From: Streptomyces sp. NBC_01237
GTDB taxonomy: Bacteria > Actinomycetota > Actinomycetes > Streptomycetales > Streptomycetaceae
Assembly (NCBI RefSeq): GCF_035917275.1
Contig: NZ_CP108508.1
Location: forward strand, 3,720,001 to 3,784,000
DNA: 64,000 nt
Direction: 5' to 3'
Part shown: piece by piece, positions 1-64,000 of the stretch
Numbering within the stretch: position 1 is the stretch's first letter
Layout: the number at the start of each line of letters is the position of its first letter
Made by a program: the position numbers and the translations under genes
Notes under the pieces: model-generated
The model's database searches: none
Told to the model about the DNA's origin: nothing
The model's input: the letters and a program-made list of their open reading frames with translations, nothing else

Positions 1-2319
1 TCCACGGTTGCCGCGCTTGCCGAACGTTGGGCCCAGGCCGGAGCTCCCATTCCCGAAGGACAGCTTGAACTCCGTCTGGCCACGCTGTCCGAGGCCCACA
101 CCCGCCTGGCGCACGTCAACGCGTTCGGCACGTCCCGTGAGCACATCGACGGACTGCTCGTGCGTCATGGTCTGCACATCGCTCTCACATCACGTACGGC
201 ATGGCAGGAGTTCACCAACGCTCTGTCCACCCTCTCCAGCCGCCGGACCGCGGACGAGGCCACCGGCCGGCTTGCCGCTTGGGAGGAGCAACTCCGTACC
301 CCGCTTGATGGCTCTCGCCCCGCCGTAGAAGCACTGGCCGTCGCCCAGGCTGTCCGGGAGCAGGACATTGACCGCTACGCAAAGGAACTCGACGCACTGC
401 GGGAGGCGCATCGACGTGAGCATCGACAACGCCGGTGCGGCGTACTTCTGGAAGGCGTTCGCGCGGCGCACCCTCTGCTCGCCGACCATCTGACGCGGCA
501 CCCCGACGATCCGGTATGGGAGGCTCGACTGGACTCACTGGCCGAGGCGTGGGCCTGGGGAGCGGCTTCCGCCTTCGTGCGCCGCCAGCGATCGCAGGGG
601 CGCGAACGTCAGCTTGAAGGCGAACTGTCCCAGTGCGAGAGAAACCTGGAGTCGCTAACCGGCGAACTTGCCGCAGCCTGGGGCCGGTTGCATTGCCTTG
701 AGCGTATGACTCAGGAGCAGCGGTCCGCCCTTCAGGCTTACCGCAACCACATGGCCTCGTACGGCAAGGGAAAGGGCCGAAACGCGGGCCGCTACCGTGC
801 TGCTGCGCACGACGCCATGCGGACGGCGCAGGGGGCGGTACCCGCCTGGGTCATGCCCATCTCGCAAGTCGCCGAGACGGTACTGCCCCAGCGGGACGCG
901 TTCGATGTGGTCATCGTCGACGAGGCCAGTCAGGCGGGAATGGATGCTCTGTTCCTGCTATGGCTCGCCCCGCGCGTGATCGTCGTCGGGGACGACAAGC
1001 AGTGCGCGCCCCCGGTCAGCGGCATGGGTCGCACCCAGGCGATCCATGACCGGCTTGTCTCCCACCTGCCGGACATGCCGCCGATGCTGCGCACGCTCTA
1101 CGGCCCCGCGACCAACCTCTACCAGTTGTTGTCCACCTTCTTCCCAAAGGTGATCCGGCTGGAGGAGCACTTTCGGTGCATGCCCGAGATCATCGGCTGG
1201 TCCTCGCAGACCTTCTACAACAACAAACTTCAGCCGCTGCGCCAGTACGGCGGTGAGCGCCTCAGCCCTCTCGTGACGCACTTCGTCGAAGGAGCCGTGG
1301 CCCAGGGACGCGACAGCCGGCTCCGCAATCCGAAGGAAGCCGAGGCCATCGTCGACTGTCTGGCCGGGCTCGTGGAAGACCCTGCTTACCGGGACAAGAC
1401 CATGGGGGTCATCACCCTCCAGGGACCGATCGGGCAGGTCAAGCTCCTGGAACAGCTGATCAATGCGCGTATTCCGGCACCGGTACGCGAGCGCCACAAG
1501 ATCCGTGTAGGCAACCCGGCGTCGTTCCAGGGAGACGAGCGGCATGTCATTCTGCTGTCGATGGTCGCCAGCGATCCACCGCGCATTGCCGGCGGTGCTC
1601 GCAGCGAGCGGCAGGCTTACAACGTCGCTGCGTCCCGAGCCCAGGACCAGATGCGGCTCTTCTACTCGGTTCCGCCGGACCGCCTCAAGCAAGGAGACCT
1701 TCGCCTCAACCTCCTTGCCTACATGGAGAATCCGCCCGCCGCACTTGCCGCCTCCGACGATATCGGGGAGGTGTCCGCCGAGGTCCCGCAGAAGCCGTTC
1801 GAGTCGCTCTTTGAGCAGCACGTCTACTTGCGGCTGAAGGCTCGCGGATATCACGTCATCCCGCAGTGCCCGGCTGGAAGCAAACGCATCGACCTCGTCG
1901 TCCTAGGCGCTCGTGGGCGTCTGGCCGTGGAGTGTGACGGTGACCGATACCACACGACGCCTGAGCAGATCCGGCACGATGAACAGCGTGATCGTGAACT
2001 TCAGCGAGTGGGCTGGACGTTCTGGCGCCTTCCCGAGAGCGAGTTCCGCTTCGACCCAGACCAGGCCCTGTCCGGCCTGTGGGAGGAGCTGAACCGGCTG
2101 GGCATCCGTCCGGCTACTTTCCGTGGCACCGATGACGGGTCCCGGTCGGCCCCTGCATCCTCCGGCACGCAATGGACCCCGCTCGACCTTTCCTCCGATG
2201 AAGGGCTGACCGAGGGTCCGGCGGAATCCTCCGACCATCCCGACGCGACCGATCCGGTCGCCGCTCTCGAGACGACAGAAGTCGACGAGACCAACGACAC
2301 CGCGGAAGGCACAGCATGA
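1..2319 (+). CDS. SF1 helicase fused to C-terminal Vsr/DUF559-like nuclease (5' end outside window)
   Basis: The reading frame is open from base 1, so the N-terminus, including the Walker A region, lies before the window; 772 residues are visible. A coiled, charged stretch (about residues 100-260) precedes a superfamily 1 helicase core of the AAA_11/AAA_12 type: DEAS Walker B near base 920, GDDKQCAPP just after it, and the motif V/VI region SFQGDERHVIL then NVAASRAQDQM near 1525-1655. The C-terminus (about bases 1790-2080) is a PD-(D/E)xK fold of the DUF559/Vsr kind, with RIDLVV and AVECDGDRYH giving the acidic residues and Y/H typical of the family. Helicase-Vsr fusions are known among defence-island genes, where they are thought to unwind and cut foreign DNA; that role here is inference. 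An acidic, Ser/Thr-rich tail follows. The stop overlaps the next ATG (ATGA), so the two genes are translationally coupled. Confidence 0.85.
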   Translation, partial: STVAALAERWAQAGAPIPEGQLELRLATLSEAHTRLAHVNAFGTSREHIDGLLVRHGLHIALTSRTAWQEFTNALSTLSSRRTADEATGRLAAWEEQLRTPLDGSRPAVEALAVAQAVREQDIDRYAKELDALREAHRREHRQRRCGVLLEGVRAAHPLLADHLTRHPDDPVWEARLDSLAEAWAWGAASAFVRRQRSQGRERQLEGELSQCERNLESLTGELAAAWGRLHCLERMTQEQRSALQAYRNHMASYGKGKGRNAGRYRAAAHDAMRTAQGAVPAWVMPISQVAETVLPQRDAFDVVIVDEASQAGMDALFLLWLAPRVIVVGDDKQCAPPVSGMGRTQAIHDRLVSHLPDMPPMLRTLYGPATNLYQLLSTFFPKVIRLEEHFRCMPEIIGWSSQTFYNNKLQPLRQYGGERLSPLVTHFVEGAVAQGRDSRLRNPKEAEAIVDCLAGLVEDPAYRDKTMGVITLQGPIGQVKLLEQLINARIPAPVRERHKIRVGNPASFQGDERHVILLSMVASDPPRIAGGARSERQAYNVAASRAQDQMRLFYSVPPDRLKQGDLRLNLLAYMENPPAALAASDDIGEVSAEVPQKPFESLFEQHVYLRLKARGYHVIPQCPAGSKRIDLVVLGARGRLAVECDGDRYHTTPEQIRHDEQRDRELQRVGWTFWRLPESEFRFDPDQALSGLWEELNRLGIRPATFRGTDDGSRSAPASSGTQWTPLDLSSDEGLTEGPAESSDHPDATDPVAALETTEVDETNDTAEGTA

Positions 2320-3155
2320 CCCAGCAGTCCCCCATCGGCATCCTGGACGGCAACACCCTGGAGGAACTGGCCCGCGTCATCTGCGGCGACGAGCACCTCT
2401 ATTACCGCAAGGGTTTCGAGATCGCGCGCTTCCTGGAACACGCTGGTTGGCAGAGGGTTCCGGAGTACGACGGCGAGTATCGCAAGGAGTGGACACTCGA
2501 CCGGCTTTCCGAACGTCGGGAGGACCCGACCGACCTCGAAAAGGTTCTGCTCCGACTCGCGGACCCGCGCGAATACTTCGACGAGCCCGAGCAGCTGTCT
2601 GCGGTGGTCTCCGCCGTCAATGCTTTCCTCGTCCACGAAGGAGCCCGTCTGGAGAACCCCGGCGGCCGGCCCCGTATCGTCGCTTGCGATCCCTCTCTCA
2701 ACTACCCGGGCAACCAGGGTCCGGTCGAACTCAGCGCGGCCATGACCGATCTCATCAACAACAAGGACATGGCGACACTCCTCCAGCACCGCTTGGACGA
2801 GGCCCGTACCTGCTACGCCAACGGCGCTCACGTAGCCGCCATCATCATGCTTGGCAGCCTCCTCGAAGGCGTTCTCGTCCATGTGGTCCAAGAGCGCGAC
2901 GCCTCGCTGCTCGGCCGGACGTCTCCGGACAAGGTAAACCTGGACACACTGATCAAGACCTGCCACGACGCGGGCTGGATCGGCGCTGACGTCGAGCGCT
3001 TCTGCCACGAGCTTCGTAGGTACCGCAACTTCGTCCATCCACGCGCTGAAATCCGCGAGGCTCACGCCCCCGACCGGGACACGCTGAACATGTGCTGGCC
3101 CGTGGTCAATGCGGTCCTCAACGACCTTGCCGAATCACAGCCTGAAGCGACTTAG
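2316..3155 (+). CDS. HEPN-like protein coupled to the helicase-nuclease
   Basis: A 279-residue protein beginning inside the stop of the helicase gene (ATGA). The N-terminal half has no motif I recognise. The C-terminal third (about residues 150-270) is predicted helical, with a hydrophobic helix around HVAAIIMLGSLLEGVLVHVV, and ends in RRYRNFVHPRAEI. R237-N238-x-x-H241-P resembles the RN..HP signature of HEPN-like and Abi C-terminal domains, many of which are RNases or bind nucleotides. The spacing from R237 to H241 is only three residues; R235 to H241 (five between) fits the canonical R-x4-6-H better. Tight coupling to a helicase-nuclease suggests a shared anti-phage or abortive-infection role. 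Assignment to HEPN is by motif only; a non-enzymatic accessory subunit is equally possible. Confidence 0.7.
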   Translation: MTQQSPIGILDGNTLEELARVICGDEHLYYRKGFEIARFLEHAGWQRVPEYDGEYRKEWTLDRLSERREDPTDLEKVLLRLADPREYFDEPEQLSAVVSAVNAFLVHEGARLENPGGRPRIVACDPSLNYPGNQGPVELSAAMTDLINNKDMATLLQHRLDEARTCYANGAHVAAIIMLGSLLEGVLVHVVQERDASLLGRTSPDKVNLDTLIKTCHDAGWIGADVERFCHELRRYRNFVHPRAEIREAHAPDRDTLNMCWPVVNAVLNDLAESQPEAT

Positions 3156-3213
3156 CCCTGCCCGGCTGTGCCTCTGTCCTGCAGCACTCAAGTGCCCCTG
3201 TCAGGGAGACAAA

Positions 3214-4563
3214 TTGAAGAAGGCAGCAGACCTACTGACAGAACTTTCGCGGCCGTCGAACGTCGCGACTCACTCCAGCATGGCGCTCGTCGGCAACGTG
3301 GACGCCGCGGGCGCCGATGAGGACAAGAAGAGGAAGGAGAAAGAACTCGACGCCCTACGCCGCAAGCCGAAGCTCCAGGCCATCCCCACAAGGGAAGTCG
3401 GCTCCTTCCAGCTGGCCCCCTGGGATGTGCTCCATACACTGGCCCGAGCAGTGGCTCTCGCCAGGCGAGGGGCGGGCCGTGGACTCGCCGAGCACTGGGG
3501 AAGCCTGAAATACAGCCAAGCCCTGACCGGGGGCTCGGACGTCTACATGAAGCTCTCAGCTGAAGGCCGCGAAAACGCGGACTACTACAAGGCGCTCCAG
3601 TCGGACGAACTTGGGATCGGCTTCGGTCTTGCGTTGGCCAAGCAGGTCTTGACCCGTCGCTATCCGCAGCACATAGTGTCGATCGTCCCGGCCGACACAG
3701 CCCTGCGTGCAGGCTGGGCCTTGACCAGCAGGGACAAGGGCCCCCGGGCTGGATATCGGTACCGTCCGCGGTTCTTCGCCGAGGTCTGGAAGCCCGGTGA
3801 GCCGTCGCGCGTCTTCCCGATCGAGTCCAAGGGGAACCACAGCAACGCTGCGACGTCTCACGATCAGCTCGCCTCTGCCTCCGCACACGTGGAGGCAGTA
3901 CACATCGGCTCATGGAACGAGACACCGAGCCTGGTATTCAGCACGGAGCTCCCAGCGGACGGCCCTCTCACCATCCACGCCCTGCATGCCGCCGGAACGG
4001 ACGGACGGTTGAACCACTCGGCGGAGAATACCGGGAGGAATCTTGACTATTCCACCGAAGACGCGAATTTCTTCCCGGGCATCCAGCCGCCCACCGAAGG
4101 CGACAGAGCTCCCCAGAAGGAGCCCGGCTTCCACGTCACGCCGGAGCGCCGCCGATGGTTCGGGCATGTCCTCGCACGCACAGCAGCCGCCGGACTGACC
4201 GCATTCGCCGGGGACGGCGAGGCAACCGTCCAGTATCTGACCAAGCGGCAGGGCAACCGGCACTTCACCGGCTTCGCCCATGCGGCCACAGGGAGTGTTC
4301 AAGACGCGCGTGAGGAACTCCTCGGTATCCAGTTCGTCGGCACAGACCATGTTTTCCGACTGAACAGAACACGCGTCGAGGCGTTCTCCGGGGTCGCGGA
4401 AGGCCTCTTCCGCCACCTCGAAGGGGGCAGGGTGGAGCAGTATCGCCGCGAGGTCTACGCCCGACGAGACACCTGGCCTGTCGACACATGGGACAACAAG
4501 TGGCACGGCCCCGTCTCGATGAGTCCTGACGGATCTGTGCTTGCTATGAGAGTGCTGACCTGA
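3214..4563 (+). CDS. Unknown protein with a possible E-x-K nuclease motif (third gene of the cassette)
   Basis: The frame is open from upstream, but the first start clear of the preceding gene with a good ribosome site is TTG at 3214, seven bases or so after AGGGAGA; this gives 449 residues. I do not recognise the family. There is a charged Lys/Glu helix at residues 30-50, an all-helical-looking region, then a beta-rich stretch containing RFFAEVW and FPIESKGNH (E204, K206). E-x-K at the end of a strand is the second half of the PD-(D/E)xK active site, so a nuclease is conceivable, but no convincing upstream Asp could be assigned. The gene is 58 bp after the HEPN-like gene, on the same strand, and is the last gene before the tRNA-Arg scar. 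Family assignment would need a profile search. Confidence 0.7.
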   Translation: MKKAADLLTELSRPSNVATHSSMALVGNVDAAGADEDKKRKEKELDALRRKPKLQAIPTREVGSFQLAPWDVLHTLARAVALARRGAGRGLAEHWGSLKYSQALTGGSDVYMKLSAEGRENADYYKALQSDELGIGFGLALAKQVLTRRYPQHIVSIVPADTALRAGWALTSRDKGPRAGYRYRPRFFAEVWKPGEPSRVFPIESKGNHSNAATSHDQLASASAHVEAVHIGSWNETPSLVFSTELPADGPLTIHALHAAGTDGRLNHSAENTGRNLDYSTEDANFFPGIQPPTEGDRAPQKEPGFHVTPERRRWFGHVLARTAAAGLTAFAGDGEATVQYLTKRQGNRHFTGFAHAATGSVQDAREELLGIQFVGTDHVFRLNRTRVEAFSGVAEGLFRHLEGGRVEQYRREVYARRDTWPVDTWDNKWHGPVSMSPDGSVLAMRVLT

Positions 4564-4787
4564 GTCACGTCGGAGCCAACGCGCTTCCCAAGGGCTCCGC
4601 GGCACCGCAGCCCACGGACCAGTACCAACCAGTCGACCCGACAGACGCTTGCGTGAGCGATGCGTGAGCGGACGTGGTAGCACGGAACCGCTCGTGCAAG
4701 GACCACGGCTCGCACCGCCCCATGCTGACCACGCAGAACACCACCACTCAAGACAGCCGAGCACCACCCGTTAAGGATTCGATCCCA
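4564..4787. other. Non-coding spacer between cassette and tRNA scar
   Basis: About 220 bases with no credible gene. ORFs on the minus strand here lack ribosome sites and Streptomyces codon bias. It contains the imperfect repeat GCTTGCGTGAGCGATGCGTGAGC near 4648-4670. Nothing resembling an integrase or excisionase gene is present. Confidence 0.5.
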
Positions 4788-4831
4788 CTCCTAAAGCGGG
4801 TGTCGCAGGTTCGAATCCTGCCGGGGGCACA
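4788..4831 (+). other. 3' fragment of tRNA-Arg(CCU): probable att site of an integrative element
   Basis: The stretch reads as the 3' part of a tRNA: anticodon loop CTCCTAAAG (anticodon CCU), the variable region, a perfect T-arm GCAGG-TTCGAAT-CCTGC (4805-4821), and the acceptor 3' strand CGGGGGC (4822-4828). The bases upstream of 4788 do not pair as a D-arm or as the 5' acceptor strand, so the gene is only half a tRNA. Partial 3' tRNA copies like this are left at one end of an island when an integrase recombines into the 3' end of a tRNA. The orientation implies the element lies to the left (helicase side), with the intact tRNA before the window. Confidence 0.75.
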
Positions 4832-4961
4832 GTGGTAAATAGCAGGTGAGAGCACGTAGGCTGCTGGGCAGGGAGGGGCAGGCACGTCTCCCCACGCGCG
4901 CCTGAGACGCGCCTCCCGAAAGTCTGTGGTGTACCGGCGGGGAGGCTGGTCCCACAGAAGC

Positions 4962-4994
4962 AAGGCCCCCACCGGTTATGTCGGTGGGGGCCTT
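4962..4994. terminator. 13-bp hairpin, bidirectional terminator-like
   Basis: AAGGCCCCCACCG, a 7-base loop, then the exact complement CGGTGGGGGCCTT. The flanking A/T pairs make it a plausible intrinsic terminator in either direction, downstream of the tRNA fragment. Confidence 0.7.
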
Positions 4995-5011
4995 CTGCTG
5001 TCCAACGTAGA

Positions 5012-5041
5012 CCGCCCCGCACCTGTTTGGGTGCGGGGCGG
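5012..5041. terminator. 12-bp GC-rich hairpin
   Basis: CCGCCCCGCACC, a 6-base loop, then GGTGCGGGGCGG. It lies 18 bases after the previous hairpin, so the two form a tandem structure between the island scar and the XRE gene. There is no U-tract. Confidence 0.55.
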
Positions 5042-5223
5042 GGCGCCATGACCGAGTCATAGCGCCATGCGGCGGAATCTGGCGGAGACGCGTACACCAG
5101 ACGCCGCATTCGATGCCGGGCCCTTTCGGGTCGGCCGCTCAGGGTTACGTGCCTATGGCATGTGCCGCAAGATGTAGGTTCTGCCCTGCATACATTCGAT
5201 CATGGTCGGGCGAGCGTGACTGT

Positions 5224-5463
5224 GTGCCGCGCTCCGTTCCACCACCCGACTGGGTACTCACCCGCCGCCGGGCCATCGGAGACCGCATCCGCGCAGCCCG
5301 GCTCACCACTGGCCTGACGCAGGAGCAGGTAGCCCTGCGCATCGGGATGGACCGGGCCACGTACAACCGGATCGAGATGGGCCCCTCGGCCGCGTTGGTC
5401 GACAGCCTCATCCTCATTGCCGACGCCCTGGGCACAGATCTCGCCGACTTCGTCCGGAAGTAG
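5224..5463 (+). CDS. Small XRE-family helix-turn-helix regulator
   Basis: A 79-residue protein that is almost only a Cro/C1 HTH: AIGDRIRAARLTTGLTQEQV (helix 1-2), then ALRIGMDRATYNRIEMG as the recognition helix region. GTG at 5224 is chosen because the family usually starts a few residues before the LTRRR segment; an upstream in-frame ATG at 5155 would add about 23 Cys-rich residues that look non-coding. Its targets cannot be read from the sequence. It sits alone on the plus strand, convergent with the minus-strand small-gene operon at 5601-6402. Confidence 0.7.
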   Translation: MPRSVPPPDWVLTRRRAIGDRIRAARLTTGLTQEQVALRIGMDRATYNRIEMGPSAALVDSLILIADALGTDLADFVRK

Positions 5464-5600
5464 CCCGGCCGGTCACCGGAGTCCGTGCCGGTTCGGGTCG
5501 TGGCAGCCACCTTTCGTGGTGCCGCATCCGGAGCAGCCCTGCCCGCCTTCGTCGTTCGCGGTCGGGGTGGGAAGCGTCGCGCTGTGCATGGTGGTTCCGT

Positions 5601-6038
5601 TCAGGTGGTGTGGCAGGGGCAGGCGCAGTCGGGGCGCCGGCAGTGGTCGTGGCCGTCGGCGAGGTGGGGTTGCTGTGCTGCGCGGCAGGGGGTGCTGTGT
5701 GTGTCGCCGCGAAGCTGCTCGGCCAGTGCCAGCACGTCATCGAGCCGGGCCCCGGAAGCCGCGGCCTCGGCCATCTCGACGTCCGTGATCGGTTCGCCGC
5801 GCCACAGGAGGGTGACTCCGTGTTCGGGGCACCGGGCCATGCCGTCGGTCTCGATCGCGAAGTCGTGGACACCGCCGCTGTGGTGACACTTCACTCGGAT
5901 CCCCTCCCCGCGTGGTCCGGGGTGTTCGGCCACTCCCTGTGCTCGCTGGGGACCCGTGTGGCCGGGGGGCTGGGGGCACCGGGCGAATGTGCCGGGGCGC
6001 TCCGCCCAGCAGTACCCGTACCCGATCGGCGCGCTCAC
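5601..6038 (-). CDS. Small Cys/His-containing protein of unknown function
   Basis: 145 residues starting at GTG 6038, with AAGG just upstream and a GTGA overlap with the previous gene's stop. The protein contains YCWAERPGTFARCPQPPGH near its N-terminus, a middle CPEHGV preceded by KCHHSGGVHDF, and a C-terminal CRRPDCACPCH. The paired Cys/His residues suggest one or two small zinc sites. It is the last gene of a three-gene operon with 6190-6402 and 6035-6190. I do not recognise a named family; similar Cys-rich small proteins often accompany XRE regulators in Streptomyces. Confidence 0.6.
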   Translation of the reverse strand: MSAPIGYGYCWAERPGTFARCPQPPGHTGPQRAQGVAEHPGPRGEGIRVKCHHSGGVHDFAIETDGMARCPEHGVTLLWRGEPITDVEMAEAAASGARLDDVLALAEQLRGDTHSTPCRAAQQPHLADGHDHCRRPDCACPCHTT

Positions 6039-6190
6039 CGCCGTGCCTTCTTCCACGCTCGGCCGAGCCGTATGACGGTCGCGCACTGCGCTCCCGTACG
6101 GCAGGCGTCGCACGCCAGGGTGTGCCCGAGGTACGCCAGATACGCGCGCTCCGGGGGCGGGACTGCGGTCCGCCGCTGCGTCGACGCCAT
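6035..6190 (-). CDS. 51-residue Cys-containing small protein
   Basis: ATG at 6190 overlaps the stop of the upstream gene (ATGA) and its own stop overlaps the next GTG (GTGA), so it is translationally coupled at both ends, which is the main support for it being real. The sequence includes HTLACDACRTGAQC, a C-x2-C-x5-C arrangement that could hold a metal. No function is known to me. Confidence 0.55.
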   Translation of the reverse strand: MASTQRRTAVPPPERAYLAYLGHTLACDACRTGAQCATVIRLGRAWKKARR

Positions 6191-6402
6191 CACCGGGCCG
6201 CCCTCCGCCCCGAGCACGCCAGGGCGTCCACGCACTCACGGGGGAACCACGCGTACGCGGCACCGGTGGCGGGGGTGACGCGCTGCTCGCCGAGGTCGAC
6301 ACCGAGGTCCTTGCCGAGCGGTGACCGGCACCACACGCAATGCCAACCGCGCTGCTGCTGTTCCGACAGTGCACTGACCGGCGGTAGCTGTTGCACAGCC
6401 AT
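6190..6402 (-). CDS. 70-residue CxxC protein, first gene of the small-ORF operon
   Basis: Begins at ATG 6402 just after a GGGG stretch. It contains WHCVWCRSPLG, a C-x2-C knuckle, and later FPRECVDALAC, a second Cys pair, so a small zinc ribbon is likely. Its stop is overlapped by the next ATG. It is divergent from the 6593 operon, from which it is separated by 190 bases that probably contain both promoters. Confidence 0.55.
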   Translation of the reverse strand: MAVQQLPPVSALSEQQQRGWHCVWCRSPLGKDLGVDLGEQRVTPATGAAYAWFPRECVDALACSGRRAAR

Positions 6403-6592
6403 GGGGCCCCCTGAGTCATCGGAGTGGACCTCAGACCGTAGGGACCGCCTGTGCGTGCACACCAGCCATGTGCAGATCTGTGCGCACGACCCCTCTTTCA
6501 GGGGCAGTGGCTATCCCGCACCTTTGACCGAAGTTCCAATCTGCTCAACGGTGTTGCACACAACTGCACACCACCCAGCCGGAGGTCGCACC

Positions 6593-6856
6593 ATGTCGCT
6601 ACTGTTCATCGGGATCGATCCCGAGACCGGGGACCACGAGAGCCCGACCGTGTGGGTCGACCAGGAGAACAAGGAACTCGTCTTCCAGGGGTGGAAGCCG
6701 AGAGCCAAACTTGAAGCCGAATGCGCGGCGCTGAAACTGCCCGGCCACGCCGCAGGAATCCCGGACACCGAGGCCGTCATCCGCATCCCCGCCAGGATGG
6801 CGGACATGATCAGGAAGGCGTGCGATGCCGTCGAACGTGCCAACGACGTTCCGTGA
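6593..6856 (+). CDS. Small hypothetical protein upstream of DUF6879
   Basis: 87 residues from ATG 6593, with GGAGG seven bases upstream. The protein is acidic and begins MSLLFIGIDPETGDHESPTV; I recognise it only as the kind of small protein that accompanies DUF6879 and XRE genes in Streptomyces. It overlaps the next gene by 32 bases, which implies coupled expression. Confidence 0.7.
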   Translation: MSLLFIGIDPETGDHESPTVWVDQENKELVFQGWKPRAKLEAECAALKLPGHAAGIPDTEAVIRIPARMADMIRKACDAVERANDVP

Positions 6857-7355
6857 CCTGCTAGCTGGGTGCGAGCAGTCCGCCGTGCACCTCGAAATGC
6901 GTGACGCCTACGCCGTCGACTACGAGAAGGGGCCGTTCGCCGAGTGGCGGTCCGGCTACCGGCACGACCCGGCAGACCGGGCATCCTGGTGGCGGCCCTG
7001 GCTCGATATTGTCGCCGACACCGTGGACCGCGGCGTCGTCATGCGTCGGGCCCGCATTGTGTCCGAGCCTGTCAGTGAGTACATCCGCTACGAGCACTCC
7101 GGCACCTTCACGAACATCGCGGCCGGGGAACAGGTGCGGTGGCTGCCCCGACGCGAGACATCGGGGATCGCCCTGCCCGGCAACGACTTCTGGCTCTTTG
7201 ACGACCAGCTGGTCCAGTGGAACCACTTCGCCGGTGACGGCTCGTCCCAGGGCCCCGAGATCAACCGCGACCCGGCAGCGGTGAAGCTCTGCAGCGAAGC
7301 CTTCGAAAGAGTCTGGGACCGGGCTGTACCGCACGACCAGTACAAGATCCGCTAG
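6825..7355 (+). CDS. DUF6879 family protein
   Basis: 176 residues, starting inside the previous gene with AGGAAGG as ribosome site. The sequence has the DUF6879 pattern: FRDLLAGCEQSAVHLEMRD, then YAVDYEKGPFAEWRSG, WWRPWLDIV, ARIVSEPVSEYIRYEH, and late LPGNDFWLFDD. The biochemical role of the family is unknown; it is almost always next to an XRE/DUF5753 regulator, as here (7381). It has no signal peptide or membrane segment. Confidence 0.85.
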   Translation: MPSNVPTTFRDLLAGCEQSAVHLEMRDAYAVDYEKGPFAEWRSGYRHDPADRASWWRPWLDIVADTVDRGVVMRRARIVSEPVSEYIRYEHSGTFTNIAAGEQVRWLPRRETSGIALPGNDFWLFDDQLVQWNHFAGDGSSQGPEINRDPAAVKLCSEAFERVWDRAVPHDQYKIR

Positions 7356-7380
7356 TGGCCGCACCCGGACAGGCCAGCAC

Positions 7381-8232
7381 ATGACCACATCCCCGTCCTC
7401 CTCTGCTCAGGCTGCGCGGGAAATCGTCGCCCAGCGACTGCGTGACCTTCGCAGGGCGGCAGGGCTCACGGTCGTGGAGCTGGCCACCGGGTGCGGCTGG
7501 CACCACGCGAAGACGTCCCGGATCGAGAACGCGCGCACTGCCCCGACGGCCACGGACATCCGGCTGTGGTGCCGCACCCTCGGAGTCGACGAGCAGGCAG
7601 ATGACCTGATTGCACAGTCGCTGCACGCCGAGTCGATGTACACCGAGTGGCGCCACCGGACACGCAGCGGGCTGAAGCAGCTCCAGGACAGTGCCGTGAC
7701 GTTCTTCCACCAGACCGAACTGTTCCGTGTCTACTCTTCATCTCTGGTTCCCGGCCTGCTCCAGACCGAGGGCTACGCGGCGGCTGTGCTCGGGATGAGT
7801 GCCCGCTTCCGCGACCTGCCCGTCGACGACAGCGCAGAAGCAGCCCGCGCCCGGGTGGAGCGCTCGCGCATCATCCATGAGCGAGGCCACCGCTTCGTCC
7901 TCCTCGTTGAAGAGGCTGTCCTTCACTACCGGATCGGGGACGCCGACGCGATGGCAGCCCAGCTCGGACACCTCCTCACTGCCGGCGCTCTGCCTGCGGT
8001 GTCGCTCGGCATTATCCCGGCGGTCGCGCACCGCGAGCAGTGGCCGCGAGAGACCTTTCACGTCTACGACGACACGTTGGTTTCGGTCGAGCTGATTTCT
8101 GCACAGGTCCGCATCACACAGCCCAGCGAGATCGCGCTCTACGCGAAGGCGTTCGAGCAAATGCGACGGACCGCCGTGTACGGGGCAGCGGCGCGAGCCC
8201 TCGTTGTGAAGGCCATCGAAGCCCTAGCCTGA
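7381..8232 (+). CDS. XRE regulator with DUF5753 domain
   Basis: 283 residues. The N-terminal XRE HTH covers about residues 14-65 (IVAQRLRDLRRAAGL, then HHAKTSRIENARTAP). The DUF5753 sensor domain follows, with LVPGLLQTEGYAAAVL, then RFVLLVEEAVLHYRIG and FHVYDDTLVSVE. This is the Scr1-type regulator architecture that normally partners a DUF397 or DUF6879 protein, an arrangement reminiscent of atypical toxin-antitoxin or developmental switches. It follows the DUF6879 gene by 25 bases and is probably cotranscribed with it. No operator is obvious. Confidence 0.88.
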   Translation: MTTSPSSSAQAAREIVAQRLRDLRRAAGLTVVELATGCGWHHAKTSRIENARTAPTATDIRLWCRTLGVDEQADDLIAQSLHAESMYTEWRHRTRSGLKQLQDSAVTFFHQTELFRVYSSSLVPGLLQTEGYAAAVLGMSARFRDLPVDDSAEAARARVERSRIIHERGHRFVLLVEEAVLHYRIGDADAMAAQLGHLLTAGALPAVSLGIIPAVAHREQWPRETFHVYDDTLVSVELISAQVRITQPSEIALYAKAFEQMRRTAVYGAAARALVVKAIEALA

Positions 8233-8250
8233 CCCCAGACGCGCGAAAGA

Positions 8251-8278
8251 GCCCCCTCCGCCCGAAGGCGAAGGGGGC
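8251..8278. terminator. Hairpin after the XRE-DUF5753 operon
   Basis: GCCCCCTCCGCC-CGAA-GGCGAAGGGGGC, with two central mismatched pairs, ends 46 bases after the stop codon and is the likely transcription terminator. Confidence 0.6.
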
Positions 8279-8334
8279 AACCCTGCAGTGCAGGGACCAT
8301 GGCTCCGATGGCATCCATCAGGTCGTAGAGCTGG

Positions 8335-8362
8335 GGACCATCCCCGCGCCTGCGGGGAGCAC
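8335..8362 (-). repeat. Solitary type I-E-like CRISPR repeat
   Basis: A 28-base unit that begins GGACCATCCCCGC and ends TGCGGGGAGCAC. On the minus strand it reads GTGCTCCCCGC...GCGGGGATGGTCC, matching the shape of actinobacterial type I-E CRISPR repeats: 28 nt, a short GC hairpin, GTGCTCC start and ATGGTCC end. No second copy occurs 60-62 bases away on either side, so this is a lone repeat, not an array. No cas gene is in the window. Confidence 0.55.
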
Positions 8363-9027
8363 AGTTCCTGACCTGCGGGTTTACGCACCCAGACCACAAG
8401 AATTTGTGCCTTCACTGCCCCGGATCCTACCGGCGACGGTCATACCGCCGCAGGACTCACGAGCACTTCCTCCGGCGGGCAGGTCTGATCGGCGCGGCCG
8501 TCCGCTCCGGCCCTACCATCCGACCCGTCCTTCCCTGCGGCACTCGCAGGACCAGCAGGACCAGGCACGGTGGAGTCGGCACCCGTCTGCCCAGCCGCAC
8601 CGGACAGCCAGCCCTGAAGGGCGGGGCTCGATGGCCGTCGAGATCACCGTCATGCTCTGTCCGCACCGGCTCGCGGCATCGGCCGCCATCACCCTCCGGG
8701 CCTCGTCTCCTTGGCCATGCGGCGTCCCCGCACCCTGTTTATGATGGATAAATAGAAATAAGCAACACAAAGCATGACTGATGGGTCAGTGCTCGGCGGT
8801 GGAGTCGAGGAACTCCCTGACGGCATCGACCGTCACGCGGCAGCACCGGGCCCGGTCCCGTACGCGAAGGCGCCGAGGCGAGCCCGAACACCGCGGCACA
8901 CACCATCGCGATGCTCGGCGTGCGAGGACAGCGCGAACCGCCTCCTCCCCCAACGCCCCCTCCTTGACCACGATTGGGTACCGGTTACTGGGCCGTCAAT
9001 CCCGAACCACCTTGCCAGGAGCCTGAG
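8363..9027. other. Gene-poor accessory stretch
   Basis: About 660 bases without a convincing gene. ORFs at 8404-8751 (plus) and 8786-8971 (minus) have no ribosome site and odd composition. A local AT-rich run at 8738-8765 (TTTATGATGGATAAATAGAAA) stands out from the GC-rich surroundings. The stretch may be decayed mobile DNA. Confidence 0.4.
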
Positions 9028-9354
9028 ATGGCTGAGGAAGAGAGAGGAGCGGCAGGCGTCGCCGCCCTCGCTGAAGCGAACGCTCCGGGGTTCGAGACCC
9101 TCGTCCGGATGACACTCGACACGTTCGGGCGGTCCGGGCCGGACCAGGGGACGTGTCTGCTTGCACGTATCGCGGCACTGGTGACCATTGACGCCTCTGC
9201 CCACGGCAAGGCCGACCGGCCCGGCCTGACGTCGGGTTCCGGCCGGCTCGCTCACCCGGGGCCGAAGGCCCCCCTCCCGCATGCACTGCGACCTCGGACA
9301 CAGACGACACCGAACAGGAGAAGCAATGGGCAGCTATGTGAATCTCGCCTATGA
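9028..9354 (+). pseudogene. Truncated carboxymuconolactone-decarboxylase-like (AhpD-fold) gene
   Basis: ATG 9028 has AGGAG upstream. The first ~60 residues (GFETLVRMTLDTFGRSGPDQGTCLLARIAALVTIDA) resemble the N-terminal half of Streptomyces carboxymuconolactone decarboxylase family proteins, which normally continue into a SYL..LG..A segment. Here the similarity stops after TIDA, the remaining residues are basic and low-complexity, and the frame ends inside the following gene. It is most simply a gene that has lost its 3' half. A frameshift, a deletion or a genuinely short protein cannot be separated by eye. Confidence 0.45.
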
Positions 9355-9745
9355 CTACCCGGTCCTCGGAGCCTTCTGGACGGTCATGTGGATCTTCCTG
9401 TGGGTCATCTGGCTCTTCCTGCTCTTCCGCGTCGTCGTCGACATCTTCCGCGACGACTCCATGAACGGCTGGGCCAAGACAGGATGGCTGGTCTTCACGA
9501 TCGTCCTCCCCTTCCTGGGCGTCTTCGTCTACCTCATCGCCCGGGGCAAGAACATGGGCAGCCGCGAACAGGAGCACGCAAGGGTCAAGATGGAAGAGAC
9601 GAACCGCTACATCCGCGAGGCGGTCGGCACCACCGAGCCTGCCGGCGCGGTGGACCAACTCGCCAAGCTCTCGGAGATCCGGGCCCGAGGTGACATCTCC
9701 GACGAGGAGTTCCGCCTGGCCAAGGAGAAAGTCCTTCGCTCGTAA
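9326..9745 (+). CDS. SHOCT-domain membrane protein with PLDc_N-like head
   Basis: 139 residues, ATG 9326 with AGGAG upstream. Two transmembrane helices (about residues 15-37, rich in F/W/L, and 53-73) match the phospholipase-D-nuclease N-terminal helix pair. A C-terminal SHOCT module covers the last ~30 residues: LAKLSEIRARGDISDEEFRLAKEKVL. Proteins of this build are common in Streptomyces and are anchored in the cytoplasmic membrane; their function is unknown. The gene overlaps the end of the truncated upstream frame. Confidence 0.85.
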   Translation: MGSYVNLAYDYPVLGAFWTVMWIFLWVIWLFLLFRVVVDIFRDDSMNGWAKTGWLVFTIVLPFLGVFVYLIARGKNMGSREQEHARVKMEETNRYIREAVGTTEPAGAVDQLAKLSEIRARGDISDEEFRLAKEKVLRS

Positions 9746-9806
9746 CAGCACACGAGGCAAGGCCCGGTCAGGAGAGCGAGGGCCAGGAGCGAGTTCGGCC
9801 ATCCGT

Positions 9807-11141
9807 TCAATCGCCGCCCTCCGGCCGCTGTGCCATCCGCTCGGCATCAGTGGTCGCGCGGCCGGTGGCGGCGAGGAGGGCGAGCAACGCCAGCACAGCG
9901 AGCAGAATGATGACCAGCAGCAGCACGGCCAGAGCCGTCGGGTGGTTCCAGAGCGCGAAGACCAGAGCCACGGCCAGCAGGGCGGCCGCAGAGAGCCGAC
10001 GGCGGTGGGCCTGGGTCCAGGTTCCCGCCCGGCCGGTGCGGATCCGGTGGGCGTACGCCCATTGTGCCGCGGATCCCGCGGCGCGCTCGGAGACGTCCCG
10101 GACGGCGCGCGGGAGTCGCCCGGGGCCGATCAGGTAGGCGCCGAGCGCGATGAACACACCGAGGACGATCGCCGTGCGCAGACTGACCTTCAGGAAGTGC
10201 AGCAAGGTGTCGAAGACCGCTGCCGCGGCGGCCTCCGACTGGACCTGGGGCGGGAGGTGGTCCAGGTAGTAGCGGCGGGCGATGACCAGGGCGACCGCAA
10301 CGACCAGGCACCCGAAGGCCGCGCCGAGAGCCGTGCGGGCCAGGGCGCGGCGACGCCGGTGTGCCAGCAGCACGCCGGCCGCGCCGGTCACCACGACGAG
10401 CGCAGGAAGCCAGTTCCCGATCGTGTCCAGCAGATGGGCGCCTCTACGGATCTTCTCCAACTGCTCGGACTGGAAGAGCACCATCTGCTTGTCGACCTCG
10501 GGGATCCTGGCGGCCGGGGACAGTCCGGCGTCCACGAGGGCCTGTTTGACCTGGTCGACGGCTTCCCCGACATCGAGGGTGACCGTCCCGGCGTCCACGC
10601 CCACGGCGCCACGGCCCTCGCCGGTGAGCGCGTGCACGACGGCGGTGTGGGCGGCCCGGTTGGCGTTCGTCCAGAGCTGCTCGAAGCGGTCGCTCCGAAC
10701 GAAGCGGGTGGCCACCTTCTCGACCGTGTCGTTGATGGCGGCGTCGAGCTGCGGACCCAGCCCCTTCACGGCCTGCGCGGCCCGCGGTGGCAGGCCCTGT
10801 GCCTGCAGCCAGGCGGCGATGTCCGAGGCCGCCCGGCGGCCGTCAGCCCGCACATCCACGGCAAGGGTGATGCGCTTGACCGCCGCGTCCTCGATCGCGG
10901 GGTCCGAGGCCAGCGGCGAGACCGTTCCCACGAACCGGCCGGTGTCCAGAGCGATGTCGTGCACCCACACCGTCAGCAGCGCGACCGGTACGAGCATGCA
11001 GGTGAGCACGATGAGCACTGCCGAGGCGGTGTTCCGCGTGATCCGTACGGCCGGTCCGTGTGTGGACTCACTTCTCGCCGCGCCACCCGCGCTCCCTGCG
11101 GGGACGGCAGCGGGCTCGGGCACCTCGTGCGGGCTGGGCAT
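9807..11141 (-). CDS. Conserved integral membrane protein, unknown function
   Basis: 444 residues. One transmembrane helix (about 40-62) precedes a ~170-residue extracytoplasmic region with repeated Asp/Val-rich segments, followed by at least four further helices (near residues 245-265, 270-290, 325-345 and a long Leu/Ala/Val-rich pair around 395-430). The periplasmic segment contains LASDPAIEDAAVKRIT, found in a family of Streptomyces membrane proteins of unknown role. No catalytic motif is visible. It is convergent with the SHOCT gene and alone in its transcription unit. Confidence 0.8.
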   Translation of the reverse strand: MPSPHEVPEPAAVPAGSAGGAARSESTHGPAVRITRNTASAVLIVLTCMLVPVALLTVWVHDIALDTGRFVGTVSPLASDPAIEDAAVKRITLAVDVRADGRRAASDIAAWLQAQGLPPRAAQAVKGLGPQLDAAINDTVEKVATRFVRSDRFEQLWTNANRAAHTAVVHALTGEGRGAVGVDAGTVTLDVGEAVDQVKQALVDAGLSPAARIPEVDKQMVLFQSEQLEKIRRGAHLLDTIGNWLPALVVVTGAAGVLLAHRRRRALARTALGAAFGCLVVAVALVIARRYYLDHLPPQVQSEAAAAAVFDTLLHFLKVSLRTAIVLGVFIALGAYLIGPGRLPRAVRDVSERAAGSAAQWAYAHRIRTGRAGTWTQAHRRRLSAAALLAVALVFALWNHPTALAVLLLVIILLAVLALLALLAATGRATTDAERMAQRPEGGD

Positions 11142-11717
11142 GGGGGCTCCGGCACTACTGGAAAGTTCCTGCCTCCATTACCGTCCTTCCACGGCAAGAG
11201 GGCCCGCGCAGGTGGACCATACGGGCGAGACTCGGTCAACCGCCCGGAGCGGCAGCCGCCGACCCACGGGGGACCCGAAGACGCGGCAGCGACGGCGTCT
11301 CCGCCGCGTCGGCATGTCGATCGACCGGTCGATTCTGCGGGGACCGCTGGTGCATCGTGCCGCGACGGCGATGAACATGCGGCGCACAGCGCCGGGTGTT
11401 GCAATGGATCTGTTGGCGGCAACGCCCTTGCGTGGAACCGCACGGCGACGGCACCGGTCCCCTCGCAGCCGGGTACCGGGTCGCGACCATCGGTCCGTAC
11501 CGCTGACCGAGAGCCGTACCGGGTCGCGGCCATCGGCCCGTACCGCTGACCGACGTGCTTCCTGTGGGGGTACGAGCGAGGCGTAGGCCCGAATCGTGCC
11601 CGACCGCCCGGATGCCGGGTCGGCTCGGCCGCCCCGCTCGGACAGCGGTTGGGGTACCGACGGGACGCGGCGCCCACGTACCGGCCCTCGGCACGGCCCT
11701 GCCCGGCAGGAGGCTCC
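11142..11717. other. Intergenic region with a 43-bp tandem repeat
   Basis: No supported gene in 576 bases between two divergent membrane-associated genes. Its only clear structure is the tandem repeat at 11473-11555. Confidence 0.5.
11473..11555. repeat. Two imperfect 43-bp tandem copies
   Basis: Unit begins GTACCGGGTCGCGACCATCG and ends CCGTACCGCTGACCGA; the second copy starts at 11516 and differs at a few bases (CGGCCATCGGCCC). It lies about 160 bp before the lipid-kinase-like start. Confidence 0.75.
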
Positions 11718-13028
11718 ATGCACAGGGACTCCGGGGCGCGCGGGCGCCTCGTACAGCGTTGGTCCGCACGCCTTGCCCTCGTGGCCGGGCTCGCCGCGGT
11801 CGTGGTCCTTCTCGTCTTCGCCGGAGTCAAGAGCATCACGCTCCTGGGCTCCGGTCTGGCCGGGTCGGCCATATCGGCCGCGAGCCTGTGGTGGGCACTG
11901 ACCCTGCGTGGAATCGGCCGACTGCTCGCCTTCGCCCTGGCCGTCGTCGCCCCGCTCGCGGTGCTGGCGCTCTACGCGTGGGCGGAGCTGCTGTGGGTCG
12001 TGCTCGTCTCCCTCGCCCTGTGGGCCCTCGGGGTCTCCGCCGGAGGAGCGGCACTCAGCAGGGACATCGGGCAGACCGGCCCCCCGGAGATGCGGACCGC
12101 TCCTCCCCGGCACCCCTTCCTCATCATGAATCCACGATCGGGCGGTGGAAAGGTGGGGTTGTTCCATCTCAGGGAAAAGGCCGAGGCCCTCGACGCGGAT
12201 GTCCTCCTGCTGGACACAGCTCATCAGCAGGATGTGGTGGCGCTCGCCGGCAAGGCGGTCGAACGCGGCGCCGACCTGCTCGGAGTCGCGGGCGGCGACG
12301 GCACACAGGCCCTGGTCGCCGGAGTCGCCGCCAGGCACGGCATTCCCTTCATGGTGATCCCGGCCGGGACCCGCAACCACTTCGCCCTCGCCCTCGGCCT
12401 GGACCGGGACGACCCGTCGACCTGCCTGGACGCGCTCACCGACGGCGTTGAACTCCGCGTCGACCTCGGCTTCATCGGTGAGCGTGCCTTCGTCAACAAC
12501 GCGTCCTTCGGCACCTACGCGGCCGTGGTGCAGAGTCCCGCCTACCGCGACGACAAGGTCCGCACCATCCTCCAGACGCTTCCCGACCTGCTGACCCGCC
12601 GACGCGGTCCCCGGCTGACCGTCCGCACCCCGGACACGGTCATCGAAGGCCCCCAGGCCGTGCTCGTCAGCAACAACCCCTACCGGATGGGAGACCTCGC
12701 CGGCCTCGGGCGCCGTGAGGTCCTGGATTCAGGTGCCCTCGGCGTCCTGGGCATCAATGTCGACAATGCCGCGCAGGCAGCCGAGCTGCTCGCCGGAAGG
12801 CGCGCGCCCGGCCTCACCGCCCTGACCGCACAGGAGGTCGTCGTCGATGCGGACGAGCCCGAGATCGAAGCCGGGGTCGACGGTGAGGCACTGACCCTGC
12901 CCACGCCCGTACGATGCACGATCCGGCACCGGGCCCTGCGCGTCCGGGTCCCACGGCACCGCCCTGGGGTGCCCCGGACCAGGGCCCGCATGGACTGGCG
13001 GCGGCTACGGGAGCTGGCGCTGAGCTGA
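11718..13028 (+). CDS. Membrane-anchored diacylglycerol-kinase-family lipid kinase
   Basis: 436 residues, ATG 11718 preceded by AGGAGG. Four hydrophobic segments occupy residues 18-110, then a DAGK catalytic domain: NPRSGGGK at 138-145, GGDGT at 192-196 (nucleotide loop) and PAGTRNHFA from 215, with VSNNPY later. The family phosphorylates diacylglycerol, sphingoid bases or undecaprenol-like lipids using ATP. The substrate here is not predictable. The N-terminal helix bundle is an extra relative to soluble DgkB proteins and would fix the enzyme in the membrane. It is convergent with the amphi-Trp gene. Confidence 0.9.
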   Translation: MHRDSGARGRLVQRWSARLALVAGLAAVVVLLVFAGVKSITLLGSGLAGSAISAASLWWALTLRGIGRLLAFALAVVAPLAVLALYAWAELLWVVLVSLALWALGVSAGGAALSRDIGQTGPPEMRTAPPRHPFLIMNPRSGGGKVGLFHLREKAEALDADVLLLDTAHQQDVVALAGKAVERGADLLGVAGGDGTQALVAGVAARHGIPFMVIPAGTRNHFALALGLDRDDPSTCLDALTDGVELRVDLGFIGERAFVNNASFGTYAAVVQSPAYRDDKVRTILQTLPDLLTRRRGPRLTVRTPDTVIEGPQAVLVSNNPYRMGDLAGLGRREVLDSGALGVLGINVDNAAQAAELLAGRRAPGLTALTAQEVVVDADEPEIEAGVDGEALTLPTPVRCTIRHRALRVRVPRHRPGVPRTRARMDWRRLRELALS

Positions 13029-13072
13029 GGAAGCTGTCGCCCTTCGGACGCCGCCGGCTGAATGACTCCGGC

Positions 13073-13441
13073 TCAGGACGTTTTCGAGGCGGACCGCTTC
13101 GCGGTTCTGCTCCTGCTGGTGCCCGTGCTGCCCCGACCGGGCTCGGCGGGCGCCTTCTTCCGCCCCTTGGCCTTCCCTGTGGCGGCGACCGTCCGCGATT
13201 GAGCTGTCCGGGTCGGTGCGGTCGGCCACTTGAACTCGATCTCCAGCTCGATCTCCCCATTGCCGATCCCGACCTCTATCTCGCCACGAAGGTCGTCGGG
13301 GATCCGCAGGCTCAGCGTTCCGGAGCCGAGTTCGAGTTCGGCTTCCCCTCCCTCCCTCAGCGCGGCGGCGAGTGCCGTGAGTTGGTCAGCCGCCTCAAGG
13401 CGTGACAGAGAGCGCTTCTGCTCGAACTTGAGGTCCTTCAT
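13073..13441 (-). CDS. amphi-Trp domain-containing protein
   Basis: 122 residues from ATG 13441, with GGAG just upstream. The first ~75 residues follow the amphi-Trp pattern: KFEQKRSLSRLEAADQLTAL, then GTLSLRIPDDLRGEIEVGIG, and ELEIEFKW with its conserved Trp. A basic, Lys/Arg/Ser/Thr-rich tail (residues 80-122) could bind nucleic acid. The biological role of the family is unknown. Confidence 0.85.
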   Translation of the reverse strand: MKDLKFEQKRSLSRLEAADQLTALAAALREGGEAELELGSGTLSLRIPDDLRGEIEVGIGNGEIELEIEFKWPTAPTRTAQSRTVAATGKAKGRKKAPAEPGRGSTGTSRSRTAKRSASKTS

Positions 13442-13641
13442 GAGCATCTCCATTCCAGAAGGAAAGTGCGGATAACGCCCATTCTGCTGCCGAGTGCCCG
13501 ATCGGACATCCTCATGCCCGGCGCCCCCAGGCGCGGGGCCCTGAAGCGTTCTAGGGTGGTGAGGAGTCCCCCGCCCGCGGAATTCGGGCGCTCGCGTACG
13601 GAACGAGCGCCGGCCGACCCCGCACGGTCCGGGTGGCCCGC

Positions 13642-14499
13642 CTACCCGGCGCCGAGCAGTTCGCCGATCACCTGGCGCGCCGTCGCCGCCATCACCAGGT
13701 TCGTCTCCCGGTAGTACGAGAGCTCCATGAGCGCGATGGACAGCGCCCATCCCCGCCCCCGCGCCCAGGTCGCGTCGTCCGCCGCCACCGCCGTACGGAA
13801 ACTCCCCCGGGCCCCGGAGGGCAGCAGGTACCAGGCCGCGATGAGGTCGACCGCGGAGTCGGCCAGGCCCATGCAGCCGAAGTCGATGACCGCGCCGAGC
13901 CGGCCGTCCGCGACCAGTACGTTGCCCGGCTGGAGGTCCCCGTGGACCCAGACGGCGGGGCCGGACGCGGCGGGGGCCCGCAGCGCCTCGTCCCATACGG
14001 TGGTCGTGGCGGCCGTGTCGAGGTGGCCGCGCAGGGCCACGATGGCGGCTCGGGTCGCGGTGTCCCGGCTCGCCAGCGTTTCGCCGCGGTACGCGACCGG
14101 GCCGTCCGCGGGATCGACCCGCCGGATCGCGGTGACGAACTCCGCGAGGTCCGCGGCGAAGGGGAGCGGGTCGACGGGGTTGTCGCGGCCCGGGTTCCCG
14201 CCGTCCAGCCAGCGGCACACGGACCAGGACCAGGGGTAGCCCTCCGCCGGTACGCCCTGGGCGAGCGGGGCCGGGATGGCGAACGGGAGCCGCGGGGCGA
14301 GGTACGGCAGCCAGCGGCACTCCGTCTCCGCGTCGTTCGCGCCGCCCTCCCGGAGCGGAAGCCGTACGGCCTTGTCGGCGCCGAGGCGGTAGATCGCGTT
14401 GACCGTGCCGCGGGAGGCGACCCGCTCCACCGGAAGGTCCGCCCACTGCGGGAACTGCGTGGCGATCAGTCGGCGTACGAGGGGGACATCAGTGGCCAT
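13642..14499 (-). CDS. Aminoglycoside phosphotransferase (APH)-fold kinase
   Basis: 285 residues. Kinase signatures: WVHGDLQPGNVLV at 184-196 (catalytic loop with Asp188 and Asn193), VIDFG around 204-208 (metal-binding Asp206) and the ATP-site AVRLPLR at 44-50. Members phosphorylate aminoglycosides, other antibiotics, sugars or choline; no residue tells which. ATG 14499 is chosen because it gives the normal family length; the frame stays open upstream into what looks like a decayed DinB-type domain. Confidence 0.88.
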   Translation of the reverse strand: MATDVPLVRRLIATQFPQWADLPVERVASRGTVNAIYRLGADKAVRLPLREGGANDAETECRWLPYLAPRLPFAIPAPLAQGVPAEGYPWSWSVCRWLDGGNPGRDNPVDPLPFAADLAEFVTAIRRVDPADGPVAYRGETLASRDTATRAAIVALRGHLDTAATTTVWDEALRAPAASGPAVWVHGDLQPGNVLVADGRLGAVIDFGCMGLADSAVDLIAAWYLLPSGARGSFRTAVAADDATWARGRGWALSIALMELSYYRETNLVMAATARQVIGELLGAG

Positions 14500-14700
14500 G
14501 CCGGTGATCGAACCGGGTTCCCCGCCGCCCCGCAACAGCATTCCTCCGCCTCGCGGATCGCCATCAGCGTCCGCGTGGTACACCGACTCCGCCGCGTGAA
14601 AGGCCAGTTGGCGGAAGGTCCAGCCGGTTCCCGGCGCGTGGTCGTGCCGCTCGGGAGTCAGGGCGTCGAGCCGGTTGGCCCAGATGCGGGCCGGCCGGAC
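14500..14700 (-). pseudogene. Possible DinB-like C-terminal remnant upstream of APH gene
   Basis: In the same frame as the kinase gene but before its start, the translation reads RIWANRLDALTPERHDHAP, then GWTFRQLAFHAAESVYHADA, resembling the metal-binding helix region of DinB/maleylpyruvate-isomerase-like proteins, then runs without a stop into the kinase. No start codon with a ribosome site is seen. It may instead be the head of a fusion. Confidence 0.3.
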
Positions 14701-14754
14701 CAGGCGGCAGCCGGCACCGCGACACCCGGCGCCCAAGCGACGAGCGCCGGACAC

Positions 14755-14905
14755 GCCCCGCCGAGTGCCCGAGCGCACCTCGCCGAGTGCCGGACGCGCC
14801 CGCCCGAGTGCCGGACGTGCCCGCCCGAGTGCCCGAGCGCGCCACGCCGAGTGCCGGTCGAGTCCCGCCCAAGTCCCGCCCGAGTCCCGCCCGAGTGCCG
14901 GACAT
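14755..14905. repeat. Degenerate minisatellite, unit about CCGAGTGCCGGACG
   Basis: At least eight variants of (C)CCGAGTGCC(C/G)GA with spacers CGCC follow each other, then grade into CGAGTCCCGCC units near the right end. The array sits in a non-coding stretch between the APH gene and the phosphoesterase promoter. Confidence 0.7.
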
Positions 14906-15062
14906 TCACGGGCACTTCACCCAGGAGTCAGCCGCACACCCTCCAGGGCTGGTGCGCGCTGTCTAGCGTCGCGGGTACAGACCGGTTACTGAAACGTTAT
15001 GCCGTCACCTCGGTACGCCGTTACGCCATCACGCCGGTACGCACCAGAGAACAGGGACCCCC

Positions 15063-16721
15063 GTGAGATTCGCCCCCCTCGTGATCGCCGCGACCTCCGT
15101 CGCACTCGTCTCCCCCCTCGCCGCCCAGGCGCAGGACCGGCCCCAGGCCCAGAGCCCGGCGCAGTCCCACCCCCACAAGCCCGGTCACGGCACCCCCGCC
15201 GCTCCCGGCGTCAGCGTGCCCGGCGGGCGTTACGAGCACCCGGTGTCGGTGAAGTTCAAGGCCGAGCGCGGAGTCACCGTCCGGTACACGCTCGACGGCA
15301 CCACGCCCACCCGCGACAGCCACGCCTTCCGTTCCGGCCATCCGCTGCGGATCACCAAGGACACCAATGTCACCGCCGTCGCCTTCCGCGGCAACAAGGC
15401 CGGCGTCCCGGTGTCGTACGGCTATCTGATCAAGACCCGTGAGAAGCCGCTCGCCAAGCTCGTCGTCATGTCGGACGTCCACATCGGCAGCCACGCGACG
15501 GCGGACAAGAAGTACGAGAGCTTCTTCGACACCATCGGGTCCATCTTCCCCAAGCCCGACGCGATCCTGTCCAACGGCGACATGATCAACGACAACGGCG
15601 ACGGCAAGGGCCCCGACCACAAGATCGTCTCCGAGATCTTCCAGGCCAACCTCGCCCGCAAGGGCATGACCGGCACCCAGCTGCTGATCTCCAACGGCAA
15701 CCACGACGCCAGCCTCGGCGCGATCCGGGCCGGCTACCCCAAGGCATGGTTCCCCGACTCGGGCGGCGGTTACTACGAGTCGAAGGTGAAGGGCCTGCCC
15801 GTCCTCACCGTCAACACGGAGACGTACAACTCCAGCACCGCCCAGCGCACCTGGCTCAAGGAGCGGCTCACGGCGATCACCGGCGACCCCGCCAACGCGG
15901 GCAAGCCGGTCCTCGTCCAGGGCCACCGGCCCACCACCGGCACGACGATGGACGGCCAGCAGGCCGCGAACCCGCTGCTGGCCGAGGATCTGAGCGCCTT
16001 CCCGCAGGCCATCCTCTTCTCCGGCCACTCCCACCTGAACATCAACGACGACCGCTCCATCCACCAGCGCGACTTCACCTCCGTCAACGACGGCTCGATG
16101 AGCTACATCGAGATCGACCACGGCTACCAGATGGTGACGGACGAGGGCCTCGCCAACCGCTTCGAGTCGCCCACCGCCCAGGCGCTCTTCGTCGAGGTCT
16201 ACAAGAACCGCACCGAGATAGCCCGGGTCAACATGGCCGCGGACAAGCACGACATCTACACCGGCGGCCAGTGGTCGGCGAACTGGCAGCCGCCGTACGC
16301 GAGCGCGGGCACCCTCAGCGGCGACACCTGGACGGTGCGGCTGAAGGGCTCGACCAGCCAGGAGATCAAGAGGAACTTCCGGTACACCGCCGCCGAACGC
16401 AACACCGTGGCGCCGAAGTTCACCACCCGCAAGCCCCTCAAGGACGTACGTGACGCGAAGGGCGGCACCGCGCTGCGGATCGCGCAGGCCAAGGACGACC
16501 AGATGGTGCACCACTACAACGTGGACATCACCGACGCCTCGACCGGTGCCTCCGTCGTGTCCTCCAAGGTGCTCTCGGACTTCTACTTCACCCCTCGCCC
16601 CAACACCCTCGACATCCCGGTCCCGGGCGCGGTGAAGGGCCACCGGTACGTGGCCAGGGTCGTCGCCGTCGACGCGTACGGGAACGCCTCCCCGGCCGCC
16701 TCGCTGACGTTCCGCAAGTAG
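15063..16721 (+). CDS. Secreted metallophosphoesterase with chitobiase C-type domain
   Basis: 552 residues from GTG 15063. A Sec signal peptide (MRFAPLVIAATSVALVSPLA, cut near AQA) is followed by a His/Pro-rich linker, a chitobiase/beta-hexosaminidase C-terminal-type module (about 48-125, with YTLDGTTPT), and a calcineurin-like phosphoesterase domain: DVH at 138-140, NGDM at 171-174, NGNHD at 211-215 and GHSH at 321-324, the usual two-metal ligands. The C-terminal ~180 residues are beta-rich and may be a fibronectin-like or binding domain. It probably hydrolyses a phosphate ester outside the cell; the substrate is unknown. It stands alone, with a convergent hairpin after it. Confidence 0.88.
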   Translation: MRFAPLVIAATSVALVSPLAAQAQDRPQAQSPAQSHPHKPGHGTPAAPGVSVPGGRYEHPVSVKFKAERGVTVRYTLDGTTPTRDSHAFRSGHPLRITKDTNVTAVAFRGNKAGVPVSYGYLIKTREKPLAKLVVMSDVHIGSHATADKKYESFFDTIGSIFPKPDAILSNGDMINDNGDGKGPDHKIVSEIFQANLARKGMTGTQLLISNGNHDASLGAIRAGYPKAWFPDSGGGYYESKVKGLPVLTVNTETYNSSTAQRTWLKERLTAITGDPANAGKPVLVQGHRPTTGTTMDGQQAANPLLAEDLSAFPQAILFSGHSHLNINDDRSIHQRDFTSVNDGSMSYIEIDHGYQMVTDEGLANRFESPTAQALFVEVYKNRTEIARVNMAADKHDIYTGGQWSANWQPPYASAGTLSGDTWTVRLKGSTSQEIKRNFRYTAAERNTVAPKFTTRKPLKDVRDAKGGTALRIAQAKDDQMVHHYNVDITDASTGASVVSSKVLSDFYFTPRPNTLDIPVPGAVKGHRYVARVVAVDAYGNASPAASLTFRK

Positions 16722-16815
16722 CACGTGTCCCGGTCGCCACAGGGTGGTTGACCTCCCACAGACAGCGGCCGACGCGCCTCGGGAGGCGGTCGGCCCCGCG
16801 TGAGCGGCACACGAA

Positions 16816-16860
16816 CCGCGCGCCCCTTCCCTGCCACCGTTGCCGGGAAGGGGCGCGCGG
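16816..16860. terminator. 16-bp perfect hairpin between convergent genes
   Basis: CCGCGCGCCCCTTCCC, 13-base loop, GGGAAGGGGCGCGCGG. It lies between two convergent genes, so it can act for both. Confidence 0.75.
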
Positions 16861-16957
16861 TCGCCCGTTCCGCGCTCGCAGAGGAGGCACCGGGCGCCGG
16901 AGCCGCGCACGCACCCCGGCGGCCGGCCGGCCCGCGATCAGCCGGCCCGCGGGCGGC

Positions 16958-18844
16958 TCAGCGCAGTTCCTCCGGGCACGGGGTGCCGGGCTGGAGCTGG
17001 TACGGGGCCGCCAGCCGGTACACCCCGGGCTCCGGGGCGAGCAGCTCGGTCCACTCGTCGCCCTCCGGGTTCTCCTCCACCTGGATCAGGCAGCCGTGCG
17101 TATTGGCGAACGTCTTGGGGGCGTTCTCGTCCTGCTTCGACCGCCGCTTCGACTCCTCGGTCTCCTGCGGCCGGTCCAGGCTCCTGCCCTCCTCGTCGAC
17201 CACCGCAAGCCAGCGCGAGTACGGGATCCGGATCAGCACCCGGCCGGCCGACTTCACCCGGATCGTCAGCTCGTCCGCGCCCGCCCGCTCCACCGTCGCG
17301 GGCGGGTCGGCCATCGGCACCGGGTCCAGGACCCGGAACAGCTTCCAGTTGGAGTCGCCCCAGATCTTCGTCAGATACGGCTGGCCCTTCTCGACGAGCG
17401 CCGCCTCCGTCGCGGCCCCGCTGTCCGGCTTCCCCGTGGGCAGCACGACATAGTGCACGGCCCAGCGGTCCAGCCACTCCCGGTAGTTCATGGCGTTGAG
17501 GGTGTCGTCGTAGAAGAGCGGGTTGCGCTTCATGTCGGCCTGGCGGTTCCAGCCGCGGGCGAGGTTGACGTACGGCGCGAGCGCCGACGCCTCCCGGTGG
17601 CTGCTCGCGGGCACCACTTCCACCCGGCCCCGCTCCGCCCCCACCTCCTGGAGCTCATTCACCAGCGGGGCCAGCTCACGGGCCCAGGACGCGGTCGGGG
17701 CGGTACGGACGATGTCGTCGACGCCCTTGAAGCCGATCCAGAAGTTCAGCCCGGCGAAGGCGAGGACCAGCGCGTACCAGCGGCGGGTCCGGGGCGCCGT
17801 GTACGGCAGGGCGGCCAGCAGCGTCACCCCGGCGAACAGCATCGCCATGCGGGTGACGTTCGACCCGATCTGCGAGTCGACGACGTACGTCAGCAGCGTT
17901 CCGACACCGTAGACGGCGGCCGCCGTGCGGACCGTCTTCCAGTCGCGCGGTACGAGGACGAAGATGATCACCGCGAAGATGAACGGCAGCGACAGCGTCC
18001 CGACCGACATCGGCTGCGTACCGGAGAACGGGAACAGCCACGAGGACAGCGCCACCACCGCGACCGGGGCGAGGCCCAGCGCGTACGCGCCGGGGCGCCG
18101 CTTGTGGAGGAAGAGCGCGGCGGCGACCACACCGAGGAAGAGCCCGGCGACCGGGCTGGCGGCGGTCGCGAGTCCGGCCAGCGGCGCGGCGACGGCCGCC
18201 TTGGCCCACCGCTTGTAGCGCCACTTGTGCGGCCAGCAGAACACGGCGGCGACGGCACCGACCGCGAACATCATGCCGAGCCCGAACGTCACACGTCCGG
18301 AGAGCGCGTTGCACAGATAGGCGAAGGCCCCGGCGAGCGAGCAGGCCAGTGGATTGCGCACGGCGCGGACCCGGACCAGGATCATCGCGGTCAGCGCGGC
18401 GGACACCGTACCGACGATCATCATCGTCGTACGGACGCCGAGCACCGACATCAGATACGGCGACACGACGCTGTACGAGACGGGGTGCATGCCCCCGTAC
18501 CAGGCGAGGTTGTACGCGGTGCCGGGATGCCGGCCGACGAACTCGGCCCAGGCGTCCTGCGCCGCGATGTCACCGCCGCTGTTCGCGAAGAAGAAGAACC
18601 ACAGGACATGGGTGACCGCCGCGGCCGCCGTCGTGATCGTGACCGGATGCCGCAGCAGACGCCGGAACCGGCTGCGCCGCGGCGCAGCGGCGGTCGTGGT
18701 GGCGTCGCCGGTGACGGGTTCGGCGGTACGCGGAGCGGGCAGCCGGATCCGTGCGGCCGGGCTGCCGCCGAGCTCACCGTTCCCGGTGCTGTGGTCGGTG
18801 CTGCTGTCCGCCTCGCGGCCGGGTCTCGGCTCCGCGGTGGTCAC
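16958..18844 (-). CDS. Polytopic membrane protein (GT-C/MFS-like topology)
   Basis: 628 residues. After ~65 polar N-terminal residues come about 10-11 hydrophobic helices (residues 70-370), with AWYGGMHPVSYSVVSPYL between helices 1 and 2, followed by a ~230-residue extracytoplasmic tail. An aromatic- and His-containing loop after the first helix and a large soluble C-terminus are the layout of GT-C glycosyltransferases, although such proteins are often labelled MFS transporters in Streptomyces. I see no DxD motif, so catalytic activity is uncertain. It ends 154 bp from the carboxypeptidase gene that precedes it on the same strand. Confidence 0.75.
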   Translation of the reverse strand: MTTAEPRPGREADSSTDHSTGNGELGGSPAARIRLPAPRTAEPVTGDATTTAAAPRRSRFRRLLRHPVTITTAAAAVTHVLWFFFFANSGGDIAAQDAWAEFVGRHPGTAYNLAWYGGMHPVSYSVVSPYLMSVLGVRTTMMIVGTVSAALTAMILVRVRAVRNPLACSLAGAFAYLCNALSGRVTFGLGMMFAVGAVAAVFCWPHKWRYKRWAKAAVAAPLAGLATAASPVAGLFLGVVAAALFLHKRRPGAYALGLAPVAVVALSSWLFPFSGTQPMSVGTLSLPFIFAVIIFVLVPRDWKTVRTAAAVYGVGTLLTYVVDSQIGSNVTRMAMLFAGVTLLAALPYTAPRTRRWYALVLAFAGLNFWIGFKGVDDIVRTAPTASWARELAPLVNELQEVGAERGRVEVVPASSHREASALAPYVNLARGWNRQADMKRNPLFYDDTLNAMNYREWLDRWAVHYVVLPTGKPDSGAATEAALVEKGQPYLTKIWGDSNWKLFRVLDPVPMADPPATVERAGADELTIRVKSAGRVLIRIPYSRWLAVVDEEGRSLDRPQETEESKRRSKQDENAPKTFANTHGCLIQVEENPEGDEWTELLAPEPGVYRLAAPYQLQPGTPCPEELR

Positions 18845-18998
18845 TACGGCTCTCCCCGTCGTCCGCCGGGCCCCGTACTTCCCTGATAAGGACGCGGTCC
18901 CGGCGTCCCCAGTTGCCCGGGGACGCTAACACGTACGCGGCCGGGCGGGGGGCGCCGGGATCGACGCCCCCCACCACGGCCCACGTGGTTTCGCCGGA

Positions 18999-21542
18999 TC
19001 AGCCGACCCGGGTCAGCTTCTTGTCGAAGGCCGGTTCCGCCAACTCGCTCCGGAGCGCGACCGGCACCTTCACCTGGCTGGCGCCCTCGCCCACGGTCAG
19101 GGTGCCGACCTCGGTCCCGGCCGGCGCGGAGTTCGGCACCGTCTTCCCGCCGTCGGTGAGTTCGAGCTTCACCGTGAGCCCGGCCCAGCCGACCGCCCGC
19201 ACGTCCTTGGTGGCGACGACCGGCGTCGTGCCGCCGAGGCCGTCGTCGACGGCGCCGACGACCTGCCCCTTCTTCACGATCTTCGCGCCCTTCAGCTCGT
19301 CCTGGGTGGCGATCATGACCTTCTTGCTCGCCGCGTTGACCGCGTCGATGATCGAGGACTCGCTGTACTGGCCGAGCACCGCGCCGACGATCAGCTGGTC
19401 GGTACCGTCGACCATCTTGTGCGCCGCGAAGAGCAGGTTGCCGCCCGCCTTGGTGGTCGAACCGGTCTTGATCCCCAGGGCTCCGTCGAAGGGCACGAGG
19501 GTGTTGTAGTTCCGCCAGGTCTTGCCCGACGGGTCCTTCCACTCCGGCAGCTTGGTGATGTCCATCAGCGCCGGGATCTCGACCAGCTTCTCGCCCAGCT
19601 TCACCAGGTCCTCCGCCGTGCTCACCGTCGTCGCGTTGAGCCCGGAGGGGTCGGTGTAGGTGGTGTTCTTCATGCCGAGCTGCTTCGCGGTGTCGTTCAT
19701 CTTCGTGACGAACGCCTTCTCGGAACCGGCGTCCCAGCGTGCCAGCAGCCGCGCGATGTTGTTCGCGGACGGGATCATGAGGGCGGACAGCGCGTCCTTC
19801 TCGCTGATCTTGTCGCCCTTCTTCACCGTGTCCAGGGTCGACTCGCCCTCGGTGAAGAGCTGGCCGTCGGACTCGCCCTTCGCGTCGACCTCGATCGACG
19901 GACCGTCCTCGCCCCGCTTCAGCGGGTGGTCCCTGAGCACGATGTACGCGGTCATCGCCTTGGCGACACTCGCGATCGGCACGGGCTTCTGCTCACCGAA
20001 CAAGTCGACCACGCCCAGCCCGGTCGCCGCCATGTAGCCCTGGCCCTGGTCCGGCCACGGCAGCTTCGGCTTACTGCCTTCGAAGGTGTACGTCGGCTGC
20101 GCCGTCAGCTGGAGCGTGGGGGTCGGCAGCGGGCGCACCATCTGCACGATCGCAAAGACGACCAGCAGGAGCAGGACCAGCGGGGTCCAGATCTTGACCC
20201 GCCGGACCGCGGTGCGGACGGGGGTCTCCTGCGGCGGCGGGGTGTTCGTCAGCTCGGCGAGCAGGTCGAGCGGCGGCTTGGGCGGCAGCGGCTGCTGCCT
20301 GGTCCGCTCGGGCTCGGCCGCCCATGCCGGGCGCGGGGCGGGCGTCGGGGCCGGCTTGGCCGCCTTGTCCGGGGCCGCCTCGGGTCCACCGGCCGCCGGA
20401 GCGGCCGGCTCGGGCTTGCGGGGCGCGGGAGTGGGCCGTACGTCGTCCGAGCGCAGCGGCACGAACTTACTGGTCCGCTCGGCCGCGGTCTCCGGCTTCG
20501 CCTCGCGCGGCGGAATCTTCAGCGCGGTCGTCGGATGGTCGACGTGCGCGGCCTTGGATGCCTCGGACGACTCGGGCGCCTTGGCGTCCTTCTTGGCTTC
20601 CTTCGGCATCTTCGGTGCCTTGAAGACGGCCGTGGGCTGATCGATTCCGCGCAGGTCGGAGGTGGGTTCCGCGGGTTTCGCGTCGCCGTCGCCGTCGCTG
20701 CCACCGTTGCCGTCGCCGTCGCTGCCACCGTTGCCGTCGCCGTCGCCGTCATCAGCGGAGGCTTCGGCATCCGGTCCCGAGGCCGAGTCCGATTCCGAGG
20801 CGGGGACCACCGCTTCCCCACGGGACTTCGGGACCCGGGCTTCGCCCGACCCCTTGGCGGTCCCGTCGGTCCCGTGTGTCCCGTCGGACGCCTCGGCATC
20901 ATCGGACGCCTTGGCCCCGCTGGTGACGGCCTCGTCGGATTCCGCGTCGTCCTCGCTGTCGACCCAGGCGGCCACCGCGGCACGGAGCCGCGCGTCGCCG
21001 GGCTCGGCAGCGGGCTCGTCGCCCTCCGCGGCCGCATCGGACTCGCCGGAACCGGTGGCCTTCGCCGCCGCCTCCGTCACCGCCGCCTCGGCCGACCCAT
21101 CCGCCCCATCGGTCTCGTCCGCCTCAGGCGCCTCAGGCGCCGCGCTGCCCGCCTCGGCCCCCTCGCTCGCTCCCGCACCCTCCGGAGGCGTGGAGCCCCC
21201 TTCAGGGCCCGTGGAGGCCGCAGTCGCCGCCGCGCCGCCCTCGGCATCGGCGGGACGGGTGCGGAAGACCGCGGTCGCGGTGTCCGTCGTACGGTCCGTC
21301 ACGCTTCCGGCACCCGCATCCGTCTCGGCACCCGCACCCGCGTCGGCACCCGCGTCGGCATCACCGTCCGCGGCCGCATCCGGTGCCTCGGCCCGGTCCG
21401 ACGCCGTATCCGGCGTCGCATCCGTGTCCGGGGCCGCATCAGCGGCCGGTTCACGGAACACGGCAAGACGCGGGTCACGTTCCTCCGGAGCCGTCCCCGA
21501 CGACTTCTGCTGCTCCGTTTTATCGGGGGACTCGCCCGCCAC
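18999..21542 (-). CDS. D-alanyl-D-alanine carboxypeptidase with long disordered cytoplasmic head
   Basis: 847 residues. The C-terminal ~380 form a class A low-molecular-weight PBP (DacA/PBP5 type): SVAK at 525-528 (nucleophile Ser525), SAN in IPSANNIARLL, and KTG at 692-694. The enzyme trims D-Ala from peptidoglycan pentapeptides outside the membrane. A single anchor (WTPLVLLLLVVFAIVQMV, about 447-466) precedes it, so residues 1-445 face the cytoplasm. That head is low-complexity (Ala, Asp, Glu, Ser, Pro), unusually long for the family, and repeats short TAVF-type motifs (RLAVFREP, TATAVFRTRP, QPTAVFKAP, HPTTALKIPP). A Gly/Asp repeat (about residues 265-285) is encoded by an 18-bp DNA repeat. 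Confidence 0.92.
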   Translation of the reverse strand: MAGESPDKTEQQKSSGTAPEERDPRLAVFREPAADAAPDTDATPDTASDRAEAPDAAADGDADAGADAGAGAETDAGAGSVTDRTTDTATAVFRTRPADAEGGAAATAASTGPEGGSTPPEGAGASEGAEAGSAAPEAPEADETDGADGSAEAAVTEAAAKATGSGESDAAAEGDEPAAEPGDARLRAAVAAWVDSEDDAESDEAVTSGAKASDDAEASDGTHGTDGTAKGSGEARVPKSRGEAVVPASESDSASGPDAEASADDGDGDGNGGSDGDGNGGSDGDGDAKPAEPTSDLRGIDQPTAVFKAPKMPKEAKKDAKAPESSEASKAAHVDHPTTALKIPPREAKPETAAERTSKFVPLRSDDVRPTPAPRKPEPAAPAAGGPEAAPDKAAKPAPTPAPRPAWAAEPERTRQQPLPPKPPLDLLAELTNTPPPQETPVRTAVRRVKIWTPLVLLLLVVFAIVQMVRPLPTPTLQLTAQPTYTFEGSKPKLPWPDQGQGYMAATGLGVVDLFGEQKPVPIASVAKAMTAYIVLRDHPLKRGEDGPSIEVDAKGESDGQLFTEGESTLDTVKKGDKISEKDALSALMIPSANNIARLLARWDAGSEKAFVTKMNDTAKQLGMKNTTYTDPSGLNATTVSTAEDLVKLGEKLVEIPALMDITKLPEWKDPSGKTWRNYNTLVPFDGALGIKTGSTTKAGGNLLFAAHKMVDGTDQLIVGAVLGQYSESSIIDAVNAASKKVMIATQDELKGAKIVKKGQVVGAVDDGLGGTTPVVATKDVRAVGWAGLTVKLELTDGGKTVPNSAPAGTEVGTLTVGEGASQVKVPVALRSELAEPAFDKKLTRVG
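20689..20750. repeat. 18-bp tandem repeat inside the carboxypeptidase gene
   Basis: GCCGTCGCCGTCGCTGCCAC recurs in phase, coding on the minus strand for repeated DGDGNGGS. In-frame triplet-multiple units allow length change without frameshift. Confidence 0.75.
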
Positions 21543-21735
21543 CGATGCCTCCTCATGCGCTGCGGGGGCAACCCCGCGCTGTCCGAACCATCTACCAGTG
21601 TCCTGTGTGAACCCCTGGCCCGGCTGCTAGACGAGAACGACATACCTACTGGTTCCCATACATAGCGGTCAGGCGCTCTCGACAGACCAATGTGAGAGGG
21701 GTCACCCTGTCATTCATCCACGCGGGGAGGCATGG

Positions 21736-22455
21736 ATGGGCAGGAGCCGCAGAACAATTCCGGAGGAGCTTCTGCTGCTCGCTCTGGACCCGACCACGGG
21801 TACCACAGCGCAGCCGCAGTCGCTCGACCTCGGCCTGGCCGGGGCACAGCTAGTAGAGCTGGCTCTGGCAGGACGGATAGCCCCTGACGGGGATCGTATC
21901 GCCGTGGTGATGCCACGGCCGACAGGAGATCCGACTCTGGACTCCGCACTGGAACTGCTGCGCCGTCGCGGCAGCCCGGTCCGGGCCGTCCACTGGATCG
22001 GCGGACCCCGGCTGGGGCTGCGCCAGATCTACCTCGCTCATCTGGAGCGGTGCGGCATGGTGCATGCCGTGGCGGGCCAGATGTGCGGAGTGCTGCCGAC
22101 GACTCGCTACCAGGCGACGGACACGGCAATCAGCCGGGACATCAGAGCCCGGCTGGACAGTGCGATCCGCACCGGCGTACCGCCGGACCCGCGGACCGCG
22201 GCGCTCGCCGCACTGGCCCACGCGGTCGGACTCGGCAAGCACCTGTACCCCGGGAACGAGGGGCGTTCATCGCGCTCCCGGCTCCGGGATCTGATCAGGC
22301 ACGACCCGATGGGCGGCCTCGTGGCGCATGCCGTGATGGACGTCCAGAACGGGGTGGCCGTCCAGCCACGCCGTAACCAGCAGGCAGCGGGGGTGCCGTT
22401 GCAACCGCAAGCGCAGTCGCGCCGCGGCACCATGGCACAGACCGCCGCACACTGA
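21736..22455 (+). CDS. GPP34 (GOLPH3-like) family phosphoprotein
   Basis: 239 residues from ATG 21736, divergent from the carboxypeptidase gene. Begins GRSRRTIPEELLLLALDPTT and continues with LGLAGAQLVELALAGRI, the start of the GPP34 fold, then PTLDSALELLRRR. Eukaryotic relatives bind phosphatidylinositol-4-phosphate on the Golgi. Streptomyces carries many bacterial members of unknown role, presumed membrane-associated. The last ~40 residues are Gln/Ala-rich and probably disordered. Confidence 0.9.
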   Translation: MGRSRRTIPEELLLLALDPTTGTTAQPQSLDLGLAGAQLVELALAGRIAPDGDRIAVVMPRPTGDPTLDSALELLRRRGSPVRAVHWIGGPRLGLRQIYLAHLERCGMVHAVAGQMCGVLPTTRYQATDTAISRDIRARLDSAIRTGVPPDPRTAALAALAHAVGLGKHLYPGNEGRSSRSRLRDLIRHDPMGGLVAHAVMDVQNGVAVQPRRNQQAAGVPLQPQAQSRRGTMAQTAAH

Positions 22456-22566
22456 CCGCACGGTGCGCCGCACGGAGCAGGGAACAGCGCTCCGCGCGGC
22501 GCACCGCACGGACAGCCGAATACCGCCGCACCGACGTCCCCAAGACCCGGTTCGGGAGCCGCACCA

Positions 22567-22603
22567 CGCGCGGGGCAGCCGGGTCCACCGGCTGCCCCGC
22601 GCG
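22567..22603. terminator. 16-bp perfect hairpin after GPP34 gene
   Basis: CGCGCGGGGCAGCCGG, 5-base loop, CCGGCTGCCCCGCGCG. It is 110 bases after the GPP34 stop and 97 before the XRE start. Confidence 0.7.
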
Positions 22604-22699
22604 CCTGCGTGTGGCCGTTTCCCAGCGCGGCCGGTGCCGGGGGTGGCAATCTGCTGAGCAGTAGATACGCACAGCTACATAGCCGGAGGTGCCGTTTCC

Positions 22700-23557
22700 G
22701 TGCCGTCCCATGTCAATCCCACTGTCAGGCGACGCCGATTGGGCCAGGAACTGCGCCGCCTGCGCGAGCTCAAGGGCATGACCGCCGAGGAGGTGGCGGA
22801 GCGGCTGCTGGTCTCGCAGTCGAAGATCAGCCGACTGGAGAACGGCCGCCGCTCCATCAGCCAGCGCGACGTCCGCGATCTGTGCGGGGTGTACGAGGTC
22901 GAGGACCACCGGATCGTCGACTCGCTGATGCAGATGGCCAAGGACTCCCGCCAGCAGGGCTGGTGGCACGCCTTCGGCGATATTCCGTACAGCGTCTACA
23001 TCGGTCTGGAGACCGACGCGGAGTCGCTGCGCGTCTACGAACCGCAGGTCATCCCGGGACTGTTGCAGACGCGGGCGTACGCCGAGGCGCTGATCAACGG
23101 CGCGCTGCCGGAGACACCGCCGACCGACATCGAGAAGCGGGTCAACGTACGCGCCCGTCGCCAGGACCGGGTCAACGCGCCCGAGCAACCGCTGCGGCTG
23201 TGGGCCGTGATCGACGAGTCGGCGCTGATGCGGGCGGTCGGCGGCAAGCAGGTGATGCGGGAGCAGCTGGAGCACCTCATCGAGCAGTCGCAGCTGCCCC
23301 ATGTGACCGTGCAGGTACTGCCGTTCGACATGGGAGCGCACCCGGGCATCAACGGGCAGTACGCGATTCTGGAGTTCCCGGACGCCGCCGACTCCAGCGT
23401 CGTCTACATCGAAGGCGTCACCAGCGATCTCTATCTGGAGAAAGCGAACGATGTGCAGCGATACAGCGTCATGTACGAGCACCTGCGGGCGCAGTCGCTG
23501 AATGTGGAACAGACCCGGCAGTTCATCAGCGAGATCGCCAAGCGGTACACCAACTGA
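22700..23557 (+). CDS. XRE regulator with DUF5753 domain (DUF397 partner)
   Basis: 285 residues from GTG 22700, with CCGGAGGT upstream. The HTH spans about 15-68 (LGQELRRLRELKGMTAEEVA, then SQSKISRLENGRRSI). DUF5753 follows: WWHAFGDIPYSVYIGLE, YEPQVIPGLLQTRAYAEAL, LWAVIDESALMR, TVQVLPFDMGAHPGINGQY and VVYIEG. The adjacent DUF397 gene at 23781 completes the standard pair, known in Streptomyces to affect development and antibiotic production in several cases. The regulator probably represses its own operon and is released by the DUF397 protein; this is inference from the family. Confidence 0.9.
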   Translation: MPSHVNPTVRRRRLGQELRRLRELKGMTAEEVAERLLVSQSKISRLENGRRSISQRDVRDLCGVYEVEDHRIVDSLMQMAKDSRQQGWWHAFGDIPYSVYIGLETDAESLRVYEPQVIPGLLQTRAYAEALINGALPETPPTDIEKRVNVRARRQDRVNAPEQPLRLWAVIDESALMRAVGGKQVMREQLEHLIEQSQLPHVTVQVLPFDMGAHPGINGQYAILEFPDAADSSVVYIEGVTSDLYLEKANDVQRYSVMYEHLRAQSLNVEQTRQFISEIAKRYTN

Positions 23558-23605
23558 AACAGGACAGCCGCTACGCCTGTTTTGCGAGAAATGGAATGAT
23601 GCCGG

Positions 23606-23643
23606 GTGAGAGGCGACGGCAGAGTACACCGTCGCCACCTCAC
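23606..23643. terminator. Hairpin between XRE and DUF397 genes
   Basis: GTGAG-A-GGCGACGG, 9-base loop, CCGTCGCC-AC-CTCAC. One bulge on each side. It separates the two genes, so the DUF397 gene probably has its own promoter or is reached by read-through. Confidence 0.6.
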
Positions 23644-23780
23644 GGCGGAAGACCCGCATGGAATATGCCATCCGGTCGAGTGAACGGCCACTTCACGCCG
23701 GGAAGTTGGCGAGTAGCGTCGATCACGCCAACCGGAATCAGGTTGGTGCGACCCACCCAACTCTCTGAACCGGAGTGAAC

Positions 23781-23987
23781 ATGGCTATTCTTCAGGGTGC
23801 TACGGAAATGTGGACGAAGTCTTCTTACTCCGGGGGCAACGGCGCGTGCGTCGAGGTCAAGTCCCCGGTCGCTCTGTCCATCGCCGTGCGTGACTCGAAG
23901 GCTCCCGAGGGCCCGTCGATCACCTTCGTGCCCGGCGCCTGGAACGCGTTCGTGCGCGATGTCGCCGAAGGCGTCATCAACGCCTGA
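23781..23987 (+). CDS. DUF397 domain protein
   Basis: 68 residues from ATG 23781; GGAG precedes. Shows the DUF397 pattern: WTKSSYSGGNGACVEV, VAVRDSK-like IAVRDSKAPEGPSITF, and a W-x-AF-V-R segment (WNAFVRDV). Such small proteins bind and antagonise their cognate XRE/DUF5753 regulator. A GTG six bases upstream (23775) is an alternative start. Confidence 0.92.
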   Translation: MAILQGATEMWTKSSYSGGNGACVEVKSPVALSIAVRDSKAPEGPSITFVPGAWNAFVRDVAEGVINA

Positions 23988-24169
23988 CCGGCCGGTTCGT
24001 CGGTCGCACCGCACCACCTGACTGGAGCCCTCTCGACTGGTTCGCCGTCCTGGCCGAGGGGGCTCGGCACATCCGCCCGAGGCAGCCCGGTCACCGTGGA
24101 CCGCGGTCACCGCAGCCGCACCGGTCACCCCGGCCGCCGAGGTCGCACCGGCCGCCCCGGCCGCCCGGG

Positions 24170-25009
24170 TCACCGCAGCTGATCGACGTACCGATCCGTC
24201 CCCGGCACGGTCGGGATGAACGGCGCGACCAACTCGACCCGCCCCAGGCCCGATTCCGCGACGGCCGCGTCGAGACCGGTGAAGCACTCCTCCCAGCGGG
24301 CCCGCGGGTCCTCCTGGAGGAACCACAGCAGTGTCAGCCGGGTGCCGACCCCCTCGACCTGCTTCACATACGTCATCCGGTCACCGGGCAGCGGTGTGGG
24401 CCGGAAGACCGTGACCATCGCCGCGGGCGACCCGTGGAGCCGCTTCGGCAGATGCCGGGAGCGCAGCCACTCCAGCAACTCGGCGCGCCGCTCCGGCGTT
24501 TCGGTGTCGATGACTTCGAGCACCAGGCCCCGGTACGGATGGTCGAGGGCGTGGAAGTCCCGGGGGCCGGCGGCGCCGTCGCGGTAGACGGTGGCCTCGT
24601 GGTCCTGGAACGCGGTGAAGACGTGGGTGCGGTCCTGGTAGACCCGGCCGTCCCGGTTGAGCCGCTTGTTGATCCCGACGGTCCACTTCATGTGGTCGTC
24701 GTAGCGCCCGTCCGTCACCCAGTACGTCGACAGATAGCACCCCGCCCCGACGGGCCGGGCGACCGCGGACCTCTCCGGGTACCGCAGCTCCTGGAGCTCC
24801 CTGGTGGCCACCCAGCGGCGTCCGGCGGCCATCCAGGGCATGGCCATCGCGCCCGCGTAGTAGTGGTCGTCCTCGTACCAGCGGTTGTACGCGTACTCAT
24901 GGCCGGGATGCGGTTCGACCATGGTGATCAGGGCGTGCCCGGGGTGGACCCCGTACGGCCCCACCGCCGCCAGTTCCGCGTACCGGTCGCTCTGCGTCTC
25001 GTCGCTCAT
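24170..25009 (-). CDS. EthD-like dimeric alpha/beta-barrel protein
   Basis: 279 residues from ATG 25009, with GGAAGG before it. Residues 28-60 (ITMVEPHPGHEYAYNRWYED and DHYYAG) carry the polar/aromatic segment of EthD and ferredoxin-like dimeric barrels. A second half (from about 215, MTYVKQVEGVGTRLTLLWFL) looks like a related fold, so the chain may contain two barrels. EthD proteins assist oxygenases or cyclases. It is divergent from the SDR at 25094 and shares a CTGACG-type operator with the LLM/SDR cluster at 51.4-54.4 kb, suggesting a common degradation pathway. The exact reaction is unknown. Confidence 0.7.
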   Translation of the reverse strand: MSDETQSDRYAELAAVGPYGVHPGHALITMVEPHPGHEYAYNRWYEDDHYYAGAMAMPWMAAGRRWVATRELQELRYPERSAVARPVGAGCYLSTYWVTDGRYDDHMKWTVGINKRLNRDGRVYQDRTHVFTAFQDHEATVYRDGAAGPRDFHALDHPYRGLVLEVIDTETPERRAELLEWLRSRHLPKRLHGSPAAMVTVFRPTPLPGDRMTYVKQVEGVGTRLTLLWFLQEDPRARWEECFTGLDAAVAESGLGRVELVAPFIPTVPGTDRYVDQLR

Positions 25010-25050
25010 ACCGTTGCCTTCCCCTTCCGTCCTGCGCCGCGGGCACCTAC

Positions 25051-25067
25051 TCTGACGCTCCGTCAGA
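25051..25067. promoter_or_regulatory. TetR-type operator, CTGACG-CTC-CGTCAG
   Basis: Perfect palindrome TCTGACG-CTC-CGTCAGA centred between the divergent EthD-like (start 25009) and SDR (start 25094) genes. The same motif occurs at 52558, 52621 and 54442. Confidence 0.75.
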
Positions 25068-25093
25068 CGAACTGCCAGAGCCGGGAGGCGCCG

Positions 25094-25876
25094 ATGTTGC
25101 TCGCGGGGAAGACCGTCATCGTGTCGGGCGTCGGGGCCGGGCTCGGGCATCAGATCGCGGCGACCGTCGTACGGGACGGGGGCAACGCGGTCCTCGGGGC
25201 GCGCACGGAGGCGAATCTCGCCAAGTCGGCCGCCGAGATCGACCCGGAGGGCCGGCACACCGCGCTCCTGCCGACCGACATCACGGACGAGGCGCAGTGC
25301 GAGGCGCTGGCCGCACGGGCGGTGGAGCGGTTCGGACGGGTCGACGCGGTGGTCCATGTGGCCGCCTGGGACAGCTACTTCGGCGGCCTGGAGGATGCCG
25401 ACTTCGCCACCTGGCAGTCGGTCATCGACGTCAACCTGCTCGGTACGCTGCGGATGACCCGGGCCTGTCTGCCCGCGCTCAAGGAGCGGGGCGGCTCGGT
25501 GGTCGTCATCGGCACCCAGTCCGCGGTGGCCGCCCCCTCGCAGGTGTGGCAGGCGGCGTACGCGGCGTCCAAGGGGGCGCTGACGTCGGCGATGTACTCG
25601 ATGGCACGGGAGCTGGGGCCGCACCGGATCCGGGTGAACACGGTGCTGCCCGGCTGGATGTGGGGGCCGCCGGTGCAGGCGTACGTCCAGTTCACCGCGC
25701 ACACCGAGGGCGTACCGGAGGCCGAGGTGCTGGCCCGGCTCACCGAGCGGATGGCGCTGCCCGAACTGGCCACGGACGAGGACGTGGCCCAGGCGGCCGC
25801 GTTCCTGGCCTCGGACCGGGCGCGGGCGATCACCGGGCAGTCACTGCTGGTCAACGCTGGCGAACTGATGCGCTGA
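25094..25876 (+). CDS. Short-chain dehydrogenase/reductase (SDR)
   Basis: 260 residues from ATG 25094, GGGAGG upstream. The NAD(P) loop is VSGVGAGLG (residues 10-18), the catalytic Ser is in IGTQSAVAAPSQ and Y-x3-K in YAASKGAL; RVNTVLPGWM and the C-terminal ITGQSLLVNAGELM fit the classical SDR type. It oxidises or reduces a hydroxy/keto group of an unknown substrate. It is divergent from the EthD-like gene with a shared operator, and a hairpin follows. Confidence 0.92.
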   Translation: MLLAGKTVIVSGVGAGLGHQIAATVVRDGGNAVLGARTEANLAKSAAEIDPEGRHTALLPTDITDEAQCEALAARAVERFGRVDAVVHVAAWDSYFGGLEDADFATWQSVIDVNLLGTLRMTRACLPALKERGGSVVVIGTQSAVAAPSQVWQAAYAASKGALTSAMYSMARELGPHRIRVNTVLPGWMWGPPVQAYVQFTAHTEGVPEAEVLARLTERMALPELATDEDVAQAAAFLASDRARAITGQSLLVNAGELMR

Positions 25877-25948
25877 GACACCCGCTCGCGGACGCACCCA
25901 CTTACCTGCGCACCGCCGTACCGGTGGATCCGCTCACCCCCTTCCCGG

Positions 25949-25974
25949 CCGCACGGGACCCGCATCCCGTGCGG
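25949..25974. terminator. 10-bp hairpin after SDR gene
   Basis: CCGCACGGGA-CCCGCA-TCCCGTGCGG, 70 bases after the stop. The following ~290 bases to 26262 hold no gene and presumably the promoter of the symporter. Confidence 0.6.
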
Positions 25975-26262
25975 TCGCTCCGTACTCTTTTCGCGTACAT
26001 CCGTTCTCTGTGCAGCCTGACGAAGTGCCCGCCCATCGTGTGGCCGTGGTCACGCTCATGACAACGCCTCACTAGGTCAAGAGAACGCAAAATCGTTCGA
26101 CTTGCTGATCGGTGTTCACATTTCTGATCGCAGAAAACCTTGACCGCCGACCCGGGCAGGCGGTTCAATCCCCGAAGTCCCCGCTCCCGCACGGGGCCCC
26201 GCTGAACGGCCGTACTGACGAAGTGCGTACCCGTTCACAAGGCGGACCCCTGGAGGGGGCAC

Positions 26263-27849
26263 ATGAACAGTCTCGACTGGGCCGTGCTCATCGGATACTT
26301 CGGTGTGATGGTCGCGATCGGACTCTGGTCGCACAAGCGCGTGGACAACGTCAGCGACTTCTTCACGGCCGGCGGCAGGATGCCGTGGTGGCTGTCGGGC
26401 ATCTCGCACCACATGTCCGGCTACAGCGCGGTGATGTTCACCGGCTACGCCGGAATCGCCTACCAGTACGGCGTCACGTCCTTCGTGACCTGGTCGCTGC
26501 CGATCGCCATCGGCATCGGTATCGGCGCCAAGCTCTTCGCCCCCCGGCTCAACCGGCTGCGCTCGCGCCTGCACGTCGCCTCCCCGCTCGAATACCTGAA
26601 GAACCGCTACAACATCCAGACCCAGCAGGCGCTGGCCTGGTCCGGTCTGCTGCTGAAGATCGTGGACGTCGGCGCCAAGTGGGCGGCCATCGCCACCCTG
26701 CTCTCCGTCTTCACGGGGATCTCGCTCACCCAGGGCATCTTCATCACCGGTGCCATCACGGCCGTCTACTGCACGGTCGGCGGTCTGTGGGCCGACGCGC
26801 TCACCGAGCTGGGGCAGTTCATCATCCAGCTGTTCGCGGGGCTGGCCATGCTGATCATCGCCATGAACGAGCTGGGTGGCCTCAGTTCACTGTGGACCGT
26901 CTGGGACAAGCTGCCCGAGGGGCACACCGACCCGACCGCGGGCCCGTACACGGCGACCTTCCTGCTGGCGTACCTGTTCATCAAGACCTTCGAGTACAAC
27001 GGCGGCATGTGGAACCAGGCGCAGCGCTACATGGCCACGGACTCCGCCCGCTCCGCCACCCGTTCGGCCCGGCTCTCCGCGATCCTCTGGCTGGTCTGGC
27101 CGGTCGTGCTGTTCTTCCCGATGTGGGTGGCCCCGCTGCTCGTCGAGGCGAAGAAGCCGGACGCCTCGGACAGCTACGCGCTGATGACCGAGCAGCTGCT
27201 GCCGCACGGTCTGCTGGGCCTGGTCGTCGTCGGCTTCTTCTCGCACACGATGGCCATGTGCTCCTCGGACGCCAACGCCATCGCGGCGGTCTTCACCCGG
27301 GACATCGCGCCGGTCTTCTCCAAGGCGGCCCGCGCCTGGGACAACCGCAGCGGCCTGCTGGCGGCACGGCTGTCCACGCTGGCCTTCCTCGGCCTGTCGA
27401 TGGCACTGGCGACACAGATCAACTCGCCGACGTTCAAGGACATCATCTCGGTCGTCATCAAATGGGTGGCCGGTCTGATGGGCCCGATCGCGATCCCGTT
27501 CATGCTGGGGCTGCTGCGCACGTTCCGCAGGTCGGGGCCGACGGCGGCGCTGACCAGCTGGGCGGCGGGTCTGCTCGCGTTCTACCTCACCAACTACAAC
27601 TTCGACGGTTCGGTGAAGACGGACGTGGCGCTCCAGTACCAGGTGGCGCTGCCGCTGGCGATCTCGCTGGTTCTCTACGTCGTCATCGGCTTCCTCAAGC
27701 CGGAGGACACCCCGGAGCGCGACGCGATCATCGACAGGGTCAACTGGGGAGACGGCGACGAGGACGGTCCGGCCCCGGCGTCCGGGGCGGCGATTCCCGC
27801 GCAGGGGGGTCCCTCCGGCTCACCGGTTCCCGACGCCACGAAGGACTGA
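26263..27849 (+). CDS. Sodium:solute symporter family transporter
   Basis: 528 residues from ATG 26263 with GGAGGGGG upstream. About 13 hydrophobic helices and the SSS signatures near the start (WAVLIGYFGVMVAIGLWSHK; VSDFFTAGGRMPWWLSGISH) identify an LeuT-fold Na+-coupled importer, probably of a sugar or similar solute. The substrate cannot be fixed. The cytoplasmic C-terminal tail (about 490-528) is acidic and Pro/Ala/Ser-rich. A 386-bp upstream region without genes suggests regulated expression. A convergent hairpin ends it. Confidence 0.92.
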   Translation: MNSLDWAVLIGYFGVMVAIGLWSHKRVDNVSDFFTAGGRMPWWLSGISHHMSGYSAVMFTGYAGIAYQYGVTSFVTWSLPIAIGIGIGAKLFAPRLNRLRSRLHVASPLEYLKNRYNIQTQQALAWSGLLLKIVDVGAKWAAIATLLSVFTGISLTQGIFITGAITAVYCTVGGLWADALTELGQFIIQLFAGLAMLIIAMNELGGLSSLWTVWDKLPEGHTDPTAGPYTATFLLAYLFIKTFEYNGGMWNQAQRYMATDSARSATRSARLSAILWLVWPVVLFFPMWVAPLLVEAKKPDASDSYALMTEQLLPHGLLGLVVVGFFSHTMAMCSSDANAIAAVFTRDIAPVFSKAARAWDNRSGLLAARLSTLAFLGLSMALATQINSPTFKDIISVVIKWVAGLMGPIAIPFMLGLLRTFRRSGPTAALTSWAAGLLAFYLTNYNFDGSVKTDVALQYQVALPLAISLVLYVVIGFLKPEDTPERDAIIDRVNWGDGDEDGPAPASGAAIPAQGGPSGSPVPDATKD

Positions 27850-27879
27850 GCCCGACCGGCTCTCGTACGTACGGAGTTC

Positions 27880-27907
27880 GGGGGCGGACGCGTGGGCGTC
27901 CGCCCCC
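27880..27907. terminator. 12-bp perfect hairpin between convergent genes
   Basis: GGGGGCGGACGC-GTGG-GCGTCCGCCCCC, 30 bases after the symporter stop and 26 before the end of the ADP-ribosylglycohydrolase gene. Confidence 0.75.
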
Positions 27908-27933
27908 GCACCCCCACCCCGTCGAGGAGCCCC

Positions 27934-29049
27934 TCAGCCGCGCGGGTAGCGGGCCAGCCAGCCGGGGGCGACCGCGGTCGGGCTGTGCAGGGCCGGCCCC
28001 TGGGTCATCTCCATCGCGAAGTCGTCGGCGAGTTCGAGGAGCGTGGCGCGCCCCTCCAGTTCGGACAGCCAGGCGGGTGGCAGCGCGGTCTCGCCGTGCA
28101 GCGCACCGAGCAGGGCCCCGCAGACCGCCCCGGTGGCCCGCGAGGGACCGCCGTGGTTCACGGCGAGCCGCAGTCCGTGCCGGATGTCCTCGCCGACCAG
28201 CGCGCAGTAGACGGCCACCGCGAGGACCTCCTCGGCGGAGTCCGTGTCCCCGAGCGCCTCGATCAGGGCCGGGCCCGGAATTCCCTGGCGTACGGAGCCG
28301 AGGGCCTGCTGAAGGGCTTCGGTGACCGGCTCGTGGCCCGTGCGTTCCGCGAGCAGGACCAGGGCGTGCTGAACGGAACCGTCCAGGGTCTCGCCGCGGG
28401 CCAGCCCGTGCGCGAGGACACCGAAGGCCCCGGCGGCGAGCTGGGCGGTCGGGTGGCCATGGGTCTGTGCCGCGCACTCGATGGCCAGTTGGAGGACGAG
28501 CTGCGGCTCCCAGCCCACCAGCAGCCCGAACGGCGCGGACCGGGTGAGCGCGGCGGCGTCCCGGGCGGTGGGGTTCTTGGGCTGGTCGAGGGTGCCCATG
28601 ACGGTGTCGCCGAAGCCGTTGAGACATTCCCGGGCGGGCGCGCGGCGGGCGTACAGCCACTCCTCCGCCGCCAGCCAGCCGTTGTCCTTGCGGCGCTCGT
28701 CGGGCCCCCAGTCGCGCTGGGTGGCGGCCCAGCGCAGGTAGGCCCGGTGCACGTCGGTGGGCGGGTGCCAGGCCCCGGTGTCGCGGCGGACCTGGGCGCG
28801 GATCAGCCCGTCGACGGTGAACATGGTGAGCTGGGTGACGGCGGTGACGGTGCCGCGTCTGCCGTGCGCCGGGAGGAAGTCGGCCACTCCTTCGGCGCCG
28901 TGGGCCTCGCGGATCTCCTCCAGGGTGAGCCCGGTGACGCCCGCCCCGAGCGCGTCCCCGATCGCCCCGCCGAGCAGGGCGCCGCGTACCCGGCTGCGGA
29001 AGTCCTGCTGTTCGGCCCGGCCCCAGACAGCCGTGGTCCCTGTGCTCAC
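27934..29049 (-). CDS. ADP-ribosylglycohydrolase family protein
   Basis: 371 residues from GTG 29049, preceded by GGGGAGGGGCGAG. The family start FRSRVRGALLGGAIGDALGAG is followed by TQLTMFTVDGLIRA (the metal site T/D region), and later by GDTDSAEEVLAVAVYCALVGED and LAVNHGGPSRATGAVCGALLG, the second metal-binding cluster (normally D-SD-x-A-G). The enzyme would remove ADP-ribose from modified proteins or nucleotides in the cytoplasm. In the second site HGGPSRA replaces the usual H-x-G-D-x-D-S, so the residue set is atypical and activity may be changed. Confidence 0.87.
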   Translation of the reverse strand: MSTGTTAVWGRAEQQDFRSRVRGALLGGAIGDALGAGVTGLTLEEIREAHGAEGVADFLPAHGRRGTVTAVTQLTMFTVDGLIRAQVRRDTGAWHPPTDVHRAYLRWAATQRDWGPDERRKDNGWLAAEEWLYARRAPARECLNGFGDTVMGTLDQPKNPTARDAAALTRSAPFGLLVGWEPQLVLQLAIECAAQTHGHPTAQLAAGAFGVLAHGLARGETLDGSVQHALVLLAERTGHEPVTEALQQALGSVRQGIPGPALIEALGDTDSAEEVLAVAVYCALVGEDIRHGLRLAVNHGGPSRATGAVCGALLGALHGETALPPAWLSELEGRATLLELADDFAMEMTQGPALHSPTAVAPGWLARYPRG

Positions 29050-29355
29050 CTCGCCCCTCCCCCGTACGTCCGTACGTCCGACCCACGCGCCCGGCCCGTC
29101 GGGCGGATCAGCGTGCGAAGACCGCGCGACCTCGTCCGACTCCGTGCGACTGCGCAGCACTGTAATCGAATGGGAACGGTCGGTTGAGGGGGCGGATCTG
29201 GGTACGCGTGGGTATGTGAAGGGACGTCCCGCAGGTCGTTTTTGACCACGGGGTACCGCTTCGGGCTCCCCCTTCCGGCGGTGCCCGGAGGCCGTCCGGC
29301 GGAATCCGGAAGGGAAGGTTCAGGCCCCGTGCCCCGCCTTCCTCACCGCACCCCC
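29050..29355. other. Intergenic region, nothing recognised
   Basis: 306 bases upstream of the glycohydrolase and downstream of the STAND-TPR gene. No gene, hairpin or repeat stands out beyond a short T-run near 29240 (GTCGTTTTTGACCACGG). Confidence 0.4.
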
Positions 29356-31752
29356 TCAGCTCCCCCGCACCGCCGCCGCCAACCGTTCACGCTGGTTGCG
29401 CGCCCAGGTGTATTCCGGGTTGATCTCCAGCGCGCGGTCCAGGTCCGCCAGAGCCCGGCCGGGCTCGCCCAGCGCCTCGTGGGCGAGGGCCCTGCTGCCG
29501 TGGGCCCAGGCGTATTCCGGGTCCAGTTCCAGGGCGCGCCCGTAGCTCTCCACGGCCTCCGCGTACCGGCCTAGCGCCCGGTAGACCTCGCCCCGTTCCC
29601 CTTCCGTCCCGGCCGCCCGGGGTGCCAGTTCCCCGGCGCGGTCCAGGTCGGCGAGGGCGCCGACGGTGTCGCCGAGGGACGTCCGGACGCGGGCCCGCCG
29701 GACCAGTCCCCAGATGTACTCCGGCCACAGGGCGAGCGCGCGGTCGAAGTCGTCGAGCGCGTCCTCGGGCCGGCCGAGCCGCTGGCGGACCAGACCCCGG
29801 CTGCCGAGGGTGAGCGCGTCTCCGGGGTCCAGGGCGTGCGCCCGGTCCAGTACGGGCAGGGCTTCGTCGAGGCGCCCCATGCGCCGGTAGGTCTCGCCCC
29901 GCTCCCGCACGGCCCACGCCCAGTCCGGCGCGATCTCCTCGGCCCGGTCCAGGTCGGCCAGCGCCGCCTCGTGCTGCCCGAGCGCCCGCAGCGCGACCGC
30001 CCGTCCCTGGTGGGCGCGGGCGCTGCGCGGGTCCAGCACGAGGGCTCGCCCGTAGTCGGTGAGGGCCGCGTCGAACTCCCGGGCCCGGAAGCGGTCCCAG
30101 GCCCGCGCCACGAGGGCGGACGCCCGGTCGGTGTCGTCCAGTTCGGCCCGGGTCAGCAGCAGCCCGAGGGCGGCGGTGGCGCGGGGCCCGTGGTCGGTGA
30201 GGGCGGTCAGCAGGTCCCGGCCCCAGTCGCGCAGTACGGCGCTGTCGGCGTCCTCGCCCGCCTCCGCGAGGGTGCGGGCCCAGTGGCGGGCGGCGAGCGG
30301 GTCCTGGTGGCAGGCGGCGGTCCCGGCGCGCAGGGCGTCGGGGAGCGCGGTGCGGGGGCGGGCGCAGAGCCGGTGGTACAGCGCGTCGAGTGCCGCGTCG
30401 CGCCAGGGCTCCTCGGACCAGAGCCGGTCCGGGTCGATCCCCTCGGCCGCCGCGTCCCGGCGGGCGGTGAAGGCCCCGGCGAGGCGGTCGTGGGCCTCGG
30501 TCCACTTCTGCGGGGAGGTGGTGCGCTGGAGCCGGAGCATCGGGGCGCGGACGACATCGTGGTAGCGGGCCCGTCCGGTGTGCCGCTCGGCGACGAACGG
30601 CAGCTCGTGCAGCCATGCGTACGCCCCCGGCGCCCCCTGCGGCACCACCACGGCCACCAGGTCCTCGTCGAAGCGCCGGGGCAGGGCGCACGCGAGCGCG
30701 GCGGCGCGGCGGTCCGGGTCGCTCTCCCCCGCCAGGAAGCGCTCGACGGCGCTCGCACTGGCGTCGCCGACCGCCCCCGGGTTCGCGGCCAGCGTGGAGA
30801 CGAGGACCGGCAGCCCGCCGGAGAGCCGGAGCACCTCCCGTACGACGGTCTCCTCCACGACCCCTCGTCCGGTGAGGAGTTGGCGCGTCTCCCGCTCGGT
30901 GAACGGGGCCAGCGGGACGTCCGCGATCAGCCGGGCGTGGTCGGCCCAGCGGACGGAATCGAGGCGGCGCTGCCCGGCCAGGGTGAGGACGAGGTTCGCG
31001 GGGAGTTCGCCGTACCGGCCGGGCGTGAGCAGGTCGGTCAGCCACCCGTCGAGCAGCGGGGCGGTGCGCTCGTACGTGTCGAGGAAGAGCACGATCCACG
31101 GCACGGTGTCCGCGACGCGTTCCAGCTCGGCGACGAACACGGGGGTGAGGACCCGTACGGGTTCCGCCAGCAGCCGGGCGTCGTCCTGCTGCCGCGACCG
31201 GCCGCCGAACACGGCCCGCAGGCCGCCCGCGCCACGCGCCACCACCGCCGGGTCGATCCCGCCGACCAGCGCCCCCACCACCGGCAGCGTCCCCGCCGCG
31301 ATCAGCCCGGCCTGCGCGGCGGCCAGCGCGCCGGGCGAGGGATCACCGTCCGCCGGCTCCCCGCCCGCCGTGTCCTGGGCGGCGGCCTCGTGGAGCCGCC
31401 GCTGATACGTGGTCAGCAGCCGGTCCAGCGACTTGAGCGGGTGCCCCTGCGCGGCGAACTGCCCGGCGATCAGGGCCAGCACCTCGGGCACGGACTCGGC
31501 GCTCTCGTCGACCGACGCGGTGAGCGCCCCGCACCCTCTGGCGGCCCGGCGCCATTCCCGTACGAGAGACGTCTTGCCGACCCCCGCGTTGCCGCGCACA
31601 TGGAACACGAACCGGTGGCGCGGATCCTCCGGGGGCACGGCGAAGTTCTGCCGGAACAGGTCGAGTTCACCGGCACGCCCGACGAAGGCGGCACGGCGTT
31701 GTTCCTCGACGATCTGCTGAAGGGACAGGCGGCGCGGGCCGGCGGCGGTCAT
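29356..31752 (-). CDS. STAND-type ATPase with C-terminal TPR array
   Basis: 798 residues from ATG 31752. Residues 24-30 (VGRAGEL) begin the ATPase; Walker A is GNAGVGKT at 54-61 and Walker B is in WIVLFLDTYER. A winged-helix/arm region follows, then about eight tetratricopeptide repeats (about 530-795), with consensus A..DLDRA.E..P..AWA and strong internal repetition. STAND ATPases with repeat sensors act as switches in signalling, gene control or anti-phage immunity. No effector domain is visible at the N-terminus, so a partner or regulatory role is likelier than a self-contained defence gene. It is preceded by a 15-bp tandem repeat. Confidence 0.85.
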   Translation of the reverse strand: MTAAGPRRLSLQQIVEEQRRAAFVGRAGELDLFRQNFAVPPEDPRHRFVFHVRGNAGVGKTSLVREWRRAARGCGALTASVDESAESVPEVLALIAGQFAAQGHPLKSLDRLLTTYQRRLHEAAAQDTAGGEPADGDPSPGALAAAQAGLIAAGTLPVVGALVGGIDPAVVARGAGGLRAVFGGRSRQQDDARLLAEPVRVLTPVFVAELERVADTVPWIVLFLDTYERTAPLLDGWLTDLLTPGRYGELPANLVLTLAGQRRLDSVRWADHARLIADVPLAPFTERETRQLLTGRGVVEETVVREVLRLSGGLPVLVSTLAANPGAVGDASASAVERFLAGESDPDRRAAALACALPRRFDEDLVAVVVPQGAPGAYAWLHELPFVAERHTGRARYHDVVRAPMLRLQRTTSPQKWTEAHDRLAGAFTARRDAAAEGIDPDRLWSEEPWRDAALDALYHRLCARPRTALPDALRAGTAACHQDPLAARHWARTLAEAGEDADSAVLRDWGRDLLTALTDHGPRATAALGLLLTRAELDDTDRASALVARAWDRFRAREFDAALTDYGRALVLDPRSARAHQGRAVALRALGQHEAALADLDRAEEIAPDWAWAVRERGETYRRMGRLDEALPVLDRAHALDPGDALTLGSRGLVRQRLGRPEDALDDFDRALALWPEYIWGLVRRARVRTSLGDTVGALADLDRAGELAPRAAGTEGERGEVYRALGRYAEAVESYGRALELDPEYAWAHGSRALAHEALGEPGRALADLDRALEINPEYTWARNQRERLAAAVRGS

Positions 31753-31785
31753 GCCCCCAGTCTGGCAGCGCCGCCCGCCGGCCGG

Positions 31786-31858
31786 GGAGCCGATCACCGG
31801 GTCGCCGTTCACCGGGTCGCCGTTCACCGGGAAGCCGTTCACCGGGGAGCCGTTCAGC
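31786..31858. repeat. 15-bp tandem repeat, unit GTTCACCGGG(T/A)(C/A)GCC
   Basis: Four to five near-identical copies lie directly before the STAND-TPR start and after the MFS stop. They could be regulatory half-sites or simple expansion; the same frame encodes NGDPVNGDPV on the minus strand if translation began further upstream. Confidence 0.75.
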
Positions 31859-31882
31859 CCGCTCGTAGCCGGTCCGTGCCGG

Positions 31883-33187
31883 TCACCGCTTGTCGTGACC
31901 GGCGCGCAGACTCGCCACCAGGCTCAGCGCGAGCACGCCCACGAAGACGAGGAGGGGCACGGTCCACGCCCCCGTCACGGTGTGCAGTACGGACGCGGTG
32001 ACCGGTCCGGCGGCGGCGAGCAGATAGCCACCGGTCTGCGCCACCGTGGACAGCTTCGCCACGTGCTCGTGGTCCTTGCCCCGCTTGACGTAGAGCACCC
32101 CGGCCACGGCCTGGCCGCCGCCGAGCCCGGTGCCGAGGACGATCGCCCAGAGTGCGGGGACGGCCGCCGGGGCGAGCAGCAGACCGGCGTAGCCGACCGC
32201 GCAGATCAGGATGACGCCTGTCAGGTGGGGGCGCTGATCGGTCCGGGCGGCGGCCAGGACCGGTGTGAGGAAGCCGCCGACCGCGACGCCGAGGATGAAC
32301 AGCGACTGCATGCCCCCCGCCGTCCCCTTGGCGACCCCGGCGTCCACGAGGATCGCGGGCAGCCAGGCGAGCGTGGTGTAGAAGAGCAGCGTCTGAAGCC
32401 CGAAGAACGCCGTCAGGCTCCACACCGGCCCGCTTCCGCCGCGCCCCACCGGGCTCCTGTGCCGCCGCGTCGACGGCCCCGGACGCCCGGTCGCGGCGGT
32501 GCCGTTGCCGCGTACGTGCGGGGCCATACCGATGGCCGCGAGGGCCGCCGGGACGACGGCGACGCCGATCGCGGTCTGCCAGGAGTGGCCCGACGCCTCC
32601 CAGACCGGCACCATCAGCGCCGCGACGAGGGCTGAACCGGCGCCCATGGACAGCGCGTAGACCCCCATCATGACGCCGACCCGGCCCGGGGCGAACCGGC
32701 TGCGGACGAAGACCGGGATGAGTACGTTCACGACGGCCGTGGCAATGCTGACGAGCACGGTGCCGGCGAGCAGACCGGGCAGCCCGAGCATCCGGACGAC
32801 CGCCCCGACGAGCAGGAGGACGCTTGCCCAGAACAGGCCGCGTTCCTCGCCGAACCGGCGCCGGACCGACGACGCGAGCGGGGCGAACGCGCCCATGCAG
32901 AGCGGGGGGAGCAGCCCGAGCAGGGTCAGCGCCCCGGTCCCGAACCCGGCCACCGGGGCCAGCGGCCCGAGCTGGCCGAACGCCACGCGGGTGTTGAAGC
33001 TGAGGAGGACGAAGCCGAGGACCAGCACCACGGCCGCGGCCTTCGTACGGGGTGCCGCGCCGGTGGCCCGCGGCGGGGGCGGGCCGGGCGGCGCGGAGGG
33101 GTCGGGGGGCGCGGGGGCGCCAAGGGGGTCGGAGGGGTCGGAGGGGTCGAGGGGGTCGGATGTCCGGGCGGGAGAGGGAACGGGCAC
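31883..33187 (-). CDS. CynX/NimT-type MFS transporter (MerR-linked)
   Basis: 434 residues from GTG 33187, placed by GGAAGG five bases upstream. A Pro/Asp/Ser-rich cytoplasmic head (residues 1-45) precedes 12 helices; the first has LSFNTRVAFGQLGPLAP, and FFGLQTLLFYTTLAWLPAIL starts the second half, as in the CynX/NimT (cyanate/nitroimidazole) MFS branch. It probably exports a small organic compound. It is divergent from a MerR regulator with a SoxR-like box between them, and the second CynX/NimT transporter at 34542 is a paralog. Confidence 0.87.
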   Translation of the reverse strand: MPVPSPARTSDPLDPSDPSDPLGAPAPPDPSAPPGPPPPRATGAAPRTKAAAVVLVLGFVLLSFNTRVAFGQLGPLAPVAGFGTGALTLLGLLPPLCMGAFAPLASSVRRRFGEERGLFWASVLLLVGAVVRMLGLPGLLAGTVLVSIATAVVNVLIPVFVRSRFAPGRVGVMMGVYALSMGAGSALVAALMVPVWEASGHSWQTAIGVAVVPAALAAIGMAPHVRGNGTAATGRPGPSTRRHRSPVGRGGSGPVWSLTAFFGLQTLLFYTTLAWLPAILVDAGVAKGTAGGMQSLFILGVAVGGFLTPVLAAARTDQRPHLTGVILICAVGYAGLLLAPAAVPALWAIVLGTGLGGGQAVAGVLYVKRGKDHEHVAKLSTVAQTGGYLLAAAGPVTASVLHTVTGAWTVPLLVFVGVLALSLVASLRAGHDKR

Positions 33188-33224
33188 GGGAACCTTCCGG
33201 GATGGGCGACTCCCCCAGCGTTCA

Positions 33225-33244
33225 CGCTCAAGTAAACTTGAGCG
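33225..33244. promoter_or_regulatory. MerR operator, SoxR-like palindrome
   Basis: CGCTCAAGTAAACTTGAGCG: 9-bp arms around AA. The core CTCAAG-N4-CTTGAG equals the shape of SoxR boxes. It lies between the divergent MFS (33187) and MerR (33268) starts. Confidence 0.8.
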
Positions 33245-33267
33245 CAAGCCCCGGGCGGAGGTGCGCC

Positions 33268-33723
33268 GTGAAGGACCTGTACTCGATCAGCGAGGTCGCG
33301 GAGGCGTTCGGGCTGACGGTCGCGACCCTCCGGTTCTACGAGGAACGCGGACTCGTCCGGCACAGCGAGCGGCGCGGACGCGTCCGCCACTACCGCCGCG
33401 AGGACCTTGCCCGGCTCGCGTACGCCCAGCTCTGGCACGACGACGGCATGCTCACGCTCACGGAGACGAGCGCCATCGTGGACAGCGAACAGCTCGACGA
33501 CCGGCTCGCGCTGATCGCCGCCCAGCGGGACGCGATGCGCGAACGGATCGAGAAGCTCGACCGTGCCGTCGCGGTGCTGACCCATATGCTCGGCTGTCGC
33601 ACCGACAAGGCCCTGGACTGCCCGATGACCGGCGGCTACATCCGGGGCCGGGTGGACGCGGCCCTCGACGGCACCCCGCACACCACCGACTTCTGGCCGG
33701 AGGACCGGGGACCGGACCACTAG
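33268..33723 (+). CDS. MerR-family regulator of the divergent MFS gene
   Basis: 151 residues from GTG 33268, GGAGG upstream. MerR HTH: YSISEVAEAFGLTVATLRFY and EERGLVRHSERRGRVRHYRR. A coiled helix (RLALIAAQRDAMRERIEKLD) gives the dimer. The C-terminus has two Cys (MLGCRTDKALDC) that might sense metal or redox state, but they are not the C-x2-C-x-C-x5-C of SoxR, so no iron-sulphur cluster is expected. It almost surely binds the palindrome just upstream, controlling itself and the exporter. Confidence 0.88.
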   Translation: MKDLYSISEVAEAFGLTVATLRFYEERGLVRHSERRGRVRHYRREDLARLAYAQLWHDDGMLTLTETSAIVDSEQLDDRLALIAAQRDAMRERIEKLDRAVAVLTHMLGCRTDKALDCPMTGGYIRGRVDAALDGTPHTTDFWPEDRGPDH

Positions 33724-33859
33724 AAGACCGGACGGGGCGGAGGCCGGGGCGCGCGGGGACCGGACACGCCGGGGACTGGGGCCCGCCCGGGCCGGAAGCA
33801 CCGACAGCCGGACCCGCCGAGGGCCGGGCGGCCCACAGCCGGGCGTGCCGGGGGCTTCG

Positions 33860-34384
33860 CTAGAGGCCGGGTGACCGGCGGGCGGGTTCGATGCGGGCCA
33901 GCCAGGCCGTCAGGAGCGTTTCGAGGCCCGCGGCCTCCCGCGGGGTCAGTTCCGCCAGGAGGCGGTGCTCGTTGTGGATGTGCTCGGTGTATGCCTGGTC
34001 GATGAGCTCGCGTCCGGCGTCGGTGAGCGCGACGACGCGACCGCGTCCGTCGGCATCGCTGGTCCGGCGGGTGACCAGCCCCGCCCGTTGCAGCCGGTCG
34101 ATCCGTTTCGTCATGGCACCGGTCGTCACCATCGTGTGGGCGGCCAGCAGACCGGGGGCCCGCTCGAAGGGTGCGCCCGCGCGGCGCAGCGCCGCCAGGA
34201 CGTCGAACTCGCCCTCGCTCAGGCCGTAGCGGGCATAGACGACGCAGAGTTCCTGGGTGAGGGCGCGGGCGACGCGATGGAGCCGGCCGATGACGGCCTG
34301 CGGGCTCACATCGAGATCCGGCCGCTCCCGCCGCCACTCGGCCTGGACACGGGCCACCTGATCGGCTGCCGGCTGCTCTTCCAT
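33860..34384 (-). CDS. MarR-family regulator
   Basis: 174 residues from ATG 34384, which itself lies within a palindromic box. The winged helix covers about 55-125: LSEGEFDVLAALRRAG, TTGAMTKRIDRLQRAGLVTR and the wing RTSDADGRGRVVALT. Divergent from a CynX/NimT transporter; the three phased boxes in the shared region are its likely operator. Binding would block both starts, with release by a substrate of the exporter. Confidence 0.9.
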   Translation of the reverse strand: MEEQPAADQVARVQAEWRRERPDLDVSPQAVIGRLHRVARALTQELCVVYARYGLSEGEFDVLAALRRAGAPFERAPGLLAAHTMVTTGAMTKRIDRLQRAGLVTRRTSDADGRGRVVALTDAGRELIDQAYTEHIHNEHRLLAELTPREAAGLETLLTAWLARIEPARRSPGL

Positions 34385-34431
34385 GGAAGCCACTATACCT
34401 TCCGTGGAAGGTATAGTGGCTTCCATGGAAG
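34377..34431. promoter_or_regulatory. Triple MarR box forming a 48-bp perfect palindrome
   Basis: Three 10-11 bp palindromes, TTCCATGGAAG, CTTCCGTGGAAG and TTCCATGGAAG, are centred about 22 bp apart (near 34382, 34404 and 34426). Together, 34381-34403 and 34406-34428 are exact inverted copies. The left one contains the MarR ATG. Confidence 0.85.
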
Positions 34432-34541
34432 GTAGTTCACCCCGGGGTCTCGGGCGCTCCGACGACGGCCCGGTCCCACTTCGACGGGCGCGGACCCGTC
34501 CCGCCCCCGAAGGAAGGCGTCGGCACAAGGAAGGGGCCGGC

Positions 34542-35828
34542 ATGGCGAGCGACGAAGTGGTGGGCCCGCACCGCGTGCGGAAACGACGGGGTCCGGCACG
34601 CGCCGCTTCCGCCGGACAGGGCGCCGCGGTCGTCGCCCTGCTGCTGGCCGCGGTCAATCTCCGGCCCGCGGTCACCAGCCTCGGCCCGGTGCTCGAAGAG
34701 GTCCGGGCGGGCCTCGGGGTGAGTGCCGGTGTCGCCGGAGTCCTCACCTCCGTACCCGCGGCCTGCTTCGCGCTGGTCGGCTTTCTCGCGCCCCGTCCGG
34801 CCCGCCGGTACGGGCCGGGCCCGGTCATCACCGCGGGCCTGGCGGCGGCCGCTGTCGGTCTGGCGCTGCGCCCCTTCACGACGGGCGCCGCCTCGTTCAT
34901 CGGGGCCACCGCCCTCGCGCTCGCCGGGATCGCGGTGGCCAACGTGCTGCTGCCCGCCGTGGTGAAGGAACGCTTCCCGGAACGGGTCGGCATGATGACC
35001 GGCCTCTACGCCATGGCGCTCAACCTGGGCGCGTCCGCCGCCGCCGCTCTCACCGTCCCCGTGGCCCAGGTCTTCGGCGGCGACTGGCGCATCGGCCTCG
35101 CGGTCTGGGCCGCTCTCGCCGCCCTCGCCGTACCGCCCTGGCTCGCCCTCGCACGGTCACCCGCCCGACCGCCGCACGCCCGCGCCACCGCACCCGACTT
35201 CGCGCGGGACCCCGTGTACGGCCCCGTATCCGGCCCCGTATCCGGCCCCGAGCCCCGCGCGCCGCTCACCCGTGACCCGACCGCCTGGGCACTCGCCGTC
35301 TACTTCGGGCTACAGGCCACGGCGGCGTACGTCGTCATCGGCTGGCTGCCGCAGATCTACCGCGACGCCGGTCTCTCCGCCGGAACCGCCGGTCTGCTGT
35401 TCGCCCTCACCTCCGTACTCGGCATCCCCCTGTCCTTCGCCCTGTCCGCCGCCGCCGGAGGACTGCGCAGCCAGAGCGGGATCGCGGTGACCATCGGGGT
35501 GTTCGGACTGGCCGGATACACCGGGCTCTGGGCCGCACCGGCCACCGCGCCGTGGCTGTGGGCCGTACTGCTCGGCATCGCCAACTGCTCGTTCCCGCTG
35601 GCTCTGACGATGATCGGCATGCGGGGCCGGGACGGTGCGGCGGTGATCCGGCTGTCGGCCTTCGCGCAGAGCACCGGCTATCTGCTGTCGATCCCCGGCC
35701 CCGTACTGGTCGGCGCCCTCTACCAGCACACCGGCAGCTGGCGCACACCCCTGCTCTTCATGAGCCTGCTCATGCTTCCCCAGCTCGCGGCCGGTCTGCT
35801 CGCGGGCCGCGACCGCCGGATCGGCTGA
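34542..35828 (+). CDS. CynX/NimT-type MFS transporter (MarR-linked)
   Basis: 428 residues from ATG 34542 (AAGGAAGGGG upstream); an in-frame ATG inside the right MarR box (34425) would add 39 polar residues. Twelve helices, with AAVNLRPAVTSLGPVLEEV in the first, a cytoplasmic Arg/Pro-rich loop (about 225-255) and YFGLQATAAYVVIGWLPQIY at the start of the second half, place it in the CynX/NimT branch. The export substrate is unknown. It resembles the MerR-linked transporter, so the two are likely ancient duplicates with different control. Confidence 0.87.
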   Translation: MASDEVVGPHRVRKRRGPARAASAGQGAAVVALLLAAVNLRPAVTSLGPVLEEVRAGLGVSAGVAGVLTSVPAACFALVGFLAPRPARRYGPGPVITAGLAAAAVGLALRPFTTGAASFIGATALALAGIAVANVLLPAVVKERFPERVGMMTGLYAMALNLGASAAAALTVPVAQVFGGDWRIGLAVWAALAALAVPPWLALARSPARPPHARATAPDFARDPVYGPVSGPVSGPEPRAPLTRDPTAWALAVYFGLQATAAYVVIGWLPQIYRDAGLSAGTAGLLFALTSVLGIPLSFALSAAAGGLRSQSGIAVTIGVFGLAGYTGLWAAPATAPWLWAVLLGIANCSFPLALTMIGMRGRDGAAVIRLSAFAQSTGYLLSIPGPVLVGALYQHTGSWRTPLLFMSLLMLPQLAAGLLAGRDRRIG

Positions 35829-35994
35829 TCCGGTCCGGGGGCGGCTCCGGTCCGAAGCCCACGGCACCCACGGCAGGCTTTACCCCACGGTCGACCACTC
35901 GTCTTCCCTGGTCAGCTAGCGTTCAAGCATCCATTGACCATGTTGTACGGGGCCGCTCGGCCATGACCGACCGGGCCCGGGGGAGAGGTGTGCC

Positions 35995-36300
35995 ATGAGT
36001 GTGGTCGACCTTGCGGAGACGGCGGCCGGTCTTCCGGCGGCGTGGAGTTCGCACCGGCTCGGGCTGGTGGGGGCGGCCCGCGTGAAGGTCCTGCGCATGG
36101 ACGGACTGCCGGTCGAGGAGGAGAGCCACGCAGCCGCCGAGGCACTGCTGGTCCTCGACGGCCTGCTGGAGCTGGAGGTGGACGGCCGGCCGGTGCCGGT
36201 ACGGGCGGGCGAGCTGTACCTGGTGGCGGCGGGAACCCCCCACGCGGTCCGCCCCGGAAGCCGCGGCACGCTGGTGATCGTGGAACTGCCGGAGGAGTGA
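35995..36300 (+). CDS. Small single-domain cupin protein
   Basis: 101 residues. The cupin pattern appears as ESHAAAEALLVLDGLLELEV then GELYLVAAGTPHAVRPG; however, the first metal motif G-x5-H-x-H is reduced to one His (ESHAAAE) and the second has a single His (PHAVR), so metal binding may be incomplete. It is cytoplasmic and has no linked pathway. A 20-bp hairpin lies after it. Confidence 0.8.
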   Translation: MSVVDLAETAAGLPAAWSSHRLGLVGAARVKVLRMDGLPVEEESHAAAEALLVLDGLLELEVDGRPVPVRAGELYLVAAGTPHAVRPGSRGTLVIVELPEE

Positions 36301-36356
36301 CCGTTCCTCTCCGCCCCGGCCGCGCCCGGGAGGACGGCCCCCGGGGCACAGGGTCA

Positions 36357-36400
36357 CCGCCCGGTGGCCGGCCGCAGATGTGCGGCCGGCCACCGGGCGG
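36357..36400. terminator. 20-bp perfect hairpin, convergent terminator
   Basis: CCGCCCGGTGGCCGGCCGCA, loop GATG, then its exact complement. It is the strongest hairpin in the window and lies between the cupin and fbiC ends. Confidence 0.85.
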
Positions 36401-36421
36401 AGCCGTACGGGAGCTCCGTCC

Positions 36422-39004
36422 TCAGCTGGGCAGCACCGGCAGCAGTTCCGGCAGATGGCCGTCCGACGCGGCGGCGGCCGTGACGCGCTCCGCCGGGACC
36501 TCGCCGTACAGCGTCGTGCGCGGGCGGGCCGGGCGGCCGGCCAGGTCGGCGATGGCGATCAGGTCCTGGACGGAACGGTACGAGCCGTAACTCGACCCCG
36601 CCATACGGGAGATGGTCTCCTCCATCAGCGTGCCGCCCAGGTCGTTCGCGCCCGAGCGGAGCATCTCCGCCGCGCCCTCCGCGCCGAGCTTCACCCAGCT
36701 CGTCTGGATGTTGGTGATGTGCGGGTGGAGCAGCAGGCGGGCCATCGCGGTGACGGCCCTGTTGTCGCGGTCGGTGGGGCCGGGGCGGGCGATGCCCGCC
36801 AGATAGACCGGGGCGTTGGTGTGGATGAAGGGAAGGGTCACGAACTCCGTGAATCCGCCCGTCTCCTGCTGGAGGTTGGCCAGCGTCCTGAGGTGGCCGA
36901 GCCAGTGGCGGGGCTGGTCGACATGGCCGTACATCATGGTGGAGGACGACCGCAGGCCCACCTCGTGGGCGGTTTTGATGACCTCCAGCCAGGTGGCGGT
37001 GGGGAGCTTGCCCTTGGTGAGGATCCAGCGGACCTCGTCGTCCAGGATCTCCGCCGCCGTGCCGGGGATCGAGCCGAGCCCGGCCTCCTTCGCGGCGATC
37101 AGCCAGTCGCGGATGGACATCCCGGTGCGGGTCGCGCCGTTGACGACCTCCATGGGCGAGAACGCGTGCACATGAATGCCGGGGACGCGTTCGCGCACCG
37201 CCCGTGCGATGTCGAAGTACGCCGTGCCGGGCAGGTCCGGATGGATGCCGCCCTGCATGCAGACCTCGACCGCGCCGACGTCCCACGCCTGGGCCGCCCG
37301 GTCGGCGACCTGGTCCAGGGAGAGGGTGTACGCGTCGGCGTCGGTGCGCCGCTGGGCGAAGGCGCAGAAACGGCAGCCGGTGTAGCAGACGTTGGTGAAG
37401 TTGATGTTCCGCGTGACGATGTACGTGACGTCGTCGCCGACCACGTCCCGGCGCAGCGCGTCCGCGATCCGGCACAGCTCGTCGAGCGCCGGGCCGTCCG
37501 CGTGGAGCAGGGCGAGGGCCTGGTCGTCGGTGAGCTTCGTGGGGTCGTCGGCGGCCTGCCCGAGCGCCTGGCGTACGTCGGCGTCGATACGGGACGGCAC
37601 CATCCCGGGGGCGGCCGCCTCGCGGAGCGCCTCCCAGTCCCCGTACACCACGTCGAAGTCGTCGCGGCGGTCGCCGGTACGGCCCTCGGTGTCGATGGTG
37701 CGGTGCAGGTCGGTGCGGCCGGTGGCGTTGAAGCCCTCGTCCGGTTCCTGCCAGGGCAGGCCGGTGGGGATCGCGCCCTCGCGGGCGAGGCCCGTCTCCG
37801 GGTCCGCCAGGGCGCGGACGTGCGGGACGAGGCGGGGGTCCAGCCACGGCTCGCCGCGCTGGACGAACTCCGGGTAGATGGTGAGACGTTCGCGGAGCGT
37901 GAAGCCCGACTCGGCTGTCCTGGCGGCCAGTTCGTCGATGTGCGGCCAGGGGCGTTCGGGGTTCACATGGTCGGGCGTGAGGGGCGAGACACCGCCCCAG
38001 TCGTCGATCCCGGCGCCGATGAGCAGCGCGTACTCGGCGTCCACCAGATTCGGCGGGGCCTGGATGCGGGCGGAGGGGCCGAGGATGTGGCGGGCCACGG
38101 CGATGGCCGCCGCCAGTTCCTCCAGCTCGGCGTCCGGCATGCCGCGCATCGCCGTGTCCGGCTTGGCGCGGAAGTTCTGGACGATGATCTCCTGGATGCC
38201 GTGGTAGGCGCGGGCGGTCTTGCGCAGCTCGAAGAGGGAGTCCGCGCGCTCCTCGTACGACTCACCGATCCCGATGAGGATGCCGGTGGTGAACGGGACG
38301 TTGGAGCGGCCCGCGTCCTCCAGGACACGCAGCCGTACGGCCGGTTCCTTGTCCGGGGAGCCGTGGTGCGGGCCGCCCGGCTCGGACCACAGGCGGGTCG
38401 CCGTCGTCTCCAGCATCATCCCCATGGACGGGGCGACGGGCTTGAGCCGCTGGAGGTCGGTCCAGGTCATGACGCCCGGGTTGAGGTGGGGCAGCAGCCC
38501 GGTCTCCTCCAGGACCCGGATCGCCATGGCCCGTACGTACGCGAGGGTGTCGTCGTACCCCTCGGCCTCCAGCCACTCGCGCGCCTCGGGCCAGCGGTCC
38601 TCGGGCCGGTCGCCCAGGGTGAACAGCGCTTCCTTGCATCCCATGGCCGCGCCCTCGCGGGCGATGGCCAGGACCTCGTCGGGAGACAGGAACATCCCGT
38701 GGCCCTCGCGGCGGAGCTTGCCCGGCACGGTGACGAAGGTGCAGTAGTGGCACTTGTCACGGCAGAGCCGGGTCAGTGGGATGAAGACCTTGCGCGAGTA
38801 CGTGATGACGCCCGGCCGGCCGGCGGCCAGAAGGCCCGCGTCCCGCACCCGCGCGGCGGACGCGGAGAGGTCCGTCAGATCGTCGCCGCGCGCCTGGAGC
38901 AGTACGGCGGCCTCGGTCACATCGAGGGCGACACCGTCACGGGCCCGTTTGAGCGCGCGCCGCATGGCGTTGGTGGTGGGGCGTCCGCTCTGAGGATCGG
39001 TCAT
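36422..39004 (-). CDS. fbiC: FO synthase, fused CofG/CofH (F420 biosynthesis)
   Basis: 860 residues from ATG 39004. Two radical-SAM domains: CofG-like (cluster Cys C81, C85, C88 in CRDKCHYC) and CofH-like (C540, C544, C547 in CYTGCRFC). The two-domain enzyme joins tyrosine and a ribityl-uracil intermediate to make FO, the deazaflavin core of coenzyme F420. The fused form is typical of actinobacteria. The product would serve F420-dependent LLM enzymes such as those at 42.2, 51.4 and 53.4 kb. It is divergent from a HAD hydrolase gene. Confidence 0.97.
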
Positions 39005-39167
39005 GGACCCGAGCATACGAGCGAGGCACGCGAACCGGACCACGGCCTCCTTCGGGCCGGCGGGCGGGAACCCGGTCCTCGGTACGGAGCCCACTCTCAC
39101 TCGTCCGGGCCGACTCACCGAATGAGACCCTTCGCGCGGCCGACGCGCCCGTAGGGTCGGGACGGTG

Positions 39168-39905
39168 ATGGAAACGATCGTGTTCGACATCGGCGAGACC
39201 CTCGTACGCGACGACCGCTACTGGGCGTCCTGGGCCAACTGGCTCGGTGTCCCGCCGCACACACTCAGCGCGCTGGTGGGCGCCGCCGTGGTCCAGGGCC
39301 GGGACGGCGCCGACGCGCTGCGCATCCTGCGCCCCGACATGGACGTCACCGAGGCCTACCTCGCGCGGGCGGCGTCGGGACGCGGCGAGCACCTGGACGA
39401 GTCGGATCTCTACCCGGACGTACGGCCCGCCCTGGCCGAACTGCGCGCGCTGGGCGTCCGCGTCGTGGTCGCGGGCAACCGGACGGTACGTGCCGGGGAG
39501 CTGCTGCGGGCGCTGGACCTGCCCGCGGATCTCGTCGTCACGTCCGACGAGTGGGGGGTGTCGAAGCCGGACCCGGAGTTCTTCAGGCGCGTGCTGGAGG
39601 TGTCGGGGGCAAAGCCGCAGTCGACGCTGTACGTCGGTGATCATCCGGCCGACGACCTGTTCCCGGCCAAGTCCTCGGGGCTGCGGGCCGCGCATCTGCG
39701 GCGCGGGCCGTACGGGCACTGGTGGGCGGACCACCCCGATGTCGTGGAGACGGCGGACTTCCGGATCAACGCGCTGACGGAGCTGCCGGGGCTGCTGGGC
39801 GAGGCGGGAGTGGCTGCCGGGGCGGATGCGGGTGCGGGCACGGGGGTTGCGACGGCGGGGAGTGAGGCACCGGTGCGGCGGCGGGCGCTTCGGGCCGTAC
39901 GGTAG
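39168..39905 (+). CDS. HAD-superfamily hydrolase
   Basis: 245 residues from ATG 39168 (GTG 39165 is an alternative). HAD motif I is FDIGETLV (residues 5-12): D..GE.L with Gly/Glu in place of the usual second Asp, so the general acid is atypical. Motif II lies in VVVAGNRT, motif III K in SKPDPEFF, and motif IV in [10 protein letters not shown]. The usual role is phosphate-ester hydrolysis. The last ~30 residues are Ala/Gly-rich and look disordered. It starts 164 bp from, and divergent to, fbiC. Confidence 0.85.
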
Positions 39906-40280
39906 CGGGCCGCCGGCCGGGCTCCGGCTGTCCGGGATGCCCGTCCCCCGGGGCCCAGTTGGATCCGGGCGGACCGGACGAGGGTTCCGTCCTCGAACGC
40001 CGGACGGGCTGAAGAGGGCACCCCGGCCACCGACGCAATGGTTCGGTGCGCAGACGCGGACGGACTGCGAAGGCGGACCGGCCCCGGACACGAAGGCTTC
40101 CGGACCACCACCACAAGAGTTCCGTCCTCGAACGCCGGACGGGCTGAAAAGGGCACCCCGGCCACCGACGCAGCGGTTCCGTCCTCAGCCGCGGACGGCC
40201 GGAAAGCGCACCGGCCACCACCGCAGCGGTTCCGCGCTCAGGCGCCGGACGGGCTGTGAAGGCACCCCGGAGCCGCGCCG
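39906..40280. repeat. Streptomyces intergenic repeat cluster (CCTCGAACGCCGGACGGGCTG family)
   Basis: Four partial copies of a ~55-60 bp element: GTTCCGTCCTCGAACGCCGG followed by ACGGGCTGAA, GGGCACCCCGGCCACC and GACGCAG, starting near 39986, 40119, 40175 and 40233, the later two degenerate. Such CCGTCCTC...GGACGGGCTG hairpins are spread through Streptomyces genomes. No gene fits this stretch. Confidence 0.7.
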
Positions 40281-41513
40281 TCACGGTGCCGTCGTGAAGG
40301 CCAGTGAGACGTTGTGGCCGCCGAAGCCGAAGGAGTTGGCCAGCCCGGCGGTCCACGTTCCCCGGCGGGGCTCTGCCGTGACGAGGTCGAGGCCGTGACC
40401 GATCGCCGGGTCGGGCGTGTCGAGGTTCCTGATGGCGGGCACGACCCCGTCGCGCAGCGCGAGCACGGTGACGGCGGCCCCCAACGCGCCGGACGCTCCC
40501 AGGAGATGGCCGGTCATCGACTTGGTCGCGGTGACCACCGGGGTGTGCGCGCCCAGGACCTCGGCCAGGGCGTCCGCCTCCGCGAGGTCCCCCTGCGGTG
40601 TGGAGGTGGCGTGCGCGTGGACGAGGCCGATGTCCGTGGGCGCGAGGCCGCCCGACTCCCCTGCCCGCCGCATGGCCCGTACCTGTCCGGCGGTGTCGGA
40701 CGCGGTGATGTGCCCGGCGCTGGAGGTGACGGCCGCCCCGGCGAGGACGCCGTGGGGGCGGGCGCCTCGGGCGCGGGCGAACTCGGCGCGCTCCAGCACC
40801 AGGACGGCGGCGCCCTCGCCCAGGACGAAGCCGTCGCGGTCGGCGTCGAAGGGGCGGGAGGCGCGGTCCGGGTCGCCGTTCGCCGTCGACAGCGCCCGCA
40901 TCTGCGCGAAGCCCGCCAGCGGCAGCGCGTGCAGACATGCCTCGGCCCCTCCGGCGACGACGACATCGGCGCGGCCGAGCCGGATCAGATCGAGCCCGTA
41001 CGCGAGGGCCTCCGCCCCCGAGGCACAGGCGCTCACCGGGGTGTGCGCGCCGCCCCGGGCCCCCAGATCGATGCTCACCCAGGCGGCCGGGCCGTTCGCC
41101 ATCAGCATCGGCACGGTGTGCGGGGACACCTTGCGCGGCCCCGACTCCTCCAGGATGTCGTCCTGCCCGAGCAACGAGAGCACGCCGCCCACCCCCGTAC
41201 CGATGACGACGGCCACCCGCTCCGGGTCGACGCCGGACAGCGCCGCGTCGGCCCACGCCCGGCGCGCGCTCACCAGGGCCGCCTGCTCGCACCGGTCCAG
41301 CCGTCGTGCCTCGGTCCGCTTCATCTCCGTGGCCGGGTCCACCCGCATCGGCGCCGCCAGCCGGACGGGCAGCCCGGCGGCCCACTCCCCGCGCAGCGCC
41401 GCGACCCCGCTCTCCCCGGCCAGCATCGCCGCCCACGTCGTGGCGAGGTCACCGCCCAGCGGTGTGGTCGCCCCGAGTCCGGTCACCCATACCCCCGCGT
41501 CGCCCTTCGGCAC
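40281..41513 (-). CDS. Stand-alone beta-ketoacyl-ACP synthase (KAS II / FabF-like)
   Basis: 410 residues from ATG 41513. Cys-His-His triad of thiolase-fold condensing enzymes: C163 in VSACASGAEA, H301 in HAHATSTPQGD and H336 in KSMTGHLLGASG, with NSFGFGGHN at the C-terminus. It would condense malonyl-ACP with an acyl-ACP. No acyl carrier protein, ketoreductase or malonyltransferase is nearby, so this is not a PKS cluster, but a single extra condensing enzyme. It is divergent from a TetR regulator with a perfect palindrome between them, so it is probably the TetR target. Confidence 0.9.
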   Translation of the reverse strand: MPKGDAGVWVTGLGATTPLGGDLATTWAAMLAGESGVAALRGEWAAGLPVRLAAPMRVDPATEMKRTEARRLDRCEQAALVSARRAWADAALSGVDPERVAVVIGTGVGGVLSLLGQDDILEESGPRKVSPHTVPMLMANGPAAWVSIDLGARGGAHTPVSACASGAEALAYGLDLIRLGRADVVVAGGAEACLHALPLAGFAQMRALSTANGDPDRASRPFDADRDGFVLGEGAAVLVLERAEFARARGARPHGVLAGAAVTSSAGHITASDTAGQVRAMRRAGESGGLAPTDIGLVHAHATSTPQGDLAEADALAEVLGAHTPVVTATKSMTGHLLGASGALGAAVTVLALRDGVVPAIRNLDTPDPAIGHGLDLVTAEPRRGTWTAGLANSFGFGGHNVSLAFTTAP

Positions 41514-41559
41514 AGCACACCCTCCACCCGTTCGACAGCGTGATCCTTGACAGGAACGC

Positions 41560-41585
41560 TAGCCAACCAACCGGATGGTTGGCTA
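41560..41585. promoter_or_regulatory. TetR operator palindrome
   Basis: TAGCCAACCA-ACCGGA-TGGTTGGCTA: 10-bp arms, 6-base centre, midway between the KAS start (41513) and TetR start (41600). Confidence 0.82.
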
Positions 41586-41599
41586 TGTAGGGTTGTGCC

Positions 41600-42199
41600 A
41601 TGTCGCAGCACGCCGAATCAGTAGGAACCCGCGCCCGTCTCCTGGCCGCGGCCAGGGAGGAATTCGCCGCCCATGGGATGGGAGGCGCCCGCGTCGGCCG
41701 GATCGCCGAGCAGGCGGGCGCCAACAAGGAGCGCATCTACGGCTACTTCGGCAGCAAGGAGAAGCTCTTCGCCGCGGTCGTCGCCGAGGCCCTGGCCGAG
41801 CAGGCGGCGCTCCTGGGCCTGCCCACCGGCGACCCCGCCGAGTACGCGGGCCGGATCTTTGACCTCCACCAGCAGAACCCGCACATGCTCCGCCTGATGA
41901 TGTGGGAGGCCCTGCACTACGGCACGGGCACCCTCCCCGCCGAGGAGCAACGCACCGCCCGCTACCGGGACATGATCACCGAGCTCTCCGCGACCCTGAA
42001 CACCCCCGCCGACCCCCGGACCGCGCACACCTTCCTGGCGCTCCTGGGCATCGCGGTACTCCCCGCGGCCTTCCCCCAGCTCACCCGCCTGATCCTGGGC
42101 CCGGCCGCGGACGCCCCGGTCACCCGCCACCACATCGTGGAACTGGCCCGCCGCATGATGGCCGACCGGCCGGCGGCAGAGCCCGCCCCCCGTACCTGA
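41600..42199 (+). CDS. TetR-family regulator divergent from KAS gene
   Basis: 199 residues from ATG 41600. The N-terminal HTH is RARLLAAAREEFAAHGMGGA, RVGRIAEQAGANKERIYGYF and GSKEKLFAAVV. The rest is a helical ligand/dimer domain (TetR_C type) with no recognised ligand pocket. It overlooks the 10-bp-arm palindrome, so it probably represses itself and the ketosynthase; an acyl-CoA or acyl-ACP ligand is a reasonable guess. Confidence 0.92.
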   Translation: MSQHAESVGTRARLLAAAREEFAAHGMGGARVGRIAEQAGANKERIYGYFGSKEKLFAAVVAEALAEQAALLGLPTGDPAEYAGRIFDLHQQNPHMLRLMMWEALHYGTGTLPAEEQRTARYRDMITELSATLNTPADPRTAHTFLALLGIAVLPAAFPQLTRLILGPAADAPVTRHHIVELARRMMADRPAAEPAPRT

Positions 42200-42246
42200 G
42201 AACTGTCCCGGCATCCCCGCCGGCCGGGCGGGACACCGGACATGAC

Positions 42247-43092
42247 CTAGAGATACGCGGCGCACGCGTCCAGTACGCGCAGCACCTCCGGCTCGCCCGC
42301 CGGGGGCAGTTGGAGCACGATCTCCTCGATGCCCAGGTCCGCGTAGTGCGCCAGCTTTCCGGGGCTCGGCAGGACCGCGTACGGGACCACCTGGAGGTGC
42401 TTCGGGTCCCGGCCCGCCGCCTCCCAGACCTCGCGCAGCTTCGGCACGGACTCCGTCAGGCCGCGCCCGCCGATCGGGAGCCAGCCGTCCGCGTACTCCG
42501 CGATGGACGCGAACAGTTTCGGGCCCGCCGCACCGCCGATCAGGGTGCGCGGGCCGTTCACCGGGCCGCGCGGGCGCTGGACCGGCTTCGGGTGGGCCCA
42601 GCTCGCCCGGACCGAGCCGAACTCGCCCTCGTACGCCGTCGGCTCGTCCGCCCACAGGGCCCGCATCAGCGCCATCCGGTCGCGCGCCAGCTCCCGCCGC
42701 GTCGACCAGCCCACCCCGTGGTCCGCGGCCTCCTCCACGTTCCAGCCGAAGCCGACGCCGAGCGTGAACCGGCCGCCGGAGAGGTGGTCGAGCGTGGCGA
42801 TCTGCTTCGCCAGGTCGATCGGGTCGTGCTGGGCGACCAGGGTGATGCCCGTGCCGAGCGCCAGACGTTCGGTCACCGCCGCGGCCTGGCCGAGGGCGAC
42901 GAAGGGGTCCAGGGTGCGGCCGTACTCCGGCGGCAGCTCGCCGCCCGCCGGGTAGGGGGTCTCCCGGCTCACCGGGATATGGGTGTGCTCGGGCAGATAC
43001 AGCCCGGCGAATCCCCGCTGCTCCAGTTCGCGCGCGAGCCTGACCGGCGTGACCGTCTCATCGGTGAGGAAGATCGTTGTGGCGATCCGCAT
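42247..43092 (-). CDS. LLM-class F420-dependent oxidoreductase
   Basis: 281 residues from ATG 43092 (GGAGG upstream). TIM-barrel luciferase-like monooxygenase: IFLTDETVTPVRLARELEQR, FAGLYLPEHTHIP, LDHLSGGRFTLGVGFGWN and EVLR at the end. The spacing matches the F420 branch (TIGR03619 type). Its substrate is unknown. It is convergent with the TetR gene and divergent from the PHP-type gene. Confidence 0.87.
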   Translation of the reverse strand: MRIATTIFLTDETVTPVRLARELEQRGFAGLYLPEHTHIPVSRETPYPAGGELPPEYGRTLDPFVALGQAAAVTERLALGTGITLVAQHDPIDLAKQIATLDHLSGGRFTLGVGFGWNVEEAADHGVGWSTRRELARDRMALMRALWADEPTAYEGEFGSVRASWAHPKPVQRPRGPVNGPRTLIGGAAGPKLFASIAEYADGWLPIGGRGLTESVPKLREVWEAAGRDPKHLQVVPYAVLPSPGKLAHYADLGIEEIVLQLPPAGEPEVLRVLDACAAYL

Positions 43093-43297
43093 CGAGAACA
43101 CCTCCGTCGTCGTCCGTTGACGGCCCCAACGTATGCGGTACGGCTCCGAAAGCCGAGCATCGCGCCGGACGTCGCGCCCCGCGTCCTCCCCGGCACCTTG
43201 GCCGCAACTCCTCTTCCGTTTCAGTGGAGTTCACGGCCCAATACCAGAGTCCGAGTACGTCGCCCTCGTCCCTCACCACACCCGGGGAGCCCCTCGT

Positions 43298-44872
43298 ATG
43301 ACCGGATCGCACACCCCGCAGACCGAACAGGCCCCACCGGCCCCGCAGGACCCGCGACCCCCGATCGCCAGGCGCGGCCTTCTGCTCGGTACGGCCGTCA
43401 CCGCTCTAACCTTGGGACCCGTGAGCTTCGCCCAGGCATCCGACGGCAGTTCCGACGGCAGCACGCAGGACGGCGAACGGACCAGGACCGTGCGCGGGAC
43501 CCTGCCCCCCGGGTCGCCGGACTTCGTCCACCTGCCCGTCGAAGTCCCGCGGGGCGTCCGGGAGATCGCCGTCTCGTACACGTACACGAGGACGCCCGTC
43601 CCGGCCGGTACCCAGGGCAACGCCCTCGACATCGGCATCTTCGACGAGCGCGGTACGGAGCCGGGCGGGCGCGGGTTCCGCGGCTGGTCCGGCGGGGCGC
43701 GTACCGCGTTCTTCATCCGGGCCGACGAGGCGACCCCCGGCTATCTCGCGGGTCCGGTACGGGCCGGGACCTGGCACATCGCGCTGGGGCCGTACACCGT
43801 CGCCCCCGAAGGGCTCCCCTACGAGGTGACGGTCACGCTGCGCTTCGGCCCCTCCGGGACCACGCCGAGGCCCGTGTACCCGCCCGAGCGGGCCAGGGGG
43901 CGCGGCAGGGCCTGGTACCGGGGGGACTGCCATCTGCACTCCGTGCACTCGGACGGCCGTCGCACCCCGGCCGAGATCGCCGCCGCCGCGCGGGCCGCCG
44001 GGCTCGACTTCATCAACAGCAGCGAGCACAACACCATCTCGGCGCACGGCGCCTGGGGCGGCCTGTGGGGCGATGATCTGCTGATCCTCACCGGCGAGGA
44101 GATCACCACCCGCAACGGGCACGTGGTCGCGCTCGGCACCGATCCGGGCACCTTCGTCGACTGGCGCTACCGGGCGCGGGACAACCGCTTCGGCCACTAC
44201 GCGAGGGCGGTCCGCCGGGCCGGCGGTCTGGTCGTGCCCGCGCACCCGCACGCCACCTGCATCGGCTGCCACTGGAAGTTCGGCTTCGGCGAGGCGGACG
44301 CGGTCGAGGTGTGGAACGGGCCGTACACCCCGGAGGACGAGATCTCCCTCGCCGAGTGGGACAACGCCCTCGTCGCGTCCGTACGGGCGTCGAAGCCGTG
44401 GGTTCCGGCCATGGGCAACAGCGACGCCCACCGCGAGCCGGACAGGGTGGGGCTGCCGCAGACGGTCGTCCTGGCCGAGGAGCTGTCCCGGCAGGCGATC
44501 ACCGCCGGCATCCGGGCCGGGCACTCCTATGTCGCCGAGTCCTCCGCCGTCACCCTCTCCTTCGGCGCCTCCGGCGGGCGCGGCGATCACGCGGGCATCG
44601 GCGAGCGGCTTCGGGTCGACGCGGACACCCCCGTCACCGTGCGGCTGGAGGTCACGGGGGCACCCGGCTGCACGGCGCACTTCGTCACCGACCAGGGCAC
44701 GCTGTTCACGACCGCGCTGCCCGCGTCGGGGGCGGGCGCCGTGGAGTGGCGTACGACTCCGGCGTACGCGGCGTACGTCCGCGCGGAGGTCCGGCACCCG
44801 GTCGCCGTGCCGGGGCTGCCCGGCCCGCTCGCCGCCCTCACCAACCCGGTGTTCCTGGGCGACGAGGGCTGA
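43298..44872 (+). CDS. Tat-exported PHP-superfamily phosphoesterase (CehA/McbA type)
   Basis: 524 residues. The Tat leader RRGLLLGTAVTALTLGPVSF (twin Arg at 25-26) is followed by a beta-sandwich domain (about 60-190) and a PHP domain with CHLHSVHSDG (211-220), INSSEHNT, AHPHATC and GNSDAH, the usual His/Asp metal ligands. PHP proteins of this type hydrolyse phosphate or carbamate esters. It would act in the cell envelope or outside, after cofactor loading in the cytoplasm. It stands alone between an LLM gene and the iron-box promoter. Confidence 0.87.
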   Translation: MTGSHTPQTEQAPPAPQDPRPPIARRGLLLGTAVTALTLGPVSFAQASDGSSDGSTQDGERTRTVRGTLPPGSPDFVHLPVEVPRGVREIAVSYTYTRTPVPAGTQGNALDIGIFDERGTEPGGRGFRGWSGGARTAFFIRADEATPGYLAGPVRAGTWHIALGPYTVAPEGLPYEVTVTLRFGPSGTTPRPVYPPERARGRGRAWYRGDCHLHSVHSDGRRTPAEIAAAARAAGLDFINSSEHNTISAHGAWGGLWGDDLLILTGEEITTRNGHVVALGTDPGTFVDWRYRARDNRFGHYARAVRRAGGLVVPAHPHATCIGCHWKFGFGEADAVEVWNGPYTPEDEISLAEWDNALVASVRASKPWVPAMGNSDAHREPDRVGLPQTVVLAEELSRQAITAGIRAGHSYVAESSAVTLSFGASGGRGDHAGIGERLRVDADTPVTVRLEVTGAPGCTAHFVTDQGTLFTTALPASGAGAVEWRTTPAYAAYVRAEVRHPVAVPGLPGPLAALTNPVFLGDEG

Positions 44873-44977
44873 GGGGCGGGATCGCCGAGGCAGGACGGAG
44901 CGTCCGGGGGCGGCCGGTAACCGAGGGCCGGATCGCTGCGGACCCGGTGCTTCCGGCCACTCCTCAGCCCTCTCAAT

Positions 44978-44996
44978 TTAGGTTAGCCTAACCAAC
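44978..44996. promoter_or_regulatory. Iron box (DmdR-type) upstream of siderophore-interacting protein
   Basis: TTAGGTTAGCCTAACCAA: palindromic GGTTAG-C-CTAACC as in actinobacterial iron-repressor boxes. It ends 59 bases before the ATG at 45055. Confidence 0.88.
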
Positions 44997-45054
44997 CTCA
45001 ACCGCTGATCGGCAAACCGTGCCGACCGGTGGACGGCAGAGGGCGGGGAAAGCG

Positions 45055-45783
45055 ATGGGTCACGGCTGGGAGGGCGTCGTCCTCAAGCTGATGCGGGGGC
45101 GTGACTTCACGTTCACCGTGACCGGGGCCGAGCAGGTCACCGACACCTTCCGCCGTGTGCACCTCACCGACGGCGGGCTGCTGGCCGCGACCGGCGGCGC
45201 GCACCCGACGATGTGGGTCAGAGTGTGGTTCGAGCAGGGCGGCAAGCCGCATCAGCGCGGGTACACACTGGTCGACCCCGACCCGGAGGCCGGGACGTTC
45301 AGCCTCGAATTCGCCCTGCACGACGGGCCCGCGAGCAACTGGGCGCGCGGCGCGAAGGCCGGCGACACGGTCGACGCGACGCTCCAGGGCACCGGATTCA
45401 CACTGCCCGAACCGAGGCCCGGCCGGCTCTTCGTGATCGGCGACGCGGCCTCGCTGCCCGCGGTCAACTCCTTGCTGGACGCGGTCCCGGAGACCCCGGC
45501 GACGGTCTGGTTCGAGACGGTGCACGCGTCCGACGAGCGGCTTCCGTTCCGTGTCGCCCCGGACCACCACACCCTGCACCTCGTCCCGCGCCGCGACGCG
45601 GGGGCACATCTGGTGGCCGAGGTGAAGGCCGCACTGCCAAAGCTGCTGGGCGCCGACTCCTCCGACGCGTACGTCTGGATCGCCTGCGACACGTCGACCA
45701 CCCGGACCCTGTCGGCGTACGTCCGCAAGGAGCTGAGGCTGCCCAGGGACCGGGTGCAGGCGCTGGGGTACTGGCGCCCCTGA
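45055..45783 (+). CDS. Siderophore-interacting FAD-binding protein
   Basis: 242 residues from ATG 45055; the frame could begin at 45019. FAD-binding barrel with MWVRVWF and HQRGYTLVDPDPE (RxYT-type motif for FAD) and a C-terminal NAD(P)-like domain containing LFVIGDAASLPA and YVWIACDTSTTRTL. The family reduces ferric siderophores in the cytoplasm to release iron. The iron box directly upstream indicates repression when iron is plentiful. No siderophore synthesis or transport genes are next to it. Confidence 0.92.
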   Translation: MGHGWEGVVLKLMRGRDFTFTVTGAEQVTDTFRRVHLTDGGLLAATGGAHPTMWVRVWFEQGGKPHQRGYTLVDPDPEAGTFSLEFALHDGPASNWARGAKAGDTVDATLQGTGFTLPEPRPGRLFVIGDAASLPAVNSLLDAVPETPATVWFETVHASDERLPFRVAPDHHTLHLVPRRDAGAHLVAEVKAALPKLLGADSSDAYVWIACDTSTTRTLSAYVRKELRLPRDRVQALGYWRP

Positions 45784-45810
45784 GCCCTCAGGGGGACGAC
45801 TCCCCGCGCC

Positions 45811-45838
45811 CGGCCGGCCGGTCCCGCCCGGCCGGCCG
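45811..45838. terminator. 11-bp GC hairpin between convergent genes
   Basis: CGGCCGGCCGG-TCCCGC-CCGGCCGGCCG, 27 bases after the siderophore-interacting gene. Confidence 0.65.
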
Positions 45839-45861
45839 AAGAGCCCGGTCCGGCCGGAGGG

Positions 45862-47427
45862 TCAGTCCGCCACGACCAGGGCCGGTGTCTCCTTCGTCAG
45901 CACCTCGCCGCGGAAGAACGCCGGGCTGCGGCGCCGCATCGCGAGCATCAGCACCACACCGAGCAGCAGCAGCCCCACCCCGATGACGAACACCGAGCCG
46001 ACACCGAACACCGAGGAGCCGGAGCCGTAGGCCGGGTCCCACATGTCGTAGAGGGTCTTGCCGAAGACGGCCGTGAGCAGGACGCCGCCGACCAGCGGGA
46101 AGAGGCCCTTGAAGACCAGGTCGCGGGCGGAGCGGGTCAGTTCGGCGCGGAAGTACCAGGCACAGGCGAAGGCCGTCAGCGCGTAGTAGAAGCAGATCAT
46201 GAGGCCGAGCGCGTAGATGGTGTCGACCAGGACGTGCTCACTGACCAGGGTCATCACGGTGTAGAAGACGCCGGTCGCGATGCCCGCCGTCACGGTGGCC
46301 CGGCCGGGGGTCCTGAAGCGCGGGTGGACCCGGGCGTACGAGGAGGGCAGTGCCTCGTACGACGACATCGCGAGCACCGTGCGCGCCACGGGGATGAAGG
46401 TGGTCTGGAGGCTGGCGGCGGCCGAGGCGAGCACGGCGAGGAACAGCAGGACGCCGAGGCCGGGGCCCATGACCGGACCGGCGAGCGCGGCGAAGACGTT
46501 GTCGGAGGTGTCCGGGTTGGCGAGGCCGAGACCGGAGCCGCCGGAGCCGACGGCCATCTGCGCGGCGATGCCGGTGGCCAGGTAGGAGCCGACGAGGACG
46601 ACCATCGCGATGAGCGCGGCGCGCCCCGGGGTCTTCTCGCTGCCGGTCGTCTCCTCATTGGCGGTCAGACACGCGTCCCAGCCCCAGAACATGAAGATGG
46701 ACAGGGACAGCCCGGCGGTGAAGGCGGCGAAGGACTGGACGGCGAACGGGTTCAGCCAGGACCACGAGAAGTCCACGGACGAGGCGAAGTCACCGCTGTC
46801 CGCCTTCTGGAGGGCCATCGCCACGAACAGGGCGAGGACGACGAGTTGGAGCCCGACCAGGGCGTACTGCACACCCTTGGTGGCGGTCATGCCGCGGTAG
46901 CTGATGGCGGTGGCGGCCGCGATGAGGGCCAGACACGTGGCGATGTGGACGACCTTGTCGTCGTCCAGGGCCGCGACCCCGTCGCTGCCGGTGATCTCGC
47001 CCGCGAGGAGCCAGAAGTACGAGGTGGCCACACCCGCCAGGTTCGACAGGACGATGATCGTGGCGATGACCAGACCCCAGCCGCACATCCAGCCGACGCG
47101 CGGGCCGAACGCCTTCACCGTCCAGGTGAAGGAGGTGCCGCAGTCCGGCATGACCTTGTTGAGTTCGCGGTACGCGAAGGCGACGAGCAGCATCGGCAGG
47201 AAGCCGGCCAGGAAGACGGCGGGCATCTGCACGCCGACCTCTCCGGCGGTGGAGCCGAGGGTGGAGGTCAGGCAGTACACGGGGGCGACGGTGGAGATGC
47301 CGATGACGGCGCTCCCCATCAGCCCGACGGAGTTGCCGCCGAGGCCCTTGTCCCGCACTCCACCGCCGGCCGGGGCACTTCCCCGTACCGTGTCTCCGGC
47401 CTCCGGCCGCGCGTCCAGCTGAGTCAT
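45862..47427 (-). CDS. APC-superfamily amino acid permease
   Basis: 521 residues from ATG 47427; a GTG 30 bases upstream is an alternative, and neither has a clear ribosome site. Twelve helices. The first has GLMGSAVIGISTVAPVYCLT, and FTWTVKAFGPRVGWMCGW is typical of APC carriers. GWDACLTANEETTGSEKTPG resembles the helix-6 / loop region. It imports an amino acid or an amine across the cytoplasmic membrane. It is 283 bp from, and on the same strand as, the aldehyde dehydrogenase gene, so it might belong to that pathway. Confidence 0.92.
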   Translation of the reverse strand: MTQLDARPEAGDTVRGSAPAGGGVRDKGLGGNSVGLMGSAVIGISTVAPVYCLTSTLGSTAGEVGVQMPAVFLAGFLPMLLVAFAYRELNKVMPDCGTSFTWTVKAFGPRVGWMCGWGLVIATIIVLSNLAGVATSYFWLLAGEITGSDGVAALDDDKVVHIATCLALIAAATAISYRGMTATKGVQYALVGLQLVVLALFVAMALQKADSGDFASSVDFSWSWLNPFAVQSFAAFTAGLSLSIFMFWGWDACLTANEETTGSEKTPGRAALIAMVVLVGSYLATGIAAQMAVGSGGSGLGLANPDTSDNVFAALAGPVMGPGLGVLLFLAVLASAAASLQTTFIPVARTVLAMSSYEALPSSYARVHPRFRTPGRATVTAGIATGVFYTVMTLVSEHVLVDTIYALGLMICFYYALTAFACAWYFRAELTRSARDLVFKGLFPLVGGVLLTAVFGKTLYDMWDPAYGSGSSVFGVGSVFVIGVGLLLLGVVLMLAMRRRSPAFFRGEVLTKETPALVVAD

Positions 47428-47710
47428 GGAGAGGACGCTATGCGCTGCGATATCCACATCCGGAGCGTGAGACTCCAGCGTCTCACCCTTTTAAAACAAG
47501 GCAATTGAGCGATGAATGGCGCGCCAACAATGCGTTAAATCACCACTGAGCCTTGCAATGAACGTCATGCGGGCGGGAGCGGCGACGTACGGTAATCGCA
47601 GCGCTGTCCGTTTTGGGCTGGTTCAAAATTTTCCCGTGCGGCTCATCGGCGCCTCGTCGACGACGTGCCGATGACCCGTCGGGCGACTCGCCGATGACCC
47701 GTCGGGCACC
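47428..47710. repeat. Intergenic region with two 18-bp direct repeats
   Basis: GCCGATGACCCGTCGGGC occurs at 47667-47684 and 47690-47707, 23 bp apart. The rest (47460-47640) is AT-richer than its surroundings (TTTTAAAACAAGGCAATTG) and probably holds the promoter of the permease. No gene is seen. Confidence 0.7.
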
Positions 47711-49237
47711 TCATCCCGGCCAGACGATCGCCTGCGTCTCGCTGTACGCGTGCAGGGCGTACGAGCCGACATCGCGCCCCACACCGCTCTTCTTGAACCC
47801 GCCGAACGGAGCCTCCATGTTCCGGCCGATCGTGTTCACGCCCACGCCGCCCGCGCGCAGCCGGCGGGCCACCCGGAAGGCCCGCGCCACGTCCCCCGAC
47901 CACACGTAGTCGAGGAGGCCGTAGTCGCTGTCGTTGGCCAGTGCGATGCCCTCCTCCTCGTCGTCGAAGGGGACGACCACGACGACCGGGCCGAAGATCT
48001 CCTCGCGGACGACCCGCATGTCGTTGGTGCAGTCGGCGAGGAGGGTGGGGGCGACGTAGAAGCCCCGCCCGGCGCGCTCGGGCCGTTCGCCGCCCGTGAC
48101 CACCCGCGCCCCTTCCTTGCGTCCCAGCTCCACGTACGCCTCGACGCGGTCGCGGTGGGCGGCGGAGATGACCGGGCCGACGACCGTTCCCCGGTCCGTC
48201 GGATCACCGACCGGCAGCCGGGCCGCGTACGCCGTCAGTTTTCCGATCAGCCGGTTATGGACACCCCGCTGGACCAGGACGCGGGTCGGAGCCGTACAGA
48301 TCTGTCCGCTGTAGAAGGAGAACGTCGTGCCGATGCCCGCCACCGCCGCGTCCAGGTCGGCGTCGTCGAGGACGAGCGCGGCACCCTTGCCGCCCAGCTC
48401 CATCAGCTGCCGCTTCATGCCGCGTCCGCACACCTCGGCGATCCGCTGCCCGACGGCCGTGGAGCCGGTGAAGCTGACCATGTCCACGTCCGGCGAGTCC
48501 ACGGCCGCCTCGCCCGCCCCGGCGCCGGAACCGGTCACGACATTGACGACGCCCGGCGGAACCCCGGCCTCCGCGAGGGCTTCGGCCATCCGGTAGACGG
48601 AGAGCGGGTCCTGCGGAGCGGGCTTCACGACGACGGTGTTGCCCATGGCGAGCGCGGGAGCGATCTTGCCCGCCGGGTTGGCCCAGGGGTTGTTGTACGA
48701 GGTGATGCAGGTGACGACGCCGACCGGCTGGCGCACGGCGAGCGCGCCGAAGACACCGGCCCGTCCCATCGGACCGGCCTCGTTGATCTGCGGGGCGAGG
48801 CCCTCCTCCACCGGCTCCAGGGCTCCCCTGGCGTACCGCCGGAACCGTGCGGCCCCGACGGCGACCTGCATCCCCCGTGCCGTCCTCGTGGTGGCGCCGC
48901 TCTCCGCCTGGGCGAGCGCGGCGTGGGCGGCGAAGTCGCGCTGGACGAGGTCGGCGGCGCGGTCGAGGATCGCCGCGCGCTCCTCGGGCCGGGTCCGGGA
49001 CCAGCCGGCGAACGCCTCGCGGGCCGCCGCGGCGGCCTCGTACACCTGCGCGGCGCTCGCCTCGGGGGCGAGCCCGACGACCTCCTCGGTGGCGGGGTTG
49101 ATCACCTCGTAGTGCCCGTCCGCGGGCTCGGTCCACTCACCGCCGATGAACAGCCGCTGCTCGGTGTCGCGCAGGGACTTTCCGGTGCCGCTCGTGGGCT
49201 TGCCCGTGCCACTCGTGGGCTTCTCCGTGCCGCTCAT
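47711..49237 (-). CDS. Aldehyde dehydrogenase (NAD(P)+)
   Basis: 508 residues from ATG 49237, overlapping the stop of the amidohydrolase gene (ATGA). The catalytic residues are Glu280 in QLMELGGKGA and Cys314 in GQICTAPTR; FTGST and SYNNPW mark the cofactor site. It oxidises an aldehyde to the acid. The first 20 residues are three TSGTGK-type repeats encoded by 18-bp repeats and look disordered. With the coupled amidohydrolase it may turn a deacylated intermediate into a carboxylate; the substrate is unknown. Confidence 0.92.
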   Translation of the reverse strand: MSGTEKPTSGTGKPTSGTGKSLRDTEQRLFIGGEWTEPADGHYEVINPATEEVVGLAPEASAAQVYEAAAAAREAFAGWSRTRPEERAAILDRAADLVQRDFAAHAALAQAESGATTRTARGMQVAVGAARFRRYARGALEPVEEGLAPQINEAGPMGRAGVFGALAVRQPVGVVTCITSYNNPWANPAGKIAPALAMGNTVVVKPAPQDPLSVYRMAEALAEAGVPPGVVNVVTGSGAGAGEAAVDSPDVDMVSFTGSTAVGQRIAEVCGRGMKRQLMELGGKGAALVLDDADLDAAVAGIGTTFSFYSGQICTAPTRVLVQRGVHNRLIGKLTAYAARLPVGDPTDRGTVVGPVISAAHRDRVEAYVELGRKEGARVVTGGERPERAGRGFYVAPTLLADCTNDMRVVREEIFGPVVVVVPFDDEEEGIALANDSDYGLLDYVWSGDVARAFRVARRLRAGGVGVNTIGRNMEAPFGGFKKSGVGRDVGSYALHAYSETQAIVWPG

Positions 49238-50973
49238 GCGGTGCTCACCGTCCGGGTGTCGCGGCCGGAGCGGAGCACCGTACCGGGCACCGCGCCCGTC
49301 ACCTTGTCCTCGCGCAGGGTCTCGACGCCGTTGACGCGGACGGACACGATGCCGATGGCCTTGGAGTCCAGACGGGGGCTGTCGCCGGGCAGATCGTGTA
49401 CGAGGGTGGCGGGTCCGGCGTCGATGCGCTCGGGGTCGAAGAGGACGAGGTCGGCGTGGAAGCCCTCCTCGATGCGGCCCCGGTCGCGCAGCCCGAAGAG
49501 CCGGGCCGGGTCGTCGGTGAGCATCTTGACCGCGGTGGTGAGCGGCACGAGCTTGCGTCCGCGCAGACAGTCGCCGAGGAACCGGGTGGTGTACGGGGCC
49601 CCGCACATCCGGTCCAGGTGGGCGCCCGCGTCGGACCCGCCGAGCAGCACGTCCTCGTGCTCCCAGGTCCGCTGCCGCAGTGCCCAGGAGTCCGGGTCGT
49701 TGTCGGTGGGCATGGGCCACAGCACCGTACGCAGGTCGTCGTTGGCGCAGATCTCGACCAGGCAGTGGAAGGCGTCCTGGCCGCGTTCGGCGGCGATGTC
49801 GTTCACGACCCGCCCGCTCAGCCCCTCGTTGGCGGCGCTGTACGTGTCCCCGATGACGTACCGGCCGAAGTTCGCGAGCCGGCGGAAGACCCCGGCCTCC
49901 TTGCTGTCGGCGCGGCGCAGCATCTCGGTCCGGGTGTCGGCGTCGCGGAGCCGTTCGATGCGCTCGGGCACGGGGAGGGCGAGGATGTCGCCCCAGCCGG
50001 GGATGAGGTTGAGGGCGCAGAAGGTGCCGAGCGACATGTTCATGGGGGTGAGGATCGGCATGGTGAGGGCGACGATCCGGCCGCCCGCGCGGCGGGCCCG
50101 CTCACTGGGGACCAGCTGGCGCGGTACGCGTTCGGGGACGGCGGCGTCGATGGTGAGGACGTTCCAGTTGAGCGGCCGTCCGGCGGCGGCGCTCATGTCC
50201 ACGAACAGGTCGATCTCCTCGTCGGAGAACTGGTCGAGGCAGCCCGCGACGATCGCCTCGATCTGGGTGCCCTCGTGCTCACCGACGGCGCGGGAGAGCG
50301 CCATCAGTTCCTCGGGCAGCGCGTGCCGCGAGGCGACCGGCTGCCCTTCGCCGTCGGAGTGGGTCGATGACTGGGTGGTGGACAACCCCCAGGCTCCGGC
50401 GTCCATGGCGTCGTGGAAGAGGGCGAGCATGGCGGCCATCTGCTCGTCGGTGGGCTGTCCGCCGACGGCGTCGGGGCCCATGACGTGGCGGCGCAGCGCG
50501 CAGTGCCCGACCATGAACCCGGCGTTGACGGCTATGCGCCCTTCGAGCGCGTCCAGGTACTCGCGGAAGGTGGACCAGCTCCAGTCGACGCCTTCCTCCA
50601 GCGCCTTGAGGGCCATGCCCTCCACCCGGGACATCATCCGGCGGGTGTAGTCGGCGTCCTCGGGCCGGTCGGGGTGGAGCGGGGCGAGCGTGAACCCGCA
50701 GTTGCCTCCGGCGACGGTGGTGACGCCGTGGTTCATGGAGGGGGTGGCGTAGGGGTCCCAGAAGAGCTGCGCGTCGTAGTGGGTGTGCGGGTCGACGAAG
50801 CCGGGCGCGAGGACGAGTCCGGTGGCGTCCTCGCTGGTGACGGCCTCTTCGGTGAGGGTGCCGGGCTCGGCGATGACGGCGATGCGGCCGTCGCGGATGC
50901 CGAGGTCGGCCCGGTACGCGGGTCCACCGCCGCCGTCCACGACGGTCGCTCCGCGGATGAGGTGGTCGAGCAT
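49234..50973 (-). CDS. N-acyl-D-amino-acid deacylase-like amidohydrolase
   Basis: 579 residues from ATG 50973. The metal-dependent hydrolase barrel begins with LIRGATVVDGGGGPAYRADL and has HTHYDAQ (H63, H65, Asp67) as metal ligands; later GGSDAGAHLD and RLFGLRDRGRIEEGFHADLV match the amidohydrolase C-terminal strand and Asp. The nearest recognisable type is D-aminoacylase/N-acyl-D-amino acid deacylase, but the true substrate is unknown. It ends inside the start of the aldehyde dehydrogenase gene and is separated from the LLM gene by the repeat cluster. Confidence 0.85.
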   Translation of the reverse strand: MLDHLIRGATVVDGGGGPAYRADLGIRDGRIAVIAEPGTLTEEAVTSEDATGLVLAPGFVDPHTHYDAQLFWDPYATPSMNHGVTTVAGGNCGFTLAPLHPDRPEDADYTRRMMSRVEGMALKALEEGVDWSWSTFREYLDALEGRIAVNAGFMVGHCALRRHVMGPDAVGGQPTDEQMAAMLALFHDAMDAGAWGLSTTQSSTHSDGEGQPVASRHALPEELMALSRAVGEHEGTQIEAIVAGCLDQFSDEEIDLFVDMSAAAGRPLNWNVLTIDAAVPERVPRQLVPSERARRAGGRIVALTMPILTPMNMSLGTFCALNLIPGWGDILALPVPERIERLRDADTRTEMLRRADSKEAGVFRRLANFGRYVIGDTYSAANEGLSGRVVNDIAAERGQDAFHCLVEICANDDLRTVLWPMPTDNDPDSWALRQRTWEHEDVLLGGSDAGAHLDRMCGAPYTTRFLGDCLRGRKLVPLTTAVKMLTDDPARLFGLRDRGRIEEGFHADLVLFDPERIDAGPATLVHDLPGDSPRLDSKAIGIVSVRVNGVETLREDKVTGAVPGTVLRSGRDTRTVSTA

Positions 50974-51408
50974 GACGGGGTCCCTTCTCGCAGTGGTGGT
51001 GCGGTGGTGGTGGTGCGGTGTCCTGGGCGGGGGTGTGCGGCCGGGGTGCGTACGCTTTCGGCCGCGGTACGCACCCCGGCGCACGGGCGACGGTCCGGGA
51101 AGACGCCGCCCGGCCCGGGTTCCGGGGGCGCCGCCCCCGTACCCCCGCTCCTCAATCGCCGGAGGGGCTCGATTTCCCCGCGAAGCCCGCCCCCAAGCTC
51201 GCCGGGCGCCATATTCAGCCCCGCCGGCGATTGAGGCGCGGGGTCCGGGGCGGAGCCCCGGGGTGGGGAGGACCGCTCAGCACCGCCGAGCGCCATACCC
51301 AGCCCCGCCGGCGATTGAGGCGCGGGGTCGGGGGCGGAGCCCCGGGGTCAGGAGGACCACCCAGCCCCGCCGGCGATTGAGGCGCGGGGTCCGGGGCGGA
51401 GCCCGGGG
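50974..51408. repeat. Intergenic repeat cluster (CGCCGGCGATTGAGGCGC family)
   Basis: Three copies of a ~47-bp element, CAGCCCCGCCGGCGATTGAG followed by GCGCGGGGTC and CGGGGCGGAGCCCCGGGG, begin at 51216, 51300 and 51362; a diverged, inverted relative (CTCCTCAATCGCCGGAGGGG) is near 51150. The spacing (84 and 62) is irregular. The third copy runs into the LLM stop codon. The units form long hairpins and are a known style of Streptomyces dispersed repeat. Confidence 0.8.
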
Positions 51409-52533
51409 TCAGTTCGAGGCGCTCCGGAACCGCGAGGTCCGATGCACCGGGTCCGTGTCGATCTTCGGAATCACGTGCTCACCGATCAGCTTGATCGAGT
51501 TCACCGTGTCCTCCGGACTGATCCCGATCGGCAGCCCGAAGCTCAGCTGATCCGCCCCCGCCCGCTCCCACCGCCGGCACTGGGCCAGCACCTCGTCCGG
51601 GTCACCGCAGATCATCAGCTCCTCCGCGATGAGCAGTTCGATGATCTCCTCGCTGTACTCGGGCAGCAGCTCGGGCCACTCGGGAATCCCCTCGGGCCGC
51701 GGGAACGTGTCGTGGTAGCGGAACAGCAGCGACTGGAGGTAGTTCAGCCCGCCGCCCACCGCGATCTCGACCGCCTTGGCGTGCGTCTCGGCGCAGATCG
51801 CGGTCGAGGTGACCATCACGTTGTCGTTGACGAAGTCGCCGATCGGCTCCGCCTCCTTGACCGCGTTCTTGTAGGACTCGACGACCCACTCCATGTCGGA
51901 GACCTTCTGCACGCTGAAGCCCAGCACCCCGAGCCCCTTCTTGCCCGCCATCGCGTACGAGGACGGCGACCCGGCGGCGTACCACATGGCCGGGTGCGAC
52001 TTCCCGTACGGCTTGGGCAGGATCTTGCGGGGCGGCAGCGACCAGTGCTTGCCCTGGAAGCCGACGTACTCGTCCTGGAGCCACATCTTGGGGAACTCGG
52101 CGATGGTCTCTTCCCAGAGTTCCTTCGTGTGGTTCATGTCGGTGATGCCCGGCATGAACCCGAGGATCTCGTGGCTCCCTGCCCCGCGTCCGGTGCCGAA
52201 CTCGAAGCGCCCCTCCGAGAGGTGGTCGAGCATGGCGACCTTCTCGGCCACCTTCACCGGGTGGTTGACCGGGGCGAGCGGGTTGAAGATGCCGGACCCC
52301 AGGTGGATCCGGTCGGTGGCGTGCGCGAGGTAGCCGAGGTAGACGTCGTTGGCGGAGAGGTGCGAGTACTCCTCCAGGAAGTGGTGCTCGGAGGCCCAGG
52401 CGTACTTGAAGCCGGACTTGTCCGCCTGGATGACGTACTCGGTCTCCTCGATCAGTGCCTTGTGCTCTGCCTGGGGGTCCGCCTTGGCGCGCGCTGCGGG
52501 CACGTACCCCTGCACGAAGAGCCCGAATTCCAC
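51409..52533 (-). CDS. LLM-class flavin/F420-dependent monooxygenase
   Basis: 374 residues from GTG 52533. Luciferase-like barrel of the longer bacterial type: [20 protein letters not shown] (Glu-His-His), [18 protein letters not shown] and, late, [13 protein letters not shown]. It probably uses FMNH2 or F420 to oxygenate or reduce a small substrate. Two CTGACG operators stand directly before it. In the minus-strand order it follows the SDR and precedes the amidohydrolase. Confidence 0.88.
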
Positions 52534-52557
52534 GGAGGTTCACCGTCCTCAAGTATT

Positions 52558-52574
52558 TCTGACGCATCGTCAGA
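52558..52574. promoter_or_regulatory. CTGACG-type operator, copy 2
   Basis: TCTGACG-CAT-CGTCAGA, 25 bases before the LLM start codon at 52533. Same arms as at 25051. Confidence 0.75.
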
Positions 52575-52620
52575 TTGTGATGCGACCGACTGTTCCACCG
52601 ACGTTCCGGCCCGTCAATAC

Positions 52621-52635
52621 CTGACGCTCCGTCAG
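52621..52635. promoter_or_regulatory. CTGACG-type operator, copy 3
   Basis: CTGACG-CTC-CGTCAG, overlapping the last codons of the SDR gene and 63 bases from copy 2 (six helical turns), consistent with cooperative binding. Confidence 0.72.
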
Positions 52636-53417
52636 AAGAGGCTGACGCCGGCCAGCCATCCCCCGTCGATGACGAACGGCTGCCCGGTGATGTACGAGGA
52701 GTCCTCCGAGGTCAGGAACAGGGCGAGCGCCGCCACCTCCTCCGGCCGCCCGATCCGCCCCAGCGGCACGAGCTTCTTGTACAGCTCGGACACGGCCGCC
52801 TTCGACTCCTCCGGGTCGGCGGACGGGTCCAGTGCCGCCGGATTGGTCATCGCGGTGTCCACGGCCCCCGGGCAGACCGCGTTGACCCGTATCCCCTGCG
52901 CCGCCAGCTCCACCGCCGCCACCTTGGTCAGCCCGAGTACCGCGTGCTTGGTCGCCGCGTACGCGCCCACGAACGCCATACCGGTGAGCCCGGTGTACGA
53001 GGCCGTGTTGACGATGGTCCCGCCGCCCGCCGCACCGATCTCGGGCGCGACGGTCTTGATCCCCAGGAACGCGCCGACCTGATTGACCTGGACGACCTGC
53101 TGGAACTCCTCCAGCGGCGTGGACACCAGCTCGTTGAAGCGCAGGATTCCGGCGTTGTTGACCAGCCCGTCGATCTTCCCGAACGCCTCCTTCGCCACGG
53201 CGACGGCGGACCGCCACTCCTCCTCGCGGCTCACGTCCAGATGAACGAACCGGGCGGCCTCCGTGCCCAGCTCCTTCGCCAGGGCCTCCCCCTGCTCGTC
53301 CAGCACATCGGCGATGACCACGCGCGCCCCTTCGGCCGCGAAGAGCCGCGCCTCCTGCTCACCCTGTCCGCGCGCCGCTCCACTGATGATGACGACGCGC
53401 CCGTCCAGCTTGCCCAT
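52632..53417 (-). CDS. SDR-family oxidoreductase
   Basis: 261 residues from ATG 53417, GGGAGA upstream. NAD loop ISGAARGQG (11-19), NNAG at 87-90, Ser in NTASYTG, and YAATK as the Tyr-Lys pair, with PGAVDTAMT after it. It starts 11 bases after the LLM gene that ends at 53429, so the two are one operon. A hydroxysteroid- or alcohol-type dehydrogenase role is likely, substrate unknown. Confidence 0.92.
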
Positions 53418-53428
53418 GCCCGGTCTCC

Positions 53429-54373
53429 CTAGGTGTCGAGTAGTGGTGCGACGTCGGCGCCGAACGCCGCCATCTGGTCGATGAGTTCCTGTGGTCCCCG
53501 GCTGCGGAACCGCACCTGGATCTGGTGCACCCCCATGTCCGCGTAGGCCCGCAGCGACTCGGCGAGGACCTCCGGCTTCCCGCTCAGGGTCCGTCGCCCC
53601 ACCCGCCACCCGGGGTCACCGACGTAGAGCGGTTCGGTGATCGCCCCGATGACGAGCGGCTCCTCGACCCCCGCCTCTGCCCGGAGTTCACGCAACCGGG
53701 CTATATGTACGGGCAGTTCGTCACGCGAACCCCCCTGCGGCAGCCACCCGTCCCCCCGCACGGCGGCCCGGCGCACGGCGGCGGGCGAGGAGCCCCCCAC
53801 CCAGATCGGCACCCGCTCCTGGGCCGGACGCGGCAGCTGCCCCAGCCCGCCGAAGGAGAACCGCTCCCCCGCGAACTCCGGGAACTCCGCCGGCCCGAGC
53901 GCCGCCCGCAGCGCGTCGATGGTCTCGTCGAGCACACCGCCGCGCCCGGCGAAGTCCACGCCGAGCGCCTCGAACTCCTCCTGCACGTGCCCGGCGCCGA
54001 CCCCGAGGATCAGCCGGCCGCCGCTGAGGTGGTCGAGGGTGGCGTACTGCTTGGCGGTGAGGAGCGGATGCCGCAGCCCGACGACGGCCACATGGCTCAT
54101 CAGCAGGACGCGATCGGTGACCCCGGCGAGAAAGGCGAGGGTGGCGACGGGGTCGTACCAGATGGTGCTCATGGCCCCGGCGAGCCGCCGGGGAATGCCG
54201 ACGTGTTCGCAGCTCGCGAGGTAGGCGAAACCACTGCGGTCGGCGGCGTGGGCGATCCGGGCGAGGTCGGCGGGGGTCGCCCCGGCCTCCCAGGGCTCCG
54301 CGTAGAGGGTGCTCTGCGACTGGATCGGGAGCTGCATCCCGTACGACAGCGGCCCGGTGGGCAGTATCGGCAC
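53429..54373 (-). CDS. LLM-class F420-dependent oxidoreductase
   Basis: 314 residues from GTG 54373 with GGAGG upstream. Features of the TIGR03619-type: FAYLASCEHVGIPR, LDHLSGGRLILGVGAGHVQEE and PIWVGGSSPAAVRRAA. It is the first gene of the minus-strand operon and has a near-perfect CTGACG operator ahead of it. Its cofactor is probably F420, made from the product of fbiC at 36.4 kb. Confidence 0.88.
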   Translation of the reverse strand: MPILPTGPLSYGMQLPIQSQSTLYAEPWEAGATPADLARIAHAADRSGFAYLASCEHVGIPRRLAGAMSTIWYDPVATLAFLAGVTDRVLLMSHVAVVGLRHPLLTAKQYATLDHLSGGRLILGVGAGHVQEEFEALGVDFAGRGGVLDETIDALRAALGPAEFPEFAGERFSFGGLGQLPRPAQERVPIWVGGSSPAAVRRAAVRGDGWLPQGGSRDELPVHIARLRELRAEAGVEEPLVIGAITEPLYVGDPGWRVGRRTLSGKPEVLAESLRAYADMGVHQIQVRFRSRGPQELIDQMAAFGADVAPLLDT

Positions 54374-54441
54374 CGAACGGCCTCCTTCCCCTGGAACTGA
54401 TCTGATGGACAGTCACCTTGCAGGCGGGGCCATAGTCATAC

Positions 54442-54456
54442 CTGACGCTCCATCAG
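54442..54456. promoter_or_regulatory. CTGACG-type operator, copy 4 (one mismatch)
   Basis: CTGACG-CTC-CATCAG, 68 bases before the LLM start at 54373; the right arm has A for G. Confidence 0.65.
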
Positions 54457-54531
54457 ACAAGAGTGTGCGCCGACGGGGCTGTCGGGGGACGGATACCGGT
54501 GGCCCGACGCGGCCCGGGAGAGGAGGGACGG

Positions 54532-54588
54532 CAGCAGCCCCGGAACCACCCGTCCCCGATAGGGGCCTGAGTGGTTCCGGGGCTGCTG
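54532..54588. terminator. 18-bp hairpin after SGNH hydrolase
   Basis: CAGCAGCCCCGGAACCAC, 21-base loop, GTGGTTCCGGGGCTGCTG. It is 42 bases after the hydrolase's 3' end (minus strand) and insulates it from the LLM/SDR cluster. Confidence 0.75.
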
Positions 54589-54629
54589 TGGAGGAGCGGG
54601 CGGGCGGGCGTCGAACCGCCCGCGCGGGG

Positions 54630-55832
54630 TCAGACGGCGCGGTCCGCGACGGGGCCGCTTGCCGCGAAGGGGCCGTCGGCCGCGAAGGCGTGTGCGGCGA
54701 ACCGCTCACCGATACGGCGGTGCGTGGCGGCGTCCGGGTGGAGCTGGTCGGGCAGGGGCAGTTCGACGGAGTCGGCCTCCCCGTAGAGGTCACGGCCGTC
54801 GAGGTGGTACAGGTGCGGGTCCTCGGCCGCCCGCTGCTTCACGATCCGGGCGAGTTCGCCCCTGATGACGTTCAGGGTGAGCTTCCCGGCGGCGGTCTCC
54901 GCGGGATCGCCCGCCGCGCGGAAGCTCAGCTTTCCGGCGCTCAGCGCGGCGAGGTCAGGGGCGCTGGGGCCGGGGGTGTCCTCGTGGATCGGGCACAGGA
55001 TGGGCGAGACCACCAGCAGCGGGGCGGTGGGGTGACCCTCGCGGATGGTGTCGAGGAAGCCGTGGACGGCCGGGGTGAAGGCGCGCAGGCGCATCAGGTC
55101 GGTGTTGACCAGGTTGATGCCGATCTTGACACTGATCAGGTCGGCGGGGGTGTCGCGCATGGTGCGCGCGGTGAACGGGTCGAGCAGGGCGCTGCCGCCC
55201 AGGCCCAGGTTGATCAGCTCCACCCCGCCGAGCGAGGCGGCCAGGGCGGGCCAGGTGGTGCTGGGACTCGCCGCGTCGGAACCGTGGCTGATCGAACTGC
55301 CGTGGTGCAGCCAGACCTTGCGCCCCCGGTCCGGTGCGGGCTCGACGGCGGCATCGGTGCGCAGGGCGACGAGTTCGGTGGCCTCGTTGTGCGGCAGCCA
55401 TATCTCGACGTCCTTGTCGCCGTCGGCCAGCCCGGCGAAGCGAACGGTGCCGACCGGTCCGGGCCGCTGCTCGGCGGTACCGGTGGCCATGTCGATGGTC
55501 AGGGTGTTGCCGCCGGTGACACTGCCCCGGCCGGCCGGGCGTCCGTCGACGACCAGGTCGTACACGCCGTCCGGACGGGGCGGGGCGCCCACGTAGACCC
55601 GCTTGGTGGGGAGCGCGTCCAGCTCGATGGCGGTGGCGCGGGTACGGAAGACCAGCCGGACGCCGGAGGGCTGCGCCTCGGCCATGGCGAGCTGACCGTC
55701 GGTGTACTGGGCGCGGGCCCAGCCGGGCAGCCGGTGGGGCAGGACGCCGTGCGCGGTGCGCTCCAGGTCGAGGGCGCCGCGCAGGAGGCCGGCGGTGATG
55801 GGCGTGGTGATCCAGCGGTGTTCGGTATTCAT
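54630..55832 (-). CDS. SGNH/GDSL-family hydrolase
   Basis: 400 residues from ATG 55832. The N-terminal ~175 residues form a beta-rich domain; the SGNH core follows: HHGSSISHG (nucleophile Ser), NLGLGGSALLDPF (block II Gly), KIGINLVN (block III Asn) and LPDQLHPDAATH (catalytic Asp/His). There is no signal peptide, so it is cytoplasmic. Likely an esterase, acting on acetyl or acyl groups. The start lies 152 bases from the TetR gene's end on the same strand. Confidence 0.88.
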   Translation of the reverse strand: MNTEHRWITTPITAGLLRGALDLERTAHGVLPHRLPGWARAQYTDGQLAMAEAQPSGVRLVFRTRATAIELDALPTKRVYVGAPPRPDGVYDLVVDGRPAGRGSVTGGNTLTIDMATGTAEQRPGPVGTVRFAGLADGDKDVEIWLPHNEATELVALRTDAAVEPAPDRGRKVWLHHGSSISHGSDAASPSTTWPALAASLGGVELINLGLGGSALLDPFTARTMRDTPADLISVKIGINLVNTDLMRLRAFTPAVHGFLDTIREGHPTAPLLVVSPILCPIHEDTPGPSAPDLAALSAGKLSFRAAGDPAETAAGKLTLNVIRGELARIVKQRAAEDPHLYHLDGRDLYGEADSVELPLPDQLHPDAATHRRIGERFAAHAFAADGPFAASGPVADRAV

Positions 55833-55867
55833 GGTCTCAGCCTTGATCAGGGATGTTCGAAGTCGTT

Positions 55868-55925
55868 CAGGTGCGCGGATGCGCGGATGCGCGAGACACA
55901 GACACGCGGACGCGCGGCTACGCGC
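55868..55925. repeat. Short GCGCGGAT-type repeats
   Basis: GTGCGCGGATGCGCGGATGC then GCGAGACACAGACACGCGG and GCGCGGCTACGCGC: tandem 8-bp units with degenerate copies before the SGNH gene. Confidence 0.6.
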
Positions 55926-55983
55926 ACCCTTCATGGCGTCATGGCCGTACGCCGGGGGCCGGCGATACCGCGGCGGCGCGGGG

Positions 55984-56556
55984 TCAGGGCGCGGGCCAGG
56001 TCCGCAGCAGGGCGTCGAGACGGTCCAGGACCCATGTCCAGGATTCCTGCGAGTCGGGAGCGCTGTGGCTGAAGCCTCCGGCCAGCTCCAGGCTGGTGTA
56101 GCCGTGGAAGACGCTCCCCAGCAGCCGGACGGCGTGCGTCTGGTCCGGCTCCGTCAGGTCGTACCCACGCAGGATCGCCCGCGTCATCTGCGCGTGCCGG
56201 CCCCCGGCACTGGCCGCCGCGGCCTCCGGGTCGAGCCGGAACTGCGCCGCCGCGTAGCGGCCGGGGTGCTCGCGGGCGTAGTCGCGGTAGACGTTCGCGA
56301 AGGCGGCCAGGGCGTCCTTGCCCGCCCGCCCGGCCAGGGCGATGGCGCCCCGGTCCGCCAGCTCCTCCAGCGAGAGCAGCGCGATCCTGGTCTTGAGGTC
56401 CTGGGAGCTCTTCAGGTGCGAGTACAGACTCGCGACCTTGACATCGAACTGCCGGGCCAGCGCCGAGAGGGTCACTTGCTCGAACCCGGCCTCGTCGGCC
56501 ATTTCCGCGCCTGCCCGGACGAGGCGTTCCGTGGTCAGTCCCGCACGTGGTGCCAT
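55984..56556 (-). CDS. TetR-family regulator
   Basis: 190 residues from ATG 56556. HTH: LTTERLVRAGAEMADEAGFE, QVTLSALARQFDVKVASLYS and HLKSSQDLK, then a C-terminal domain of the WHG type (FHGYTSLELAGGF). Its targets are probably the divergent LysE exporter at 56665 and the SGNH gene that follows on its own strand. The AT-rich spacer 56586-56622 is a likely operator. Confidence 0.9.
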   Translation of the reverse strand: MAPRAGLTTERLVRAGAEMADEAGFEQVTLSALARQFDVKVASLYSHLKSSQDLKTRIALLSLEELADRGAIALAGRAGKDALAAFANVYRDYAREHPGRYAAAQFRLDPEAAAASAGGRHAQMTRAILRGYDLTEPDQTHAVRLLGSVFHGYTSLELAGGFSHSAPDSQESWTWVLDRLDALLRTWPAP

Positions 56557-56585
56557 ACCGGCGACCCTCCTTCCATCAACCTGAA

Positions 56586-56622
56586 CCTAGTATGCATATA
56601 CCTAAAGTCTATAGGAAAACGA
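56586..56622. promoter_or_regulatory. AT-rich divergent promoter with imperfect inverted repeats
   Basis: CCTAGTATGCATATACC and CCTAAAGTCTATAGG are imperfect palindromes, TATGCATA being a perfect 8-mer, between TetR (56556) and LysE (56665). Confidence 0.5.
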
Positions 56623-56664
56623 AAAGAGGTGGAGTCGCGAGGGCCCCGTATCTAGCATCCGTCC

Positions 56665-57306
56665 ATGCCGACCACCGACCGACTGCTCGCCTTCGCGGCC
56701 ACGTCGTTCCTCCTGATACTGATACCGGGCCCCAGCGTGCTGTTCGTGGTGGGGCGGGCCCTCGCGCAGGGGCGCCGCGCCGCACTGACCACGGTCCTGG
56801 GAAACACCCTCGGGTCCTACGTACTCGTCGTGGCCGTGGCCCTCGGAGTCGGGGCCGTCGTGGAACGCTCCGTCGTCGTCTTCACGGCACTGAAGCTGGT
56901 GGGCGCCGCGTATCTGGTCTACCTGGGGATCATTGCGGTGCGCCGACGCGGCTCCCTGCACGCCTCGTTCACCGGTGGGGACAGCCCCGCGCACGGCGGT
57001 CTGCGCACCCTCGGGGAGGGGTTCGCGGTCGGTGTGGCCAACCCCAAGACCATCGTGTTCTTCGCCGCCGTGCTGCCCCAGTTCGTCGACCCCGCCCAGG
57101 GGCACGTCACCGCTCAGATGCTGCTGCTCGGCCTGGTCTTCAACCTCATCGCCGTTGCCTCCGACAGCGTGTGGGGGCTGGCCGCGGCCACCGCGCGGGA
57201 CTGGTTCGCCCGATCGCCGCGGCGGCTCTCGCTGGTCGGCGGGGCCGGCGGGTTCGCGATGATCGGCCTCGGCATCACGGTCGCCGCGACGGGCCGCAAG
57301 GACTGA
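56665..57306 (+). CDS. LysE-family amino acid/threonine exporter
   Basis: 213 residues. Six hydrophobic segments. The family start LLILIPGPSVLFVVGRALAQ is followed by a second LVGAAYLVYLGIIAVRRR and, centrally, GFAVGVANPKTIVFFAAVLP, the LysE/RhtB signature. It exports an amino acid or analogue across the cytoplasmic membrane. It is divergent from a TetR regulator. Confidence 0.92.
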   Translation: MPTTDRLLAFAATSFLLILIPGPSVLFVVGRALAQGRRAALTTVLGNTLGSYVLVVAVALGVGAVVERSVVVFTALKLVGAAYLVYLGIIAVRRRGSLHASFTGGDSPAHGGLRTLGEGFAVGVANPKTIVFFAAVLPQFVDPAQGHVTAQMLLLGLVFNLIAVASDSVWGLAAATARDWFARSPRRLSLVGGAGGFAMIGLGITVAATGRKD

Positions 57307-57373
57307 GGACCTGGGTACGGGGGTGTCCGCGCATGCACGGGCCGGCCGCACCCGGCCCCCGCCTCCGCGCATA

Positions 57374-57428
57374 CGCGGACGGGCCGCCCCGTCCCCCTCT
57401 CACGGGGGGACGCGACGGCCCGTCCGCG
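57374..57428. terminator. Nested hairpin between convergent genes
   Basis: CGCGGACGGGCCG pairs with CGGCCCGTCCGCG (13 bp), and the inner loop contains GTCCCCC-TCTCAC-GGGGGGAC. It separates LysE from the convergent secreted protein gene. Confidence 0.75.
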
Positions 57429-57446
57429 GTCTGCGGCAGCGGGACT

Positions 57447-57866
57447 CTACTCCGGCTGCGTCACCGTCAGCCCCCAGCGGATGCTCTCGTCGGAGGCGTC
57501 GATTCCCACCGAGAAGGACCCCCACTGAACGACTCCCGGGTCCATGGCCACCGAGCCCACACCCGTACTGCCCTCGGGGCAGTCCACCTCGAACGCGGCT
57601 ACCTGGGTGGCCTGCGACGCCATCGTCACCGACACGCTGCCACCCCCTTCGCAGGCCACCGTGATCACGGTCGCGAGGCGGTCCGAGGCACCCGCCGACA
57701 CGACTCCCCCGTCCCCCGTGTTCTCCGGCACCCACACCAGCCCGTCCGGCCCGGGGTGCGGAAGAAGCGCTCCGGTCGTCGCCGCGGCAGCGGGCACGAC
57801 CCCCATGCCCACCGCCCCGAAGGCCGCCAGAACCGCCACGGTCACGGAATTCCTCGCACGTATCAC
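57447..57866 (-). CDS. Small secreted protein of unknown function
   Basis: 139 residues. The start is GTG 57866, chosen because GAGGAG lies six bases upstream; other starts upstream lack one. A Sec leader (MIRARNSVTVAVLAAFGAVG, cut near AAAA) precedes a ~110-residue beta-rich domain with two Cys (VACEGG and VDCPEG) that may form a disulphide. Family not recognised. The 478 bases upstream hold no gene. Confidence 0.75.
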   Translation of the reverse strand: MIRARNSVTVAVLAAFGAVGMGVVPAAAATTGALLPHPGPDGLVWVPENTGDGGVVSAGASDRLATVITVACEGGGSVSVTMASQATQVAAFEVDCPEGSTGVGSVAMDPGVVQWGSFSVGIDASDESIRWGLTVTQPE

Positions 57867-58343
57867 GTCTGCTCCTCGCCGACCTGTCATGGAGCCGTCA
57901 GTCTCGGGCGGAGGGAGGTCCGTACGCATGAGTACGCGTACTCATGGGCCGGTCGGCTTCTCCCGGCGCCGAACCGGGAATGCTGACGGGTGGCCGATCC
58001 CCGGGTCCGCCGCCTCCCCCGCCTCCTCCGCCCCCTCAGCCTCCTCGGGTCTCTCCGACGCTTCCTCCGCTGGTGGCCGACGGTTCCGGTCATGCCCTGA
58101 TGTCCCTCGGGGGCGGGTCGATCGCGGCGATCCGCTGGTGGGACCTCCGCGAAACCCTGCCCCGGGCGCGTTCAGCCCCTGGACACGCACCTCGCCCGGC
58201 TCACGCGGGGGCCGGGGCTGCGGAAGGCCGGGCTCCGGGCCACGGGTCGGTGACTCCCGTGCCGGGCCGCTCCTTTGCTCCCCCGCGTGCCCCCCGCGCG
58301 AGCGGAAGGCCCGCCGACAGCCGAAGATCATCCGGCGTGCAGA
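57867..58343. other. Long intergenic region
   Basis: No supported gene. The plus strand carries a (CCGCCTCC)-like pyrimidine-rich low-complexity run at 58000-58070. A minus-strand frame (58083-57942) encodes an acidic EEAEGAEEAGEAADP run with no usable start. Confidence 0.4.
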
Positions 58344-58961
58344 ATGACCCGTATGCCTATAACGAACACTCCCAAGACGGCATCGATCGAGGACGCCCAG
58401 CCGGTCGGCCGAACCCTGGCCCTCGCGTTCGACGACGACCCGATGATGCGTTGGTTCTTCCCCGACGACGCCTCTCGCGAGTCGGGGCTGACCCGGTACT
58501 TCACCACCCTCTTCACCCGGCAGTACGCCCAGCACGGTGTGTGCGAGCGCACCGACGCGGCGGCGGCCTTCTGGGTGTCACCGGAGGGGAAGGACAAGGC
58601 GGTTCCCGACGCGGAGACGATCCAGGAACTCCAGGACATCCTCGGCGACCGGGCAGCACTGTTCCGCGATGCCGTCGAGGCGGCGGCCGGGCACTCCCCG
58701 ACGGAACCCCACTGGTACCTGGCCGTGATCGGCGCCGACCCGGCCACCCAGGGCCAGGGCCACGGTTCCGCCCTGCTCCGCTCGGGGCTGGCCAAGGCCG
58801 ACGCGGCGGGCCTGCCCGTCTATCTGGAGTCGTCCAAGGCGTCCAACCTCCCCGTCTACGAGCACTTCGGCTTCACGGTGCTCGGAGAGGCGCGGCTGCC
58901 GGGAGGCGGCCCGGAGATCTGGGCCATGCGACGCGACGCCCGCCCCCCGTCCGACGTCTGA
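58344..58961 (+). CDS. GNAT-family acetyltransferase
   Basis: 205 residues from ATG 58344 (58353 is possible). The acetyl-CoA site is IGADPATQGQGHGSALL (GADP..QG.G.G), with PVYLESSKASNLPVYEHFGF near the end, the usual beta-6/beta-7 region. It acetylates an unknown amine or small molecule in the cytoplasm. Not linked to its neighbours by overlap. Confidence 0.92.
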   Translation: MTRMPITNTPKTASIEDAQPVGRTLALAFDDDPMMRWFFPDDASRESGLTRYFTTLFTRQYAQHGVCERTDAAAAFWVSPEGKDKAVPDAETIQELQDILGDRAALFRDAVEAAAGHSPTEPHWYLAVIGADPATQGQGHGSALLRSGLAKADAAGLPVYLESSKASNLPVYEHFGFTVLGEARLPGGGPEIWAMRRDARPPSDV

Positions 58962-59115
58962 TCCGGCGTCCTGCGCCCACAAAGGCTGCCTGCCCAACCC
59001 TGTTCGGCGGGCAGTCCTTGCGGGGCGGCCGAGAAGAACAAACGCCCCCGCCGACCGGAACGACATCCTCGGGACGTGGCGCATGCACCATGGACGCCGC
59101 TTGTACGGTCCTGTC

Positions 59116-59574
59116 ATGGCAACCGGAATCAGCCTGACCCTCGACTGTACGAACGCGCGTCTCCTCGGTGACTTCTGGAAGACGGCGCTGGACTACATCG
59201 ACGAGCCACCGCCCCCTCCGTTCGCCACCCGCGAGGAGTGGCTCGCGAGTTTCGACCTGCCCGAGGACGACTCGGCGGACGACGGTGCGTGGCTCTGTGA
59301 CCCCGAGGGCGTCGGCCCCCGGCTCTCCATCCTCAAGGTCCCCGAGCCGAAGACGGCCAAGAACCGCCTGCACATCGACATCCGCGTGCCCGGACACGGC
59401 AGTTCCGACGAGCGATGGGCGCGGATCCGGTCGAAGTCCGCGAGGCTGGTGGAGGCGGGCGGGAGCGTGTACGAGGTCGCCGAGGGCCACCACATCGTGA
59501 TGACGGACCCAGAGGGCAACGAATTCTGCGTGGCCGCCGCTCCCGCTTCCGCTCAGGCTCCCGCCCCGGCCTGA
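59116..59574 (+). CDS. VOC-family (glyoxalase-like) protein
   Basis: 152 residues from ATG 59116. Starts SLTLDCTNARLLGDFWKTAL and ends with VAEGHHIVMTDPEGNEFCVA, the paired beta-alpha-beta-beta-beta modules of vicinal oxygen chelate proteins; KNRLHIDIRV supplies a metal-type His. Substrate unknown. It is convergent with, and 12 bases from, the wHTH gene. Confidence 0.87.
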   Translation: MATGISLTLDCTNARLLGDFWKTALDYIDEPPPPPFATREEWLASFDLPEDDSADDGAWLCDPEGVGPRLSILKVPEPKTAKNRLHIDIRVPGHGSSDERWARIRSKSARLVEAGGSVYEVAEGHHIVMTDPEGNEFCVAAAPASAQAPAPA

Positions 59575-59586
59575 GACCGGCCCGCC

Positions 59587-60666
59587 TCAGCCGTTCTGCC
59601 CACGGACGATGGCGAAGCGCTCCCGCCAGGTGGCGTCCTCGGGGAACGTGTGCGTACCGGCCTGCCACATCTCCCAGGCGGCGACCTGACGGCACTCGGC
59701 GCATGCGGTCTCCTCGCCCATCGGCCGGAAGACGTGCTCCTCCCCCGGCCCCTCGCACGTGATCAGCTCGCGGACCGGCGGGGGCTCCGTGACGGGCGCT
59801 GTGATGGGCGGTGCGGGTGGCGTGGGTGGTGTCTGTGGGGGTTCCGGGCACTTCTGGGCCAGGCGGTAGCGGAGGAAGCCGACCGCGGAACGTACGCCGC
59901 CCTCCGGGCGCTCGGCCAGTAACGCCTGACGCAGGTCCGCCTCGCCCAGGCCCCGCTCCAGCCACTTCACCGCCTCCACCGCCAGCGCACGGGCCTCACG
60001 CACCCCCAGGTGCAGCTCCCGGCGCGTATGGCGCAGCGAGAGCAGGATCTGTTCCGCGCGGGCCAGTTGAGCCGGGCTGGAGGAGGGCGGCGCACAGGAC
60101 GGTGCGAGTGCGGCGGGCTGCGGTTCCGCCACTTCCACCTCCACTTCCACCTCCGCTGCCGCTTCCGCTTCCGCTTCGGAGGGTGGGTGGGTAGTGGTCT
60201 TATCTCTGTTGTCTTCTACCGGTTGATAGCCACCGGCCGTCCGGGGAGTCGGCTCACCGACGGTCGGAATCCGCACAGTCGGCGGAGCAGGCACAACAGG
60301 CGAAGGCAGTGAGGCGGACCGTGCGGGAGCCGTCGTCAGCCTCGCGCGTACGGTCCTGGCCTCGGCCTCCGTCAGCGGGGTGTTCGTGAACAGCTGCTCC
60401 GTGTACCAGCGGCCACCGGCACCCTGGCCGCTCCACTCATGTACAAAACCCTGCGCTACCAGCTGCTTCTTCGCCCTCTGGTACGCATGGCCCTTCATCC
60501 CCAGCTGGTCGGCCAACTCGCCCAACGGGCGGCCCGTGGCCGACTCCGGCAGACCCTGGACATACAGCAGAAGGACCTTCGCATCACTGTTCAACCGCCG
60601 CTCACGCACGACGTCGTTCGATGCCTTCGTATAGCCCGAAGAGGGCGCGATAACATGACGCAGCAT
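59587..60666 (-). CDS. Winged-helix DNA-binding protein with long linker
   Basis: 359 residues from ATG 60666; an in-frame ATG at 60741 would add 25 residues but has no ribosome site. A helix-turn-helix at residues 10-100 (YTKASNDVVRERRLNSDAKV, then LGELADQLGMKGHAYQRAKK and GRWYTEQLF) is followed by a Pro/Glu/Val-rich linker with an EVEVEVEV run. A conserved C-terminal helical domain (RAEQILLSLRHTRRELHLGV) precedes a Cys pair (ETACAEC) with upstream ITCEG, a probable zinc site. Similar proteins are common in Streptomyces; some resemble replication or mobile-element regulators. Function unknown. Confidence 0.75.
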   Translation of the reverse strand: MLRHVIAPSSGYTKASNDVVRERRLNSDAKVLLLYVQGLPESATGRPLGELADQLGMKGHAYQRAKKQLVAQGFVHEWSGQGAGGRWYTEQLFTNTPLTEAEARTVRARLTTAPARSASLPSPVVPAPPTVRIPTVGEPTPRTAGGYQPVEDNRDKTTTHPPSEAEAEAAAEVEVEVEVAEPQPAALAPSCAPPSSSPAQLARAEQILLSLRHTRRELHLGVREARALAVEAVKWLERGLGEADLRQALLAERPEGGVRSAVGFLRYRLAQKCPEPPQTPPTPPAPPITAPVTEPPPVRELITCEGPGEEHVFRPMGEETACAECRQVAAWEMWQAGTHTFPEDATWRERFAIVRGQNG

Positions 60667-60765
60667 TTCCCGGTGGGTCCTTTTCCACTGGTCGGTGTAG
60701 GCCCTCGGTCGGTGTTCCAGCACCGTCGGGGGCCGCTCCATGCGTCTGAGTGCGCACGGAGGGTG

Positions 60766-60969
60766 ATGACACCGTTACCGTACCGCATGATTTTCCCGCG
60801 CACCGGCACGATCATGTGTACGTTGAACGCGCGGGCGCCGCAGGGGCGTTCGGCACCGGCGGGGGCAGCCGACCGCGCAGGCGCGACGGGCACGACGGCG
60901 GACGGCGCGGGCACGACGGGTACGCGGGCGGGCAGCACGGGCGCGGTGGCCGAGGACGAACAGCCGTGA
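60766..60969 (+). CDS. Possible small Ala/Gly/Thr-rich protein
   Basis: 67 residues beginning at ATG 60766, directly after GGAGGGTG, so the start is plausible. The first ~20 residues (MTPLPYRMIFPRTGTIMCTL) are the only distinctive ones; the rest is a low-complexity GATGTT run. It ends 29 bp before the MFS start. It may be non-coding. Confidence 0.3.
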   Translation: MTPLPYRMIFPRTGTIMCTLNARAPQGRSAPAGAADRAGATGTTADGAGTTGTRAGSTGAVAEDEQP

Positions 60970-60997
60970 CGGGTGAGGGCAGGGAAGAGGCGGCCGT

Positions 60998-62182
60998 ATG
61001 GTCACGACACAACCGGCTCCGTGGCACAGGTTCGCGGTGCTCGTGGCCCTGATGCTGGCCGCGTTCACGTTCAACACCGCGGAGAACCTGCCGATCGGCC
61101 TCCTGGAACTCATCTCCGACGACCTACGGGTGTCCCTGTCGGCGGTCGGCTACCTGGTCACCGGATACGGCGTGACGGTCGCCGTGGCATCCCTCCCGCT
61201 GGCCCACGCAGCCCGGACCGTGCCCCGGCGCCATGTGCTCACGGCGCTGCTGGCCGCGCTCGTCGTCTCCAGCCTGGTCGCGGCGCTGGCGACCTCCTAC
61301 TGGCTGCTGTTCGGGGCGCGGCTGCTGACCGCGCTCGCCCAGGCGCTGTTCTGGGCCGTGATGGGGCCGGTCGCGGTGGGCCTGTTCGCCCCCGAGATCC
61401 GCGGACGGGTGGTCGGGGCGCTGTCCGTCGCCGGCTCGCTCGCCCTCGTACTCGGTGTTCCCGCCGGGACCTGGCTGGGCCGGCAGAGCGCCTGGCCGGT
61501 GCCGCTCGCGGTGCTGGCGGGGCTGGGGCTCGTATCCCTGGTGACGATCGCCACCCTTCTGCCGACCTCGCGCCCGGAGGAGGGCCACGCCGCGTACGGG
61601 ACGGATCCCGAGGCCCGCCGGTTCCGGACCGTGCTCGCGGCCACGACCCTGTCCGCGACCGGGGCGTTCGCGGGGTACACCTACATCGTGAAGTTCCTGG
61701 GCGACGTGAGCGGGTTCACCCCGAGCACGGTCAGCGCGCTGTTGATGGTGTTCGGTGCCGCGTGTCTGGCCGGAGTGACCATCACCGGGGCCCTGCTGGA
61801 CCGCTTCCCGCACGCCGCCCTGACCACGGCCGTGGCCACGCAGGCGGTGGGCATGCTCGGCCTGTACGCGACCGGACCCGATCAGGTGGCGACGGTGGTG
61901 TTCCTGGTGCTGATGGGCGGTGCGCTCGGGCCGGTGTTCATGGCCGCCCAGAACGAGATGCTGCGCTGCGCACCGGGCCGCACGGATATGGCGCTCGCGG
62001 CCAACTCCGGTTCGTACAACGCCGGTATCGCGGCCGGCGCCGCCCTCGGAGGCCTGCTCCTGCCGCTCGCCGACGTACGCGGCACGTTCCTGGCGGGCGG
62101 GCTGCTGTCCGTCGGGGGCTGCGCGGTCCTGCTCGGCGAGCGCCTGCTCCCTGCGGCAAGGACGGCCGCGCCGGCCGCCTAA
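60998..62182 (+). CDS. MFS drug/sugar efflux transporter
   Basis: 394 residues, twelve helices, from ATG 60998. The first helix has AAFTFNTAENLPIGLLELIS, the DHA1-like (AraJ/YdhP) start; FARLL-type RLLTALAQALFWAVMGPVAV marks motif B/C and GSYNAGIAAGAALGGLLL a later helix. It likely exports a drug or sugar. No regulator is adjacent except the divergent wHTH gene 330 bp away. Confidence 0.9.
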   Translation: MVTTQPAPWHRFAVLVALMLAAFTFNTAENLPIGLLELISDDLRVSLSAVGYLVTGYGVTVAVASLPLAHAARTVPRRHVLTALLAALVVSSLVAALATSYWLLFGARLLTALAQALFWAVMGPVAVGLFAPEIRGRVVGALSVAGSLALVLGVPAGTWLGRQSAWPVPLAVLAGLGLVSLVTIATLLPTSRPEEGHAAYGTDPEARRFRTVLAATTLSATGAFAGYTYIVKFLGDVSGFTPSTVSALLMVFGAACLAGVTITGALLDRFPHAALTTAVATQAVGMLGLYATGPDQVATVVFLVLMGGALGPVFMAAQNEMLRCAPGRTDMALAANSGSYNAGIAAGAALGGLLLPLADVRGTFLAGGLLSVGGCAVLLGERLLPAARTAAPAA

Positions 62183-62248
62183 CCCCAGTGTCGTACGGAC
62201 GAGCTGGAGATCACGGGAAGCGCCGGCCAGGGCGGCTGACCCATCCCC

Positions 62249-62686
62249 TCAGTCCGAGGCCAGCTTGTCCTTGATTCTCGATACCGTGTCGCGCAGGTTG
62301 GGAAGCCCGTCGAGCTGGACGGTCCTGATGCCGCGCGACGTCTTCGTACCGTCCTTCGCATCGACTCCGGCTCGGCACTCGGTGGCGCCCTCACGAAGCC
62401 CCTTCAGCGCAGCCTTCCAGGTGATCTGCGCGGGCTTGTCCGGTATCGCGTCCAGATCCTCGGCGGCAGGCAGGTGCTTCAGGAGATCCCCACAGGCGGG
62501 CCCCATCTGGCCGAAGGTCCCCATGCTCACCTCGTTGACCCGTGCGGCGTCCTCCCGCATCTGCTCAAGCTGCTTCTCACCGCCCGAGGTGTACCAGTCC
62601 TCCAGGTCCTCACCGGGACTGGAACTACAGCCCGCGACCAGCACAACGGTGGCAACGGCGGTGAGTGCGAGAGCAGCGGCACGCAT
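62249..62686 (-). CDS. Small lipoprotein of unknown function
   Basis: 145 residues from ATG 62686, GGGGAG upstream. The lipobox LVAGC puts the lipid anchor at Cys20, after a hydrophobic leader. The mature protein has two further Cys (CGDLLK and TECRAG) that may form a disulphide. Residues are mostly helical. It is attached to the outer face of the membrane. No family recognised. Confidence 0.85.
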   Translation of the reverse strand: MRAAALALTAVATVVLVAGCSSSPGEDLEDWYTSGGEKQLEQMREDAARVNEVSMGTFGQMGPACGDLLKHLPAAEDLDAIPDKPAQITWKAALKGLREGATECRAGVDAKDGTKTSRGIRTVQLDGLPNLRDTVSRIKDKLASD

Positions 62687-62837
62687 GGGAACTCCCCGGA
62701 TAGGTGAAGCCCGATGCTCCCAGAGCGCCGTTCCCGCGAGCGGGCCTGTGATCAATTCGTGACGGGTCCACCGCGTTCGGGGCGGGGCCTGGTTGTGCCC
62801 CTCCGCGGGCTCCTCGGCCCGTTGGGCACCTTCCGGA

Positions 62838-63860
62838 CTACGAGTCCGTTCCCGGTCCCGTCGGGCGGGCGGCCGGCACCGGAGCCCGGCGGAAGACGAC
62901 CGCGGCGCCGAGGGCCGCAGCCGCCGGGACGAAGAGATCACCGGAGGGTGTCTCCCGCAGCGGAACACCTTCTCCTTCAAGGAGGTCCCGGACCACGGCG
63001 AGATCGCGCACGGCGACGGCGTAGGCGACGAACGCGGGCAGCGCGGCGGGACGCTCTTCCGGCAGGAGCGCGGCGAGGCGCGTGTCCGGCACGAGGGTCA
63101 GTGCGGCGCCGTCGAGGTCGAAGACCCGTGCCGGGCCGTCCACCCGCGCCGGACGGCCGAGGTACTTCTCGTAACGGGCCTGCACGAGGGGGAGTTGGGA
63201 TGCGGCGACGCAGAGCATCACCTCGACCAGATCGATGGCCCCGTTCGGGTGGTCCAGGAGCCGACCGCCCTGAATATCCGGGTCCAGATCCGCCACAGCA
63301 CCCACGCGCCCTTCTGCGGTGGAGCCGCTCCCGGCCCCGGGCCCGTCACCGTCGATCTCCAGATAGCGGACGAGTTCCGTGTGGATTCCGGTGTTCGTCT
63401 CCACCCGGCGGCGCACGGCGTTCACCCCGCCGTGGCCCACACCGGAGGAGCCGAGCCGCTTCGCCGTGGCGTCGATGTCCGGCGACGAGAACATCAGGAT
63501 GTGCAACCCCTCGAAACGGCGGAGCCACCCGGCCAGTTTGGCGCTGGTCTCACCGATCCTCCGCAAGAGGAGCGGCAGTTGGGCAGCCGGCGCCTGGAGC
63601 GGTACCAGGTGTGCGTTCTCCGGGATGCCCGTGGCGTCGCCCTCCCGCACACAGGTCGCGAGTTCGATGAAACTGCGCCGGAAGTCGGCGTGCGTGTTCG
63701 CGGCGCCGAACGGCTCGGGTTCGGCCCCTTCGGCCGGAGCCATCGTGGGGTAGCTCGGTGGCGGCACGACAAACCCCAGGCGCCGGTACAGCGTGAGCGC
63801 GTCTTCCATGTTGCCGACGACGTGCCCGACGTGATGCAGACGTGCGATGTCATGGCGCAT
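62838..63860 (-). CDS. VOC-family protein, two-domain (glyoxalase-like)
   Basis: 340 residues from ATG 63860. LHHVGHVVGNMEDALTLYRR is the first VOC module; the second starts around residue 190 (NGAIDLVEVMLCVAAS). The domain order equals the tandem layout of two-domain dioxygenase/glyoxalase proteins. Metal ligands seem to be His in LHHV and Glu in IDLVE, so catalytic potential is possible but substrate unknown. Confidence 0.82.
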   Translation of the reverse strand: MRHDIARLHHVGHVVGNMEDALTLYRRLGFVVPPPSYPTMAPAEGAEPEPFGAANTHADFRRSFIELATCVREGDATGIPENAHLVPLQAPAAQLPLLLRRIGETSAKLAGWLRRFEGLHILMFSSPDIDATAKRLGSSGVGHGGVNAVRRRVETNTGIHTELVRYLEIDGDGPGAGSGSTAEGRVGAVADLDPDIQGGRLLDHPNGAIDLVEVMLCVAASQLPLVQARYEKYLGRPARVDGPARVFDLDGAALTLVPDTRLAALLPEERPAALPAFVAYAVAVRDLAVVRDLLEGEGVPLRETPSGDLFVPAAAALGAAVVFRRAPVPAARPTGPGTDS

Positions 63861-63892
63861 GGCCGCCACCGTAGGTGTGCACGACCAGGGGG

Positions 63893-64000
63893 TCAACGAA
63901 ACCGGCGCCGGGCCACGGAGCCCATCAGGAACGCCTCCGATGCCGCTCGCGCAACGGCCGCCGGGTTCGGTTCCACGGACGGCGGTGCACTCGGCATCTC
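63893..64000 (-). CDS. C-terminal fragment of an unidentified gene (runs off the right end)
   Basis: An open minus-strand frame enters from beyond the window and ends at 63893, giving MPSAPPSVEPNPAAVARAAS then EAFLMGSVARRRFR. An Ala-rich amphipathic helix near the stop is compatible with the tail of a TetR-type regulator but 35 residues are too few to be sure. Confidence 0.35.
   Translation of the reverse strand, partial: EMPSAPPSVEPNPAAVARAASEAFLMGSVARRRFR

Follow-up and report, generated by a model that had tools for sequence, protein, structure and literature searches.

CoCoNuT systems are described as a helicase with a downstream HEPN effector or with a fused Vsr nuclease, according to the accessible part of their description (PMC11090510). 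A locus comparable to these was recognized in a stretch of 64,000 nucleotides (the window) from Streptomyces sp. NBC_01237 (contig NZ_CP108508.1, positions 3,720,001 to 3,784,000), in which three genes on the same strand occupy the left end (Table 1). Genes 1 and 2 are best read as a CnuH/CnuE-like pair without McrBC, which would also be near PDC-S37 and Hhe. Judged from sequence, this pair is somewhat likely (probability about 0.55) to be the core of an unnamed actinomycete module with a presumed role in defence, gene 3 being an accessory sensor or regulator.

Table 1. Features of the three-gene locus and its right boundary, in positions of the window.
Feature	Position	Strand	Description
Gene 1, 3' half	1..2319	+	SF1 helicase of UPF1 type carrying an MTES_1575/Vsr nuclease at its C-terminus; the 5' half is outside the window, to its left
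DEAS (Walker B/motif II)	919..930	+	Residues 1084-1087; kept in 31/31 aligned relatives
AAA_12, second RecA-like helicase domain	1144..1653	+	Residues 1159-1328
MTES_1575 Vsr-type PD-(D/E)xK nuclease domain	1810..2091	+	Residues 1381-1474; D1408 at 1891, E1421-x-D1423 at 1930-1938
Gene 2, 279 aa	2316..3155	+	N-terminal ~150 aa unassigned; C-terminal DUF4145/HEPN-like domain
HEPN-like motif R237-N-F-V-H241	3024..3038	+	From the alignment of homologues
Gene 3, 449 aa	3214..4563	+	Starts with TTG; uncharacterised family, its listed named hits being actinomycetes
attR	4788..4830	+	43-bp repeat of the tRNA-Arg(CCT) 3' end; right end of the ~11.6-kb island

The first-pass annotation described gene 1 as an SF1 helicase fused to a PD-(D/E)xK nuclease. 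The domains are real, with Pfam matches to AAA_12 (E-value 3e-17), to AAA_11 in a split match (4.1e-15), and to the MTES_1575 REase family PF18741 (3.9e-29; 101 bits, above the gathering cut-off of 38.2). The gene as it was read there covers only the 3' half: the ORF is open to the left edge, codons 778-1549 alone lie inside the window, and the whole gene of 1549 aa starts with a GTG upstream of it, at L002:3670 / G000:C1:3717670. Walker A is located at residue 396 and DEAS at residue 1084, with about 680 residues between them. Walker A, DEAS, and the acidic residues of the REase are conserved in an alignment of 31 relatives, which leaves out the gene 1 of locus L122, called in pieces; D1408 and D1423 are found in at least 97% of them, and E1421 in 28/31, being lost in 3/31. 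Sequence matches in PDB include UPF1/NAM7, SMUBP-2, SEN1, and DNA2, in the Walker A region only. Residues 1-380 match no Pfam family at E ≤ 5. This N-terminus matches the N-terminus of long relatives (HHalign 99.7%), and its assignment to DUF4011 was rejected, the HHalign probability to the N-termini of DUF4011-type relatives being 0.1%.

Gene 2 starts inside the stop of gene 1, at the ATGA of positions 2316-2319, as proposed for the coupling of the two genes. The similarity of its product to HEPN proteins was suggested by DUF4145 (PF13643), with the E-value 1e-4 and 22.8 bits, 0.3 bit below the gathering cut-off of 23.1; DUF4145 is matched at E ≤ 1 by 11 of 24 homologues (best 6.7e-6). The RN..HP motif noticed at first reading corresponds to residues 237-242, and every row of two overlapping alignments (28/28 and 24/24) has both R237 and H241. 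The usual HEPN motif is Rx4-6H. The spacing of R237-x3-H241 is one residue shorter, and only R234-x6-H241 fits; R234 is present in 27/28 and 22/24 rows, with K in the others. The match of AbiJ_NTD3 to the N-terminus is weak (2/24 homologues, best E-value 0.053; HHalign probability 1.7%), and a profile search with gene 2 gave a best E-value of 0.1. Small genes beside caspase-helicase genes were compared as possible relatives of gene 2 and rejected.

Gene copies and their neighbours were counted in 199 genomes including that of the window, and a gene-3 copy was regarded as full-length when at least 80% of the query was matched in one piece. Gene 2 is present in 16/199 genomes and gene 3 in 42/199. 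All 14 full-length copies of gene 2 are directly downstream of such a helicase gene, some of these helicase genes looking split or shortened (G149, G165, and the second copy of G128 with an in-frame TAG). Gene 3 is found within 3 kb of 8 of these 14 modules, and 12 of its 24 full-length copies are located at most 10 kb from an SF1 helicase gene that gene 1 matches, against about 0.02 expected by rough arithmetic. The view of the trio as one unit thus holds for genes 1 and 2, which stay together in other genomes, and in part for gene 3, which is not obligate.

The partner of gene 3 changes. Among 79 named gene-3 loci, which overlap with the 199 genomes (L120/G150, L190/G002, L191/G059, L192/G180) so that the two sets of counts are not independent, and whose neighbour genes were called roughly with some genes and starts missed, the linked module is helicase-Vsr plus HEPN in 15, a DUF4011-type variant in 4, and a caspase-SF1-helicase in 13. 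Two loci carry two modules, and 30/79 are linked to a module; of the 49 module-less loci, 11 are cut by contig ends and 38 have at least 9 kb seen on both sides. In the tree of 64 of the 79 loci and the window, from which matches spanning at most 400 residues were left out, parsimony requires a minimum of 6 changes of module kind. Genes 1 and 2 overlap by 4 bp in 11 of the 15 trio loci. The caspase beside the SF1 helicases of gene-3 homologues was recognized by Pfam at L091 and by PADLOC at L160 and, in S. lincolnensis, at L163, and the small neighbour at caspase-helicase loci scored above the EACC1 cut-off in 2 of 5 tested.

The TTG start of gene 3 lies 58 bp past gene 2, as first described, and is preceded by GGGAG. 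Gene 3 has no match among the models of Pfam, PADLOC, and NCBIfam. When gene 3 and 24 homologues were compared with Pfam at E ≤ 10, seven families were matched by one member each (best E-value 0.072), and the best PDB profile matches had E-values of 0.062 and 0.18; all were taken as chance. By eye, RP[DQHR]-F-x-x-E190...K206-G...Q218 looks like a PD-(D/E)xK core, which would make gene 3 a second nuclease effector. The E-x-K reported by the first-pass annotation is present in the letters (E204-S-K206), but position 204 is E in only 6/38 and 1/24 homologues of two alignments (D in 1/24), and this motif was rejected as a catalytic site; because its E is not conserved, the catalytic role suggested for K206 is not supported either. 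K206 is kept in 35/38 and 18/24, with R in 3/38 and R, T, or N in 6/24, and the "PD" aspartate at position 186 is seen in 3/38 and 9/24. These substitutions and the lack of a convincing Pfam or PDB sequence match make a second nuclease improbable. Given the invariant E190, G207, H209, and Q218, a degenerate, binding-only PD-(D/E)xK-like fold is possible.

The three genes belong to a mobile island. The tRNA scar seen beyond gene 3 was confirmed: its 43 bases are identical to the 3' end of tRNA-Arg(CCT), which is present in full (G000:C1:3713165-3713238) 11.6 kb upstream of attR. The island is integrated in this tRNA, and another genome, listed under this species, has the site empty. In S. seoulensis, the trio is likewise flanked by copies of this tRNA end. 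Seven ORFs of the island were scanned by Pfam (the trio, a 168-aa ORF, an IS110 transposase, DUF7660, and an integrase fragment), a set that covers part of its small ORFs.

Genes 1 and 2 could be a complete two-gene system, with gene 3 acting independently, as a defence gene or an island gene often found in the same islands. The module-less loci, including one clade of 13 tree rows, argue for this, as do 4 of the 199 genomes that have genes 1 and 2 with no gene-3 match. Four Streptomyces plasmids include a full-length gene 2, with an annotated AAA protein directly upstream in all 3 examined, while gene 3 had no match in the plasmid collection, nor in the phage collection. The orientation of gene 3 varies as well, being convergent in G104 and G090 and divergent in L137, L190, L191, and L198. 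However, in 11/15 trio loci gene 3 is codirectional with gene 2 and less than 200 bp away from it, in 11/11 caspase-only loci the same holds with respect to a module gene, and in L127 gene 3 overlaps gene 2 by 4 bp. This spacing is tighter than island sharing alone predicts, and an independent gene 3 is considered unlikely, if worth serious attention.

A HEPN-like protein in an overlapping operon, on an island with an integrase fragment, would also suit a toxin-antitoxin-like maintenance unit, in which the toxin of gene 2 is checked by gene 1 and/or gene 3 and keeps the island, phage resistance being a by-product. The partner here is a 1549-aa helicase-nuclease and not a small antitoxin, and it conserves helicase and nuclease catalytic motifs that are needless in an antitoxin, which leaves this explanation little probability. 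Smaller still is the chance of a housekeeping unit for UPF1/DNA2-like repair or RNA surveillance. The helicase clade (UPF1, SMUBP-2, SEN1, and DNA2) points in that direction, and Vsr-type nucleases also act in repair; against it stand the patchy spread of genes 2 and 3, the integration in a tRNA at a site that can be empty, and S. chartreusis, where the unit adjoins the TIGR02678/79/80 gene set, presumably of Wadjet type.

If the locus is a defence-type module, the UPF1-like motor would load onto ssDNA, R-loops, or RNA of a foreign or aberrant kind, and its ATP-driven movement would license DNA cleavage by the Vsr nuclease fused to it. The gene-2 protein, made by coupled translation, may be docked on the helicase and be released or activated as an RNase, leading to a growth stop if cutting is insufficient. 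Because the family of gene 3 is also found next to the caspase-SF1-helicase module, gene 3 may serve in recognition or control. It is conceivable, though doubtful, that gene 3 represents a new actinomycete family serving as a shared trigger, either for helicase-Vsr DNase plus HEPN RNase or for EACC1-caspase-helicase. One recognition protein would then drive nucleic-acid destruction or caspase-type cell death, and with gene 3 as a common sensor, the bacterial coupling of nucleic-acid sensing to caspase-like suicide would become testable. This nameless, conserved family connects nuclease-type with caspase-type modules, and genes 1 and 2 would extend the defences built on a UPF1-like helicase and an effector by an actinomycete branch that lacks McrBC and in which one motor serves a DNase as well as a likely RNase.

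Profile searches gave no match to a named system above a curated cut-off, in agreement with the first-pass annotation, whose suggestion of kinship with defence families also stands, the nearest being PDC-S37, Hhe, ProA, and CoCoNuT CnuH/CnuE. No description of the trio combination was found in the literature searched, beyond whose reach most subscription papers lie. The partner domain of Mokosh is a kinase or PLD. Matches to MkoA and MkoC are confined to the helicase region, and neither a kinase nor a PLD domain was found in the seven island ORFs scanned. The best PADLOC match of gene 1 is the PADLOC candidate PDC-S37 (1.1e-49, 167 bits, in two stretches); the gene-2-linked relative at L101 scores 852 bits, whereas gene 1 is far lower and its N-terminus is not DUF4011-like. 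The matches to the DUF4011 anti-phage protein Hhe and to ProA (NCBIfam) span the SF1 helicase and the C-terminal nuclease region, at 115 and 183 bits, below the curated NCBIfam cut-offs of 2000 and 1500, respectively. Unlike both, gene 1 has no DUF4011 and has two partner genes.

The MTES_1575-type giants (HEPN-transglutaminase-SF1-Vsr-wHTH) have in common with this locus the REase family and the pairing of SF1/Vsr with HEPN, and the available part of their description mentions no associated methylase, a further likeness (PMC3710099). They are single fused proteins with a HEPN of the Abi2/Swt1 type (PMC3710099), whereas here the HEPN-like protein is separate and DUF4145-type, and a transglutaminase was not found. 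As far as the accessible text on the EACC1-caspase two-gene systems goes, their likeness concerns only the gene-3 relatives beside caspase-SF1-helicases, the window's own operon having neither caspase nor EACC1 (PMC7159879).

The accessible part of the CoCoNuT description offers no counterpart of gene 3, and it includes the McrB-type CnuB and the McrC-type CnuC, neither of which was found by Pfam among the seven island ORFs scanned (PMC11090510). It also gives CnuE an elongated wHTH fused to the effector (PMC11090510); a wHTH was not found in gene 2 with sequence profiles of 24 homologues and HHalign, which is a weak test. CnuH, the helicase of Types II and III, is of the UPF1-like SF1 kind and has a large helical insertion behind Walker A, and gene 1 resembles it in its helicase type and in the large size of the insertion that follows Walker A; in Type III-B a Vsr is fused to the helicase, as in gene 1, and in Types II and III-A a HEPN effector is encoded downstream, as is gene 2 (PMC11090510). 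Unlike in the CoCoNuT types as described there, Vsr and HEPN occur together at this locus (PMC11090510).

The first open reading frame of the window is the 3' half of gene 1, which starts upstream at G000:C1:3717670 and encodes a protein of 1549 aa with helicase and nuclease signatures (Table). NAM7/UPF1, SMUBP-2, SEN1, and DNA2 are among its PDB sequence matches, which cover the Walker A region only, and no Pfam family was found in its N-terminal ~380 aa. Gene 2 overlaps the gene 1 stop by 4 bp. Its DUF4145/HEPN-like domain reached 22.8 bits, the cut-off being 23.1; R237 and H241 are invariant in both alignments (28 and 24 rows), and R234 is kept in 27/28 and 22/24 rows.

Table. Features of the proteins, the island, and compared loci (plain numbers are window positions unless a locus is named)
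Feature	Position or loci	Basis or content
Gene 1 Walker A	residues 396-403	alignment
Gene 1 DEAS	residues 1084-1087	alignment
Gene 1 AAA_12	residues 1159-1328	Pfam
Gene 1 MTES_1575 REase	residues 1381-1474	Pfam
tRNA-Arg(CCT) gene	G000:C1:3713165-3713238	
attR	4788-4830	
130-aa ORF	between tRNA-Arg(CCT) and attR	integrase C-terminal part, PF00589
IS110-type transposase	between tRNA-Arg(CCT) and attR	
DUF7660 gene	between tRNA-Arg(CCT) and attR	
Trio	between tRNA-Arg(CCT) and attR	
L129 trio	4512-11344	
L129 tRNA gene	1230-1303	
L129 tRNA copy	2628-2671	44 bp
L129 tRNA exact stretch	11655-11680	26 bp
Gene 3 near module	G000, G149, G150, G128	co-directional
Gene 3 near module	G090, G104	convergent
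Gene 3 near module	G002, G059	divergent
Close caspase-side linkage	L160, L162, L163, L166, L169-L171, L173, L184, L192, L138	
Second gene 1-2 copy	G128:C2:11568635-11571930	shortened
Gene-2 relative and next ORF	L228:7004-9315	Prevotella sp. oral taxon 299

Among 199 genomes of the genus, own genome included, gene 2 was matched in 16: 14 full-length copies in 13 genomes, and short matches in the other three. All 14 full-length copies lie directly downstream of a gene 1 match, the helicase gene being split or shortened by appearance in G149, G165, and the second G128 copy, where one in-frame TAG lies within the match. No adjoining gene 2 was found for 12 longer helicase relatives (open frames 1744-2149 aa; 35-37% identical). 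Gene 2 is also full-length on four Streptomyces plasmids. In three, a gene known by annotation alone as "AAA domain-containing protein" is directly upstream, and the listed features of the fourth (H2) likewise include one.

On an S. chartreusis plasmid, gene 2 and the AAA gene ahead of it are next to TIGR02678/02679/02680 genes, which we take to be Wadjet-type components. On Paraburkholderia fungorum pBIL, a match to the HEPN half of gene 2 has an integrase on one side and a PIN-domain gene on the other; Qat anti-phage genes are close by. In Prevotella, the ORF after a distant full-length relative (24% identity) looks caspase-like by eye (GHG, DAC).

Gene 3 starts with TTG at 3214; searches against Pfam, PADLOC, and NCBIfam gave no match at E≤1. 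E93, H94, W95, E190, G207, H209, Q218, D378, and R382 are invariant (38 and 24 rows). The E-x-K (E204-S-K206) highlighted by the first-pass annotation is not a conserved motif, as E204 and, less so, K206 vary in the same alignments. Mutation of K206 would therefore be a weak test, and E190, H209, and D378 are better targets.

Gene 3 was matched in 42/199 genomes, and 24 of its copies are full-length and in a single piece. For 12 of these, a gene 1 match to an SF1 helicase gene lies within 10 kb. Of the proposed trio, genes 1 and 2 stay together as a pair, and gene 3 is only frequent, lying ≤3 kb from 8/14 modules in varied orientation. For the second G128 copy and G176 it is elsewhere in the genome, and G026, G033, G053, and G165 have the module with no gene-3 match in the genome. 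Genes 1 and 2 are a real, mobile, conserved pair with gene 3 as a frequent third partner.

In 79 named gene-3 loci, drawn from the best 80 of 120 and ranked by similarity to gene 3, a coverage rule (L125 and L137 counted twice) assigned helicase-Vsr + HEPN to 15, DUF4011-type helicase-Vsr + HEPN to 4 (of these, Pfam detected DUF4011 in L101 alone, a locus also listed as L190; the rest were assigned on similarity), caspase-helicase to 13, and no linked module to 49, 11 of which have <9 kb of sequence on one side. Of the 67 loci that hold ≥90% of gene 3, 30 are linked and 37 are not. The order 1-2-3, co-directional, is seen in 12/15 helicase-Vsr + HEPN loci, including L122, with gene 1 called in pieces, and L161, with a 779-bp gap; L126 has the order 3-1-2, and gene 3 is on the opposite strand in L142 and L167.

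In the caspase module, a 1245-aa protein (L091) has Peptidase_C14 (E 2.4e-23) ahead of the SF1 helicase, and L160 and L163 matched the PADLOC caspase model. An N-terminal domain with SGHG and D(C/S)C is present in 13/15 aligned members; L136 and L144 lack it. For the neighboring small gene, L160 and L092 exceed the EACC1 cut-off, L163 and L106 show no EACC1 at E≤5, and L091 shows none at E≤0.01; the two small-gene clusters are related (HHalign 79%). Passages of PMC7159879 describe EACC1-caspase pairs with variable C-terminal domains. Some gene-3 homologs lie ≤200 bp, on the same strand, from the small (EACC1 or related) gene or the adjoining caspase-SF1-helicase gene.

On a quick IQ-TREE gene-3 tree (65 rows), module labels are clustered, with 13 changes for four groups versus a shuffled mean of 27.7; the three module kinds alone require at least 6 changes by parsimony. 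On starred branches, L161 (HEPN) and L160 (caspase; 84% identical) form one pair, and L167 (HEPN) and L163 (caspase; 97%) another. These partner-change cases are weaker than close ones because module linkage is loose (779 bp in L161, 2556 bp in L167). A 13-row clade (L140, L141, L143-L152, L168) is a lineage without a linked module by the coverage rule.

The suspected tRNA scar, attR, exactly matches the last 43 bases of the tRNA-Arg(CCT) gene. G019, a genome listed under the same species, has the same tRNA followed directly by 29 bases of the right flank of the window, and this junction is the empty site of the island. In S. seoulensis (L129), copies of the same tRNA end lie on both sides of the trio. 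A tRNA gene is present in only 14/79 gene-3 loci, and therefore this setting may not hold generally. Beyond attR (4831-10000), GC remains at 66-68% versus 70-76% over most of the remainder, and genes encode Xre-type HTH, DUF6879, and HTH-DUF5753 proteins. In G019, the tRNA end recurs as a further near-copy 5 kb beyond; this segment is perhaps a second, older element.

The nearest NCBIfam and PADLOC models to gene 1 are ProA, Hhe, and PDC-S37; its scores are far below the curated cut-offs of those models that have one. Passages of a 2013 HEPN survey (PMC3710099) propose that MTES_1575 giants use the DNase first and HEPN suicide second; by analogy, the gene 1-2 module may follow the same logic. 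We give the function inferred for the module a probability of roughly 0.55. The nearest published design is CnuH/CnuE of CoCoNuTs (PMC11090510): its authors state that CnuH-type helicases typically have a wHTH-effector gene downstream. HEPN serves as the effector in some types, and another type has a Vsr fused to the helicase. The gene 1-2 module differs from CoCoNuTs in that no McrBC was found among the seven island ORFs scanned, and in that Vsr and a HEPN-like domain are both present.
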